Below, piece after piece: positions 1-49,621 of a stretch of DNA of 49,621 bases. A program made the translations under genes and the position numbers. Under the pieces are notes generated by a model. The model had not been told where the DNA came from, made no database searches, and saw nothing but the letters and a program-made list of their open reading frames with translations. Numbering within the stretch: the stretch's first letter is position 1; each line of letters begins with the position of its first letter. Source of the DNA: Longibaculum muris. GTDB taxonomy: Bacteria; Bacillota_I; Bacilli_A; Erysipelotrichales; Coprobacillaceae. Location of the stretch: the NCBI RefSeq assembly GCF_004343035.1, contig NZ_SMCQ01000022.1, positions 1 to 49,621 on the forward strand, written 5' to 3'.

Positions 1-486
1 ATTGATGTTGATTTATTTCAAGATGAAGATAACAGAGCCCTCATCCAAGGAATACAGATGTTTTATAGGTGGAATGGAAAAGAAGAAATCAAGTTGGAAG
101 TAAAAAAAGAAGTTGCCATTTTAATTGCAAGCATAGTTAATAGTAAAAAGTTTTTAAAGATAATCAAAGAACAGGAAGGAGAGAAAGTAGTTATGTGTAC
201 ATCATTGGATTTATTTGCGAAAAGGAATAGAAAAGCTGGATTTAATGAAGGAAAGAGTGTTGGGAAAAAAGTAGGATTAGACATTGGAAAAAGGGAAGGA
301 AGAAATGAAGGGAAAAAGACAATGTTAATAGAATTGTTAAAGACAAAGATTGGATATTTATCAAAAGAAACAATTCAATTGATTAGAAGCTGTAATCGAA
401 AAGAGTTAGAACAATTAACAAAGCAATTTGTTATGATAAACAATCAGGAAGATATTTTAGAAATATTGAAAAACTGTTTAAACTGA
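1..486 (+). CDS. Rpn/PD-(D/E)XK-type nuclease or putative transposase, C-terminal part (5' end outside window)
   Basis: The reading frame is open from base 1, so this is the 3' part of a longer gene; the ATG at 58 is internal. The visible 161 residues follow the pattern at the end of Rpn / PD-(D/E)XK 'recombination-promoting nuclease' proteins: a segment ending EVAILIAS, then a glycine/lysine-rich tail with repeated EGK, GKK and GKREG units. The catalytic core would lie upstream and cannot be seen. An internal ATG at 193 preceded by AGGAG (177-181) could start a short C-terminal product, as reported for Rpn genes. The next gene is a near copy of this part. The family call rests on pattern recognition only. 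Confidence 0.6.
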   Translation: MDVDLFQDEDNRALIQGIQMFYRWNGKEEIKLEVKKEVAILIASIVNSKKFLKIIKEQEGEKVVMCTSLDLFAKRNRKAGFNEGKSVGKKVGLDIGKREGRNEGKKTMLIELLKTKIGYLSKETIQLIRSCNRKELEQLTKQFVMINNQEDILEILKNCLN

Positions 487-788
487 TTTTTAAGATTATC
501 AAAGATTAGGAGAGATAATGATTATGTGTACGTCATTGGATTTATTTGCGAAAAGGAATAGAAAAGCTGGATTTAATGAAGGAAAGAATGTTGGGAAAAA
601 AGTAGGATTAGACATTGGAAAAAGGGAAGGAAAAAAGACAATGTTAATAGAGCTGTTAAAGACAAAGATTGGATATTTATCAAAAGAAACAATTCAATTA
701 ATTAGAAACTGTAATCGAAAAGAGTTAGAACAATTAACAAAGCAATTTGTTATGATAAATAGTCAGGAAGATATTTTAGAAATATTAC
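151..788 (+). repeat. Tandem direct duplication of about 310 bp
   Basis: Bases of about 151-474 recur at about 486-788 at roughly 97% identity over the shared coding part. The copy includes the AGGAGAG ribosome binding site. It lacks 12 bp (AGAAATGAAGGG equivalent), and small indels upstream of the ATG break the original reading frame. Confidence 0.85.
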
Positions 789-796
789 ATAGTTAA
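518..796 (+). CDS. Stand-alone copy of the Rpn-type C-terminal module
   Basis: A 92-residue protein almost identical from its third residue to the C-terminal half of the preceding gene (MCTSLDLFAKRN onward). It lacks a four-residue RNEG unit and has a different last few residues. It has its own AGGAGAG at 508-514; ATG 518 and ATG 524 are both possible starts. Aligned codons differ by about five silent and three Ser/Asn changes, which suggests that the protein sequence has been kept. It has no nuclease domain. It could be a stand-alone version of the short intragenic Rpn product that is known in other bacteria to counter the full-length toxin, or only a young duplication fragment. Confidence 0.6.
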   Translation: MIMCTSLDLFAKRNRKAGFNEGKNVGKKVGLDIGKREGKKTMLIELLKTKIGYLSKETIQLIRNCNRKELEQLTKQFVMINSQEDILEILHS

Positions 797-798
797 AG

Positions 799-840
799 AA
801 AAAAAGTTAACATCATTTGATTTTTGATGTTAACTTTTTT
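799..840. terminator. Bidirectional intrinsic terminator
   Basis: A 16-bp stem pairs AAAAAAGTTAACATCA (800-815) with its complement at 825-840. It is A-rich on one side and T-rich on the other, so it can end both the upstream plus-strand gene and the minus-strand TPR-like gene, whose stop lies just beyond it. Confidence 0.9.
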
Positions 841-842
841 CT

Positions 843-1733
843 TTAAAATAATCCATTTTCACGATATTGTTTCATTTTAGATTCAATGTCCTCTAATGAT
901 GGTTTATTAAATAACAATTCATAATCCTCTCTAATATTGTTAATTTCTTTTTGAATTTGAGGAATATTAGTGATGTCTCCATCTTGAGTACGTAGATAAT
1001 AACTTTTTAAAGTCCCTAATGCTGCAACAACGAAATCAACTGCGAAATCATCAGAAGTTTCAGTTTCTAAGAAATTATTAATTTCATGATCAATAAAGAT
1101 TTGTAATGAGTTCATAGCATCACTTCCTGTTGTATCAAATAATTGAAGGGGTTCATTCAATTGAGGAAGTGAAATTGTATTTTGTGGAGCATAGAATGCT
1201 TCTGAATCAGAAAAATCATAAAGATCATTTAATAATTCATGAGCATTTTCAATTTCTTCTTCATTAATTCCTTCTGTTAATATTTTAAAAACCAAATCAA
1301 TACAATCAGGTATCTTTGTCAATATTTCACAATCTTCATTATTTCCGAATGAGACTAAAACTTTTTCTAAACGACATAGTGTGAAAAGATTCCACAAAGA
1401 CATTTGAACATAGTTTAAATTCTCACTCTTTTCTTCTACTTCTTGTAACATACATAAATGAAGTAAATCTTCATCTTCTAATTGTCCAATGAAATCAGAA
1501 ACTTCATCCATTTCTTTATCACTAGCATTGATATCATCAATAGACATAGTTAAACTATCAGCTCTTGATAAATAATGCATAGCTCTTTCATTATCACCTT
1601 TTTCTAAGTATGCTTTTCCTAATTGATAATAAGCTTTAAACATGTGATTAAAGTCTTGAGTCTCTGCTGTTTTGACTTTTTCAAGAAGATTTTCAATACT
1701 ATTACCCTTATTTTTAAATAATGAATTAAACAT
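843..1733 (-). CDS. TPR-like cytoplasmic protein, function unknown
   Basis: A 296-residue acidic, helical protein with no signal peptide or membrane segment. Residues about 28-65 (AYYQLGKAYLEKGDNERAMH) look like one tetratricopeptide repeat; the rest is helical and rich in Glu, Asp and Leu without a catalytic motif I can name. The start is supported by AGGAGG at 1741-1746. It ends in a terminator shared with the convergent Rpn-type gene and is probably monocistronic. TPR repeats normally mediate protein-protein contacts, but the partner is unknown. In style it resembles the TPR-containing protein at 18.6-20.1 kb, though I cannot show homology by eye. Confidence 0.7.
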   Translation of the reverse strand: MFNSLFKNKGNSIENLLEKVKTAETQDFNHMFKAYYQLGKAYLEKGDNERAMHYLSRADSLTMSIDDINASDKEMDEVSDFIGQLEDEDLLHLCMLQEVEEKSENLNYVQMSLWNLFTLCRLEKVLVSFGNNEDCEILTKIPDCIDLVFKILTEGINEEEIENAHELLNDLYDFSDSEAFYAPQNTISLPQLNEPLQLFDTTGSDAMNSLQIFIDHEINNFLETETSDDFAVDFVVAALGTLKSYYLRTQDGDITNIPQIQKEINNIREDYELLFNKPSLEDIESKMKQYRENGLF

Positions 1734-1824
1734 ATAGTTTTCCTCCTAGATTAGTTATATGACCTTATTTTATCATAACTAAATAATAAATTATATAAAG
1801 ATATGATTATCTTTTATAAATACT

Positions 1825-3159
1825 CTATTTATTGAATTGCAACCAATTTTCTTTTTTTATTCCATAAAAGATTCCAGTAAAATCTGCTAAGAACCAACCG
1901 ATTGGAATAGCCCACCAAATCGCACATTGACCGAGTGTTGGGGCAAATAGATAAGCCAAAGCTACTCTGGTTCCTAGAGAAATAACAGTTAATACAACAG
2001 AAATACCAGGTTTTCCAACTCCACGATAATAACCATAAAGTAGGAATAAACAACCAATTCCTAAATAACACATTCCTTCGATTTGTAAATATTGAATACC
2101 CTGAGCAATAATTTCAATTTCACTAGGATGAATGAAAATCAGCATCAATTCTTTAGCAAAGAAAACAACGCCAAAAGAAATCATTAAACAAAAGATTGTA
2201 GAAATACAAATTGCTGATTTTAATCCCTTTTGTATTCTTTCTTCTTCGTTGGCTCCTTTGTTTTGTGCAATAAAAGTAGAAAAAGCATTTCCAAAATCTT
2301 GAACAGGCATATAAGCAAAAGAATCAATCTTCACAGCAGCTGCAAAAGCAGACATAGTCAAGACTCCAAAACTATTGACTAAACCTTGTATCATTAAAAT
2401 ACCAAAGTTCATAACAGATTGTTGTATACATGTTAATAATGAATAATCTCTAATCTTTTGAAAGACTTCAATATCATAATGACAATGTTGACGCGTTGGA
2501 AGTAAATCTTTTTGAGTTAAAAAGACATAAATCATAATCCCAAAGCCACTTAATGCCTGAGCAATAATCGTTGCTAGAGCAGCACCACTCACACCTAATC
2601 TTAGACTCACAATAAAAAAGACATCTAAAATAATATTAACTATAGTCGCAATAGCTAAAAATATTAATGGAACTCTTGAATTCCCTAAAGCTCTTAAAAC
2701 ACAAGAAAAATAATTATAAAGAAAAGTAAAAAAGAACCCCCAAAAGATAATCCATAAATAATCATAAGTCTGTTGATAAATATCACTAGGAATATTTAAA
2801 AAAGACAAAATAGGATGAATGCATAATAAACATAAAATCTCAATCACAATGGATAAAACTGCAATACCGATAAAAGAAAGACAAAAAGATGTTTTCATCT
2901 TATCAATTTGTTTTGCCCCAAATAACATAGAAAATAAAATACCACTACCCATACATAACCCTAAAATAATAGAAGTTAAAAAAGTCATAATGGTAAAAGA
3001 AGAACCAACTGCCGCTAAAGCATTTGATCCAATATATTGTCCAACAATAAAAGTATCTGCAATATTATAAAATTGTTGTAATAAATTACCTAAAATCATA
3101 GGTAAAGAAAATAGTAATAAGGACTTTGTAATAGGTCCTTTGGTTAATTGATGATCCAT
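1825..3159 (-). CDS. MATE family multidrug/sodium-type efflux transporter
   Basis: A 444-residue membrane protein with about 12 hydrophobic segments and the MATE hallmark near the N terminus (LLQQFYNIADTFIVGQYIG), repeated in modified form in the second half. The family exports cationic drugs or metabolites using Na+ or H+ gradients. The ATG at 3159 is preferred to an upstream start at 3207 because GGAGGG lies just before it and the protein then starts MDHQLTKGPITKSL, typical of the family. A TTGACT/TATCAT promoter (16-bp spacer) lies at 3180-3207, divergent from the HEAT-repeat gene. A second, more diverged MATE gene lies at 20.5-21.8 kb. The substrate cannot be read from the sequence. Confidence 0.93.
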   Translation of the reverse strand: MDHQLTKGPITKSLLLFSLPMILGNLLQQFYNIADTFIVGQYIGSNALAAVGSSFTIMTFLTSIILGLCMGSGILFSMLFGAKQIDKMKTSFCLSFIGIAVLSIVIEILCLLCIHPILSFLNIPSDIYQQTYDYLWIIFWGFFFTFLYNYFSCVLRALGNSRVPLIFLAIATIVNIILDVFFIVSLRLGVSGAALATIIAQALSGFGIMIYVFLTQKDLLPTRQHCHYDIEVFQKIRDYSLLTCIQQSVMNFGILMIQGLVNSFGVLTMSAFAAAVKIDSFAYMPVQDFGNAFSTFIAQNKGANEEERIQKGLKSAICISTIFCLMISFGVVFFAKELMLIFIHPSEIEIIAQGIQYLQIEGMCYLGIGCLFLLYGYYRGVGKPGISVVLTVISLGTRVALAYLFAPTLGQCAIWWAIPIGWFLADFTGIFYGIKKENWLQFNK

Positions 3160-3179
3160 AATTTCCCTCCCATAAAGAT

Positions 3180-3279
3180 ATGATAGATGAAAAATAAAGA
3201 AAGTCAATGGGGGAAATGAAAATGAAATATTTTTCTTTCATAAAATTAACTTTGGAATATATTGGCAATAAGATATAAT
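3180..3279. promoter_or_regulatory. Divergent promoters of MATE and HEAT-repeat genes
   Basis: Minus strand: TTGACT (3202-3207) and TATCAT (3180-3185), 16-bp spacer, for the MATE gene. Plus strand: TTGGAA (3252-3257), 16-bp spacer and TATAAT (3274-3279), for the HEAT-repeat gene. No clear operator palindrome is seen between them. Confidence 0.6.
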
Positions 3280-3308
3280 AAAGGAAATGAAAAGGAGGAC
3301 ATTTTGAG

Positions 3309-4865
3309 ATGAACTTTTTTAAAAAAACTATTCCTGAATATATTCAATTATCACTCGAACAATTAGAAGAAAAACCACAAGATTGGTTATCTTTATATGC
3401 GAATGCTTATCAAGTTTTAAACTATCAAAATCAAAAGATGATCGTGAGATTAGGAAACATAGGGAATGACTATCTTTCTACAATGAATATTCCTCAAATT
3501 ATAAAAGCTGGGGAACGTTGGCGTAACTATACATCAATGTTATGGTCAATTGATTGGCAAAATATAGATATTCAAACGATAAGTGATTATTTCTTTAAAA
3601 AGGATGGGTATGTAAGTTTATTAATTATGGGTTGTTTTCATTCAAGTGGTTATTTTAGAGAGAAGTGTTTAAACATACTAGTTGATTATCCAAATACACT
3701 TGTTTTTATCATGATAAGAATGAATGATTGGGTTGAGGAAGTTCGTGACAAAGCTTATGCTTTGTCATATTGGCGAATATCTGAATCTTTATTGGATGAG
3801 TTGATTGATGCCTCTTATGTTTTCATAAAATTAAAAAAGTCTAAAAGACGTCAACAAGCACAATTAGATGATATTGAAAAGCATTATATCAAGCGATTAT
3901 CAAAGTTACTTATTGAATTGAATATTCATAACTTCATGCAAAAAGATGAATGTATACGTAAAGCTTTTTATCAAATTACTTTAGAATATGGATTATTATC
4001 TTATCAACTGATTGAAGAATTATTAAATATAGAAAAAAATTCATTTTGTTTATTATTGATTACAAAAAGTTTTTTACAAAGTGATGAAATGAATCAAGAT
4101 AAGTTATACACTTATTTACATCATCTAAATTTTTATGTCAGAAAAGAAGCCATGTTATGTTATTATGAAAGAAATCAAAGAATATGGAAGGGTATAGAAA
4201 ATGATTTATTAGATAAAAGTCATGCAATTCGTGAATATGTACGCTTCTTATTAAAAAAACATACGCAAATCAATATTTTAGAGTATTATCATGATCATTT
4301 ACCTGATCCAATAGCTATTTTAGGGATAAGCGAAGTTGGAACAAGTCAAGACATTGATATTTTATTGCCTTATTTAGAAAGTGAACAGGAAAGAATTGTA
4401 AAAGTAACAATTCAAGCCTTGAGTCGTTTAATGAAAGAGAAGGGTCAAGATATTTATTGGCGTTTTTTATTAGATGAACGAATGACTTTGTCTAAAGCTG
4501 CTTTTCAATCTATTAAGAAAAATAAAGTTCATTATACTGCGCAAGTGGTTTATGAAACTTATCAAAAAGTATCAATTGAACATCATTCAAGATATTTGCT
4601 GATGATCTTATTGGAGGAAGATTCTTGGGAAAGATTACCTTATTTATTAGAACTTTATCATTATCCTTATGAAAAAATGCGTCAACTCATTCATTTAAGA
4701 GTCAATCAGCGTAATCCTTATAAGAAAGTATCAAAGCAGTTAAAAGAAAAAATCATGAATAGTTTGATGAATCAAAAGAATGATATTCCTCACAATGTTC
4801 AGAAATCGATTTTATTTGATTTAAAATTTGTTTGTAAAGATGAAGTAAAATTGGATGAAGTATAA
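3309..4865 (+). CDS. HEAT-repeat-like protein
   Basis: A 518-residue soluble protein made of short paired helices across its length, for example around residues 105-150 (YFREKCLNILVDYP, WVEEVRDKAYAL), 275-310 and 340-380 (DIDILLPYLESEQERIVKVT). These match the HEAT/Armadillo solenoid pattern, with Arg or Asp at turn positions. No enzyme motif is visible. AAAGGAGG at 3292-3299 supports the start. The gene stands alone, divergent from a MATE exporter and followed by decayed genes. HEAT proteins are scaffolds or nucleic-acid binders (the DNA alkylation repair family is one kind), but the role here cannot be assigned. Confidence 0.75.
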   Translation: MNFFKKTIPEYIQLSLEQLEEKPQDWLSLYANAYQVLNYQNQKMIVRLGNIGNDYLSTMNIPQIIKAGERWRNYTSMLWSIDWQNIDIQTISDYFFKKDGYVSLLIMGCFHSSGYFREKCLNILVDYPNTLVFIMIRMNDWVEEVRDKAYALSYWRISESLLDELIDASYVFIKLKKSKRRQQAQLDDIEKHYIKRLSKLLIELNIHNFMQKDECIRKAFYQITLEYGLLSYQLIEELLNIEKNSFCLLLITKSFLQSDEMNQDKLYTYLHHLNFYVRKEAMLCYYERNQRIWKGIENDLLDKSHAIREYVRFLLKKHTQINILEYYHDHLPDPIAILGISEVGTSQDIDILLPYLESEQERIVKVTIQALSRLMKEKGQDIYWRFLLDERMTLSKAAFQSIKKNKVHYTAQVVYETYQKVSIEHHSRYLLMILLEEDSWERLPYLLELYHYPYEKMRQLIHLRVNQRNPYKKVSKQLKEKIMNSLMNQKNDIPHNVQKSILFDLKFVCKDEVKLDEV

Positions 4866-4868
4866 AAT

Positions 4869-5114
4869 ATGCGTGCCAGTATAAAAGCAACTGAAACCCA
4901 TCTGAAAGAAATATAAGAGTCATCTGGATTAACTGTATCGACTCTAGCTAAGAAAATTGATAAACATTATAATGTCATTTTATCTATTCAAAATGGTTCG
5001 ACTGATCCATCAGTAATGACTGTCAGTGATATCTTAACTGCATTAGGTATGGAATTTGGTGAGGGATATAATGAATTGTTTAAAGAAACGATTCAGGAAG
5101 GACTTTATGAGTAG
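4869..5114 (+). pseudogene. Decayed XRE-family regulator fragment (one in-frame stop)
   Basis: An 82-codon frame with ATG at 4869 and stop at 5112-5114 is broken only by TAA at 4914-4916. Read through, residues 17-56 have the lambda-repressor-like helix-turn-helix layout (SGLTVSTLAKKI, then NVILSIQNGSTDPS, then DILTALGM). The TAA sits where XRE proteins often have a polar residue, and one C-to-T change from CAA (Gln) would explain it. No strong ribosome binding site precedes it. It opens a stretch of four decayed genes. Confidence 0.6.
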
Positions 5115-5131
5115 TCTTATAATTACGATGA

Positions 5132-5437
5132 GACAGTCTTGTAGGTCTGAAGAAACCCGTTAAGGCACAATATGCACTATCGTAAGAGATGGCAAAATCA
5201 GTAGGTATCAAATTAGATAATTATACGAGAGTGGAATAAGGAGAAAGAAACTCATCATTTTGATTGGTTTGTAATATGGCTTCTGGATTAGATATCCTTC
5301 CTTCTGAAATCTTTAATGAAGATTATCAGTGGATATTATGTCAATATGAGCAAAAGAGACAAATAGAAATGTTAATAAATAGTAATCAATATTATTTAAT
5401 AAATCATAAAAATAGAAGTATCAGGATACCTCATTAA
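5132..5437 (+). pseudogene. Second decayed XRE-like regulator
   Basis: One frame, read through stops at 5183-5185 (TAA), 5237-5239 (TAA) and 5261-5263 (TGA), gives a second HTH-like segment (EMAKSVGIKLDNYTRVE, then GERNSSF). It continues in the same frame into an open 53-codon tail (5276-5437; MASGLDILPSEIFNEDYQW). The common frame across three stops indicates a decayed gene rather than chance. The tail has no proper ribosome binding site, so it is probably not expressed alone. The intact ancestor would be an XRE regulator of about 100 residues. Confidence 0.45.
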
Positions 5438-5569
5438 TAATTTTGAATATAGATGTGGGAAAGTCGAACCAAATCTAATTTAGATATAGTTAATAAATAT
5501 CGTTATTTCCAGACAGCTAAATTATTTCTTACAAATTGTTGAAATGTCTATGTTTTTCTCATAATATCT

Positions 5570-6036
5570 TCAAATGTTGAAGTGATTTTTTGCAGTGAAT
5601 TAACCAATATCTTTTGTATCTATAAAACTTGTTAATGATTGATTGGCTGGAATAATAACTGTATTGAAATGCTTGATTTTAAAGTCATGTATGCCACTTA
5701 TTTTTTGCATAAAGAAACTAAGACGAATATGACGGTATGGGAATCTAGTCTCTTCAATATACTTTTCAATTTATCTATAAAAGGTTTTATATCTTCAGGA
5801 TTTTCAAGATGAGTGGAAGCATAATAAAAAACTCTATCAACATCTTCTAAAGCAGCATCAAATGTTGTTGAATCTGTAAAATCGAATTGAACTATCTTTG
5901 CGGTGTTTTTGTATATTTGAATAGGTCCATCTATCTGTGTCCCAGCAACACTAATTTGTTGGCTATTTTTCAAGGCATATTGTGCTTCATATTTGCCTAC
6001 GTTTCCAGATGCACCAGTAATTAAAATTCTATCCAT
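5570..6036 (-). pseudogene. Decayed NmrA-like NAD(P)-binding reductase
   Basis: The ATG at 6036 opens a Rossmann fold (MDRILITGASGNVGKYEA) followed by the NmrA / SDR-a pattern (VQFDFTDSTTFDAAL, VDRVFYYAS). After PFID, near 5770, about 25-30 codons expected in the family are missing and the frame shifts. The family sequence resumes in another frame as IEKYIEET, then SFFMQKISGIHDFKIKHF and SLTSFIDTKDIG, then in-frame stops at 5600-5602 and 5570-5572. The open frame from 6036 to 5698 therefore encodes only a truncated hybrid. Its start overlaps the end of the MarR pseudogene, so the two formed an operon. Confidence 0.8.
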
Positions 6037-6457
6037 TATTTTTTCTTCCCAATAAAATATGATTTGCTTTTTCTGATAAAATGATTAATTCCTAGAAGGC
6101 TTTTTCTCCCAATCCTCTTTCTAATATTGATACAATCTTAAAATATTCTTTAATAGTACTATCTACAAGTTAGATAGAATTTTTTGTATGAACAAGGATA
6201 TAACTATGTTTATCTTCTTTTGATTGTCTCTTTTGAATAAATCCTTTTGATAATAAGGAAGTTACCATATTTGTCGACATAGCTTTTGTAACATTAAAAA
6301 ATTTTGCAACCGTATTTGGTGTTTTTTCTTCGTTTGTTTTAACAAGATAAATAAGGATTCCCTTTTCACTAGGATGAATTGGAAAATTACGTTTTATATG
6401 AGTGTTTAATCTACAAAATAAAGAAATCTATTTTGATGCTATCATTATTTTATCCAT
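6029..6457 (-). pseudogene. Decayed MarR-family regulator with three in-frame stops
   Basis: A full-length frame of 143 codons starts at ATG 6457 and ends at 6029, with GGAAGG just upstream. It has no frameshift but has stops at codons 10 (TAG, 6430-6428), 96 (TAA, 6172-6170) and 122 (TAG, 6094-6092). Read through, it has the MarR winged helix: HPSEKGILIYLV, KTPNTVAKFFNVTKAMSTNM, LLSKGFIQKRQSKEDKHSY. All three stops could have come from CAA or CAG (Gln) by one C-to-T change. The last codons overlap the start of the NmrA-like gene. The family normally represses its own operon through a palindrome, which is still present upstream. Confidence 0.85.
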
Positions 6458-6474
6458 TTTTACCTTCCAATATA

Positions 6475-6526
6475 GTACACTAGATTTACTATATATTTAT
6501 ATGGTACATCTAGTGTACTTTATCAA
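6475..6526 (-). promoter_or_regulatory. MarR-type operator palindrome over the promoter of the dead MarR-NmrA operon
   Basis: GTACACTAGAT (6475-6485) and its exact reverse complement (6508-6518) form a perfect 11-bp inverted repeat around an A+T-rich core. On the minus strand TTGATA (6526-6521) and a weak TATAAA or CATATA sit at the edges of or inside the repeat, as expected for a repressor site. It lies 18 bp upstream of the MarR pseudogene. Confidence 0.65.
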
Positions 6527-6719
6527 TAAAGACTGTAATTATTATTTCAATAAATTTTACTTACTTTTATATACTGTAAAAAATAATATATTTATAATAT
6601 AGATAAATGTTAGTTCATATAAGTAGAAATAATTTCTATATTAAATGTAGAAAATCCTTGGATGGTCTTTATGTCAATAAATGATAAAATAGAAAGTGTA
6701 ATAGGAAGGGAGTGAAATT

Positions 6720-8615
6720 ATGGAAGAGATATATAGTCATATTCTAAAAATAATTAGTGAGAATAGGTTTGTTTCTGCTAAAAATTTAGCTATTGAATGT
6801 CGCTGTAGTGATAAAACAATTAGAACTAGAATTAGAGAAATTAATGATAATCTAAAAGGCGCCAAGATTATTTCAAAACCTAGATATGGATATTGTTTAG
6901 AGATAATTGATGAAAATCTTTATAATCAATCTATAAAGCAAATAAATGATTTATATAAACTCCCAAATAATTCAAAAGAAAGAGTAGAATTTCTTTTGAG
7001 GCTATTACTATCATCTAATCAATATTATAAACGAGATGATTTGAGTGATATATTATATATTTCTTCAAAAACATTGAGTCATGATATACAGAAGTTAGAA
7101 CAAATTATAAAGAAGTATGATCTAAGAATAGAAAGAAGACCAAATTATGGGATTAAAGTTATTGGTTCTGAATTTAATTTTCGTTTATGCTTATCTAGTT
7201 TGATGTTTCAGAATGAAAATGATGGTGAAATTGCTGATCAATTGAATTTAATATCAAAAATACTTACTGAAATTTTTGAAAAATATCATTTTAAAATGTC
7301 TGATATTGCATTGCAAAATTTAATTAATCATATTTATATATCAATGAACAGAATTAAACAAGGGTGGACAATTGTTCCCAAAGGTATTTCATTAAGGAAG
7401 ATGAATATAGATATTGAAAAAGAGTATATAATGGCCAAAGAAATATGTATTATACTCAAAGAAAGAACCGACTGTATTTTTCCAGAATGTGAAGTCGAAT
7501 ATATAGCCATACATTTAGCTGGAAAGAAAATGTGGACTGATTCTGAAAACTTTGTTGTTACTCAAGAAATTATGAAGTTAACTGGAAATATATTAAATAG
7601 GGTTTATGAAAAATTTCATATTGATTTTAGACATAACCTAGAATTGAAATTAGGTTTATGTAAACATTTAGTTCCAATGAAGTTTCGTATCAATTTAAAT
7701 ATGAATATGAGAAATCCGTTATTAAACAAAATCAAGGAAAATTATTTATATGCTTATACAATCGGAGAATATGCTTGTTCAATTATTAGTAGTTATTATG
7801 GTAAAAGCATTGAAGATGATGAAATAGGATATATAGCTCTACATTTTGCACTTGCAATCGAACAGGAACAAACTTTTGTTACAAAGAAAAACATATTAAT
7901 TGTCTGTGCATCTGGATTAGGAACATCACAATTTTTACTATACAAATATAAAGAAGAGTTTGGAAAATATATTGATAAAATTGAAGCGTGTGGAGAAAGA
8001 GAATTAAATAAGATAGATATACAACATTTTGATTACATTTTTTCTACAGTTCCAATTCTTTCAAAAGTTGATATACCCATTATACAAATAGACTATTTCT
8101 TAAATAAAAATGATATCCAAACTATTTCAAAAATATTAACAAATGAAAATCAACATATGTATAAATATTATTCAAAAGAATTATTTATAGTCAATTTAAA
8201 TTGTAAAGATAGAAAAGAAATTATAAAAGAAATGTGTCATACTATTTCTTTGTATGAAGATATTCCTCAAACTTTTGAAAAAAGTATTTTAGAAAGAGAA
8301 GCAATTACATCGACAGAGTTTGGAAATCACGTTGCTCTTACGCACCCATTAGAACCATTGTCTCAAAGAACATTTGCTTGTGTTGCAGTTTTAAAAGATG
8401 CAATCATCTGGAAAGAGAAAGAAATAAAAGTTGTATTCTTAATATCGATAGAGCAAAAGAAAAATAAGAATATTCAAGATTTTTATAAAATGACATCTAA
8501 ATTATTAATGTCAGAAAAGTATATGAATCAATTTATTAAAAATCCTACATTTGAAGATTTAATGACTATTTTATCAACTATAGAAAGAGAGTATGGTGAA
8601 AATAATGCAAAATGA
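6720..8615 (+). CDS. PRD-containing PTS-controlled transcriptional activator (BglG/LicR/MtlR type)
   Basis: A 631-residue regulator. Domain order: N-terminal helix-turn-helix (about 5-60, NLAIECRCSDKTIRTRIREI), a second HTH_11/Mga-like segment (about 85-150, SDILYISSKTLSHDIQKLEQ), PRD1 (about 170-280), PRD2 (about 290-390, EIGYIALHFALAIE), an EIIB-like domain with Cys396 in VCASGLGTSQ, and an EIIA-like domain with His537 in FGNHVALTHP. Such proteins activate a sugar operon when the PTS components phosphorylate or dephosphorylate the PRDs. It lies directly upstream of and overlaps the PTS IIA gene, so it almost surely controls this operon. GGAAGGGAG precedes the start. Confidence 0.95.
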   Translation: MEEIYSHILKIISENRFVSAKNLAIECRCSDKTIRTRIREINDNLKGAKIISKPRYGYCLEIIDENLYNQSIKQINDLYKLPNNSKERVEFLLRLLLSSNQYYKRDDLSDILYISSKTLSHDIQKLEQIIKKYDLRIERRPNYGIKVIGSEFNFRLCLSSLMFQNENDGEIADQLNLISKILTEIFEKYHFKMSDIALQNLINHIYISMNRIKQGWTIVPKGISLRKMNIDIEKEYIMAKEICIILKERTDCIFPECEVEYIAIHLAGKKMWTDSENFVVTQEIMKLTGNILNRVYEKFHIDFRHNLELKLGLCKHLVPMKFRINLNMNMRNPLLNKIKENYLYAYTIGEYACSIISSYYGKSIEDDEIGYIALHFALAIEQEQTFVTKKNILIVCASGLGTSQFLLYKYKEEFGKYIDKIEACGERELNKIDIQHFDYIFSTVPILSKVDIPIIQIDYFLNKNDIQTISKILTNENQHMYKYYSKELFIVNLNCKDRKEIIKEMCHTISLYEDIPQTFEKSILEREAITSTEFGNHVALTHPLEPLSQRTFACVAVLKDAIIWKEKEIKVVFLISIEQKKNKNIQDFYKMTSKLLMSEKYMNQFIKNPTFEDLMTILSTIEREYGENNAK

Positions 8616-8937
8616 AAAAATATCTTATCAGCTTATAACCAATGCTGGAAATTCTAAATCTTATTCAATGTTAGCGATTGAAGCGGCACGAGAAAAAGAT
8701 TTTGTTAAGGCAAAAGAATATTTAAACAAAGCTAAAGATGAATTAAAGAAAGCGCATAGCATACAGTTTGAATTGATTCAAACCGAAGCACAAGGAATTC
8801 ATATGAATATGGATGTAATTCTTGTTCATGCACAAGACCATTTAACAATGGCACTTATGATGAAAGAACAAGCAGAAGAATTTGTCAATATATATAAAGA
8901 ACTTGAAGAATTAAGAACAAAAGGAGGAGTGAACTAA
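8593..8937 (+). CDS. PTS lactose/cellobiose-family IIA component
   Basis: A 114-residue helical protein with the family active-site segment ILVHAQDHLTMALM. The phosphorylated His is residue 79 counted from ATG 8593 and matches His78 of the lactose IIA prototype. It takes phosphate from HPr and passes it to IIB. The gene overlaps the regulator by 23 bp. ATG 8608 is an alternative start and, with GGTGA just before it, perhaps the better one. The C terminus GGVN overlaps the IIB start by one base (TAATG), indicating translational coupling. Length is normal for the family. Confidence 0.95.
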   Translation: MVKIMQNEKISYQLITNAGNSKSYSMLAIEAAREKDFVKAKEYLNKAKDELKKAHSIQFELIQTEAQGIHMNMDVILVHAQDHLTMALMMKEQAEEFVNIYKELEELRTKGGVN

Positions 8938-9263
8938 TGAGACTGATGTTAGCCTGTAATGCTGGTATGTCTACTAGCATGGTTGTTGCACAAATGGAAG
9001 AATCTGCTCTAAGGCAGGGGAAAAATTATATTATATGGGCTGTTGACATTGATTCTGTAGAGGATGAAATAGGAAATTTTGATGTCTTATTAATTGGACC
9101 ACAGATTCAATATAAATTAAGAACACTAAAACGTTTATTAGAAGATCAGGCACCAGTAGATATTATCGATCCTGTTGCTTATGGGTGTTGCGATGGACAA
9201 AAAGTCTTACAACAAGCTGAGAAGTTACTCAATGATTTTCACGAAAGGAGAAACAGAGTATGA
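8937..9263 (+). CDS. PTS lactose/cellobiose-family IIB component
   Basis: A 108-residue cytoplasmic protein beginning MRLMLACNAGMSTS. Cys7 and the following loop are the phosphocysteine site of the family (CxxGMSTS). The rest matches the usual fold, including DVLLIGPQIQYKL. It passes phosphate from IIA to the sugar bound by IIC. AAAGGAGGAG lies just before its start inside the IIA gene, and its TGA overlaps the IIC ATG by four bases. Confidence 0.95.
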   Translation: MRLMLACNAGMSTSMVVAQMEESALRQGKNYIIWAVDIDSVEDEIGNFDVLLIGPQIQYKLRTLKRLLEDQAPVDIIDPVAYGCCDGQKVLQQAEKLLNDFHERRNRV

Positions 9264-10537
9264 AATTTAAAGATAAAGTTTTGGATTTTGTTGAAAAGAT
9301 TACAGAACAAAAACATATAAATGCTATTAAAAAAGGAATGATGGCATATGTACCATTCACTATAATTGGAGCAATTGCATTATTAATAGCATATTTTCCC
9401 TATCAAGGTTATATCGACTTTATAACAAATATATTTGGATTTAAAGATGCCAGTGTATGGCAGAATGCTATAACATCAATAATGAATGGTAGTATGAATC
9501 TAGGTGCTATTATTTCAACATTATTTATTTCTTATCATTTATGTAAGGAGTATAAAGGTGAAATTGATCCCATGTATGGATCTGTACTTAGTTTATGCAT
9601 GTATTTTTTATTAACGCCATGGGATGTGCTTAATGAAAAAAATGTTGTTATGACTAATTATTTTGGAACTGGTAGTCTCATAGTTGGAATTATCGTCGCA
9701 CTTATTGTTCCAGAATTATATAGATGGTTAATGGGAAAAAATAAAATAAAAATCAAGTTACCACCACAAGTTCCTTCAATGGTTGCTGATTCTTTTAGTT
9801 CATTAATTCCAATGACCATTATCTCTATATTATTTTTAATTATTAAACTTGTTATTGGTGTGACTTCATATGGAAATATTCATATCTTCATAAATACTGT
9901 TATTGGTCAACCATTAGCTGCATTAAGTGGTAGTGTCTGGGGATATATTCTTGCTCTATTTATTACTGGTGTTCTATGGATGCTAGGAATTCATGGCTCA
10001 TCAATTGTTATGGGTGGAGTTTTAGCACCATTCTTAATAATGATGTCGGATCAAAATAGATTGGCTGCTCAAGCTGGAAATGCTCTCCCTAATATTCTTA
10101 CAAATGAGTTTCAAACTTTTACGGGTGGAATTGGTCTTTATATTTGCATAGCTTGCTTGATTATTTGTAAAAATAAACAAACAAAGCCATTATGTAAAAT
10201 GGCATTAGTCCCTGCTATTTTTGGAATTCATGAACCATTAGTTTTTGGATTACCAATCATGTATAATTTGTATTTCTTTATTCCTTATGTTGTTTTTCCA
10301 ATGATAGGAGCAGGACTGACATATTTTGTCCAATCTATAGGGTTAGTTGCTAGACTAAATGGAACAGGGGTCCCATGGACAACACCTGCCGGTATTTATG
10401 GCTTTTTAGCAACTGGCGGACATATATCAGGCTTTATTTGGCAACTTGTCCTTGCTGCTTTATATATTGCACTCTGTATACCATTTGTTAAAGCTTTCGA
10501 TAAGAGCAAATTAAAAGAAGAAAATGTAGAATTATGA
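9260..10537 (+). CDS. PTS cellobiose-family IIC permease
   Basis: A 425-residue membrane protein with about ten hydrophobic segments, matching the cellobiose/lactose IIC family: WMLGIHGSSIVMGGVLAPF, PAIFGIHEPLVFGLPIMYNLY and TVPWTTP-like GTGVPWTTPAGIYGF. The GIHEP motif is the substrate/phosphate region. It imports and phosphorylates a disaccharide or glycoside. It starts by four-base overlap with IIB, with GAAAGGAGAAAC just upstream. The substrate may not be cellobiose, because the partner hydrolase downstream is GH63-like. Confidence 0.95.
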   Translation: MKFKDKVLDFVEKITEQKHINAIKKGMMAYVPFTIIGAIALLIAYFPYQGYIDFITNIFGFKDASVWQNAITSIMNGSMNLGAIISTLFISYHLCKEYKGEIDPMYGSVLSLCMYFLLTPWDVLNEKNVVMTNYFGTGSLIVGIIVALIVPELYRWLMGKNKIKIKLPPQVPSMVADSFSSLIPMTIISILFLIIKLVIGVTSYGNIHIFINTVIGQPLAALSGSVWGYILALFITGVLWMLGIHGSSIVMGGVLAPFLIMMSDQNRLAAQAGNALPNILTNEFQTFTGGIGLYICIACLIICKNKQTKPLCKMALVPAIFGIHEPLVFGLPIMYNLYFFIPYVVFPMIGAGLTYFVQSIGLVARLNGTGVPWTTPAGIYGFLATGGHISGFIWQLVLAALYIALCIPFVKAFDKSKLKEENVEL

Positions 10538-10549
10538 TAGGAGAAATTT

Positions 10550-12286
10550 ATGCTTAATTTAATTGATACGCCATTCAGTTATTATGGTTCATATATGGCA
10601 ATTGCATTTTATGATTATCATTTATCTTATCATGGTATTATTACGAATCCAAAAGGAGATGGTTTGTATCTCAAATCGGTAAAAGGTAAGTCTAGGGATT
10701 GTACAGGTGTTTTTAAACTCATACCATATTGTAATGGAAAAGAAGCTGATTATAGTATTGTTTATGATTATCATGAAATAAAATTAATAGGTAAACAATT
10801 TATAATAAAGATATGTTTTGTTAATGATTCAAATGTCATTCTTCATGTAAAAGGTAAAAATATATCTCTTGTGCTTGATACTTTACCACAATCTAAATAT
10901 GATTATTCATTAAAGTTGAATGATGGTACAGAAGATTATTATGTTATTAATAGTTATAAATCTCAAACAAAATATTTTGTGAGTTGTTCTAAAGATATGA
11001 ATTTAAAACAACAATATGCTGATGACATGCAAGGTAGTTCTGAATCAAAATTTGAGATTAATGGTGATGAATTTGATATTATAGTTCAGGATATTCCCAC
11101 CCATATTAATAAAAGGGAAAAGATAGCTTTTACCTATGAAAAATATGCTCAACATGCTAAGAATTATTTTGAAGAATATAGTTTAAGATTTCCTAAACCA
11201 CTTAGTCAGTATAGTCAAACTTATGTCGATGCTATTTACACTACCTGGTCAGCAACAGTGAAGCCAGAAGGATTATTAAAGAGATATTCAACTTATATTT
11301 CAAATACTTTTTTTCCAGGTATATGGAGTTGGGATCACTGTTTTAACAGTATTGGGTTAATGGGAAGTGATAATGAATTAGCTTATAATAATATGATGAT
11401 TGTTTATGATTTCCAAGATCAATATGGACAATTACCTGGTTCAATGAATGATTCAAATATTCACTGGAATTTTGCTAAACCTCCCATTCAAGGATTATTT
11501 ATATCCAAAATGATGCAAGACATTGATTTCGATGAAAATCAGTATGAAGATATTTATGATAAATTATATAAACAAATAAATTATTGGTTAGAGTATCACG
11601 ATTGTAATAATGATGGAATACCTGAGTATCATCATGGAAATGATTCTGGATATGATAATAGTACTGTGTTTATAAATAATTTTGTTGTGGATTCACCTGA
11701 TTTAACAGCTTATCTCATTAGAGGATTAGAAACATTAGAAAAGATAGCTTTATTGCTTCATAAAGATTATTTAAAGATTCAATCTCAAAAGAAAAAACTT
11801 ATTGAACTTTTTAAAGAACATTTTATTGTTGATGATTGTATTATTGCAAGAGAGACAGTCACGCAGAAGATAATAAAATCAGATTCTATTTTACCATATG
11901 CATCTTTAGTTATTGCAAAATACCTCCCCGAAAATATTGTATCAAAGATGATTAATGAGTTAAAAACAGAGTTTATGACAGAATATGGATTTGCAACAGA
12001 AAAAACAACGAGTCCTTTCTATGAAAGTGATGGTTATTGGAGAGGTCCAATATGGGCATCTGAAATGATTGTTTTAATTGATTCGCTGGATGAAATAGGT
12101 GAAAATGAACTTGTTAAAGAAATAATTATAAAATTTTTAAATATTATAAAGAGGGAAGGATTTGCTGAAAACTTTGATGCTCAGACTGGAACAGGTCTAC
12201 GTGATCCAGCATATACTTGGACGAGTAGTGGATTTATATATTTACATAATAAATTGAAAAAGATAATTGAAAAATCCTCATTATAA
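10550..12286 (+). CDS. GH63-like (alpha/alpha)6 glycoside hydrolase (MGH1-like domain)
   Basis: A 578-residue cytoplasmic protein with no signal peptide. An N-terminal beta domain (about 1-190) precedes an (alpha/alpha)6 barrel with GH63/trehalase-type signatures: FPGIWSWDHCFNSIGLM, GQLPGSMNDSNIHWNFAKPP, HHGNDSGYDNSTVF and GFAENFDAQTGTG. By family analogy Asp369 (in SGYDNS) would be the general acid and Glu540 (in FAENFD) the general base of an inverting enzyme. The gene follows PTS IIC by 12 bp and is the only hydrolase of the operon, so it probably cleaves the PTS-imported glycoside, perhaps in phosphorylated form. An alpha-glucoside or glycosylglycerate are candidates. The substrate is inference. 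Confidence 0.8.
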   Translation: MLNLIDTPFSYYGSYMAIAFYDYHLSYHGIITNPKGDGLYLKSVKGKSRDCTGVFKLIPYCNGKEADYSIVYDYHEIKLIGKQFIIKICFVNDSNVILHVKGKNISLVLDTLPQSKYDYSLKLNDGTEDYYVINSYKSQTKYFVSCSKDMNLKQQYADDMQGSSESKFEINGDEFDIIVQDIPTHINKREKIAFTYEKYAQHAKNYFEEYSLRFPKPLSQYSQTYVDAIYTTWSATVKPEGLLKRYSTYISNTFFPGIWSWDHCFNSIGLMGSDNELAYNNMMIVYDFQDQYGQLPGSMNDSNIHWNFAKPPIQGLFISKMMQDIDFDENQYEDIYDKLYKQINYWLEYHDCNNDGIPEYHHGNDSGYDNSTVFINNFVVDSPDLTAYLIRGLETLEKIALLLHKDYLKIQSQKKKLIELFKEHFIVDDCIIARETVTQKIIKSDSILPYASLVIAKYLPENIVSKMINELKTEFMTEYGFATEKTTSPFYESDGYWRGPIWASEMIVLIDSLDEIGENELVKEIIIKFLNIIKREGFAENFDAQTGTGLRDPAYTWTSSGFIYLHNKLKKIIEKSSL

Positions 12287-12333
12287 AACAATTTGTAAAC
12301 GGCTCTGTCTGTGTCAAGAGTGAAGGATTAAGT

Positions 12334-12366
12334 GAGTAGTTATCGCGTAGCGATAGCTACTCTTTT
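12334..12366 (+). terminator. Terminator of the PTS/GH63 operon
   Basis: A stem of GAGTAG plus TATCGC (12334-12346) pairs with GCGATA plus CTACTC (12350-12362) around a GTA loop, followed by TTTT. The sequence overlaps the 3' end of the minus-strand Fic remnant, whose stop codon is inside the hairpin. Confidence 0.8.
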
Positions 12367-12803
12367 GAATTTTTAACTATATTGTATTTGAGTGGGGCGG
12401 TTGTATGAATGGCGTTGATAAAACCAATCATATTAGGAATGATTTTAAATCCACCTATATTATATCTTGGATTTGCTTCATCACTAGTATTTCTTTTTAA
12501 TATTGTATTCATTTCTATAATCATTGGTATGGAAATAGGATCATCTATATGTTTAAGCATATAATCAAATAACTTAAAATGATTCATGGATTCTATTAAA
12601 TCATCCATTTGGATGGCTTCGTCTGCTTTTGTGATGAATGAATTTGTTTCAAAAATCATTTCTGTTTGTTCCTCAGTTAATCGACTTCCTTCAATTTTAT
12701 TTGAGTTATATGAAAATGATACTTGAGTCCAATGATAAATATTACCTTTAAAATGTGTTTTCATTTGTTCTATAAGTTCTTTTTTTATAAGTTTTATATC
12801 CAT
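12357..12803 (-). pseudogene. Truncated Fic-family protein lacking the catalytic domain
   Basis: A 148-residue product matching the N-terminal half of Fic proteins: inhibitory helix motif SNKIEG (S/T-xxx-E-G type, residues about 33-38), then helical parts, then PRYNIGGFKIIPNMIGFINAIHTTAP. In intact proteins this region leads to the HPFxxGNGR AMPylation motif. Here the sequence stops 11 codons after TTAP, in unrelated sequence that ends inside the operon terminator. A good start (AAAGGAA before ATG 12803) remains. It is probably a deletion remnant. An alternative is a stand-alone protein carrying only the inhibitory helix. Confidence 0.75.
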
Positions 12804-12900
12804 AAGACGTTCCTTTCATATTATTGGGGTTATAATTGTTTGTTTCTTAGATTATATCATGCTTGGGAAAATGATAGTAAGAAAGATTTGTTAAATGTTA

Positions 12901-12982
12901 TTGACATTGTTCTTTAAATCGTATATATTAGAAGTGTAAGGTAGTTAGTTACTTGAGTAACAAACATACAAACAGAAAGGAG
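12901..12982 (+). promoter_or_regulatory. Promoter and operator of the GntR-ABC operon; SD deciding a TTG start
   Basis: A near-perfect promoter is present: TTGACA (12901-12906), 17-bp spacer and TATATT (12924-12929). Downstream, GTTAC-TTGA-GTAAC (12948-12961) is a palindrome placed where the YtrA-type repressor could bind. AAAGGAG at 12976-12982 overlaps the possible GTG at 12982 and is 8 bp from TTG 12991, so translation should start at TTG. Confidence 0.75.
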
Positions 12983-12990
12983 TGATTGAC

Positions 12991-13374
12991 TTGAACATAA
13001 ATTCGAATATAGAAAAGCCTATATTTATTCAGATTTCAGAACAATTAGAGGATTCTATATTTACAGGTCTATATCCAGAGGAAACAAAAATTCCTTCAAC
13101 AAATGAAATATCAGCATTATTGAATATTAATCCACATACTGTTTTGAAAGGAATGAATTTACTTGTGGATGAACAAATTATTTATAAAAAAAGGGGATTA
13201 GGGATGTTTGTAAAAGAAGGAGCAGTTGAAAAAATACGACAGAAAAGACAGGGACAATTCTATAATCAATTTATAGCGACACTAATTGAGGAAGCTAATA
13301 AATTACATATGACGAAAAATGAAATTATTTCTTTGATAGAAAGGGGTTATGAAGATGAACGCAATTCAAATTAA
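12991..13374 (+). CDS. GntR-family repressor, YtrA subfamily
   Basis: A protein of about 127 residues with an N-terminal winged helix (PIFIQISEQLEDSIFTGLYP, PSTNEISALLNINPHTVLKG, GLGMFVKEG) and a short helical tail instead of a ligand-binding domain, as in the YtrA subfamily. These regulators repress their own operon of ABC transporter genes. The start is TTG 12991 (see the SD entry). The gene overlaps the ABC ATPase gene by 20 bp, and the palindrome in its leader is a likely autoregulatory operator. Confidence 0.92.
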   Translation: MNINSNIEKPIFIQISEQLEDSIFTGLYPEETKIPSTNEISALLNINPHTVLKGMNLLVDEQIIYKKRGLGMFVKEGAVEKIRQKRQGQFYNQFIATLIEEANKLHMTKNEIISLIERGYEDERNSN

Positions 13375-14215
13375 GAATGTTAGTAAACAATATAAAGATG
13401 TAATGGCGCTTGATGATGTTTCTTTTTCTTTTGAGTATGGTAAGATTTATGGTTTTTTAGGAAGAAACGGAGCAGGGAAATCAACACTTATTAATATCAT
13501 TGCTAATCGTATTTTTGCAGATAGTGGAGAAATTCTAATTGATAATGATTTGGCAAAAGAGAACATGAATGTTCATGAGAAAATCTTTTGTATGAGTGAA
13601 GTTGACTTATATGATACAAGTTTGAAAATCAAAGATCATTTTAAATGGATAGAAAAATTTTATAATAGTTTTAATAAAGAAAAAGCATTTGAAATAGCTG
13701 AAAAATTCAATCTTGATACAAATAAAAGATTTAAGGCTTTATCAAAAGGTTATCAATCTATTTTTAAATTAACTGTTGCTTTAGCGATTGATGTACCTTA
13801 TGTGATTTTTGATGAACCAGTTTTAGGTTTGGATGCTAATCATAGAGAGTTGTTTTATAATTTACTTTTAAAAGATTATGAAGAAAGTGAAAACACAATC
13901 ATAATAGCTACACATCTCATTGAGGAAGTTGCAAATATCATTGAAGAAGTTGTCTTAATTGACAAGGGAAAGGTGTTATTACAATCTAATGTAGATTCAT
14001 TATTAGAAATGGGATACAGTGTATCTGGTCCTGCAAGTGAAGTAGATGCATATTGTATTGATAAAAATGTTATAGGGGATGATGAATTAGGTAATCTTAA
14101 AATTGCTTATATCATAGGAAAAAAGACACAGCTTTCTAAGGAAAGTCATCTATCATTTGCAAATATGAATTTGCAAAAACTATTTGTCAAATTGACAGAG
14201 AAAGGTGGAAACTGA
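13355..14215 (+). CDS. ABC transporter ATP-binding protein (YtrB-like)
   Basis: A 286-residue ATPase with Walker A (GRNGAGKSTL), a Q-loop region replaced by CMSEVDLYD, signature LSKGYQS, Walker B (YVIFDEPVLGLD) and H-loop (ATHLIEE). The LSKGYQS variant is typical of GntR/YtrA-linked exporters. AAAGGGG ends just before ATG 13349, so ATG 13355, eight bases further, is preferred. It forms an exporter with the membrane protein encoded next. The substrate is unknown; relatives respond to cell-wall antibiotics. Confidence 0.93.
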   Translation: MNAIQIKNVSKQYKDVMALDDVSFSFEYGKIYGFLGRNGAGKSTLINIIANRIFADSGEILIDNDLAKENMNVHEKIFCMSEVDLYDTSLKIKDHFKWIEKFYNSFNKEKAFEIAEKFNLDTNKRFKALSKGYQSIFKLTVALAIDVPYVIFDEPVLGLDANHRELFYNLLLKDYEESENTIIIATHLIEEVANIIEEVVLIDKGKVLLQSNVDSLLEMGYSVSGPASEVDAYCIDKNVIGDDELGNLKIAYIIGKKTQLSKESHLSFANMNLQKLFVKLTEKGGN

Positions 14216-14216
14216 T

Positions 14217-14939
14217 ATGAAAAAATTGAAATCTATTATTCAATATGAATGTATGACTTCGTTTAAGTATATATGGATGTTCTATGCAATACAATATTTA
14301 AGCGTAGGATTTATTAGCATTGGTATAGGACTTGTGTTAGGTAATTTTGATGATATAGGAACAAATTTTTTAGAAATAAATACCCTTATTTATGTTGGAA
14401 TTTTAGGTGTATTGGGATTTCATGATGACTTTAAGATGTTGATTCAAAATGGGTTTACCCGTAAATATATATTTATTGCAACAATATCTATGTTTTGCTT
14501 TATCTCTGGAACAATGGCTTTTATTGATACAGTAGTAGCAAATATGTTACATTATATAAATAGTGGCTATCTGTCTTTATATAGTAGTTTATATGGCTAT
14601 GAAAATATATTTATGAATTGGTTGTGGTTATTTCTTCTTTATGTAGCGTTTTGTAGTTTGTTGTATTTGGTTATATTAGTAATTAATAAAGTAGGAAAGG
14701 TTATATCAATTTATCTAGGAGTTATTTTTGGAGGTATTATCTTATTAGTTGTGGCTTTGTTTAGATACGTTTTCACTGCAGAAGTTATAAGTGATATCTT
14801 GAAACTATTCATGGAAGTCATGGGCTTTATGGCTAATGGGACAATTAATTATATATTTCCAGTTTTAACATTACTTGTTTTTGTAACTATTTTAGCAGTA
14901 GGATCTTATACAATAATTCGACGAACAGAACTAGGTTAA
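14217..14939 (+). CDS. ABC transporter membrane subunit
   Basis: A 240-residue protein with six hydrophobic segments, for example around IWMFYAIQYLSVGFISIGIG, WLFLLYVAFCSLLYLVILVI and FPVLTLLVFVTILAVGSY. It is the permease partner of the upstream ATPase. AAAGGTGG at 14201-14208 lies 8 bp before ATG 14217; the GTG at 14205 sits inside that site and is unlikely. The gene starts one base after the ATPase stop and is followed by a strong terminator. Confidence 0.85.
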   Translation: MKKLKSIIQYECMTSFKYIWMFYAIQYLSVGFISIGIGLVLGNFDDIGTNFLEINTLIYVGILGVLGFHDDFKMLIQNGFTRKYIFIATISMFCFISGTMAFIDTVVANMLHYINSGYLSLYSSLYGYENIFMNWLWLFLLYVAFCSLLYLVILVINKVGKVISIYLGVIFGGIILLVVALFRYVFTAEVISDILKLFMEVMGFMANGTINYIFPVLTLLVFVTILAVGSYTIIRRTELG

Positions 14940-14953
14940 TAAATATATTAAGG

Positions 14954-14982
14954 ACTATCTCTTTGCATAGAGATAGTTTTTT
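14954..14982 (+). terminator. Intrinsic terminator after the GntR-ABC operon
   Basis: Perfect 9-bp stem ACTATCTCT (14954-14962) / AGAGATAGT (14969-14977), six-base loop, then TTTTTT. Confidence 0.92.
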
Positions 14983-15008
14983 AATAAGATGTTTGAAAAA
15001 GAATGTGT

Positions 15009-15031
15009 ATAACATGCAGAAATGTTATAAT
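15009..15031 (+). promoter_or_regulatory. Promoter with overlapping inverted repeat before the DUF4240-like gene
   Basis: TATAAT (15026-15031) preceded by TGT forms an extended -10. Its first bases belong to a perfect inverted repeat ATAACAT (15009-15015) / ATGTTAT (15022-15028). A bound protein would block polymerase. No good -35 hexamer is seen at 17 bp. Confidence 0.5.
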
Positions 15032-15072
15032 TTAACAGTAAAGAACAATAGATAATATGAGGGAGAAATATA

Positions 15073-15960
15073 ATGAAAGATAATGAGACCAAAAAAGAAC
15101 GTCATTATTATATGCCAGGACCAGGCAAACCACCTATTTATATTCAGGCTATTCTTTATAACAAAAAAATGACACCGCTTGATTTTTTCTATTTGACAGA
15201 TATGTTAGATTGGAGTCAAGAAGATGAAAATGCGATTATAGAACCATTAATAAAAACGCTTGCTAAATGGGGTGATACACTTATTTTTTCATTTGATGAA
15301 ATGATGGCTGAATTATTATATACATTAGATACAAGAAAAATAGCGCAAAGTATTTATAAAGGTGAAAACTTTTCAGCTGATGAATTTTTATATATACGTT
15401 GTGTTGCTTTGATTAATTCTAAGCCTTTCTACAATGCAGTTATAGCAGGAAGAAAAAAATTAAAAACAGATTTAGAATTTGAAACTCTATTATCGATTCC
15501 TGCACGTGCATGGGCAAGATGCCATCATAAACAATCTAATGAATATCCTTATCTCACAAAATATTGTTATGAAACCATGAGCAATAAAGAAGGTTGGAAA
15601 GAAGTGAGTGAAGATGATATTGACACTTATTTATCAAGTTTAACAGATCAACCATTGGATATAGAAGTTGCTAAATGTTCATGTGGTCATCATGAATTTC
15701 AAGTGAAAATTGATCAACAAAATCAAGTTATTCAATTGATATGTATACATTGTGGAGATGTTATTGAATTGTTTCATCATCAAAAACCAGAAGAATTAAA
15801 GTTGAGGATAAAGAAATGTTCCAATTGTAAACAAGATATATTTAAGGTTCATATAGGAACTTATATAGTGAATGAACATCAAAAGAAATACTATATTGGT
15901 GGCCTATGTCAAAAATGTGATCATATCTTTCTATTAATGGAAGCTATCATTCATATATAA
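15073..15960 (+). CDS. DUF4240-like protein with C-terminal zinc-ribbon-like segments
   Basis: A 295-residue soluble protein. The first about 165 residues fit the DUF4240 pattern (MTPLDFFYLTDMLDW, FSFDEMMAELLYTLDTRKI, DEFLYIRCVALINSKPFY, FETLLSIPARAWAR). The C-terminal part has two paired-cysteine units, CSCGHHEF...CIHCG and CSNCKQ...CQKCD, which look like two zinc ribbons. AGGGAG precedes the start. It is first in a same-strand run of uncharacterised genes to about 20 kb. The function of DUF4240 is not known; zinc ribbons often bind nucleic acids or proteins. Confidence 0.65.
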   Translation: MKDNETKKERHYYMPGPGKPPIYIQAILYNKKMTPLDFFYLTDMLDWSQEDENAIIEPLIKTLAKWGDTLIFSFDEMMAELLYTLDTRKIAQSIYKGENFSADEFLYIRCVALINSKPFYNAVIAGRKKLKTDLEFETLLSIPARAWARCHHKQSNEYPYLTKYCYETMSNKEGWKEVSEDDIDTYLSSLTDQPLDIEVAKCSCGHHEFQVKIDQQNQVIQLICIHCGDVIELFHHQKPEELKLRIKKCSNCKQDIFKVHIGTYIVNEHQKKYYIGGLCQKCDHIFLLMEAIIHI

Positions 15961-15983
15961 TAAAATGAAAGAGGGAGAAAAAT

Positions 15984-16844
15984 ATGGGAATTTTTAAAAG
16001 AAAATTAACACAAGAAGAAAAAGATTTTGATGCTAAATTTGATAAACAAATCAAAGACATATTCGTTCTTACTGAAGATGATATGGGAGCTGGCAAAAGT
16101 GGTAAAGAAGAATTATGGACAGTAAGTATACGTACTCTTGCCTATATAGATTTAACGACTCAAGAATTGGTAGAAAGAAAAAGTATATTACAATGGCTTG
16201 TAACGGAAAGAGAATGTCGTACGTCTAAAAAGAAATTGGGATTAGCAAAGGAAACAATTTATCAATTAAAAGTGAGAGAATCATTGCCATATATCAATCC
16301 ATACAATCAAAAAGAAATGGAAAAAGGAAAATGGTTGAAAGTTGAAGAAGTTGTAAAAAGAAATTGTCATGAACCACGTCTTGATGAAATATTAAAAGAA
16401 TATCAAAAAGATGTTGTGATTCATCCTGATGGATGTGGTGAATTAAAGTTAGATAAATCTTTAGGATTGTTTAGTGGATCAGGAATCTTCAATCAACAAG
16501 AATGTTTAATTCATTTAGATAAAGATGAAGAAAGTGAAACAGCAAATAATGCTTTACATTCATTAAAAGTTTTATTAGATGATTCTTGTCAATGGGATCT
16601 TAAAGCCAAACAATATGCTGCCCAGTCTTTAACAGATTTAGCCAATGATTGGGCGGATGAAGAAGGCGATGATGAAATAAGTGAAGAAGATTTTATAAAA
16701 CGTATATCAATTAGTGAAGTCTGTGTTTCTTTAGATGGGGATTTTGAATTGTTTTATGATGATGGTGATTTGTTTTATGGACATGTGATTATTGTCAGTG
16801 GAAATATTGAGAGTGGTTTTGAAGATGCTGATATAGCAGGATAG
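15984..16844 (+). CDS. DUF2262-like protein
   Basis: A 286-residue soluble acidic protein. The C-terminal 150 residues fit DUF2262: LDKSLGLFSGSGIF, then SLKVLLDD, AKQYAAQSLTDLANDW, ISEEDFIKRISISEVCVS and DGDFELFYDDGDLFYGHVI. The N-terminal about 120 residues (FKRKLTQEEKDFDAKFDKQI onward) have no motif I recognise. AGAGGGAG lies before the start, 23 bp after the previous gene. It is probably co-transcribed with its neighbours. The family function is unknown. Confidence 0.65.
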   Translation: MGIFKRKLTQEEKDFDAKFDKQIKDIFVLTEDDMGAGKSGKEELWTVSIRTLAYIDLTTQELVERKSILQWLVTERECRTSKKKLGLAKETIYQLKVRESLPYINPYNQKEMEKGKWLKVEEVVKRNCHEPRLDEILKEYQKDVVIHPDGCGELKLDKSLGLFSGSGIFNQQECLIHLDKDEESETANNALHSLKVLLDDSCQWDLKAKQYAAQSLTDLANDWADEEGDDEISEEDFIKRISISEVCVSLDGDFELFYDDGDLFYGHVIIVSGNIESGFEDADIAG

Positions 16845-16852
16845 GAGTCTAT

Positions 16853-17602
16853 ATGAATGAAGAATTTATAAATTTAACAACTGAGAATCTAACAAGTGAA
16901 CATCTGTGTTGCATTATTCGAACAAGGAAACCTCATCCTGGTGTAGAAGCAAAAAGAGCATGGTTATTAAAACGTCTTGAAGAAGGACATGTTTTTAGAA
17001 AACTGAATAAAAAAGCAGTTGTATTTATTGAATATGCACCATTAGAAAAAGCATGGGTTCCTATTGTTGGAGAAAATTATCTTTATATTTATTGTTTATG
17101 GGTAACAGGAGAAGAAAAAGGAAAAGGCTATGCCAAAGAACTTATGGAATATTGTTTGGCTGATGCGAAATCAAAAGGAAAGTCTGGAGTTTGTATGTTA
17201 GGTTCTCAAAGACAAAAAGCATGGTTATCAGATCAATCTTTTGCTAAAAAATATGGTTTTGAAGTTGTTGAAACAACAGAAAGTGGATATGAATTATTAG
17301 CTCTTTCTTTTGATGGAACAATCCCTCATTTTAGTCAAAGTGCTAAAAAAGAAAAAATTGAAAATCAGGAATTAACGATTTATTATGATGATCAATGTCC
17401 TTTTATTCATCAATATATTAATATGATAAAGGAGTATTGTCGTAGTCAAAATCAACCAGTTTCTTTTATTTATGTTGATACATTAGAAAAAGCCAAAGAA
17501 TTGCCTTGTCCTTTTAACAATTGGGCAGTCTTTTATAAAGGACAATTTGAAACAGTCAATTTACTTAATTTAGATTCTATAAAACGAATTTTAAAAAAAT
17601 AA
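16853..17602 (+). CDS. GNAT acetyltransferase with YoaP-like C-terminal domain
   Basis: A 249-residue protein. Residues about 1-150 form a GNAT fold with the acetyl-CoA loop GEEKGKGYAKELM (Q/RxxGxG/A type) and a preceding beta strand YLYIYCLWV. Residues about 175-249 fit the YoaP-like extension (LTIYYDDQCPFIHQYINMIKE, PCPFNNWAVFYKGQFETV), a thioredoxin-like segment with CPF. TAGGAG overlaps the previous stop region, 8 bp upstream. It is expected to acetylate a small molecule or peptide amine; the substrate is unknown. GNAT-YoaP fusions occur widely in Bacillota. Confidence 0.8.
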   Translation: MNEEFINLTTENLTSEHLCCIIRTRKPHPGVEAKRAWLLKRLEEGHVFRKLNKKAVVFIEYAPLEKAWVPIVGENYLYIYCLWVTGEEKGKGYAKELMEYCLADAKSKGKSGVCMLGSQRQKAWLSDQSFAKKYGFEVVETTESGYELLALSFDGTIPHFSQSAKKEKIENQELTIYYDDQCPFIHQYINMIKEYCRSQNQPVSFIYVDTLEKAKELPCPFNNWAVFYKGQFETVNLLNLDSIKRILKK

Positions 17603-17626
17603 TGTTTATGAAAGAAAGTGAAGAAT

Positions 17627-18040
17627 GTGAAAATAAAAGTGAATCGGCAAAGTGTCTGTATGGCTGATGATATGACTGATCATATAAAGGTTTATCAGTT
17701 AAAAGATAATGCAACTTATAAAACGTTATTTCATATTCTAAAAAAAGATAAATATTTTCCAAATGTTTCTGGTCACAATAGTGTTTGGGTATTAACAAAT
17801 CATCATTATCATTGTATATTCTCATATTTTACAAAAACAAATCATTTGTCAATGGGAATAGTTGAACAGAAATTAAAGAATATCTGCCAAGATTCTTATG
17901 ATGTGTATTTGCAATACTATTCAAGTCCAAAAGAATGGAAAAAGAAAATAGAAAGTATGTATGAAGGTGATACATATTCATTGTGGCGTGATGGTTGGTT
18001 AGATGAAATAAAGTATTGTGAATATGTGATGACATTATAG
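17627..18040 (+). CDS. Uncharacterised small protein
   Basis: A protein of about 137 residues that I do not recognise. It starts KIKVNRQSVCMADDMTDH, followed by alternating strand and helix segments rich in Tyr and His and ending in WLDEIKYCEYVMTL. It has no signal peptide or catalytic motif. The start is uncertain: GTG 17618 lies inside the purine-rich AAAGAAAGTGAAG, so GTG 17627 is preferred. It is 15-24 bp after the GNAT gene and just before the Cys-rich gene, so it is probably part of the same transcript. Confidence 0.6.
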   Translation: MKIKVNRQSVCMADDMTDHIKVYQLKDNATYKTLFHILKKDKYFPNVSGHNSVWVLTNHHYHCIFSYFTKTNHLSMGIVEQKLKNICQDSYDVYLQYYSSPKEWKKKIESMYEGDTYSLWRDGWLDEIKYCEYVMTL

Positions 18041-18054
18041 AAAGAGTGAGAAAA

Positions 18055-18492
18055 ATGTGTGAAGAATGTTATGTTGATGAAAAAAGAATAACACCCTTGC
18101 GTAATCCTTTGGATTGTTTAAAAAATCATACACAATATATTTGTGGAACTTGTGGTCGTTGTATTTGTATTGAGCGTGATCCAAAGAGAGGATTACAAAG
18201 GTGGAATTTTCCTTTTCAATCATTATCAATAGCAAAGCTTTATTTACGCAGTGCTGATTATACCATGAAAAAAGCTTGTGGTATTTATGAAATCAAAAAC
18301 AACAAAGGAAGAATTTCTTATAAGATATTTGCTGACAAGCATGATTTACAAATATATTTAGATAAAAATAAAGATAAGACTTGCTCGCAAATGGCACCTG
18401 TCTTTTCAGTGGATGAGTATAAGGAATTTGATCATACGCAAGTAAGAAAATTAACTTCTGATGAAATTATAAAATATATGAGCGAAAGATAA
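18055..18492 (+). CDS. Uncharacterised cysteine-rich protein, probably zinc-binding
   Basis: A 145-residue protein beginning MCEECYVDEKRITPL, then NHTQYICGTCGRCICIE, giving CxxC pairs for one or two metal sites. The remaining basic part (DPKRGLQRWNFPF, ACGIYEIKNNKGRISYKIF, DEIIKYMSER) is well ordered and carries no enzyme motif I know. ATG 18055 is chosen over GTG 18046 because AAAGAG lies before it. It follows the previous gene by 14 bp. Possible roles are metal sensing or nucleic acid binding; neither is shown. Confidence 0.65.
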   Translation: MCEECYVDEKRITPLRNPLDCLKNHTQYICGTCGRCICIERDPKRGLQRWNFPFQSLSIAKLYLRSADYTMKKACGIYEIKNNKGRISYKIFADKHDLQIYLDKNKDKTCSQMAPVFSVDEYKEFDHTQVRKLTSDEIIKYMSER

Positions 18493-18560
18493 TTCAAAAT
18501 GAAAATGTTTTTAATTGTTATAGGATTTATTTAAAATAAAATGGAAATGGAGAAAACGTT

Positions 18561-20069
18561 ATGGATTTAATAAATAAGTGTGCGATTTGGAATGAAAATG
18601 GAGAATATCAATTGATTGTTGATGCAATTGAGAGTTTAGAAAAAGAGAAGCTTACAGCAGAACTGATAAGTGAATTGGCTCGGGCTTATAATAATATTGG
18701 TAATCTAAAAAATAGTGATGGACAAGAATCAGAAGAATATTTCTATAAAGCTATTGAATTATTGAAATCAATAGAGGAAGATCTTGGTTCACAGCATAAT
18801 TGGAATTTCCGTATTGCATATGCATATTTTCATTTGGATCAAGATGTGAAGGCACTTCATCATTTTATGAAAGCTTTAGAATCTCGACCAAATGATCAAG
18901 ATACCATGAATTTTATAGAGGCCTGTAAGGAAAGCTTAGCACTTCCACGTTTTCAAAAACCATTTGCCAAACGAGTTGCAAGATGTTGGGATGTGTTTGA
19001 AAGCGAAGAAGCACATTTGCGAGCAATTATAGATGATAAAAATTATCAAGATTTAATTGCAGAATTTGAAAAAGTTTTATCTGTTGCATTTGATAATGCT
19101 TCTTTTGAAGTTGGATTTAATGGGATGAAATATGAATTAATCTTAACCCCAGAAGGTGATATTTCTCGTTTATATAAATATGTTTATTTTAAAAATCATG
19201 CCCCTTCTTCGATTTTTAAACATTGGAATATACTTGTAGGAAGGCAAGTGGAGGGCAGTCGAAATGGGAATACACCTAAACTTATGTTAGCTGCTTTTGA
19301 TCAAAAAGTTTCAGGTGAAGATGTGCAAGTATGGCTGACAATGAATGAAAATAAGAAATTTGTATTAGAACTTTATTGTGAAAAACTTGCTTTATTACAA
19401 AAAGAAAATGAAAAGGAAGTATGGTGGCTTTTCAATACGCTTTTGGATCAGGCACTTGGTGAAATCAATGCAATGAGATTGATTGAGGACGTCCAAATAC
19501 TAAAGCAACCAAAAAATGAAAAGTTTGTTTTATTAAAAGATTTAAGAGATGAAATAAGTAACTGTGAAGTCAATTTATCTAATGACCCGGATGAATTTCT
19601 TAATGAATATTTGTTTTATTCATTAGAACCTAATAAAGATGAAAATGCTGATTTGCGATTAGATATTTTTGTGGCAATGACAAGACATGCATATTTAAGT
19701 ATTGATTATATTGATAATAGTACGTTTTGTGTAGATGAATTTCATCGAGATGGTGCAGTTGCAGGATTTTTCTATTTTCCATTATATGTTTTTGCTGGTG
19801 AAGATAATTATAATCAAGCTGTGCTTGAATTTAGATATCATGTACAAGAAGAAATTGAAAGAGTTATTGGTGATGATGTTGTGAGTGTGATTGGTGGGGC
19901 AACAGGTATTTATTATGGATATATAGATTTTATTGCTTGGGATTTAATGGAGTTGCTTCATAAGGCAGAAGAAGTATTTGAAAAGACTTCTATACCATGG
20001 GTATCTTATCATTCATTTAGACGTGATGGGGAAAGTTTTTTGATTATGGATCATACTGATGATAATTAA
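18561..20069 (+). CDS. TPR-containing protein with a large conserved C-terminal region
   Basis: A 502-residue soluble acidic protein. Residues about 30-125 hold two or three TPR-like repeats (AELISELARAYNNIGNL, WNFRIAYAYFHLDQDVKALHHF, ALESRPNDQDTMNFI). The rest (about 165-502) is an alpha/beta region with paired segments (FEVGFNGMKYELILTPEGD, GRQVEGSRNGNTPKL, VIGGATGIYYGYIDFIAWD). TGGAG precedes the start. No catalytic motif is recognised. It may act as an adaptor for the preceding uncharacterised proteins, which lie on the same strand 68 bp upstream. A terminator follows at 20105. Confidence 0.65.
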   Translation: MDLINKCAIWNENGEYQLIVDAIESLEKEKLTAELISELARAYNNIGNLKNSDGQESEEYFYKAIELLKSIEEDLGSQHNWNFRIAYAYFHLDQDVKALHHFMKALESRPNDQDTMNFIEACKESLALPRFQKPFAKRVARCWDVFESEEAHLRAIIDDKNYQDLIAEFEKVLSVAFDNASFEVGFNGMKYELILTPEGDISRLYKYVYFKNHAPSSIFKHWNILVGRQVEGSRNGNTPKLMLAAFDQKVSGEDVQVWLTMNENKKFVLELYCEKLALLQKENEKEVWWLFNTLLDQALGEINAMRLIEDVQILKQPKNEKFVLLKDLRDEISNCEVNLSNDPDEFLNEYLFYSLEPNKDENADLRLDIFVAMTRHAYLSIDYIDNSTFCVDEFHRDGAVAGFFYFPLYVFAGEDNYNQAVLEFRYHVQEEIERVIGDDVVSVIGGATGIYYGYIDFIAWDLMELLHKAEEVFEKTSIPWVSYHSFRRDGESFLIMDHTDDN

Positions 20070-20104
20070 AGATGTAATGTTTTGTTTTAGATGAGATGAC
20101 TTTT

Positions 20105-20137
20105 AAATAACTACACCTTTTTAGATGTAGTTATTTT
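20105..20137. terminator. Intrinsic terminator, usable in both directions
   Basis: Perfect 11-bp stem AAATAACTACA (20105-20115) / TGTAGTTATTT (20126-20136) with a ten-base loop and a T run. It ends the TPR gene transcript just before the MazG remnant. Confidence 0.9.
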
Positions 20138-20149
20138 TTCATAACATAA

Positions 20150-20395
20150 ATGAAAATTAATGCGAAAGATAAGCTTTTATATATGTTTATTGAAGCAGGG
20201 GAAATGGCGGATATTATTAAAAAACAAGGTGATGAATCAATCATGCAAGATATGCCGGTTAGAGAACATTTTATTGAAGAAATGTGTGATACATTGATGT
20301 ATTTAAATGATGTGATGCTTTGTTATGGAATATCACCAGAAGAATTGGAAAAAGTTTATTTAAAGAAACATGAAAAAAATATGAAACGTTGGTAA
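20150..20395 (+). pseudogene. 5'-truncated MazG-like nucleotide pyrophosphohydrolase
   Basis: The 81 residues match the C-terminal two thirds of small MazG-like proteins: EAGEMADIIKKQGDESIM, HFIEEMCDTLMYLNDVMLCY, ISPEELEKVYLKKHEKNM. The metal-binding E-x2-E and E-x2-D elements are present. The N-terminal about 25-30 residues expected in the family are absent. The frame begins at an ATG with no ribosome binding site, 14 bp after a terminator, so it should not be well transcribed or translated. A rearrangement probably placed the terminator here. The family hydrolyses (d)NTPs. A functional short form cannot be excluded. Confidence 0.7.
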
Positions 20396-20434
20396 AATTA
20401 AAATATGAACACTATCTTGATTTTATGAGTGATA

Positions 20435-20474
20435 AAAAGAACGCAATTTATATAAATTTTAATTGCGTTCTTTT
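20435..20474 (-). terminator. Terminator overlapping the end of the second MATE gene
   Basis: A 14-bp perfect stem AAAAGAACGCAATT (20435-20448) / AATTGCGTTCTTTT (20461-20474). The last codons and stop of the minus-strand MATE gene lie within the hairpin. Confidence 0.85.
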
Positions 20475-21793
20475 AAATGTGTTTTTTTAATGATTATAAA
20501 AACAAGGATAAACGATAATATTGAAGATAGACTTTTACCTAAAGTTTCTCCTAACCAAAAAGCATTAGTAGAAATGAATGAAAGTAAGATATAAGTTGAA
20601 ATGACTTTTACAAATAAATCACTTAAATTAGAAATGAGAAAAGATGTCATATGCATAGCACTTCTTAATAAACTTTCATTCATATATTTAAATACACTGA
20701 TCAATAACATTGGAATTGAGCATTGTAAATAAACTTTAAAGAACAGGTAACCTTTTTGATAAGTTTCAATAGAAAAGAAAGGCATACAAAATAAATGTGG
20801 AATGATTAAAAAACAAAGAGAAATCAAACTTACATAGATTAAAGATATTTTTGCTAAAAAGATATAAATATCTTTAATAATTTGATAGTCTTTAGCAACA
20901 ATCAAACGGGCAGCATAAATAGAAAAAGCTTGAGTAAAACCTAAAAAGACAATGCGTGAAAGTGTAATCACTTTATTCACGGCAACAAATCCACTAATGA
21001 TTTCACTACCAAAAGGATTAATCATAGATTGAATAAAAATAAATGAACATGTAATAACAAATTGTTGAATAATAGAAGGTATTGTAACATGCATAAGCTC
21101 AAGAATCTGTTCCTTATGAAAATGTGGTTTTAATGTAAAACCAGGATAGTCTTTGATTTTTGTGTAGAGATAGAAAAATGCAACAAACATAAATATCATC
21201 TGAGAAACAATAGTTGCAAGGGCAGCTCCAAAGACACCTAAATGACAAACACAGATGAGTAATAAATCTAAAATAATATTGGTACAGCTTGATCCTAAAA
21301 CAAAATAAAAACAATGTTTAGAATCACCTAAAGCAGTTAAAATAGCTCTTGAAATATCATAAATATAAATAAAAGGAACACCTAACATATAAGTCAAAAG
21401 ATAAGTATTAGTAAGAGGTATTAATTCTTGAGGAAGTTGAATCCATTGATAGATAGTAGGCAAAAATAAAAAGCCAATAATCATAAAAAGAATAGATATA
21501 CCAAACGCAAAACTCATGACATTGACAGCCCCACTAGCAATCTGTTTTAAATCATTTTTACCATAATAACGAGAAAAAATAATTTCACTAGCAAATTCAA
21601 ATCCTCCTGATACAACAATCAACAACATGACCATTGTTCCAGCATTTCCAACTGCAGCTAATTCATTGACCCCTAAAAAACGACCAACAATCATTGTATC
21701 AGCAACATTATAAAATTGTTGGGTAAACATACTTAAAATAAGTGGAATAGAAAAGAAGAAAACTTCTTTATAAATCTTTTTTGATTGAAACAT
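20459..21793 (-). CDS. MATE family efflux transporter
   Basis: A 444-residue protein with about 12 membrane segments and the MATE N-terminal signature (MFTQQFYNVADTMIVGRFLG). The start is ATG 21793: AAAGGAG lies nine bases before it, while the TTG at 21802 would touch that site. It is divergent from a MerR regulator, and its promoter has the 19-bp spacer with central palindrome that MerR proteins untwist. It is therefore very probably induced by the MerR ligand and exports that or a related compound. It resembles the MATE gene at 1.8-3.2 kb in length and motifs but is clearly diverged. Confidence 0.93.
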   Translation of the reverse strand: MFQSKKIYKEVFFFSIPLILSMFTQQFYNVADTMIVGRFLGVNELAAVGNAGTMVMLLIVVSGGFEFASEIIFSRYYGKNDLKQIASGAVNVMSFAFGISILFMIIGFLFLPTIYQWIQLPQELIPLTNTYLLTYMLGVPFIYIYDISRAILTALGDSKHCFYFVLGSSCTNIILDLLLICVCHLGVFGAALATIVSQMIFMFVAFFYLYTKIKDYPGFTLKPHFHKEQILELMHVTIPSIIQQFVITCSFIFIQSMINPFGSEIISGFVAVNKVITLSRIVFLGFTQAFSIYAARLIVAKDYQIIKDIYIFLAKISLIYVSLISLCFLIIPHLFCMPFFSIETYQKGYLFFKVYLQCSIPMLLISVFKYMNESLLRSAMHMTSFLISNLSDLFVKVISTYILLSFISTNAFWLGETLGKSLSSILSFILVFIIIKKTHLKERN

Positions 21794-21822
21794 TGTTTTC
21801 AACTCCTTTCTTTGTTACTATA

Positions 21823-21853
21823 GTTATAAACTATCACGTTACGTGATAGTCAA
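21823..21853 (-). promoter_or_regulatory. MerR-type promoter with 19-bp spacer and 21-bp palindrome
   Basis: On the minus strand TTGACT (21853-21848) and TATAAC (21828-21823) are 19 bp apart, longer than the usual 17. ACTATCACGT-T-ACGTGATAGT (21830-21850) is a perfect palindrome centred between them. This is the classic arrangement activated by MerR proteins through DNA distortion. The same site lies in the 5' region of the divergent MerR gene, which suggests autoregulation. Confidence 0.85.
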
Positions 21854-21862
21854 GGAGAATTT

Positions 21863-22597
21863 ATGGAAAATTTAATGACTTGTGGAGAATTTGCAAAATT
21901 ATGTCATGTAAGTAAAAGAGTTTTATTTTATTATGATGAAATCAATCTTTTAAAACCAGCTTATGTGAATGAAAAAGGTTATCGTTATTATGCCTGGTAT
22001 CAATATGATCAAATGGGAACTATTCAATTATTTCAAAATATTGGAATGTCTTTAAAAGATATTCAGGCGCTTATTGATCAAAAAGATTTTTTGAAAAAAA
22101 GTACTGAATTACAAAGACAATATCAGATTGTTGAAAATAAGATTAAAGAATTTGAAAATATAAAAAAGAATCTTTTGTTTTTAAATCAAAGATTTTCAAT
22201 TTTACAACAATATGGGTTTTTAAATCTTTTTGAAGAAGATATTGAAGATGAATATTATATAAGAGAAAAAAGACCAGAAGGAAAGTTCTTTTTTGGTTAT
22301 ATGAATTATGGTTATCAATATGGGATTATCTTTGAAAGAGATTGTTTTGATGATTTTAAGTGGACTTTTAAAAGATGTGAAAAACAAGAAGCTAATTATA
22401 TCAAACCAAAGGGAAGATACTATGCAGTCTTTTTCCTTTTAAGAAATGAAGATATTTCAACATGTATACCAGAGTTTTTAAAAATGATTGATTATTCAAA
22501 AACAATAGGTCCTTTATATCATGAAGATTACTGTAGTGAGATTGCTGGGTATGAACAAAAATATGTCATTAAATTATCTATTCTAAAAAAAGTATAA
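21863..22597 (+). CDS. MerR-family regulator with effector-binding domain
   Basis: A 244-residue protein. Residues about 3-75 are a MerR winged helix (CGEFAKLCHVSKRVLFYYDE, NEKGYRYYAWYQYDQM, IGMSLKDIQALID), about 80-125 a dimerising coiled coil, and about 140-244 a small ligand domain of the GyrI/BmrR kind (KFFFGYMNYGYQYG, KPKGRYYAVFFL). AAGGAG precedes the start. It is divergent from the MATE exporter and close to a MerR-type promoter, so it should sense a drug or metabolite and activate export. Confidence 0.92.
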   Translation: MENLMTCGEFAKLCHVSKRVLFYYDEINLLKPAYVNEKGYRYYAWYQYDQMGTIQLFQNIGMSLKDIQALIDQKDFLKKSTELQRQYQIVENKIKEFENIKKNLLFLNQRFSILQQYGFLNLFEEDIEDEYYIREKRPEGKFFFGYMNYGYQYGIIFERDCFDDFKWTFKRCEKQEANYIKPKGRYYAVFFLLRNEDISTCIPEFLKMIDYSKTIGPLYHEDYCSEIAGYEQKYVIKLSILKKV

Positions 22598-22623
22598 ATC
22601 ATTCTATTCATTTTATGAAAATG

Positions 22624-24114
<1,491 letters not shown>

Positions 24115-24124
24115 TGGATGAATG

Positions 24125-24150
24125 AAAGACTATCAAAAGGATAGTCTTTT
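24125..24150 (+). terminator. Intrinsic terminator after the first GH1 gene
   Basis: Perfect 10-bp stem AAAGACTATC (24125-24134) / GATAGTCTTT (24140-24149) and a T-rich tail. Confidence 0.9.
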
Positions 24151-24237
24151 GTATTTTTACAAATGAGTATAGTTCTAAAGGAGATAATATCTGTGATTAT
24201 TTTATGATAAAAAATGATGCTTTAAGAGCAACTTGAC

Positions 24238-24266
24238 TTGTTTGGAAATTAGTGAAATGTTATAAT
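24238..24266 (+). promoter_or_regulatory. Promoter of the SBP-GGDEF-EAL gene
   Basis: TTGTTT (24238-24243), 17-bp spacer, TATAAT (24261-24266) with TG one base before, giving an extended -10. The ribosome binding site AAGGTGGGG follows at 24278. Confidence 0.75.
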
Positions 24267-24292
24267 TAGAAATAAGCAAGGTGGGGATGAAG

Positions 24293-27178
24293 ATGAAAAA
24301 ACATATAAAAGTCACCGTGGTTATCATTCTTTCGCTTTTTTCTTTTTTGATTTTTCCGGTTTCAGTTAAGGCTGTTGATACGATTAATGTAGGGTTTATT
24401 GATTATAAAGGCTTTATTGAAAGAGATTCTTCAGGAGCTTATAGTGGTTATGCAGTTGATTATTTAAATGAAATTTCTAAATATACACAATGGGAATATC
24501 ATTATGTATTTGATAGCTGGGAAAAATGTTTAGAAAAATTAAAAAAAGGTGAAATTGATATTTTATGTAGTGCACAATATACTAAAGAACGTGATCAAGA
24601 TTTTGATTTTTCAAAATATCCTATTGGTAATGAATATACAATTGTTTATACACGTTTAGATGAACCCATTTATTTTAATGATTATCAAGCGATGAATCAT
24701 AAAACCATTGGTTTATTAAAAAATAGTTATCAAAATCAAAGTTTAAAACAATATGCAATGAAAAATAACTTTGATTATCAAAAAAAGTATTATAGTAGTG
24801 AAGAAGAAATCAATCAAGCTTTAATGAATCATGAAGTTGATATGATTGCTGTAGGAAGTTTACCAATTCATAGTCAGGTTAAAGTTGTTGCTAAGTTTGA
24901 TCCACAACCTTTTTATATTACAGTTAAAGAAGGAAATCAGGTTTTACTGGATAAAATTAGTGATGCTTTAACAGAAATCAAAAAGAATGCTCCTTATTTT
25001 GAAATGAGCATTTATAATAAATATTATAGTGATAGTGCTTATTCAACTCAGCCCTTATTAACCCGCCAGGAAATTGAATATATCCGAAAACTTGGGGTTG
25101 TTCAAATTGGTTTTAATAATGATTTATTACCATTTTCTTATGAAAATATAAATACAAATATAGTTGGTATTTTACCTGATATATTAGAAAAAGTATCTAA
25201 AAAAACAAATATTAAATTTGAATATGTTCCAGTGAATTCTCGTAAAGAAATGAAAACCTTTTTAGATGAAGATTATCATATTTATTGTGGAGCCTTAAAG
25301 AATTTAGATGATATCTCGGATGATAAATATTGGATATCACATTCTTTATTAAATGTTGATCAAGTTGTTGTTACAAGAAATGAAAGTGTTTTTGATACCT
25401 TTGATGATGCTGTAGTGGCATTGAATTTTGGTTTTGAATCCATTGGTAAAGACTTTCTAAAGAAGTATCCTCATGCGCATATTCAATATTATACAACGGT
25501 TGAAGAATGTTTAGATGCTGTTCATGATAAAGTAGCTGATTTAACAATAAATAATGCTTATACGATGAATTATATGATTCAAAAACCAGAATATGTAGAT
25601 GATTTAACGGCTCATAGTATTGCTTTAGAACCTTATTCATTATATTTATTTACAAATAAACAAATAGATAATCAGTTGGTTTCTATTTTAAATAAAGCAA
25701 TTAATAGTTTTAATGATGCAGAATTAGATAAAATTGTGTATGGTTATACAATTGGTTATCGTTATGAATATTCATTCTTAGATAATGTTTATATGTATCG
25801 TTACTTTATTTTATTTGCTGGTATTGTTTTTACTTTAGTAAGTATTTTTATAATCATATTAAATAAACGTCATACACAACATCTTATTGATAAAAAAGAA
25901 GCAGATATTTTAAGAAAAAAAGTTGAAATAGATGATTTGACAGGACTCTATAATTATGAAACTTTCTTTGATAAAATAAGACAAGTTTTAGATAGTCAAC
26001 AAGCTGATTTTTGTATGATTTATATTGATGTCAATCGTTTTAAGATTGTTAATGAATTATATGGAATGGAAATTGGTAATCAATTATTAATTTATATAGG
26101 AGAACAATTACAAAAGATTAGTCAACAATATACTAATGTGATAAGTTGTCATTTAAGTGCCGACAAGTTCTTTGTCTTTACGCCTAAAGAATATGTGAAA
26201 GAATTATTAGAAATTGATTTGTTAGAAGATAATAATTTAGAAATGGGAATTTCTATAAGATATGGTGTTTTTAATATGAGTGATTATTCTATGCCAATTA
26301 ATTTGATGTGTGATCGTGCTGTATTGGCTTCACAGGATGTTAAGAATAATTATTTTCGAAAAGTGGGAATTTACGATGATCAAAAACGTTTGGAAATCTT
26401 ACATGAACAAGAAATTTTTGATGATATTCAACAGGCTATACTTGAACATCAATTGTTTATTATGATTCAACCAAAATATGATATTCAAAATCATTTGATT
26501 GTTGGTGGAGAAGCACTGGTCAGATGGGAACATCCAGAAAAAGGATTTATTCCACCTAATGAATTCATTCCAATTATTGAAAATAATGGGTATATTATTC
26601 AATTGGATTATTATGTTTGGGATTTAGCTTGTCAATTTATTCAAAAGATGAAAACAATGGGAATTGATATCAATATCTCTGTTAATGTCTCTCGTTTAAA
26701 TTTCTATCGTCCTCATCTGGTTGAATTGTTTATTGGTTTAGTTCGTAAATATAAAATAGAACCTAAAAATTTACAATTAGAAATTACAGAAACTGTTTAT
26801 TGTGATGATAAAGAATTTATTTATTCTATTATTAAGGAATTACAAAAGCATGGATTTACAATTTTAATGGATGATTTTGGAAGTGGGTATTCTTCACTCA
26901 ATATGTTGAAAGATGCACCAGTTGATATTATTAAATTAGATATGGACTTCCTTGATTCACATAATGAGACAAATCGAAGTAAAGCGATAGTGAAGGCTAT
27001 TATTGATTTAACTCATTCCTTAGATTTATCGGTTGTTGTTGAGGGAGTAGAAACAAAACAAGAAGTTGACTTCTTAAATGAAATTCAAGCTTATATTATT
27101 CAAGGATATTATTTTTCAAGACCATTGATGGAAGATGATTTTATTACGTTATATGTCAATACCAATCAAAATAAGTAA
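24293..27178 (+). CDS. Membrane c-di-GMP phosphodiesterase with two solute-binding sensor domains
   Basis: A 961-residue protein. Order: signal peptide (1 to about 28, basic then hydrophobic), two SBP_bac_3-like periplasmic-type domains outside the membrane (about 30-240 and 255-490), a membrane helix (about 500-525), GGDEF (about 545-690) and EAL (about 705-955). The GGDEF signature is replaced by SADKF (about 621-625), so cyclase activity is unlikely, though GTP binding is possible. The EAL domain keeps EALVRW (from about 739), EITET, DDFGSGYSSL (about 859), KLDMDF and EGVET, so it should degrade c-di-GMP. ATG 24293 is chosen by spacing from AGGTGGGG. It probably links an external amino acid or sugar signal to c-di-GMP. 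Two GH1 genes flank it. Confidence 0.92.
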   Translation: MKKHIKVTVVIILSLFSFLIFPVSVKAVDTINVGFIDYKGFIERDSSGAYSGYAVDYLNEISKYTQWEYHYVFDSWEKCLEKLKKGEIDILCSAQYTKERDQDFDFSKYPIGNEYTIVYTRLDEPIYFNDYQAMNHKTIGLLKNSYQNQSLKQYAMKNNFDYQKKYYSSEEEINQALMNHEVDMIAVGSLPIHSQVKVVAKFDPQPFYITVKEGNQVLLDKISDALTEIKKNAPYFEMSIYNKYYSDSAYSTQPLLTRQEIEYIRKLGVVQIGFNNDLLPFSYENINTNIVGILPDILEKVSKKTNIKFEYVPVNSRKEMKTFLDEDYHIYCGALKNLDDISDDKYWISHSLLNVDQVVVTRNESVFDTFDDAVVALNFGFESIGKDFLKKYPHAHIQYYTTVEECLDAVHDKVADLTINNAYTMNYMIQKPEYVDDLTAHSIALEPYSLYLFTNKQIDNQLVSILNKAINSFNDAELDKIVYGYTIGYRYEYSFLDNVYMYRYFILFAGIVFTLVSIFIIILNKRHTQHLIDKKEADILRKKVEIDDLTGLYNYETFFDKIRQVLDSQQADFCMIYIDVNRFKIVNELYGMEIGNQLLIYIGEQLQKISQQYTNVISCHLSADKFFVFTPKEYVKELLEIDLLEDNNLEMGISIRYGVFNMSDYSMPINLMCDRAVLASQDVKNNYFRKVGIYDDQKRLEILHEQEIFDDIQQAILEHQLFIMIQPKYDIQNHLIVGGEALVRWEHPEKGFIPPNEFIPIIENNGYIIQLDYYVWDLACQFIQKMKTMGIDINISVNVSRLNFYRPHLVELFIGLVRKYKIEPKNLQLEITETVYCDDKEFIYSIIKELQKHGFTILMDDFGSGYSSLNMLKDAPVDIIKLDMDFLDSHNETNRSKAIVKAIIDLTHSLDLSVVVEGVETKQEVDFLNEIQAYIIQGYYFSRPLMEDDFITLYVNTNQNK

Positions 27179-27198
27179 GGCTGTATATACAGTCTTTT
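27179..27198 (+). terminator. Short intrinsic terminator
   Basis: GGCTGT (27179-27184), loop ATAT, ACAGTC (27189-27194), then TTTTCTT, directly after the EAL gene stop. Confidence 0.7.
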
Positions 27199-27270
27199 CT
27201 TATAACTTGAATTTTAAAGTTTCTGAATTTGAAAATGGATTTCACAAAATGAAAAAAGAAAGTTCACTAA

Positions 27271-28702
<1,432 letters not shown>

Positions 28703-28704
<2 letters not shown>

Positions 28705-28731
28705 ATGGTTCAAAAAAAGAACCATCTTTTT
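28703..28731 (+). terminator. Intrinsic terminator between convergent GH1 and TetR genes
   Basis: Perfect 9-bp stem AGATGGTTC (28703-28711) / GAACCATCT (28719-28727), A7 loop and TTTTT. It begins inside the GH1 stop codon and reaches the TetR gene end. Confidence 0.9.
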
Positions 28732-29275
28732 ATATGATGATTCCTTGATGAACTAAACGTACAAGCGTACGTACATATTCTTCCATTGATTCAAAATTGG
28801 GATTCTCCAGCCATTCTCTCAGTAACATAATATAGCCACCAATATAAATATTTAAACTACGTTCAATTTCTTCATCAGCCGAATATTCAATGACTAATTC
28901 ATGAATAATAGTATCTTTTACATTCTTAAAAAAAGAAAAATCAAAATCCTGATTGGCTAAGGAGCAGTAGGTTTCATAATCTTCTTTTAAAATATCCAAA
29001 GCTTTATATAATAAAAGTTCAATCTTATCAACTAATAAAGGTTCTCTATGTTTTCTTGTAAAACGAATCAGCTGATCAATAAAATCTCTTTCAAAACTTT
29101 CTAATAAATCACGAGCATCTAAATAATGAGCATAAAAAGTTCCCCGACTAACATTAGCTCTTTGAATAATATCAGTTACAGTAATCTTGCTGGCAGGTTT
29201 TTCTTTTAAGAGTTCAATAAAAGCAGTCTTGATTAAAGCTTTAGATCGGGCTGCATTGCGATATTCATTTTTCAT
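28730..29275 (-). CDS. TetR/AcrR-family transcriptional regulator
   Basis: A 181-residue protein. Residues about 10-60 are the TetR helix-turn-helix (IKTAFIELLKEKPASKITVT, DIIQRANVSRGTFYAHYLD); the C-terminal part is a helical ligand and dimer domain with the YIGGYIMLLREWLEN motif seen in many Bacillota TetR proteins (TetR_C_33-like). GGAGGTGG precedes the start. It is convergent with the GH1 gene and divergent from the DUF2624-like gene. A 12-bp palindrome in the divergent region is a possible operator. The target is unknown; no exporter gene is adjacent. Confidence 0.9.
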   Translation of the reverse strand: MKNEYRNAARSKALIKTAFIELLKEKPASKITVTDIIQRANVSRGTFYAHYLDARDLLESFERDFIDQLIRFTRKHREPLLVDKIELLLYKALDILKEDYETYCSLANQDFDFSFFKNVKDTIIHELVIEYSADEEIERSLNIYIGGYIMLLREWLENPNFESMEEYVRTLVRLVHQGIII

Positions 29276-29315
29276 TAATAGCCACCTCCAATACTATACA
29301 ATTTTCATGAAAGTG

Positions 29316-29339
29316 TCTAAATTTAGATAAACGCTTACA
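29316..29339. promoter_or_regulatory. Palindrome and cre-like sequence in the TetR/DUF2624 intergenic region
   Basis: TCTAAATTTAGA (29316-29327) is a perfect 12-bp palindrome about 40 bp upstream of the TetR start. Overlapping it, GATAAACGCTTACA (29326-29339) matches 12 of 14 positions of a catabolite response element. Either may be chance in such A+T-rich DNA. Confidence 0.3.
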
Positions 29340-29436
29340 TATTGCATATTGTGATTATTTATTAGATTTATTATAATACAAGTAGAAAAGAAAGGGTACA
29401 TATTTTATAAAAAATATGTCGAAAGGAGGATGTCAT

Positions 29437-29703
29437 ATGTTGAATTTATATCACATGAATCATCGAATACAGAACTTATCTTTAAAAGTTTTACGTCGTA
29501 TTTGTAAGAGTCATGATATTGTTATTGCGGATGGAGATTTGAAAATTATACTTCATATTATTAAAAATAATCCATATCCAGTTTTAAATGATGAATACGA
29601 ACCTATCTTATTATTTGAAATTACGCGTGAAACAAGTGATCAGGTATGTAATACATTTAAACCTATCCTAGAGAAAGACTATCTCATCCAAGAAATGGAA
29701 TAG
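29437..29703 (+). CDS. DUF2624-like small protein
   Basis: An 88-residue helical protein (NLSLKVLRRICKSHDIVI, LKIILHIIKNNPYPVLND, EITRETSDQVCNTFKPIL) resembling the DUF2624 / YqfT family of small Bacillota proteins of unknown function. AAAGGAGG ends at 29428, placing ATG 29437 at the right distance; the ATG at 29416 precedes that site and is rejected. It stands alone between a TetR gene and the asparaginase operon, with a terminator after it. Confidence 0.6.
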   Translation: MLNLYHMNHRIQNLSLKVLRRICKSHDIVIADGDLKIILHIIKNNPYPVLNDEYEPILLFEITRETSDQVCNTFKPILEKDYLIQEME

Positions 29704-29731
29704 GGGGAAAGATGGAAATGAGATATCGATG

Positions 29732-29771
29732 AAAGGAACACTTTATTATGAAAAGTAAAAAGTGTTCTTTT
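29732..29771 (+). terminator. Intrinsic terminator after the DUF2624-like gene
   Basis: AAAGGAACACTTT (29732-29744) pairs with AAAGTGTTCTTTT (29759-29771) around a 14-base loop, ending in T residues. Confidence 0.8.
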
Positions 29772-29775
29772 ATTG

Positions 29776-29804
29776 TTGTAGTCAAATGGACAAAATGATA
29801 GAAT
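29776..29804 (+). promoter_or_regulatory. Promoter of the asparaginase operon
   Basis: TTGTAG (29776-29781), 17-bp spacer, TAGAAT (29799-29804), followed 25 bp later by the asparaginase start with AAAGGGTGAG upstream. Confidence 0.6.
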
Positions 29805-29828
29805 ATCTAGGAATGAAAGGGTGAGATA

Positions 29829-30809
29829 ATGAAAACGATTGCAATTGTTGCAACTGGTGGAACTATTGCTGGTACTGGTCAACAAGGAAAAACTGTTGCT
29901 TATCGTGCTGGTGAAATGGATGTTGATGAAATTATTCAATCTATTCCAATGATTAAAAATATTGCACATATTAAAGAATATCAATTAATGAATATTGATA
30001 GTAATGAAATGAGTCCACAAAGATGGATTGAATTAAGTAATACGATTAATGAGATTGTTCAAGATGAAAAAATTGATGGAGTTGTTGTAACACATGGAAC
30101 AGACACCTTAGATGAAACAGCTTATTTTTTAACTTTAACCTTAAATACAGAAAAACCTGTTGTCATTACAGGAGCAATGCGTCCAGCTACCGCAACGAGT
30201 GCTGATGGACCTTATAATTTATATCAAGCTGTTTGTTTAGCTACTCATGATGAAGCACGTCATCAAGGAGTTATGGGATTATTTTCTAATACCATTTATT
30301 CTGGGAGAGATATTCAAAAGGTGAATAATTTTAAGATTGATGCTTTTGATCAAAAGGCGTTTGGATGTCTAGGTTATATGCAAGATCATGAAGTTTATTT
30401 CTTTTCAAGAACATTTAAGATTCATACTTTGGCTTCAAGATTTTCACAAGCAAAATTGGATGATTTAGCTTCTGTTGGGATTGCTTATTTTTATGCGGGA
30501 GCTTCCAATCAATTACTTTATGACTTAGCCAAAAATCATCGTGGGATTATCTTGACAGGTTCAGGAAGTGGAAATTATAGTCAAGAGTGGTTATCAGCGA
30601 TTGAGGATTTAACAAAACAAGGAATTGTTTTTGTACGTTGTTCACGTGTTGCCCAAGGAATTGTTTTTGAAGATGAAATCTTTGATCCACATCATTGTTG
30701 TATTCCGGGGAATACTTTAACCCCACAAAAAGCAAGAGTTTTATTAATGTTGGCAATGACACAAACAAATGATAAAGAAGAAATAAGGAAGATTTTTAAT
30801 GAATACTAA
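29829..30809 (+). CDS. L-asparaginase (type II fold, cytoplasmic)
   Basis: A 326-residue enzyme that hydrolyses L-asparagine to aspartate and ammonia. It has both active-site blocks: ATGGTIAGTG (nucleophile Thr in the first loop) and VVTHGTDTLDETAYFL (Thr-Asp pair), plus GAMRPATATSADGPYNL with the second-triad region. There is no signal peptide, so it acts in the cytoplasm. The length is usual. It is the first gene of an operon; its end overlaps the EamA transporter gene by 11 bp. Substrate preference between Asn and Gln cannot be told by eye. Confidence 0.95.
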   Translation: MKTIAIVATGGTIAGTGQQGKTVAYRAGEMDVDEIIQSIPMIKNIAHIKEYQLMNIDSNEMSPQRWIELSNTINEIVQDEKIDGVVVTHGTDTLDETAYFLTLTLNTEKPVVITGAMRPATATSADGPYNLYQAVCLATHDEARHQGVMGLFSNTIYSGRDIQKVNNFKIDAFDQKAFGCLGYMQDHEVYFFSRTFKIHTLASRFSQAKLDDLASVGIAYFYAGASNQLLYDLAKNHRGIILTGSGSGNYSQEWLSAIEDLTKQGIVFVRCSRVAQGIVFEDEIFDPHHCCIPGNTLTPQKARVLLMLAMTQTNDKEEIRKIFNEY

Positions 30810-31668
30810 ACAACAAGGAATTTTATTTACTGTTATTGCGACAATTATTTTTGGGATTACTCCAGCAGTAGGTAAATTAACTTATTCAATGGGGAGTAAT
30901 GGGATTCAATTGGCTTTTTTAAGACATTTATTTGTTGTTCCTTTGTTTTTATTTATCGTTTTATATCAGGGACAATCATTAAAGTTAACTTTTCAACAAA
31001 TCAAAGATGTTTTAAAAGTTGGTCTGATTGGAAATACCTTAACAATTGTTTTGCTTTATTCGTCTTATAGTTATATTGATGTTGGAAGTGCTACAGTTTT
31101 GCACTTTCTTTATCCTTTATTTGTTTGTATTATTAATTTCTTGTTTTATAAACAAGCTTTAAGTAAGAAACAGTTATTATGTTTAATGCTTGCAATTGGG
31201 GGTGTATTTTGTTTTATTGAACGCACTTCTGCTTCAATGTTTGGGGCTTTTTTGGCTGTTGCTTCAGGAATTTTCTTTGCTTATTATATGATAGGAATGG
31301 ATCATTCTTCAATTCGTTATATGAGTCCTTATGTTTTTAATTTCTATTTGGTTATGATGAATTCAGTTGTTATTTTCTTATTAGGAATGATAACCAAGAG
31401 TATTGTCTTGATGCCTTTGAAAGGATATTTTTTATCTATGATTGTGGCAGTGTTGACTTCCTTGATTGGAGTGGTTTTATTTCAAAAAGGAATTTGTTGT
31501 TTAGGGGCTTCTTTAACTGCGATTCTTTCGACTTTAGAACCAATTACAAGTGTGTTTGTCGGCATTTTATTTTTAGGTGAAAGTTTAACTGGAATGAAAA
31601 TTATTGGATGTATCTTGGTTTTACTTTCAACATTTATTTTGGTTAAATCACAAGGTGAAACAACATGA
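30799..31668 (+). CDS. EamA/DMT-family transporter
   Basis: A 289-residue protein with ten predicted membrane helices in two EamA halves (N-terminal IATIIFGITPAVGKL, C-terminal LSTLEPITSVFVGILFLGESL). The family moves amino acids and related metabolites, usually outward. AAATAAGGAAG lies upstream inside the asparaginase gene. The start overlaps the asparaginase by 11 bp and the stop overlaps the next gene by 4 bp, so translation is coupled. The link to asparaginase suggests amino acid handling. Confidence 0.92.
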   Translation: MNTKQQGILFTVIATIIFGITPAVGKLTYSMGSNGIQLAFLRHLFVVPLFLFIVLYQGQSLKLTFQQIKDVLKVGLIGNTLTIVLLYSSYSYIDVGSATVLHFLYPLFVCIINFLFYKQALSKKQLLCLMLAIGGVFCFIERTSASMFGAFLAVASGIFFAYYMIGMDHSSIRYMSPYVFNFYLVMMNSVVIFLLGMITKSIVLMPLKGYFLSMIVAVLTSLIGVVLFQKGICCLGASLTAILSTLEPITSVFVGILFLGESLTGMKIIGCILVLLSTFILVKSQGETT

Positions 31669-32222
31669 GTATAGATGAGTTTATTACTTTATTAAAACAG
31701 GAGTCAAGTTTTATCCTGGCGATTGATGGGATGTGTGCAGCAGGAAAATCAACGCTAGCAAGTTATTTACAGGAGCAGTTAGATGCTCAGGTCTTTCATA
31801 TGGATGATTTCTTTTTACCGGCTGAGTTAAGGACACCTGAACGTTTTATTGAGCCTGGTGGAAATGTTCATTATGAACGTTTTTTAGAAACAGTTTTAAA
31901 ACCATTATCAAAACATCAAACAGTCCATTATCAACGTTTCGATTGTCATCAAATGGCTTATCAACCAGTTATTGATAGACTTTACCATAGTCGTAATATT
32001 GTTGAAGGAACATATGCTTTACATCCTCAGTTATTACCTTATTATAGTCATGTTGTAGTTTTAAAAATAGATTCACAATTACAGATTGAAAGACTATCAA
32101 AACGTAATTTCAAGCAAATCAAACAATTTCAAGAACGTTGGATTCCTTTAGAAAATCAATATTTTGAATATTATCATCTCTTTGAAAAATATCCAGTGAT
32201 AAAAGATATTCATATATTATAG
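31665..32222 (+). CDS. Uridine kinase-like P-loop protein
   Basis: A 185-residue protein with Walker A (GMCAAGKSTLA), followed by HMDDFFLP, the Asp-containing substrate region of the uridine/phosphoribulokinase-like group, and NIVEGTYALHP with Walker B-like IVEG. It should phosphorylate a nucleoside or small molecule; the substrate is not certain. It starts by ATGA overlap with the EamA gene. Confidence 0.82.
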   Translation: MSIDEFITLLKQESSFILAIDGMCAAGKSTLASYLQEQLDAQVFHMDDFFLPAELRTPERFIEPGGNVHYERFLETVLKPLSKHQTVHYQRFDCHQMAYQPVIDRLYHSRNIVEGTYALHPQLLPYYSHVVVLKIDSQLQIERLSKRNFKQIKQFQERWIPLENQYFEYYHLFEKYPVIKDIHIL

Positions 32223-32251
32223 AAAGATACATATAATATATGGGTGATAAG

Positions 32252-32638
32252 ATGATTTTAAATGAAAAAGAAGTACAAACATGTTTAGAATATGGTTTAA
32301 AGCCATTGTTAAATAAATATTCAATTCAAATTAAAGAATCACAATTAAAAATAAATGAAAAGATTTATATGAGTGCTGTTATCACATATCAAGATCGGAT
32401 CTTAGATATGTCAACCTCATTTACAATTGATTATAGAAATCATCAATTAGCATTTGAGAATATTAATGGGAAAATTGAATATCTTTTTTTACAACTGAAT
32501 ATGATGAGTGTTTTAAGACAATTGATTCATGATGATCATGTTATGTTTAAAGAAAATGCACTTTATTATCGTTGTGATTTACCAATTGATGAACTGATTA
32601 TTGAAGATGAGCATTTGTATGTACAATTAAAAGAATGA
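32252..32638 (+). CDS. Uncharacterised small protein
   Basis: A 128-residue soluble protein (MILNEKEVQTCLEYGLKPLL onward) with mixed strand and helix character and no motif I recognise. ATG 32252 is preferred because GGGTGA lies just before it; ATG 32240 would precede that site. It is the last gene before a terminator and 29 bp after the uridine kinase-like gene, so it may belong to that operon. The function is unknown. Confidence 0.6.
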   Translation: MILNEKEVQTCLEYGLKPLLNKYSIQIKESQLKINEKIYMSAVITYQDRILDMSTSFTIDYRNHQLAFENINGKIEYLFLQLNMMSVLRQLIHDDHVMFKENALYYRCDLPIDELIIEDEHLYVQLKE

Positions 32639-32645
32639 TAAGATG

Positions 32646-32672
32646 ACCAAGAAAAATATCTTGGTTTTTTTT
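32646..32672 (+). terminator. Intrinsic terminator
   Basis: ACCAAGA (32646-32652) / TCTTGGT (32659-32665) stem with a six-base loop and an eight-T tail. Confidence 0.92.
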
Positions 32673-32673
32673 C

Positions 32674-32731
32674 TTGTGTTTTTGTAGTATTCATCATATA
32701 ATAAAAACAGATGTTTTAAAACAGATGTTTT
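32674..32731 (+). promoter_or_regulatory. Promoter and tandem operator of the TetR-ABC operon
   Basis: TTGTGT (32674-32679), 17-bp spacer, TATAAT (32697-32702). Immediately downstream, AAAACAGATGTTTT occurs twice without a gap (32704-32717 and 32718-32731). Each unit has inverted arms AAAAC/GTTTT, so two repressor dimers could bind side by side over the transcription start. Confidence 0.8.
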
Positions 32732-32752
32732 AAATAAAAAGGAGAGATTATC

Positions 32753-33334
32753 ATGCCACCAAAAGCAAAGTTTACAAGGGAAGAAATTATTCAAGCGGCC
32801 TTACAAATTGTGAGAAGTCAAGGCTTTAGTGCATTGACCGCCAGAGCGTTAGGAGAGCAATTAGGGAGTTCTCCAAGACCTATTTTTACGATATTTGAGA
32901 ATATGGAAGAAGTTCAGCAAGCTGTTATAGCAGCAGCTAAATCTGTTTATAAGGAATATATTGATAAGGGGCTATCAGAAGCCATACCTTTTAAAGGGGT
33001 TGGAAAGCAATACATATCTTTTTCTATGCAGGAACCAAAGTTATTTCAATTATTGTTTATGCATGAACAAGTTAATATTCCTGATATTCAAGGAGTTTTA
33101 CCAATGATTGATGAAAGTTATCAAAGAATTGTCCAATCCATTCAAGAAAGCTATCATCTTGATGAAGTGTTATCGATTAAACTTTATCAACATTTATGGA
33201 TATATACTCATGGAATTGCAACTTTATGTGCAACGAAGATGTGTCGTTTTACAAGTGAGGACATCAATCAGATGATTTCTGAATTATTTATGAGTCTGAT
33301 TAAACAAATGAAAGTAGGAAATGTTAATGATTAA
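32753..33334 (+). CDS. TetR/AcrR-family repressor of the ABC operon
   Basis: A 193-residue regulator. Residues about 6-55 form the helix-turn-helix (EEIIQAALQIVRSQGFSALT, ARALGEQLGSSPRPIFTIFE). The C-terminal domain includes YISFSMQEPKLFQLLF and a WIYTHGIATL segment of the kind found in TetR proteins with a WHG-like domain. AAAGGAGAG lies before the start. It overlaps the ABC ATPase gene by 8 bp, and two tandem palindromic units in its leader are likely its operators, so it probably represses itself and the transporter. Confidence 0.92.
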   Translation: MPPKAKFTREEIIQAALQIVRSQGFSALTARALGEQLGSSPRPIFTIFENMEEVQQAVIAAAKSVYKEYIDKGLSEAIPFKGVGKQYISFSMQEPKLFQLLFMHEQVNIPDIQGVLPMIDESYQRIVQSIQESYHLDEVLSIKLYQHLWIYTHGIATLCATKMCRFTSEDINQMISELFMSLIKQMKVGNVND

Positions 33335-34010
33335 TGTTAAAAATGTAAAAAAATCTTATGGAGCTATGAATGAAATCCTAAAGGGTATAAGTTTTACAAT
33401 TGATGAAGGTGATTTTGTTGTTATTTTAGGGGCATCAGGTTCAGGAAAGTCAACACTTCTTCATGTTGTATCTGGAATAGAGGTTCCAGATAGTGGTGAG
33501 ATTTATTATGATGAAAGTAATATTGCTTTATTTTCTGATCGTGAATTAACTCAATTTAGAAAAGAGAATATTGGTTTTGTATTTCAACAATATTATTTAT
33601 TACCTCATATGAATGTGGATAAAAATGTAAAAATGGGAGCTGATTTAGTTGGTAATCAAGATTATCGAAAGATGATTGAAGCAATTGGTTTAAAAGCTAA
33701 GATGAATCTTTATCCAAGTGAACTTTCCGGTGGAGAACAACAAAGAGTTTCAATAGCAAGAGCACTAGCGAAAAAACCAAGAGTCTTATTTTTAGATGAA
33801 CCTACAGGTGCATTGGATGAACAAACTGGGAGACAAGTTCTTGATTATATTTCTAAATTACAAAAGCAATATGGTTTTACGATTATTATGGTGACACATA
33901 ATGAAAATATTGCTCAAATGGCTCATACCATTATCAAAATCAATAGTGGACAGATTTCACATATCTCAACGAATGCTATGATGAAAACAGCATTTGAGAT
34001 TGGTTGGTGA
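33327..34010 (+). CDS. ABC transporter ATP-binding protein (MacB/LolD-like)
   Basis: A 227-residue ATPase with Walker A ([11 protein letters not shown]), Q-loop (FVFQQYYLLPHMNV), signature LSGGEQQRVSIARAL, Walker B (RVLFLDEPTGALD) and H-loop (MVTHNENIA). The sequence fits the group that pairs with FtsX-like permeases for peptide or lipid export. ATG 33327 is chosen because AGGAA is six bases before it, whereas ATG 33321 touches that site. It overlaps the TetR gene. Confidence 0.95.
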   Translation: MINVKNVKKSYGAMNEILKGISFTIDEGDFVVILGASGSGKSTLLHVVSGIEVPDSGEIYYDESNIALFSDRELTQFRKENIGFVFQQYYLLPHMNVDKNVKMGADLVGNQDYRKMIEAIGLKAKMNLYPSELSGGEQQRVSIARALAKKPRVLFLDEPTGALDEQTGRQVLDYISKLQKQYGFTIIMVTHNENIAQMAHTIIKINSGQISHISTNAMMKTAFEIGW

Positions 34011-34014
34011 GTTT

Positions 34015-35154
34015 ATGGTTGGAATGAAAGATGTCATGAAATTAGTTGGAATAATGATTATTTCTTTTTGTGCAGTTTTTGTTTGTCATTTGTTTTTAAA
34101 TTATTATATGGATTTGATTGTTTTAAAAGATGATATTTTAATGGGTGGAATGATGATTTTTTATGAAGCTCAATTATCAACTGCGAAGCTGATTAGCTTT
34201 ATTAGTGGGGGATGTTTAATATTAACGTCAGTTATTATGTTGTTTTTCTATATTAAGCATTATATTGATATACATAGAAAAGAATTAGGTATATTAAAAG
34301 CTTTAGGGTATTCACGTTTAAAAATTGCTAGTCATTTTTGGCGTTTTGGTTTTAGTGTCTTGATTGGGTGTTTGCTTGGTTATGGGGGTTCGTTTTGGTT
34401 GATGCCAACTTTTTATGCAACACAAAATCAAGATAAGATTTTACCAGATATGACTATTCATTTTCATTTCTTGTTATTTATATTTTTGGTTGTTTTACCA
34501 ACTGTCTTATTTTCTTTACTAGCAATCGTTTATAGTTATTATAAACTGAGAGGTTCATCTTTAACATTGTTGAAAGAAGCCCCTATTACAAAAGCTCAAT
34601 CAAAAAAATATAACAATAATAAGGATATTCCTTTTTTAACAGAATTACGTCAATCAACAGTAAAAAGTAAAAAGACACTAGCATTCTTTGTTATTTTTGC
34701 AGCTTTTTGTTTTTCTTCTATGACTCAAATGGCAATGAAAATGAATGAACTAGCAAGTGAAATGATGGGAGTTATGATGATGGTTATAGGTATTATTCTT
34801 GCTAGTACAACTCTTTTTCTAGCCATAACAACTGTGATTAATGGTCATTTAAAAACGATATCTATGATGCGATTGACTGGTTATTCTCAAAAGGAATGTG
34901 CTAAGGCATTGCTTGGAGGTTATCGTCCGATGGCTTATTTGGGGTTTGTTTTAGGAACAATCTATCAATATGGATTGATTCAGATGATGTTATTGGTGGT
35001 ATTTAAAGATGTTGCAGGGATTCCTCAATATCATTTTGATTTTGTAGCAATGTTTATTTCTTTGTTTAGCTTTATTGTGATTTATGAGATTGTTATGTAT
35101 GTTTATTCACAAAAAATAAAGAGCCTTTCAATTAAAGCAATCATGCTTGAATAA
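34015..35154 (+). CDS. FtsX-like ABC permease
   Basis: A 379-residue protein with about eight membrane segments arranged as two FtsX-like halves. Each half has the cytoplasmic loop typical of the family (RKELGILKALGYSRLKIASH in the first, ISMMRLTGYSQKECAKAL in the second). It lacks the large external domain of MacB or BceB permeases, so it resembles compact exporters. ATG 34015 follows the ATPase stop by four bases, with GGTGAG before it. It forms a transporter with the ATPase under TetR control. Confidence 0.88.
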   Translation: MVGMKDVMKLVGIMIISFCAVFVCHLFLNYYMDLIVLKDDILMGGMMIFYEAQLSTAKLISFISGGCLILTSVIMLFFYIKHYIDIHRKELGILKALGYSRLKIASHFWRFGFSVLIGCLLGYGGSFWLMPTFYATQNQDKILPDMTIHFHFLLFIFLVVLPTVLFSLLAIVYSYYKLRGSSLTLLKEAPITKAQSKKYNNNKDIPFLTELRQSTVKSKKTLAFFVIFAAFCFSSMTQMAMKMNELASEMMGVMMMVIGIILASTTLFLAITTVINGHLKTISMMRLTGYSQKECAKALLGGYRPMAYLGFVLGTIYQYGLIQMMLLVVFKDVAGIPQYHFDFVAMFISLFSFIVIYEIVMYVYSQKIKSLSIKAIMLE

Positions 35155-35187
35155 AATAAAGTCATGGCGATTATCCATGACTTTATT
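35155..35187. terminator. Bidirectional terminator between the FtsX and clpP genes
   Basis: Perfect 13-bp stem AATAAAGTCATGG (35155-35167) / CCATGACTTTATT (35175-35187). The right arm overlaps the end of the minus-strand clpP gene. Confidence 0.85.
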
Positions 35188-35767
35188 GATTATTCTTTAA
35201 AACTTCATCAATCAAACCATATTCCAATGCATCATAAGCATTCATAAAATAATCACGATCAGTATCTTTTTTAATCTTTCGAAGTGGCTGATTGGTCATT
35301 TTAGCTAGAAGATGATTTAATTTATCTTTTTGCTTTAAAATGTGTTTAGTTGTAATTTCAATATCACTGGCTTGACCATTTGTCCCACCGAGGGGCTGAT
35401 GAATCATGATTTCTGTATTTTCTAATGCACAACGTTTGCCTTTTGCTCCAGCAGCTAGTAAAAAGGCTCCCATACTGGCAGATAAACCCATACTAATTGT
35501 TGAAACATCACATTTTACAAAGTTCATTGTATCAAATATTGCCAGTCCAGCTGAAACGCTACCACCTGGTGAGTTGATATACATATAAATATCAGCTTGA
35601 TTATCCAATGATTCCAAGTAAAGGAGCTGACTTACAATAGAACTGGCAAGTTCATCATTGATTTCACCACATAACATAATAATACGATCTTCTAATAATC
35701 TAGAGAAAATATCATAAGCATATTCTTTCGATTGTTTTTTTAAAATAACTGTTGGTATAAAATGCAT
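35183..35767 (-). CDS. clpP: ATP-dependent Clp protease proteolytic subunit
   Basis: A 194-residue serine protease subunit, exactly the usual ClpP length. The catalytic triad is visible: Ser98 in SASMGAFLL, His123 in MIHQPLGG and Asp172 in DRDYFMNA; the oxyanion region is YINSPGGSV. It forms tetradecamers that degrade proteins fed by Clp ATPases. ATG 35767 is chosen because GGAGG lies nine bases upstream; the longer frame to 35875 adds an unrelated N-terminal stretch. No CtsR-type heptad repeats were seen upstream. It is divergent from gap. Confidence 0.97.
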
Positions 35768-35998
35768 AAGTTTTGACCTCCATAGTTCATTATAGAGTGA
35801 TTTAGCTTGATTATTCATAAAATGATAAAGGTTGAAGAATGTTATGTTTGATTTATTCAAATAATGGAAATTCATGATTTAAAAATGGAAAAAGTTGTTT
35901 AATTCGTCAATTGTTATGTAAGAAAAAGTCTTTTCTTGCTTGGAAGTGTTTACATTAGGAAACTTGTGAATTTTTTTATATATTACTTACAACTTTTA

Positions 35999-36027
35999 TT
36001 GATTTATTTTAGTTTGTAGACTATAAT
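35999..36027 (+). promoter_or_regulatory. Strong promoter of gap
   Basis: TTGATT (35999-36004), exact 17-bp spacer, consensus TATAAT (36022-36027), with CAAGGAGG 18 bp later. It fits the high expression suggested by the codon use of gap. Confidence 0.85.
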
Positions 36028-36063
36028 AGAGTCATAAAATAAATCAAGGAGGATGTCAAAGAA

Positions 36064-37080
36064 ATGGCAGTAAAAGTAGCAATTAACGGTTTCGGACGTA
36101 TTGGACGTCTAGCATTTAGACAAATGTTTGGTGCTGAAGGATATGAAGTTGTAGCAATCAACGATTTAACAGATCCTAAAATGTTAGCACATTTATTAAA
36201 ATATGATTCAGCACAAGGTACTTATGCTTTAGCTGATAAAGTTGAAGCTAAAGAATCTTCAATTGTTGTAGACGGAAAAGAAATCGAAATCTACAAAGAA
36301 GCAGATGCTTCTAAATTACCTTGGGGAGAATTAGGAGTAGACGTAGTATTAGAATGTACTGGTTTCTATACTTCTAAAGCTAAATCTCAAGCACATATCG
36401 ATGCTGGAGCTAAAAAAGTTGTAATTTCTGCACCTGCAGGAAATGATTTACCAACAGTAGTATTCGGTGTTAATGAAAACATCTTAACTGCTGATGACAC
36501 AATCATCTCAGCTGCATCTTGTACAACTAACTGCTTAGCACCTATGGCTAATGCATTAAACAATTTAGCACCAATCAAATCTGGTATCATGTTAACAGTT
36601 CATGCTTACACTGGTGACCAAATGGTATTAGATGGACCTCATAGAAAAGGTGATTTAAGAAGAGCACGTGCTGCTGCAGTTAATATCGTACCTAACTCAA
36701 CTGGTGCTGCAAAAGCTATCGGATTAGTAATTCCTGAATTAAATGGAAAATTAATTGGTTCTGCTCAACGTGTACCTGTACCTACAGGATCTACAACTAT
36801 CTTAACTTCAGTTGTTGAAGGTGAAGTTACAGTTGAAGAAGTTAACGCAGCAATGAAAGCAGCAACTACTCCATCATTCGGATATACTGAAGAACCATTA
36901 GTATCTTCTGATATTATCGGAATTTCTTATGGATCATTATTCGATGCAACTCAAACTATGGTTAAACCATTAGACAACGGAACTACTGAAGTTCAAACAG
37001 TTGCTTGGTATGACAACGAAAATTCTTATACTTCTAACATGGTTAGAACTATTAAATATTTCGCTGAATTAACTAAATAA
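36064..37080 (+). CDS. gap: Glyceraldehyde-3-phosphate dehydrogenase
   Basis: A 338-residue glycolytic enzyme oxidising glyceraldehyde 3-phosphate with NAD+ and phosphate. It has the N-terminal Rossmann motif [14 protein letters not shown], catalytic Cys in [23 protein letters not shown] and the C-terminal [15 protein letters not shown]. Asp in AINDLTDP after beta-2 favours NAD+. Codon use is more biased (frequent AAC, ATC and TTC) than in the neighbours, as in highly expressed genes. CAAGGAGGATG lies before the ATG, and a strong promoter and terminator bracket it as a single-gene unit. Confidence 0.98.
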
Positions 37081-37087
37081 TGCCGAA

Positions 37088-37114
37088 AGAGAACCCTGAC
37101 GGGTTCTTTTTTTT
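37088..37114 (+). terminator. Intrinsic terminator of gap
   Basis: AGAACCC (37090-37096), TGAC loop, GGGTTCT (37101-37107), then a run of seven more T. Confidence 0.95.
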
Positions 37115-37178
37115 GCACATCTTTTGCGTAAAATTGTCCTTTATAGTATGATTATGTCAAAAGAAAGGAGGAAGGAAG

Positions 37179-37958
37179 ATGGATTCGTCAGTTATTATTG
37201 GATTACTGATTCCTTTTTTAGGAACAACATTAGGTGCAGGCTGTGTTTTCTTTATGCGTCAAAGCATGAATCGTTTAGTAGAGAAAATTTTATTAGGATT
37301 TGCTTCTGGAGTCATGGTTGCTGCTTCAGTCTGGTCATTGTTGATTCCCGCGATAGATATGTCAGAAGATTTAGGTAAATTTGCTTTTATGCCAGCTGCG
37401 ATTGGATTTTTATTGGGAATAGGTTTTTTATTGATGTTAGATAAAACAATTCCGCATATGCATTTAGATTATCAAGAAGAAGGGAAAAAAGCTCAGTTAA
37501 AGAAAACAACTATGTTGGTTTTAGCTGTAACTTTACATAATATTCCTGAGGGTATGGCAGTTGGTGTTGTGTTTGCAGGTGTTATATTAGGTAATAATGA
37601 TGTGTCTTTGATGGGAGCTATGGCATTGGCTATTGGGATTGCGATTCAAAACTTTCCTGAGGGTGCCATTATTTCAATGCCTTTAAGAAGTGAAGGTGCT
37701 TCAAAGAAAAAAGCTTTTGGTTATGGTATGTTATCAGGGATTGTTGAACCAATTGGTGCAATTATTACCATTTTATTATCTCGTATTGTGATTCCAATTT
37801 TACCTTATTTATTAGCCTTCGCAGCTGGAGCTATGATGTATGTTGTTGTAGAAGAATTAGTTCCTGAAGCTTCTTCTGGAGATCATAGCAACATAGCAAC
37901 TATTGGTTTTGCGATTGGCTTTGTAGTGATGATGATTTTAGATGTTGCTTTAGGATGA
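37179..37958 (+). CDS. ZIP-family divalent metal transporter
   Basis: A 259-residue membrane protein with eight helices. The transport site is seen in TLHNIPEGMAVGVVF (helix 4) and IQNFPEGAIISMPL (helix 5), the paired HNxPEG and xNxPEG motifs of ZIP transporters. It imports Zn2+, Mn2+ or Fe2+. AAAGAAAGGAGGAAGG precedes the ATG. The DtxR-type regulator gene begins 51 bp downstream, which suggests metal-responsive control of uptake. Confidence 0.93.
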   Translation: MDSSVIIGLLIPFLGTTLGAGCVFFMRQSMNRLVEKILLGFASGVMVAASVWSLLIPAIDMSEDLGKFAFMPAAIGFLLGIGFLLMLDKTIPHMHLDYQEEGKKAQLKKTTMLVLAVTLHNIPEGMAVGVVFAGVILGNNDVSLMGAMALAIGIAIQNFPEGAIISMPLRSEGASKKKAFGYGMLSGIVEPIGAIITILLSRIVIPILPYLLAFAAGAMMYVVVEELVPEASSGDHSNIATIGFAIGFVVMMILDVALG

Positions 37959-38009
37959 TGAATATAAAAAAGTATGATATAATAGATGAAAATGAGGGAG
38001 GATGAAAGA

Positions 38010-38378
38010 ATGGATTTACATGAATCTGGTGAGATGTATCTTGAAACGATTCTCATGTTAAAAAATAAAAATGAATATGTCCGTTCGATTGATATTGCTC
38101 ATGAGATGAATTTCTCTAAGCCAAGTGTATCACGTGCTATTAAAATCCTTAAAGAGTCACAATTGATTACGGTTGATCAAAAAGGTTATATTGATTTTAC
38201 TGATAAGGGTCGTCAAATTGCTGAAAAGGTTTATAATCGTCATACAACTTTAACAGATTTTTTAGTTACTTTAGGGGTAAGTCAAAAACAAGCTGAGGAT
38301 GATGCTTGTCGTTTAGAACATATTATCAGTGAAGAAAGTTATCAATGTATTCGTCAATTTTTAAAGAAGCAGTCTTAA
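38010..38378 (+). CDS. DtxR/MntR-family metal-dependent regulator
   Basis: A 122-residue protein with N-terminal winged helix (VRSIDIAHEMNFSKPSVSRAIK) and a dimer/metal domain (NRHTTLTDFLVTLGV, CRLEHIISEE). Met9, Cys100, Glu103, His104 and His78 line up by eye with the DtxR/IdeR metal ligands (Met10, Cys102, Glu105, His106, His79) rather than with the Asp8 type of Bacillus MntR. There is no SH3-like C-terminal domain. GGGAGG before ATG 38010 decides the start. An extended -10 (TGATATAAT) lies just upstream, so it may have its own promoter besides read-through from the ZIP gene. Confidence 0.88.
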   Translation: MDLHESGEMYLETILMLKNKNEYVRSIDIAHEMNFSKPSVSRAIKILKESQLITVDQKGYIDFTDKGRQIAEKVYNRHTTLTDFLVTLGVSQKQAEDDACRLEHIISEESYQCIRQFLKKQS

Positions 38379-38390
38379 GGATTGCTTTTC
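38367..38390 (+). terminator. Intrinsic terminator after the DtxR-type gene
   Basis: AAGCAGTC (38367-38374), loop TTAAG, GATTGCTT (38380-38387, one G-T pair), then TTCTTTATT. Confidence 0.7.
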
Positions 38391-38403
38391 TTTATTATAA
38401 AAG

Positions 38404-38473
38404 TTGCATAAAAGTGTATAATTATGCAATTAGATGTGATATAATGTAGAAAATAAAATATTTCGTTGCATAA
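38404..38473 (+). promoter_or_regulatory. TTGCATAA inverted repeat and extended -10 promoter before the S41 protease gene
   Basis: TTGCATAA (38404-38411) and TTATGCAA (38422-38429) form a perfect inverted repeat with a 10-base spacer; a third TTGCATAA lies at 38466-38473. TG-A-TATAAT (38437-38445) between them is an extended -10. The remaining upstream DNA to 38606 is A+T-rich, with a second possible promoter near 38537-38566 (TTGTAA, TATATT), and no gene. Confidence 0.45.
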
Positions 38474-38606
38474 TATTATGGATATATTTCCTTTGTCATT
38501 GATTAGAAAATCAACTTTATAAAAATGATGTGATTTTGTAATAATTGAGTTTAGTTAGTTATATTTTGAGGAAATATATGGTAAAATAAGAAAACGAGGT
38601 GTGAAT

Positions 38607-40043
38607 ATGGATAATTATAATTTTGAATATGAACAAAAGAAAAAAAAGAAATTAAAAAAGGGACCACTTTATGTGATTGGTTGTCTTTTGTGCCTGGTTA
38701 TTGGGATGGGAGCAGGTTATTTTTTACGTGGCTCACAAACATCAGTTGCGACATCAAAAGAAACAAATATATATGATGAAATACGTCAAACATTAGAAAA
38801 TGATTTTTTAGATACTACTGATAGTCAAATGTCTTTAAAAGAAAGAATATTAAATGGGATGGTCTATGGTTTAGGAGATCCTCATACATCTTATTTGTCA
38901 CAGGAACAATCAGCTGCTTTTACAACAAGTGTTAATGGGTCTTTTCAAGGAATAGGTGTGACCTTTACTACTGTTGATGAGGGTGGACTTATTTTAAAAG
39001 TGTATCAAAATACACCTGCTGCTAAAGCGGGAGTATTGGCAGGAGATATGATTACAAAGGTAGAAGGAACTTCAATTGCTGGATATACTTCTGAAAAGAT
39101 TAAAAATACGATTCAAGGTGAAAGTGGTAGTGAAGTAAGTTTGCATATCTTAAGAGATGGAAAAGAATTGGATTTAAAAGTAAAAAGAGAGAGTGTAGAA
39201 ACTTCTGTGGCTAGTCAAATAAAAACCGTTGGAAAAGAAAAGGTTGGTTATTTAACAATTACAACTTTTGGTGAAAGAACGAGTGATTTGGTTGAAGGAG
39301 TCTTAAAATCATTTCAAAAGGAGAATGTTAAACATTTGGTTATTGATTTAAGAGATAATAGTGGTGGCTATTTAGATGCTGCTCATAATATTTTAGATTT
39401 GCTTATTAAAGATGGAGAAGTGCTTTTTAGAGTTGAACCAAAACAAGGGAAAGAACAAGTTTATAAGGCAACAAATAGGGAAAAATATACATTTGATGAT
39501 GGTTATATTTTAGTTAATGGTGATAGTGCAAGTGCTTCTGAGGTTGTTACTGCAGCATTAAAAGAAGTCTTAGGTTATAAAGTTGTTGGTGAAAAAACAT
39601 ATGGAAAGGGAACCGCTCAAACACAAAAGGTTTTTGCTGATTCATCAGTGTTAAAATATACGAATGCTAAGTGGTTAACGCCAAAAGGTGATTGGGTAAA
39701 TGGTAAAGGAATTAAACCTGATTATGAAGTGAAGATGAAAAGTATTGGTGATTTTCATGTGGGAGAAATGAAAAAATCTTATCATTTTGATCAAGTTGAT
39801 GATAATGTTTTGTTTATGCAAGAAAAGTTAAAGGAATTAGGATATCCAGTCGATCGTGAAGATGGCTATTTTTCACAAAAAACAAAAACCGCTTTAGAAA
39901 CATTTGAAAAGGATTATCATTTGAAAGTAGATGGAATTTATGATAAGAATGATTCAATGATTTTATTGAGTGCTTTATCTTATCATATTTATCAAAAAAC
40001 AATTGATCAAGGATATCAAAAAGTAGAAGAATTAATAAAGTAA
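38607..40043 (+). CDS. S41-family C-terminal processing protease with peptidoglycan-binding domain
   Basis: A 478-residue protein anchored by one N-terminal helix (PLYVIGCLLCLVIGMGAGYF), so the rest lies outside the cell. It has a PDZ domain (about 110-190, GSFQGIGVTF, PAAKAGVLAGDMITKVEG), an S41 protease domain with catalytic Ser in SASASEVVTAAL and Lys in GKGTAQTQKVF, and a C-terminal PG_binding_1 domain (VLFMQEKLKELGYPVDREDG). This is the CtpA/CtpB architecture. GAGGTGTG precedes ATG 38607; the GTG at 38601 overlaps that site. uvrB starts 12 bp after its stop. Confidence 0.95.
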   Translation: MDNYNFEYEQKKKKKLKKGPLYVIGCLLCLVIGMGAGYFLRGSQTSVATSKETNIYDEIRQTLENDFLDTTDSQMSLKERILNGMVYGLGDPHTSYLSQEQSAAFTTSVNGSFQGIGVTFTTVDEGGLILKVYQNTPAAKAGVLAGDMITKVEGTSIAGYTSEKIKNTIQGESGSEVSLHILRDGKELDLKVKRESVETSVASQIKTVGKEKVGYLTITTFGERTSDLVEGVLKSFQKENVKHLVIDLRDNSGGYLDAAHNILDLLIKDGEVLFRVEPKQGKEQVYKATNREKYTFDDGYILVNGDSASASEVVTAALKEVLGYKVVGEKTYGKGTAQTQKVFADSSVLKYTNAKWLTPKGDWVNGKGIKPDYEVKMKSIGDFHVGEMKKSYHFDQVDDNVLFMQEKLKELGYPVDREDGYFSQKTKTALETFEKDYHLKVDGIYDKNDSMILLSALSYHIYQKTIDQGYQKVEELIK

Positions 40044-40055
40044 GGAGTGGTAGAA

Positions 40056-42029
40056 ATGGAAAAGTTTAAGCTTGTCTCTGAATATTCTCCAATGGGTGAT
40101 CAGCCAACAGCTATTCAACAATTGGTAGATGGAATTAAAGCTGGGAAAAAGGAACAGGTTTTATTAGGTGGAACAGGAACAGGAAAGACTTTTACTGTTT
40201 CTAATGTTATAGCTCAAGTGAATAAGCCAACCTTGGTTTTAGCACATAATAAAACTTTAGCGGGGCAGCTTTATTCAGAATTAAAAGAGTTTTTTCCTGA
40301 AAATAGAGTAGAATATTTTGTTTCTAACTTCGATTTTTATCAACCAGAAGCCTATATTCCTAAGAGTGATACTTATATTGATAAAAATGCACAGACAAAT
40401 TATGAGATAGAAATGCTGCGTTCAGCAGCAATGAACTCTTTGTTAGAAAGAAATGATACAATTGTAGTAGCATCTGTTGCTTCAATTTATGGATTGGGAA
40501 ATCCTGAACAATATAAAGAAATGATTTTTTCTTTACGTGTTGGTCAAGAGATTGATCGTAAAGAATTATTGACTTATTTGGTTGATCGTCAATATCAAAG
40601 AAACGATATTGAACAATCAAAAGGAACATTTAGAGTTCGTGGTGATGTGATTGAAATTGTGCCAGGTCATACTGAAAGCTGGTTAATCCGTATTGAGCTT
40701 TTTGGTGATGAGGTTGAACGTATTAGTGAAGTTGATCCTTTAACAGGAAAGGTTTTGGGAAGTTATCATACTTATACGATTTATCCTGCTTATGGATATG
40801 TAACGAAACGTGAACAGATGTTAAAGGCATGTGAAACGATATCTGCTGAATTAAAAGATCGTTTGAAATATTTTGAAGATAATATGAAACCTTTAGAGTA
40901 TGAGCGTCTTGATCAACGTACTCGTCATGATGTGGAAATGTTAAGAGAAGTAGGAATGTGTCCAGGAATTGAAAACTATTCTCGCCATATTGATGGAAGA
41001 CAAGCCGGACAACGTCCTTATACATTAATTGATTATTTCCCTAAAGATTTCTTAATGATTGTAGATGAAAGTCATGTTATGTTACCACAAGTGAGAGGAA
41101 TGTTTAATGGTGATAGAAGTCGTAAAGAGACACTTGTTGAATATGGATTTAGATTACCAAGTGCTTTAGATAATCGTCCTTTACGTTTTGAAGAATTTGA
41201 AAAGATTATTAATCAAGTTATTTATGTTTCAGCTACACCAGGTGATTATGAATTAGAAAAAACACATGGTGAATATGCTGAACAAATTATTCGTCCTACA
41301 GGATTGTTGGATCCGATTATAGAAGTTCGTCCAACTAAGAATCAAATTGATGATATTATTAGTGAGATTAATGAACGTATTGAGAAGAATGAAAGAGTTT
41401 TGATTACAACTTTGACAAAACGTATGGCTGAGGATTTAAGTGCTTATTTAAAAGAAGTTGGATTGAAAGTTGCATATTTACATTCTGATACAAAGACTTT
41501 AGAAAGAACTGAAATTCTAAGAGATTTAAGACTTGGGAAGTATGATGTTTTAGTTGGTATTAACTTATTGAGAGAGGGTCTTGACTTACCAGAAGTTTCA
41601 CTTGTTTGTATTTTAGATGCGGATAAAGAAGGGTTCTTAAGAAGTGAACGTTCTTTGATTCAAACAATTGGTCGTGCTGCCAGAAATGCTAATGGAAAAG
41701 TCATTATGTATGGTGATCGTATCACTGATTCAATGAGAAAAGCCCTTGATGAAACAGCACGTCGTCGTGAAATTCAAGAAGCTTATAATCAAGAACATCA
41801 TATTACTCCACAAACAATTCATAAGGAAATTAGAGATTTGATTCAAGGTAAAGAGACAGTTGATGAAGCAACAGCTCTTGTTCAAAAAGGTAAGAAAGCT
41901 GATAAGAAGGCTAAGAAGAAATTAATTGAGGATTTAGAAAAAGAAATGAAACAAGCTGCGAAGGTATTGGATTTTGAACGTGCGATGGAACTTCGTGATA
42001 TTATTATGGAATTGAAAGGTGAAAAATAA
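40056..42029 (+). CDS. uvrB: UvrABC system protein B
   Basis: A 657-residue subunit of the nucleotide excision repair complex. It verifies damage after loading by UvrA and recruits UvrC. It shows Walker A ([10 protein letters not shown]), the beta-hairpin region (YQPEAYIP), DESH motif [10 protein letters not shown], helicase motif VI (QTIGRAARN) and the C-terminal UVR coiled coil ([20 protein letters not shown]). ATG 40056 is chosen because TAAGGAG lies nine bases before it. It is followed by cca with one-base overlap and then uvrA. Confidence 0.98.
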
Positions 42030-43375
42030 TGCAGTTTAAAAAACTTGCAGAGGATGTCTTTGAAGATATTTTACATTCAGGTGGGTATGTTTATATTGTT
42101 GGTGGATGTGTTCGTGATGAAGTTATGGGAATCCAAGGTGAAAATGATATAGATGTAGAAGTCTATCATTTGACGTATCAACAATTATATGATGTTTTAG
42201 CTCGTCATGGACATGTGAATACTTTTGGACAATCGTTTGCTATTATGCAGCTTGATTGTTTACCTCATTATGATTTTGCCTTGCCACGTAAAGAAAAGAA
42301 AACAGGTGAGAAACATCAGGACTTTCAAGTGATGATTGATCCTGAATTATCTTTAGATAAAGCTATTCAGCGTCGTGATTTAACCATGAATGCTTTAATG
42401 TATGATTATCAGCAAGGTAAGATTATTGATTTATGTGGTGGTATTGATGATATTAAAAATCGCGTGATTCGTTGTGTAAATGTGAAAACCTTTGCTGAAG
42501 ATCCTTTAAGGGTTTTAAGAATTGCTCAATTTGTTGCTCGTTTTGATATGTTGGTGGAAAAAAGGACATTACAATTGTGTAAAGAAATGGTTAAACAACA
42601 TATGTTAGACCATTTATCAATTGAAAGAGTCTATAGTGAATATTCAAAAATCTTAATGGCAGAAAAACCATCATTAGGATTTGAGTTTTTAAGAACGATA
42701 GATGCTTTACCGCCTTATCTTAAAGCTTTAGAAACTACTCATCAACGTTTAGATTATCATCCTGAGGGACATGTTTTCAATCATACGATGTTAGTGATTG
42801 ATGTGGCTGCTTTAACGAAACATAAAACAGATCACCCATTATGGTTTATGTGGTCTTGTTTATTGCATGATATTGGAAAACCTGTTGTAACTACAAAAGA
42901 AGGTCATGCTCATGGGCATAATGAAGCAGGGGTTGAGGTTTTTAAACAAGTGGATATAATTACAGCTAAAAAAGAACGAGAATATATTTCTACAATGATT
43001 ATGTATCATATGCATTTGATGAATATGGCCAGAAATCATAGTAGGGATTTATCTTATTTGAGGTTGTTAAAGAAGATAGATGGAAAAGTTTCATTGAATG
43101 ATTTGATTTGTATAAGTTGTTGTGATAAGTTAGGTAGGGGGAAAGTTGCAAGAGAACAGTATGATGCTTTTTTAGAGTTTATTGCTGATAAAAAGGCGCG
43201 TTTGGGTGATCGAGCAAAACCTCCAATGATTAATGGAAACGATTTATTGGAAGCTGGATTTAAGGCTGATAAGCAATTGAAGAAGGTTTTAGCAGAGGCT
43301 TATGATTTACAGCTTCAAGGAATAGATAGAGAGAGAATATTAAGGAGTTTAAAGAAAAAGTATGATAAAGGATAA
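42029..43375 (+). CDS. cca: CCA tRNA nucleotidyltransferase with HD domain
   Basis: A 448-residue enzyme that builds or repairs the 3' CCA of tRNAs. The N-terminal nucleotidyltransferase head has [10 protein letters not shown], the metal pair in DIDVEVY and the neck motif [12 protein letters not shown]. The C-terminal part holds an HD domain ([16 protein letters not shown] and H-x-H residues), a putative phosphohydrolase. The HD form with this order occurs in several Bacillota. It overlaps uvrB by one base (TAATG) and uvrA by 14 bp, so it is translated within the uvr operon. Confidence 0.92.
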
Positions 43376-46187
43376 GATTATTATTAAAGGAGCTAGGGTC
43401 AATAATTTAAAAAATATTGATGTTGAGATTCCACGTGATAAGCTTGTTATTATGACAGGTTTATCAGGAAGTGGTAAAACATCTTTGGCTTTTGATACGA
43501 TCTATGCTGAAGGGCAAAGACGTTATGTTGAATCTTTAAGTGCTTATGCAAGACAGTTTTTAGGTGGTGTTGAAAAACCTGATGTTGATAGTATTGAAGG
43601 ATTGTCACCATCTATCGCGATTGATCAAAAAACAACATCTAACAATCCACGTTCTACCGTTGGAACAGTAACAGAAATTTTTGATTATTTAAGATTGTTA
43701 TATGCACGTGTTGGTCATGCTTATTGTCCTGAACATCATGTTTTAATAGAATCTCAAACAATTAAACAAATGGTTGATACGATTGATACATATGAAGATC
43801 GTACAAAGCTTCAAGTTCTTGCGAGAATGTGTAAAAATCAAAAAGGAACACATAAAGAATTGTTTGAAGATTTGATGAAAGAGGGATTTGTTAGAGTAAA
43901 GGTCGATGGTGAAATAAGACTATTAGAGGAAGATATTGTTTTAGATAAGAATAAAAAACATAATATTGATGTTGTGGTAGATAGAATTGTCAAAAAAGAA
44001 GGATATCGTTCACGTTTGGCTGATTCTTTAGAGACAGCCTTAAAATTAACTGGAGGAGAAGCCATTGTTGAGAATTTAAATACTCATACTGAAAAGCTTT
44101 TTTCACAACATTTAGCTTGTCCTCATTGTGGATTTAGTGTACCTAAATTAGAACCAAGGTTATTTTCTTTTAATAATCCATTAGGGGCCTGTCCTGATTG
44201 CAAGGGAATTGGTGTTAAAAATGAGGTTGATGATGATTTATTGATTCCTGATTGGTCATTGAGTATTAATCAAGGTGGAATTCGTTATTTTAAGACATCA
44301 GTAGGTACAGATCGTATTGAATGGCAAAGATTTTTGGTTTTATGTCGTGAGTATAACATTGATTTAGATAAGCCTTTAAAGGATTTTACAAAGAAAGAAT
44401 TAAAGGTTATCTTAAGAGGATCTGATCGTCCTATTAGTTATACTATTGAGTCAAGTTCAGGAAATGTTTCTAAAACAACAAAATATATTGAAGGTGTAAA
44501 AACACTTATTGAAAGACGTTATGAAGAAACGACTTCAGCATGGTCTAAGGAATGGTATGCTTCATTTATGGCCGAACATACTTGTCCAACTTGTCAAGGT
44601 AGACGTTTAAATGAACAAGTTTTAAGTGTTCAAGTTGGTGGAATCAATATTAGTGAGTTTACTGATATGTCGATTGAAAAAGCCTTAGAGTTTATCAATC
44701 AATTACAATTAAGTGAAACAGAAACAAATATTGCAAGATTGATTATTAAAGAAATCAGAGATCGTTTAACATTCTTGAATGATGTTGGGTTAGGTTATTT
44801 AACTTTGTCAAGAAGGGCTGGAGGATTATCAGGTGGAGAGGCACAACGTATTCGTTTGGCTACTCAAATTGGTTCACGTCTAACTGGTGTTCTTTATGTA
44901 TTAGATGAACCTTCAATTGGATTACATCAAAGAGATAATGAGAAATTAATAAAAACATTATGCAATATGCGTGATTTAGGAAATAGTGTCATTGTTGTTG
45001 AACATGATGAAGATACAATGCGTGCTTCTGATTATATCATTGATATTGGGCCTGGTGCTGGTGTACACGGTGGAGAAGTTGTTGCTGCGGGAACACCTGA
45101 AGAAATTATGCACAATCCAAATTCTATAACTGGAAAGTATCTTTCTGGTGAGTATAAGATTCCTGTGCCAAAGAAAAGAAGAAAAGGAAATGGACTCTTT
45201 ATTGAAATTAAAGGAGCACAAGAGAATAACTTAAAAAATATTAATGTGAAGTTTCCACTTGGAAAGTTTGTTTGTGTAACGGGAGTTTCTGGAAGTGGTA
45301 AATCTACATTGGTGAATGAAATTTTATGTAAAGCAGTTCGTGCTAAACTTTATCATTCTAAAGAAAAACCTGGAAAGCATAAAGATATTTTAGGCTTGGA
45401 TAATGTTGATAAGGTCATTGAAGTTTCGCAAGATCCAATTGGAAGAACACCACGTTCTAATCCAGTGACTTATACTGGGGTTTTTGATGATATTCGTGAT
45501 TTATTTGCGAAAACTCCTGAAGCAAAGATGAGAGGGTATGATAAAGGACGTTTCTCATTTAATGTGAAAGGTGGGCGTTGTGAAGCTTGTCAAGGTGATG
45601 GAGTGAAACGTATTAGTATGCATTTCTTACCTGATGTTTATGTGCCATGTGAAGAATGTGGAGGTAAACGTTATAATGAAGAAACTTTACAAGTTACATA
45701 TAAAGATAAGACAATTTATGATGTGTTAGAAATGACAATTGAAGATTCATTAGATTTCTTTGATAATTTACCACGTATTCGATCAAAACTACAAACAATT
45801 GCTGATGTTGGTTTAGGATATGTAAAACTAGGACAAAGTGCGACAACTTTATCTGGTGGTGAAGCTCAACGTGTGAAGTTAGCTAGCGAATTACAAAAGA
45901 AAGCAACTGGTAAGACAGTTTATATTTTAGATGAACCAACAACTGGTTTACATAGTCATGACGTAGCACGCTTAATTGAGGTTTTAAATCGTATTGTTGA
46001 TCAAGGTGATACTGTTATTGTGATTGAACATAATTTAGATGTAATTAAAGTTGCTGATCATATTATCGATTTAGGATTGGAAGGTGGCGATAATGGTGGT
46101 ACAATTGTAGTATCAGGAACACCTGAAAAAGTCGCTAAGTGTGAAGAAAGTCATACAGGACGTTTTCTTAAGAAAGTGTTAGAGTAG
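43362..46187 (+). CDS. uvrA: UvrABC system protein A
   Basis: A 941-residue damage-sensing ATPase of nucleotide excision repair, of usual length. It carries two ABC modules: Walker [13 protein letters not shown] and [13 protein letters not shown], signatures [12 protein letters not shown] and [12 protein letters not shown], Walker [11 protein letters not shown] and [10 protein letters not shown]. Zinc sites are CPHCGF...CPDCKG and CEACQGDG...CEECGG. The start lies inside the end of cca, which indicates tight coupling. hprK begins 10 bp after its stop. Confidence 0.98.
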
Positions 46188-46197
46188 GAGGAACTAT

Positions 46198-47133
46198 ATG
46201 GGTAAATCAGTAAAATTAAAGGATTTATTAAAATCTTCGACGTATAAGCAGGTCTCTGGTGATGAGGAATCATTGGAAAGAGAAATCTTTGTAGCTGAAA
46301 TGAATCGACCTGGTTTTGAATTAGCAGGTTTTTTCAAGCATACAGATTTTAGAAGAATTATTTTATTTGGTGAAAAGGAGATTGCCTTTGTTAAGGAAAT
46401 GAGTAAAGAATCACAACTTGCTTGTTTTTCTAAATTAGCAAATGATGAAACACCTTGTATTATTATTGCGAAGGGATATGAATGTCCTGAAATATTAAAA
46501 AATATTGCGATAAAACGTAATTTCCCTATTTTTGAAACCAAACAGGCAACTGGTCGTGTATCAATTGAATTAACTGGAACTTTAGATGAAGCACTTGCTG
46601 CTGAAACATTGATTCATGGAGTCTTTTTAAATATCTATGGAAAAGGTGTTGTGATTAGAGGAGATAGTGGAATTGGGAAATCAGAAATTGCCTTGGAATT
46701 AATTAAAAGAGGTCATTTGTTGATTGCTGATGATGCGATTGAGTTATATCATATTGGTCAAGGAATTGTTGGGAGAGCACCAGAGGTATTAAAGAACTTA
46801 TTAGAAATTAGAGGAATTGGGGTTATTGATGTTTCTAAGATGTTTGGGGTTGCTTCTATTTTACCAAAAGATAATGTTGATTTAATTATTCAATTAGAAC
46901 GATGGTTGCCATCTCGTGAATATACACGTATTGGTGTAGAAGAAGATGATGTTACAGAAGAAATTTTAACTGTCCAAATACCAAAAATTGTCGTGCCAGT
47001 AACTGGTGGTAGAAGTATGTCTGCAATCATTGAAGCAGCTGTTATGAATATGCAATTGAAAGATTCAGGATTTGATTCTAGTAAAGAGTTTGTCAATAGA
47101 ATATTAGACAATATCAAGAGTAAAACGAAATGA
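46198..47133 (+). CDS. hprK: HPr kinase/phosphorylase
   Basis: A 311-residue bifunctional enzyme that phosphorylates or dephosphorylates HPr at Ser46 and so controls CcpA-dependent catabolite repression and PTS flux. Walker A is GDSGIGKSEIAL; further motifs are LIADDAIEL and the family signature LEIRGIGVIDVSKMFG. The N-terminal domain (about 1-130) is typical. AGGAGGA lies before the start. It overlaps lgt by four bases, a common pairing in Bacillota. It ties this operon to the PTS genes elsewhere in the window. Confidence 0.97.
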   Translation: MGKSVKLKDLLKSSTYKQVSGDEESLEREIFVAEMNRPGFELAGFFKHTDFRRIILFGEKEIAFVKEMSKESQLACFSKLANDETPCIIIAKGYECPEILKNIAIKRNFPIFETKQATGRVSIELTGTLDEALAAETLIHGVFLNIYGKGVVIRGDSGIGKSEIALELIKRGHLLIADDAIELYHIGQGIVGRAPEVLKNLLEIRGIGVIDVSKMFGVASILPKDNVDLIIQLERWLPSREYTRIGVEEDDVTEEILTVQIPKIVVPVTGGRSMSAIIEAAVMNMQLKDSGFDSSKEFVNRILDNIKSKTK

Positions 47134-47939
47134 TATTTTTTGAAGATTTTTCAACCTTTGTATCAATAGGACCTTTCCATATTCAATGGTATGCGATTGT
47201 GATTCTATGTGGTGCATGTTTTGCATATTTTTTAGGACAGTATCGATTTAAACAGCTTGGTTATGATAAAGAAATATTATCTGATTATTTCTTTATGTTG
47301 TTATTTGTTGGGATTATAGGGGCAAGAATTTGGTATGTCATCTTTACTTTTCAAGAGATGTATGCAGCTAATCCAATGGAAATATTTGCTGTATGGCATG
47401 GTGGTTTGGCCATTCAAGGTGGTATTTTTACTGGTTTGATTTATAGCTATTATTTCTTTAAGAAACACAATATTCCTTTCCTTGTAGCAGGTGATGCGAT
47501 TATGCCGGGGGTATTAATTGCTCAAGCTTGTGGAAGATGGGGTAATTTCTTTAATCATGAAGCATTTGGTGGAAATGTAAGTCTTGAATTTTTACAATCG
47601 TTACATTTACCTAATTTTATCATCAATAATATGTTTATTGATGGAGCATATCATCATCCGACATTCTTATATGAATCTATTGGGAATGTGATTGCTTTTT
47701 TACTGATTATCTTTGTCATTAAAAAGCTTCAAAAACATATTGGGGTTCAATTCTTTAGTTATTTTGTGTTTTATGGTATTGTAAGATTCTTTGTTGAAGG
47801 ATTAAGAACTGATAGTTTGATGTTTGGCCCTATTCGTATGGCTCAACTTATCTCAATTGTCTTTTTAATTGTAGGAGTCATTGGAATTATCTATGTACAC
47901 CAAAAAGGTCAAAGAGTTGATGAATTTCAAGTAGAGTAG
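47130..47939 (+). CDS. lgt: Prolipoprotein diacylglyceryl transferase
   Basis: A 269-residue membrane enzyme with about seven helices that attaches diacylglycerol to the lipobox Cys of lipoproteins. Signatures include HIQWYAIVIL (N-terminal), GGLAIQGGI, AQACGRWGNFFNHEAFGG and HPTFLYESIGN, then FFVEGLRTDSL. It starts inside hprK by ATGA overlap and is followed by a terminator, closing the operon. Confidence 0.96.
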   Translation: MIFFEDFSTFVSIGPFHIQWYAIVILCGACFAYFLGQYRFKQLGYDKEILSDYFFMLLFVGIIGARIWYVIFTFQEMYAANPMEIFAVWHGGLAIQGGIFTGLIYSYYFFKKHNIPFLVAGDAIMPGVLIAQACGRWGNFFNHEAFGGNVSLEFLQSLHLPNFIINNMFIDGAYHHPTFLYESIGNVIAFLLIIFVIKKLQKHIGVQFFSYFVFYGIVRFFVEGLRTDSLMFGPIRMAQLISIVFLIVGVIGIIYVHQKGQRVDEFQVE

Positions 47940-47955
47940 AGAAATCTACTCTTTT
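47934..47955 (+). terminator. Intrinsic terminator of the uvr-hprK-lgt operon
   Basis: GAGTAGA (47934-47940), GAAA tetraloop, TCTACTC (47945-47951), TTTT. It overlaps the lgt stop codon. Confidence 0.92.
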
Positions 47956-48027
47956 GCTTTATATAAATATAAATTGTTCACGAATATTTCATATAAGTTC
48001 GCTATAATTATTTTATGAGGTGATAAC

Positions 48028-49086
48028 ATGCATAATTCTGCAAAAAGAATTATCAAACAATATCATGATAATCAAGAAATGTATCGTTCACTAAAGCATG
48101 ATATTGATGATATTTTTACACGTATTATTGAAACAAATCATTTTCGTATTTCTAATATGGCTATTCGCATCAAGAGTGAAGATGCTTTGATGAAAAAGAT
48201 TACTTACAAGAATAAGTATCAAGATATTAAAGAAATAACTGATGTCGTTGCCTGTCGTATTATTACTTTGTTTGAGAATGATGTTGATCGTATTTATGAA
48301 TGTGTGAAACAAAATTTTGATATTATTGAGTATAATGATAAAAGAAAAAAGAATTATGATGATCGTATTGATTTTGGGTATAATTCTTTACATTTATTGA
48401 TTAAGTTTAATGATGAGAGATGTCAATTAATTGAATATTCTGCTTATAAAGATATTATTTTTGAATTACAAATTCGAACAACTTTACAACATTCATGGGC
48501 TGAAATTGAACATGGGTTAGGATATAAGTCACAATATGAAATTCCTAAAGATATTCGTCGTCGTTTGACAAGACTTTCAGCGTCACTTGAATTATTAGAT
48601 GAAGAATTTGTTCAAATTGCTAAAGAAGTGGATGAATATAATAAAGGAATTGTGCATATTGAAAAAGTTTTAAAAACAGATATCAATGTGAATTCATTGA
48701 TTCAATATGTCAATACATCTCCACGCATTAATGGTGTACTAGAAAAATTGCATAGTGAATTTCAATTTAAGTTTGAAAGAGACTCAGAATTAATATCTCA
48801 ATCTAGACTTATTCAAAGATTTCATTATATGGGTTATACTTATATTAATGAGTTAGATGATTTTGTAGAAAATCATATGAAAGAAATTGAATGGATTTCA
48901 AGGGAACGTGTAGAAAACTATAAGGATAATCAGACAATTAATATATATAATGTTCTATTATGGATTTCTCTTGTGATGTTAGCTGAGGAAGGATCAGCTG
49001 ATCCTGAAGAAATATTCACAAGAGAAAGTATTGAACGTTTACAGAAAATTAAAGAAAGAATAACAACAGAAGGATTAAGAAACTAA
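48028..49086 (+). CDS. RelA/SpoT-domain (p)ppGpp synthetase with C-terminal extension
   Basis: A 352-residue protein. Residues about 25-190 form the alarmone synthetase domain: KKITYKNKYQDIKEITDVVA, CRIITLF, GYNSLHLLIKF (the YxSxH motif) and ELQIRTTLQHSWAEIEH with the catalytic Glu. There is no N-terminal hydrolase domain and no TGS or ACT domain. The C-terminal about 150 residues are helical and unassigned, so it is longer than typical small alarmone synthetases (about 200-260). AGGTGATAAC lies before ATG. It overlaps the next gene by one base. Confidence 0.9.
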   Translation: MHNSAKRIIKQYHDNQEMYRSLKHDIDDIFTRIIETNHFRISNMAIRIKSEDALMKKITYKNKYQDIKEITDVVACRIITLFENDVDRIYECVKQNFDIIEYNDKRKKNYDDRIDFGYNSLHLLIKFNDERCQLIEYSAYKDIIFELQIRTTLQHSWAEIEHGLGYKSQYEIPKDIRRRLTRLSASLELLDEEFVQIAKEVDEYNKGIVHIEKVLKTDINVNSLIQYVNTSPRINGVLEKLHSEFQFKFERDSELISQSRLIQRFHYMGYTYINELDDFVENHMKEIEWISRERVENYKDNQTINIYNVLLWISLVMLAEEGSADPEEIFTRESIERLQKIKERITTEGLRN

Positions 49087-49541
49087 TGATTATTATAAAG
49101 CCACATCATTTTATGGATATTATTAAGCTTTATGGTTCAGGAATAGAAGTGTTTGTTCCTGATGAAAAAATGCAACATGATTTCTATAAAATAGCCAATG
49201 AGATTATTAAAAATCATCAAGTTAAACTTTCTCTAACAATCGATGCTGATGATATATGTCAGCCCTGTGTTCAATGTATCAATGGAATCTGTGATAACGG
49301 ATTGCCAAAAACATTAGGAAATATAAAAAAAGACGACTATAACAAGAGATTGGATCAAAGACTAATAGATTATTTGCATTTGGATTTAAAAGAACAATAC
49401 ACTGCGCTTGCATTATGTCGAATAATGTATGAAAAGAAAGATATTATCTTTAAAGTTTGGCTTGAAGAAGATGATAAAATCACTCAGCGTCGTTTTGAAT
49501 TATTTCAATTAGGAGCAAAAAAATACGGTAATCTAGAATAA
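49086..49541 (+). CDS. Uncharacterised four-cysteine protein, DUF1284-like
   Basis: A 151-residue soluble protein. It begins IIIKPHHFMDIIKLYGSG, which recalls the HH-containing N terminus of DUF1284 proteins, and has a Cys cluster DDICQPCVQCINGICDN (C-x2-C-x2-C-x4-C) that could bind a metal or Fe-S cluster. The rest is helical (RLIDYLHLDLKEQYTALALC). Its ATG overlaps the TAA of the alarmone synthetase gene, so the two are probably translated together. The function is unknown. Confidence 0.65.
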   Translation: MIIIKPHHFMDIIKLYGSGIEVFVPDEKMQHDFYKIANEIIKNHQVKLSLTIDADDICQPCVQCINGICDNGLPKTLGNIKKDDYNKRLDQRLIDYLHLDLKEQYTALALCRIMYEKKDIIFKVWLEEDDKITQRRFELFQLGAKKYGNLE

Positions 49542-49549
49542 CGTGTGGT

Positions 49550-49595
49550 CTCCAATTATTGGAGTCTAGATTATCATGGGGTAAATAACACCCCA
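49550..49595. other. Two consecutive inverted repeats at the window edge
   Basis: CTCCAAT-T-ATTGGAG (49550-49564) and TGGGGT (49577-49582) / ACCCCA (49590-49595) could form two hairpins. Neither is followed by a T run here. AAAGGTGG at 49614-49621 looks like the ribosome binding site of a gene beyond the window, so the hairpins may be a leader element. Confidence 0.35.
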
Positions 49596-49621
49596 AACAA
49601 TTGAACTGGTGATAAAGGTGG

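What the first reader, a model, noticed from the sequence alone, without database searches (positions are those of the whole stretch)
10550..12286. GH63-like hydrolase as the only glycosidase of a lactose/cellobiose-type PTS operon
Operons with this IIA-IIB-IIC type usually carry GH1 or GH4 phosphoglycosidases. Here the partner is an (alpha/alpha)6 enzyme with WSWDHCFNS, SGYDNS (Asp369) and FAENFD (Glu540), lacks a signal peptide, and starts 12 bp after IIC. This suggests a phosphorylated alpha-glycoside or glycosylglycerate route that has not been assigned, or GH63-like enzymes adapted to phosphorylated substrates.
Basis: partly seen in the sequence, partly recalled or inferred. Interest (0 to 1): 0.7.

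Follow-up and report, generated by a model that had tools for sequence, protein, structure and literature searches.

The report
Sugar-phosphate-linked GH63-like enzyme operon
This is a conserved bacterial operon in which a sugar importer that phosphorylates its cargo (a PTS) is paired with an enzyme from a family not known to cut phosphorylated sugars, and relatives in other bacteria suggest that a whole branch of that family has specialised for this job.

Summary
Window 10550-12286 encodes a 578-aa, cytoplasmic, GH63/MGH1-type (alpha/alpha)6 glycosidase. It ends a five-gene operon: PRD/EIIA regulator, then lactose/cellobiose-family IIA, IIB and IIC, then the GH, then a strong terminator. No other glycosidase is present. 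The same gene order occurs in a distant Bacillaceae genome (locus L113; 41-63% identity per gene), so it is not unique to this strain.

The nearest other relatives (12 loci, 37-44% identity) all lie next to a different PTS, a trehalose-type EIIBC. In contrast, 0 of 73 outside relatives have a detectable PTS of these types, and 44 of 73 have ABC sugar permeases. The PTS-linked enzymes fall in one supported branch (100/100), which also holds one long-branched relative (L084) without a PTS nearby.

That branch has a signature (K47, R/K49, N252, F255, G297, R/H305, Q/Y368); outside enzymes have K252, M255, D297, W368 in 71/71. Catalytic D369 and E540 and the -1 subsite are unchanged.

Best reading: an inverting phospho-alpha-glucosidase releasing glucose plus a phosphorylated sugar. 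The sugar is unknown; trehalose and glucosylglycerate are disfavoured. No published GH63 phospho-glycosidase was found in the held library. Phosphate binding is inferred, not measured.

The parts
6720..8615 (+). transcriptional regulator: HTH_11, Mga HTH, two PRD domains, IIB-like, EIIA2 (LicR-like layout)
   Evidence: Pfam PF00874, PF00359, PF08279, PF05043; 41% identical to first gene of L113 operon
8593..8937 (+). PTS lactose/cellobiose-family IIA, phospho-site motif VHAQDH
   Evidence: PF02255 1.1e-30, TIGR00823 93.7 bits; 52% to L113
8937..9263 (+). PTS lactose/cellobiose-family IIB, phospho-Cys motif CNAGMSTS
   Evidence: PF02302 2.6e-14, TIGR00853 78.2 bits; 63% to L113
9260..10537 (+). 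PTS lactose/cellobiose-family IIC permease
   Evidence: TIGR00410 305.8 bits over cut-off 236; below the cellobiose equivalog cut-off 434; 59% to L113; no other match at 1e-90/1e-85 in the order and class samples
10550..12286 (+). GH63/MGH1-type (alpha/alpha)6 glycosidase, predicted inverting phospho-alpha-glycosidase; Asp369 acid, Glu540 base
   Evidence: PF22422 1.6e-35; AF2 model pLDDT 94; VIA Z 36.3 to T. thermophilus MGH, Z 35.6 over 547 aa to YgjK; 49% to L113 GH
10688..10696 (+). codons 47-49 of the branch-specific GKSR/K loop (alignment positions K47 and R49)
   Evidence: K47 in 8/8 and R/K49 in 8/8 PTS-linked members aligned, K47 in 1/65 outside; held-out members L101-L103, L111, L112 and L113 agree
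11438..11464 (+). codons 297-305 (Gly297 ... His305), branch-specific +1-side loop (MhGgH His78 loop)
   Evidence: G297 8/8 vs D297 65/65; basic residue at 305 in 8/8 vs 0/65
11651..11656 (+). codons 368-369: Tyr368 (Trp in all 71 outside relatives) and general acid Asp369
12334..12362 (+). intrinsic terminator closing the operon
   Evidence: 13-pair stem, -19.6 kcal/mol, z -5.3

Best explanation
The operon imports an alpha-linked glucoside through a lactose/cellobiose-family PTS, which phosphorylates it on entry. The GH63-type enzyme then hydrolyses the phosphorylated product in the cytoplasm by single displacement with inversion (Asp369 acid, Glu540 base). Most likely an unphosphorylated glucosyl unit sits in the conserved -1 site and the phosphorylated sugar in the remodelled +1 site. 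The products would be glucose and a hexose 6-phosphate, in the manner of TreC on trehalose-6-phosphate but with an unrelated fold. The PRD/EIIA regulator senses PTS phosphorylation state and controls the operon. Shown: gene content, order, conservation in a second lineage, predicted fold, catalytic residues, one branch holding all PTS-linked genes found, and branch-specific residue changes. Inferred: phosphorylated substrate, position of the phosphate, alpha-glucose at -1, regulation. Unknown: the sugar; kojibiose-type or other alpha-disaccharides are favoured over trehalose and glycosylglycerate.
For: Same five-gene order in window and L113 with 41-63% identity. Twelve further relatives (37-44%) each lie beside a trehalose-type EIIBC (TIGR01992, 526-563 bits where scored). 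That EIIBC is a distinct subfamily in the Bacillaceae and Clostridium genomes (67-100% identical to the L003 copy; canonical copies and others at most 54%; the L009 copy is 53%). TreR-like regulators lie in 7 of the 12 loci. 0 of 73 outside relatives have a detectable Glc-type EIIBC or Lac-type IIA/IIB/IIC; 44 have ABC permeases. Tree: the branch holding the PTS-linked genes 100/100, window+L113 99/94. Signature residues changed in the branch while D262, K310, G367, D369, Y496, W497, W502 and E540 are invariant in the PTS-linked enzymes and in all 71 outside relatives. F255, G297 and residue 368 correspond to MhGgH Tyr36, His78 and Met181 (residue roles in PMC6608630). Gain of K47, R/K49 and R/H305 with loss of Asp297 fits an anionic ligand. 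The predicted fold matches GH63 along its whole length. A ROK kinase-like gene follows TreC in C. tertium (name from sequence only), which would fit glucose as product.
Against: Coordinates of the model were not available, so distances of K47/R49/R305 to the active site were not measured. Lac-family PTS permeases usually carry beta-linked sugars (general knowledge), which sits oddly with an alpha-glycosidase. One long-branched relative (L084) inside the branch shares K47, N252, G297 and R305 yet has no PTS nearby; its placement is unsure and its -1 residues are altered. TreC lies in three of the twelve Glc-type loci, so the GH may not be the sole hydrolase there. No biochemical data exist.
Confidence: 0.66

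Rival explanations
1. The enzyme is a second, non-homologous trehalose-6-phosphate hydrolase (a GH63-fold counterpart of TreC).
For: Twelve relatives pair with a trehalose-type EIIBC, seven of them with a TreR-like repressor scoring near the TreR equivalog cut-off in the two scored (212.7 and 209.1 against 211.95). GH37 trehalases share the fold (Z 32). In C. tertium the GH lies in the locus with the best TreC.
Against: The window's own genome has canonical TreC (845.7 bits) beside canonical TreB (688.8 bits) on contig 6. All 8 genomes tested have a TreC over cut-off, and six have an over-cut-off TreB-type EIIBC that is not the GH-linked one. The GH-linked EIIBC are below the TreB cut-off, and the window's IIC belongs to another PTS family.
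Confidence: 0.14
2. The substrate is a phosphorylated glucosylglycerate, mannosylglycerate or glucosylglycerol, a GH63 counterpart of the MngA/MngB route.
For: Closest solved catalytic domains are T. thermophilus MGH and M. hassiacum GgH; E. coli MngA/MngB is a precedent for a PTS plus hydrolase on a glycosylglycerate (general knowledge).
Against: 51.5 bits against the 550-bit glucosylglycerate hydrolase cut-off. Residues near the glycerate in MhGgH (His78, Trp177) are replaced (G297, N364), and Tyr36 is Phe255. No glycerate or glycerol kinase in the operon.
Confidence: 0.08
3. The enzyme hydrolyses an unphosphorylated oligosaccharide and sits with a PTS only by linkage, or after a phosphatase has removed the phosphate.
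For: The wider family pairs with ABC importers or unknown contexts, so its ancestral substrates are presumably free sugars. L084 in the same branch has no PTS nearby.
Against: 14 of 15 branch members in the tree are PTS-adjacent, with two different PTS families and several gene orders. No phosphatase gene in the window or L113 operon. Specific gain of basic residues and loss of Asp297.
Confidence: 0.12

Closest known systems
E. coli YgjK (GH63 alpha-glucosidase)
   Same: Full-length two-domain architecture (N-terminal beta-sandwich plus (alpha/alpha)6), Z 35.6 over 547 aa; GH63 C-terminal motif aligned
   Different: 17% identity; a free-sugar glucosidase; not in a PTS operon (general knowledge)
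Thermus MGH and Mycolicibacterium hassiacum GgH (GH63 glycosylglycerate hydrolases)
   Same: Catalytic domain Z 34-36, 19-20% identity; Asp/Glu catalytic pair and most -1 site residues conserved
   Different: No N-terminal domain; Tyr36, His78, Met181 and Trp177 replaced; 51.5 bits against the 550-bit equivalog cut-off
TreB/TreC trehalose-6-phosphate route
   Same: PTS import, then hydrolysis of a phosphorylated alpha-glucoside; relatives sit beside a TreB-like EIIBC and TreR-like repressor
   Different: TreC is GH13, a different fold and a retaining enzyme; the window's PTS is lactose/cellobiose-family
LicBCA-LicH / lactose PTS plus 6-phospho-beta-glycosidase operons (GH1/GH4)
   Same: Same IIA/IIB/IIC family and LicR-like PRD regulator
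   Different: The glycosidase is GH63-type and matches no GH1/GH4 model
MngA/MngB (PTS plus GH38 6-phospho-mannosylglycerate hydrolase)
   Same: Precedent for a PTS paired with an unusual glycosidase fold
   Different: Fructose-family PTS and GH38; a resemblance from general knowledge, not tested

Membership tests
GH63 (clan GH-G) | (alpha/alpha)6 catalytic domain with GH63 profile | tested here: met
   PF03200 23.8 bits over cut-off 22.4 and PF22422 1.6e-35; VIA Z 35-36 to GH63 structures. CAZy assignment itself not testable.
GH63 (clan GH-G) | catalytic acid Asp and base Glu at the positions of MhGgH Asp182/Glu419 | tested here: met
   D369 and E540 align with them and are invariant
GH63 (clan GH-G) | hydrolysis with inversion | not testable with these tools
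   needs enzyme assay
glucosylglycerate hydrolase (NF047898 equivalog) | score over 550-bit cut-off | tested here: not met
   51.5 bits
trehalose-6-phosphate hydrolase TreC (TIGR02403) | GH13 TreC profile over cut-off 799 bits | tested here: not met
   no TreC or GH13 match in the scans of the window protein; canonical TreC lies elsewhere in the genome
PTS lactose/cellobiose family permease | TIGR00410 lacE subfamily over cut-off 236; IIA and IIB partners | tested here: met
   305.8 bits; IIA PF02255 and IIB PF02302 over cut-off
cellobiose-specific IIC (TIGR00359) | score over equivalog cut-off 434 | tested here: not met
   305.8 bits
phospho-glycosidase | activity on a 6-phosphorylated glycoside | not testable with these tools
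   inferred from PTS linkage and signature residues only
phospho-glycosidase | conserved basic residues specific to PTS-linked members | tested here: met
   K47, R/K49, R/H305; L084 without PTS also has K47 and R305, so specificity is not perfect
phospho-glycosidase | those basic residues lie at the active site | tested here: inconclusive
   305 falls in the loop between MhGgH His78 and Gln115 by alignment; K47/R49 position in space not measured

The most novel reading that the evidence does not exclude
A branch of GH63-type enzymes has become a new class of inverting phospho-alpha-glucosidases, and it has been coupled to two different PTS families (Glc-type EIIBC and Lac-type IIA/IIB/IIC) to use an alpha-disaccharide for which no PTS route is known.
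Probability: 0.5. Interest if true: 0.72.

Novelty: new variant of a known kind. Interest (0 to 1): 0.6.

Why it matters
Known PTS-coupled glycosidases come from a short list of families (GH1, GH4, GH13, GH32, GH38 and a few others; general knowledge). A GH63 branch doing this job would add an inverting (alpha/alpha)6 fold to that list and would give a signature for annotating such genes. It would also point to a PTS sugar that Bacillota use but that has not been assigned. The operon is small and the question can be settled by one enzyme assay.

Tried and rejected
Glycosylglycerate hydrolase membership: rejected by score. Trehalose as the window's substrate: disfavoured, because the genome has its own TreB/TreC. 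Uniqueness to this strain: first appeared so, since order and class samples and the genome-contig scan gave no second copy of the gene order; overturned by L113. The contig scan had missed it because it relies on exact 8-residue patterns, so more copies may exist. Plasmid-borne origin: listed plasmid matches are at most about 31% identical. Foreign base composition: GC of the operon (0.25-0.30) is like the flanks, so no sign of recent foreign origin by composition. Promoter scan: no more sites than noise (57 found, 46 +/- 7 expected). Papers: no GH63 phospho-glycosidase or GH63-PTS link in the held open library; subscription papers are not covered. The host organism was not identified.

Full report
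OBSERVATION. The window holds a tight operon on the + strand: PRD/EIIA2 regulator 6720-8615, IIA 8593-8937, IIB 8937-9263, IIC 9260-10537, and GH 10550-12286. The first four genes overlap end to start, and the GH starts 12 bp after IIC with an AGGAGA site. Domain scans confirm lactose/cellobiose-family IIA, IIB and IIC and a LicR-like regulator. IIA keeps the VHAQDH motif and IIB the CNAGMSTS motif, as functional subunits should. The GH matches PF22422 (1.6e-35) and passes the PF03200 GH63 cut-off. A strong terminator (13-pair stem, -19.6 kcal/mol, z -5.3) lies at 12334-12362.

FOLD AND CATALYSIS. AlphaFold2 with 74 sequences gives mean pLDDT 94. The best solved matches are GH63 enzymes: T. 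thermophilus mannosylglycerate hydrolase (Z 36.3, 336 aa), YgjK (Z 35.6, 547 aa, whole length) and M. hassiacum glucosylglycerate hydrolase (Z 34); GH37 trehalases follow at Z 32. Profile alignment to the M. hassiacum enzyme places D369 on Asp182 and E540 on Glu419. In that enzyme these are the acid and base of an inverting mechanism (PMC6608630). Both are invariant here.

GENE ORDER. A contig scan found at least 594 relatives but none closer than 42%. Samples of the window's family, order and class gave no second copy of the operon, and its IIC had no close match there. Searching the family around one relative (L005's genome) then found L113 (genome G1016). It carries the same five genes in the same order and direction: PRD 41%, IIA 52%, IIB 63%, IIC 59%, GH 49% identical. 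The GH proteins of the window and L113 are sisters (99/94), and both have SGYDNS where other PTS-linked members have SGQDNS.

A SECOND KIND OF PTS PARTNER. The next relatives, 12 loci at 37-44% identity, all lie beside a trehalose-type EIIBC. Seven also have a TreR-like repressor and three (L004, L005, L009) a TreC. In the Bacillaceae and Clostridium genomes this EIIBC is a distinct subfamily, 67-100% identical to the L003 copy; the canonical copies and others are at most 54%. The L009 copy is more distant (53%). Among 73 outside relatives, no Glc-type EIIBC or Lac-type IIA/IIB/IIC was detected in the flanks held, while 44 have ABC sugar permeases. That test used a few query proteins and flanks of uneven length, so it can miss transporters, including other PTS families.

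TREE. The PTS-linked genes lie in one branch supported 100/100, separated by a long branch (0.87) from 34 outside rows. The branch also holds L084, a very long-branched relative without a PTS. Holding the PTS-linked genes together without it is not rejected (p-AU 0.35), so a single origin of PTS linkage is allowed but not proven.

SIGNATURE. On 73 aligned sequences (8 PTS-linked, 65 outside) the PTS-linked enzymes share K47, R/K49, N252, F255, G297, R/H305 and Q/Y368. In the outside enzymes residue 252 is Lys, 255 Met, 297 Asp and 368 Trp in 65 of 65, and none has a basic residue at 305. The pattern was read from 8 PTS-linked members and then held in the later finds L101-L103, L111, L112 and L113. 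With 71 outside rows it is unchanged. The -1 site residues W259, W261, D262, K310, G367, Y496, W497 and W502 do not differ between the groups. Three changed positions align with MhGgH Tyr36, His78 and Met181 (Tyr36 by ungapped extension of one residue). Tyr36 and His78 contact the +1 glycerate or its analogue, directly or through water, and Met181 neighbours the acid. Inference: the glucose site is kept, the aglycone site is remodelled and made more basic, so a phosphate on the +1 sugar is the simplest reading. K47/R49 are in an N-terminal-domain loop whose distance to the site was not measured.

WHICH SUGAR. Not settled. Trehalose is disfavoured for the window because TreC (845.7 bits) and TreB (688.8 bits) sit together on another contig. 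Glycosylglycerate is disfavoured by score and by the replaced residues. GH63 and GH37 enzymes are known for alpha-1,2, alpha-1,3 and alpha,alpha-1,1 glucosides (general knowledge), so a phosphorylated kojibiose-type disaccharide is a fair first guess, at no more than about 0.25.

KNOWN OR NEW. No paper in the held open library links GH63 with a PTS or a phosphorylated substrate; absence there is weak evidence. The works-like claim (PTS plus cytoplasmic phospho-glycosidase) is ordinary. What is unusual is the enzyme family and its pairing with two PTS families. I file it as a new variant of a known kind.

LIMITS. The case rests on genome context and residue patterns. Two Lac-type loci are few. 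The genome scans are samples, and the contig scan needs exact 8-mers. No activity was measured.

Noticed in passing
L093:7533-9206 and L094:7728-9401 (genomes G270, G272, same order as window): A very divergent relative in the same branch has lost several -1 site aromatics (W261F, W497F, W502F, W557S, G367C) but keeps Asp369 and Glu540. It sits in a cluster of HAD phosphatase, OYE/BaiCD-like flavoenzyme, this GH, NagA-like deacetylase and a glycyl radical enzyme, with no PTS detected.
   Followed up: partly
L010-L082 (outside relatives): A large, apparently uncharacterised family of GH63-like enzymes, often ABC-transporter-linked, with invariant K252, M255, D297 and W368; more distant copies on Sinorhizobium and Streptomyces plasmids.
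   Followed up: partly
L113:10498-12159: Downstream of the conserved operon, after a likely terminator, lies a 553-aa mannitol/fructuronate-dehydrogenase-family protein below every equivalog cut-off. It may or may not belong to the route.
   Followed up: partly
window 5000-6700: Upstream of the operon only fragments are seen, such as a short NAD-epimerase-like ORF at 5698-6036 (-), suggesting a decayed stretch.
   Followed up: no
G000:C2:165650-167263: A TreC-like GH13 gene of the same genome carries one in-frame TGA (581 bits): a pseudogene or assembly error.
   Followed up: no
L009:5442-7946: A fused trehalose-type EIIBC-EIIA (834 aa) lies between TreC and the GH63-like gene in one operon of a Bacillota MAG.
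   Followed up: partly
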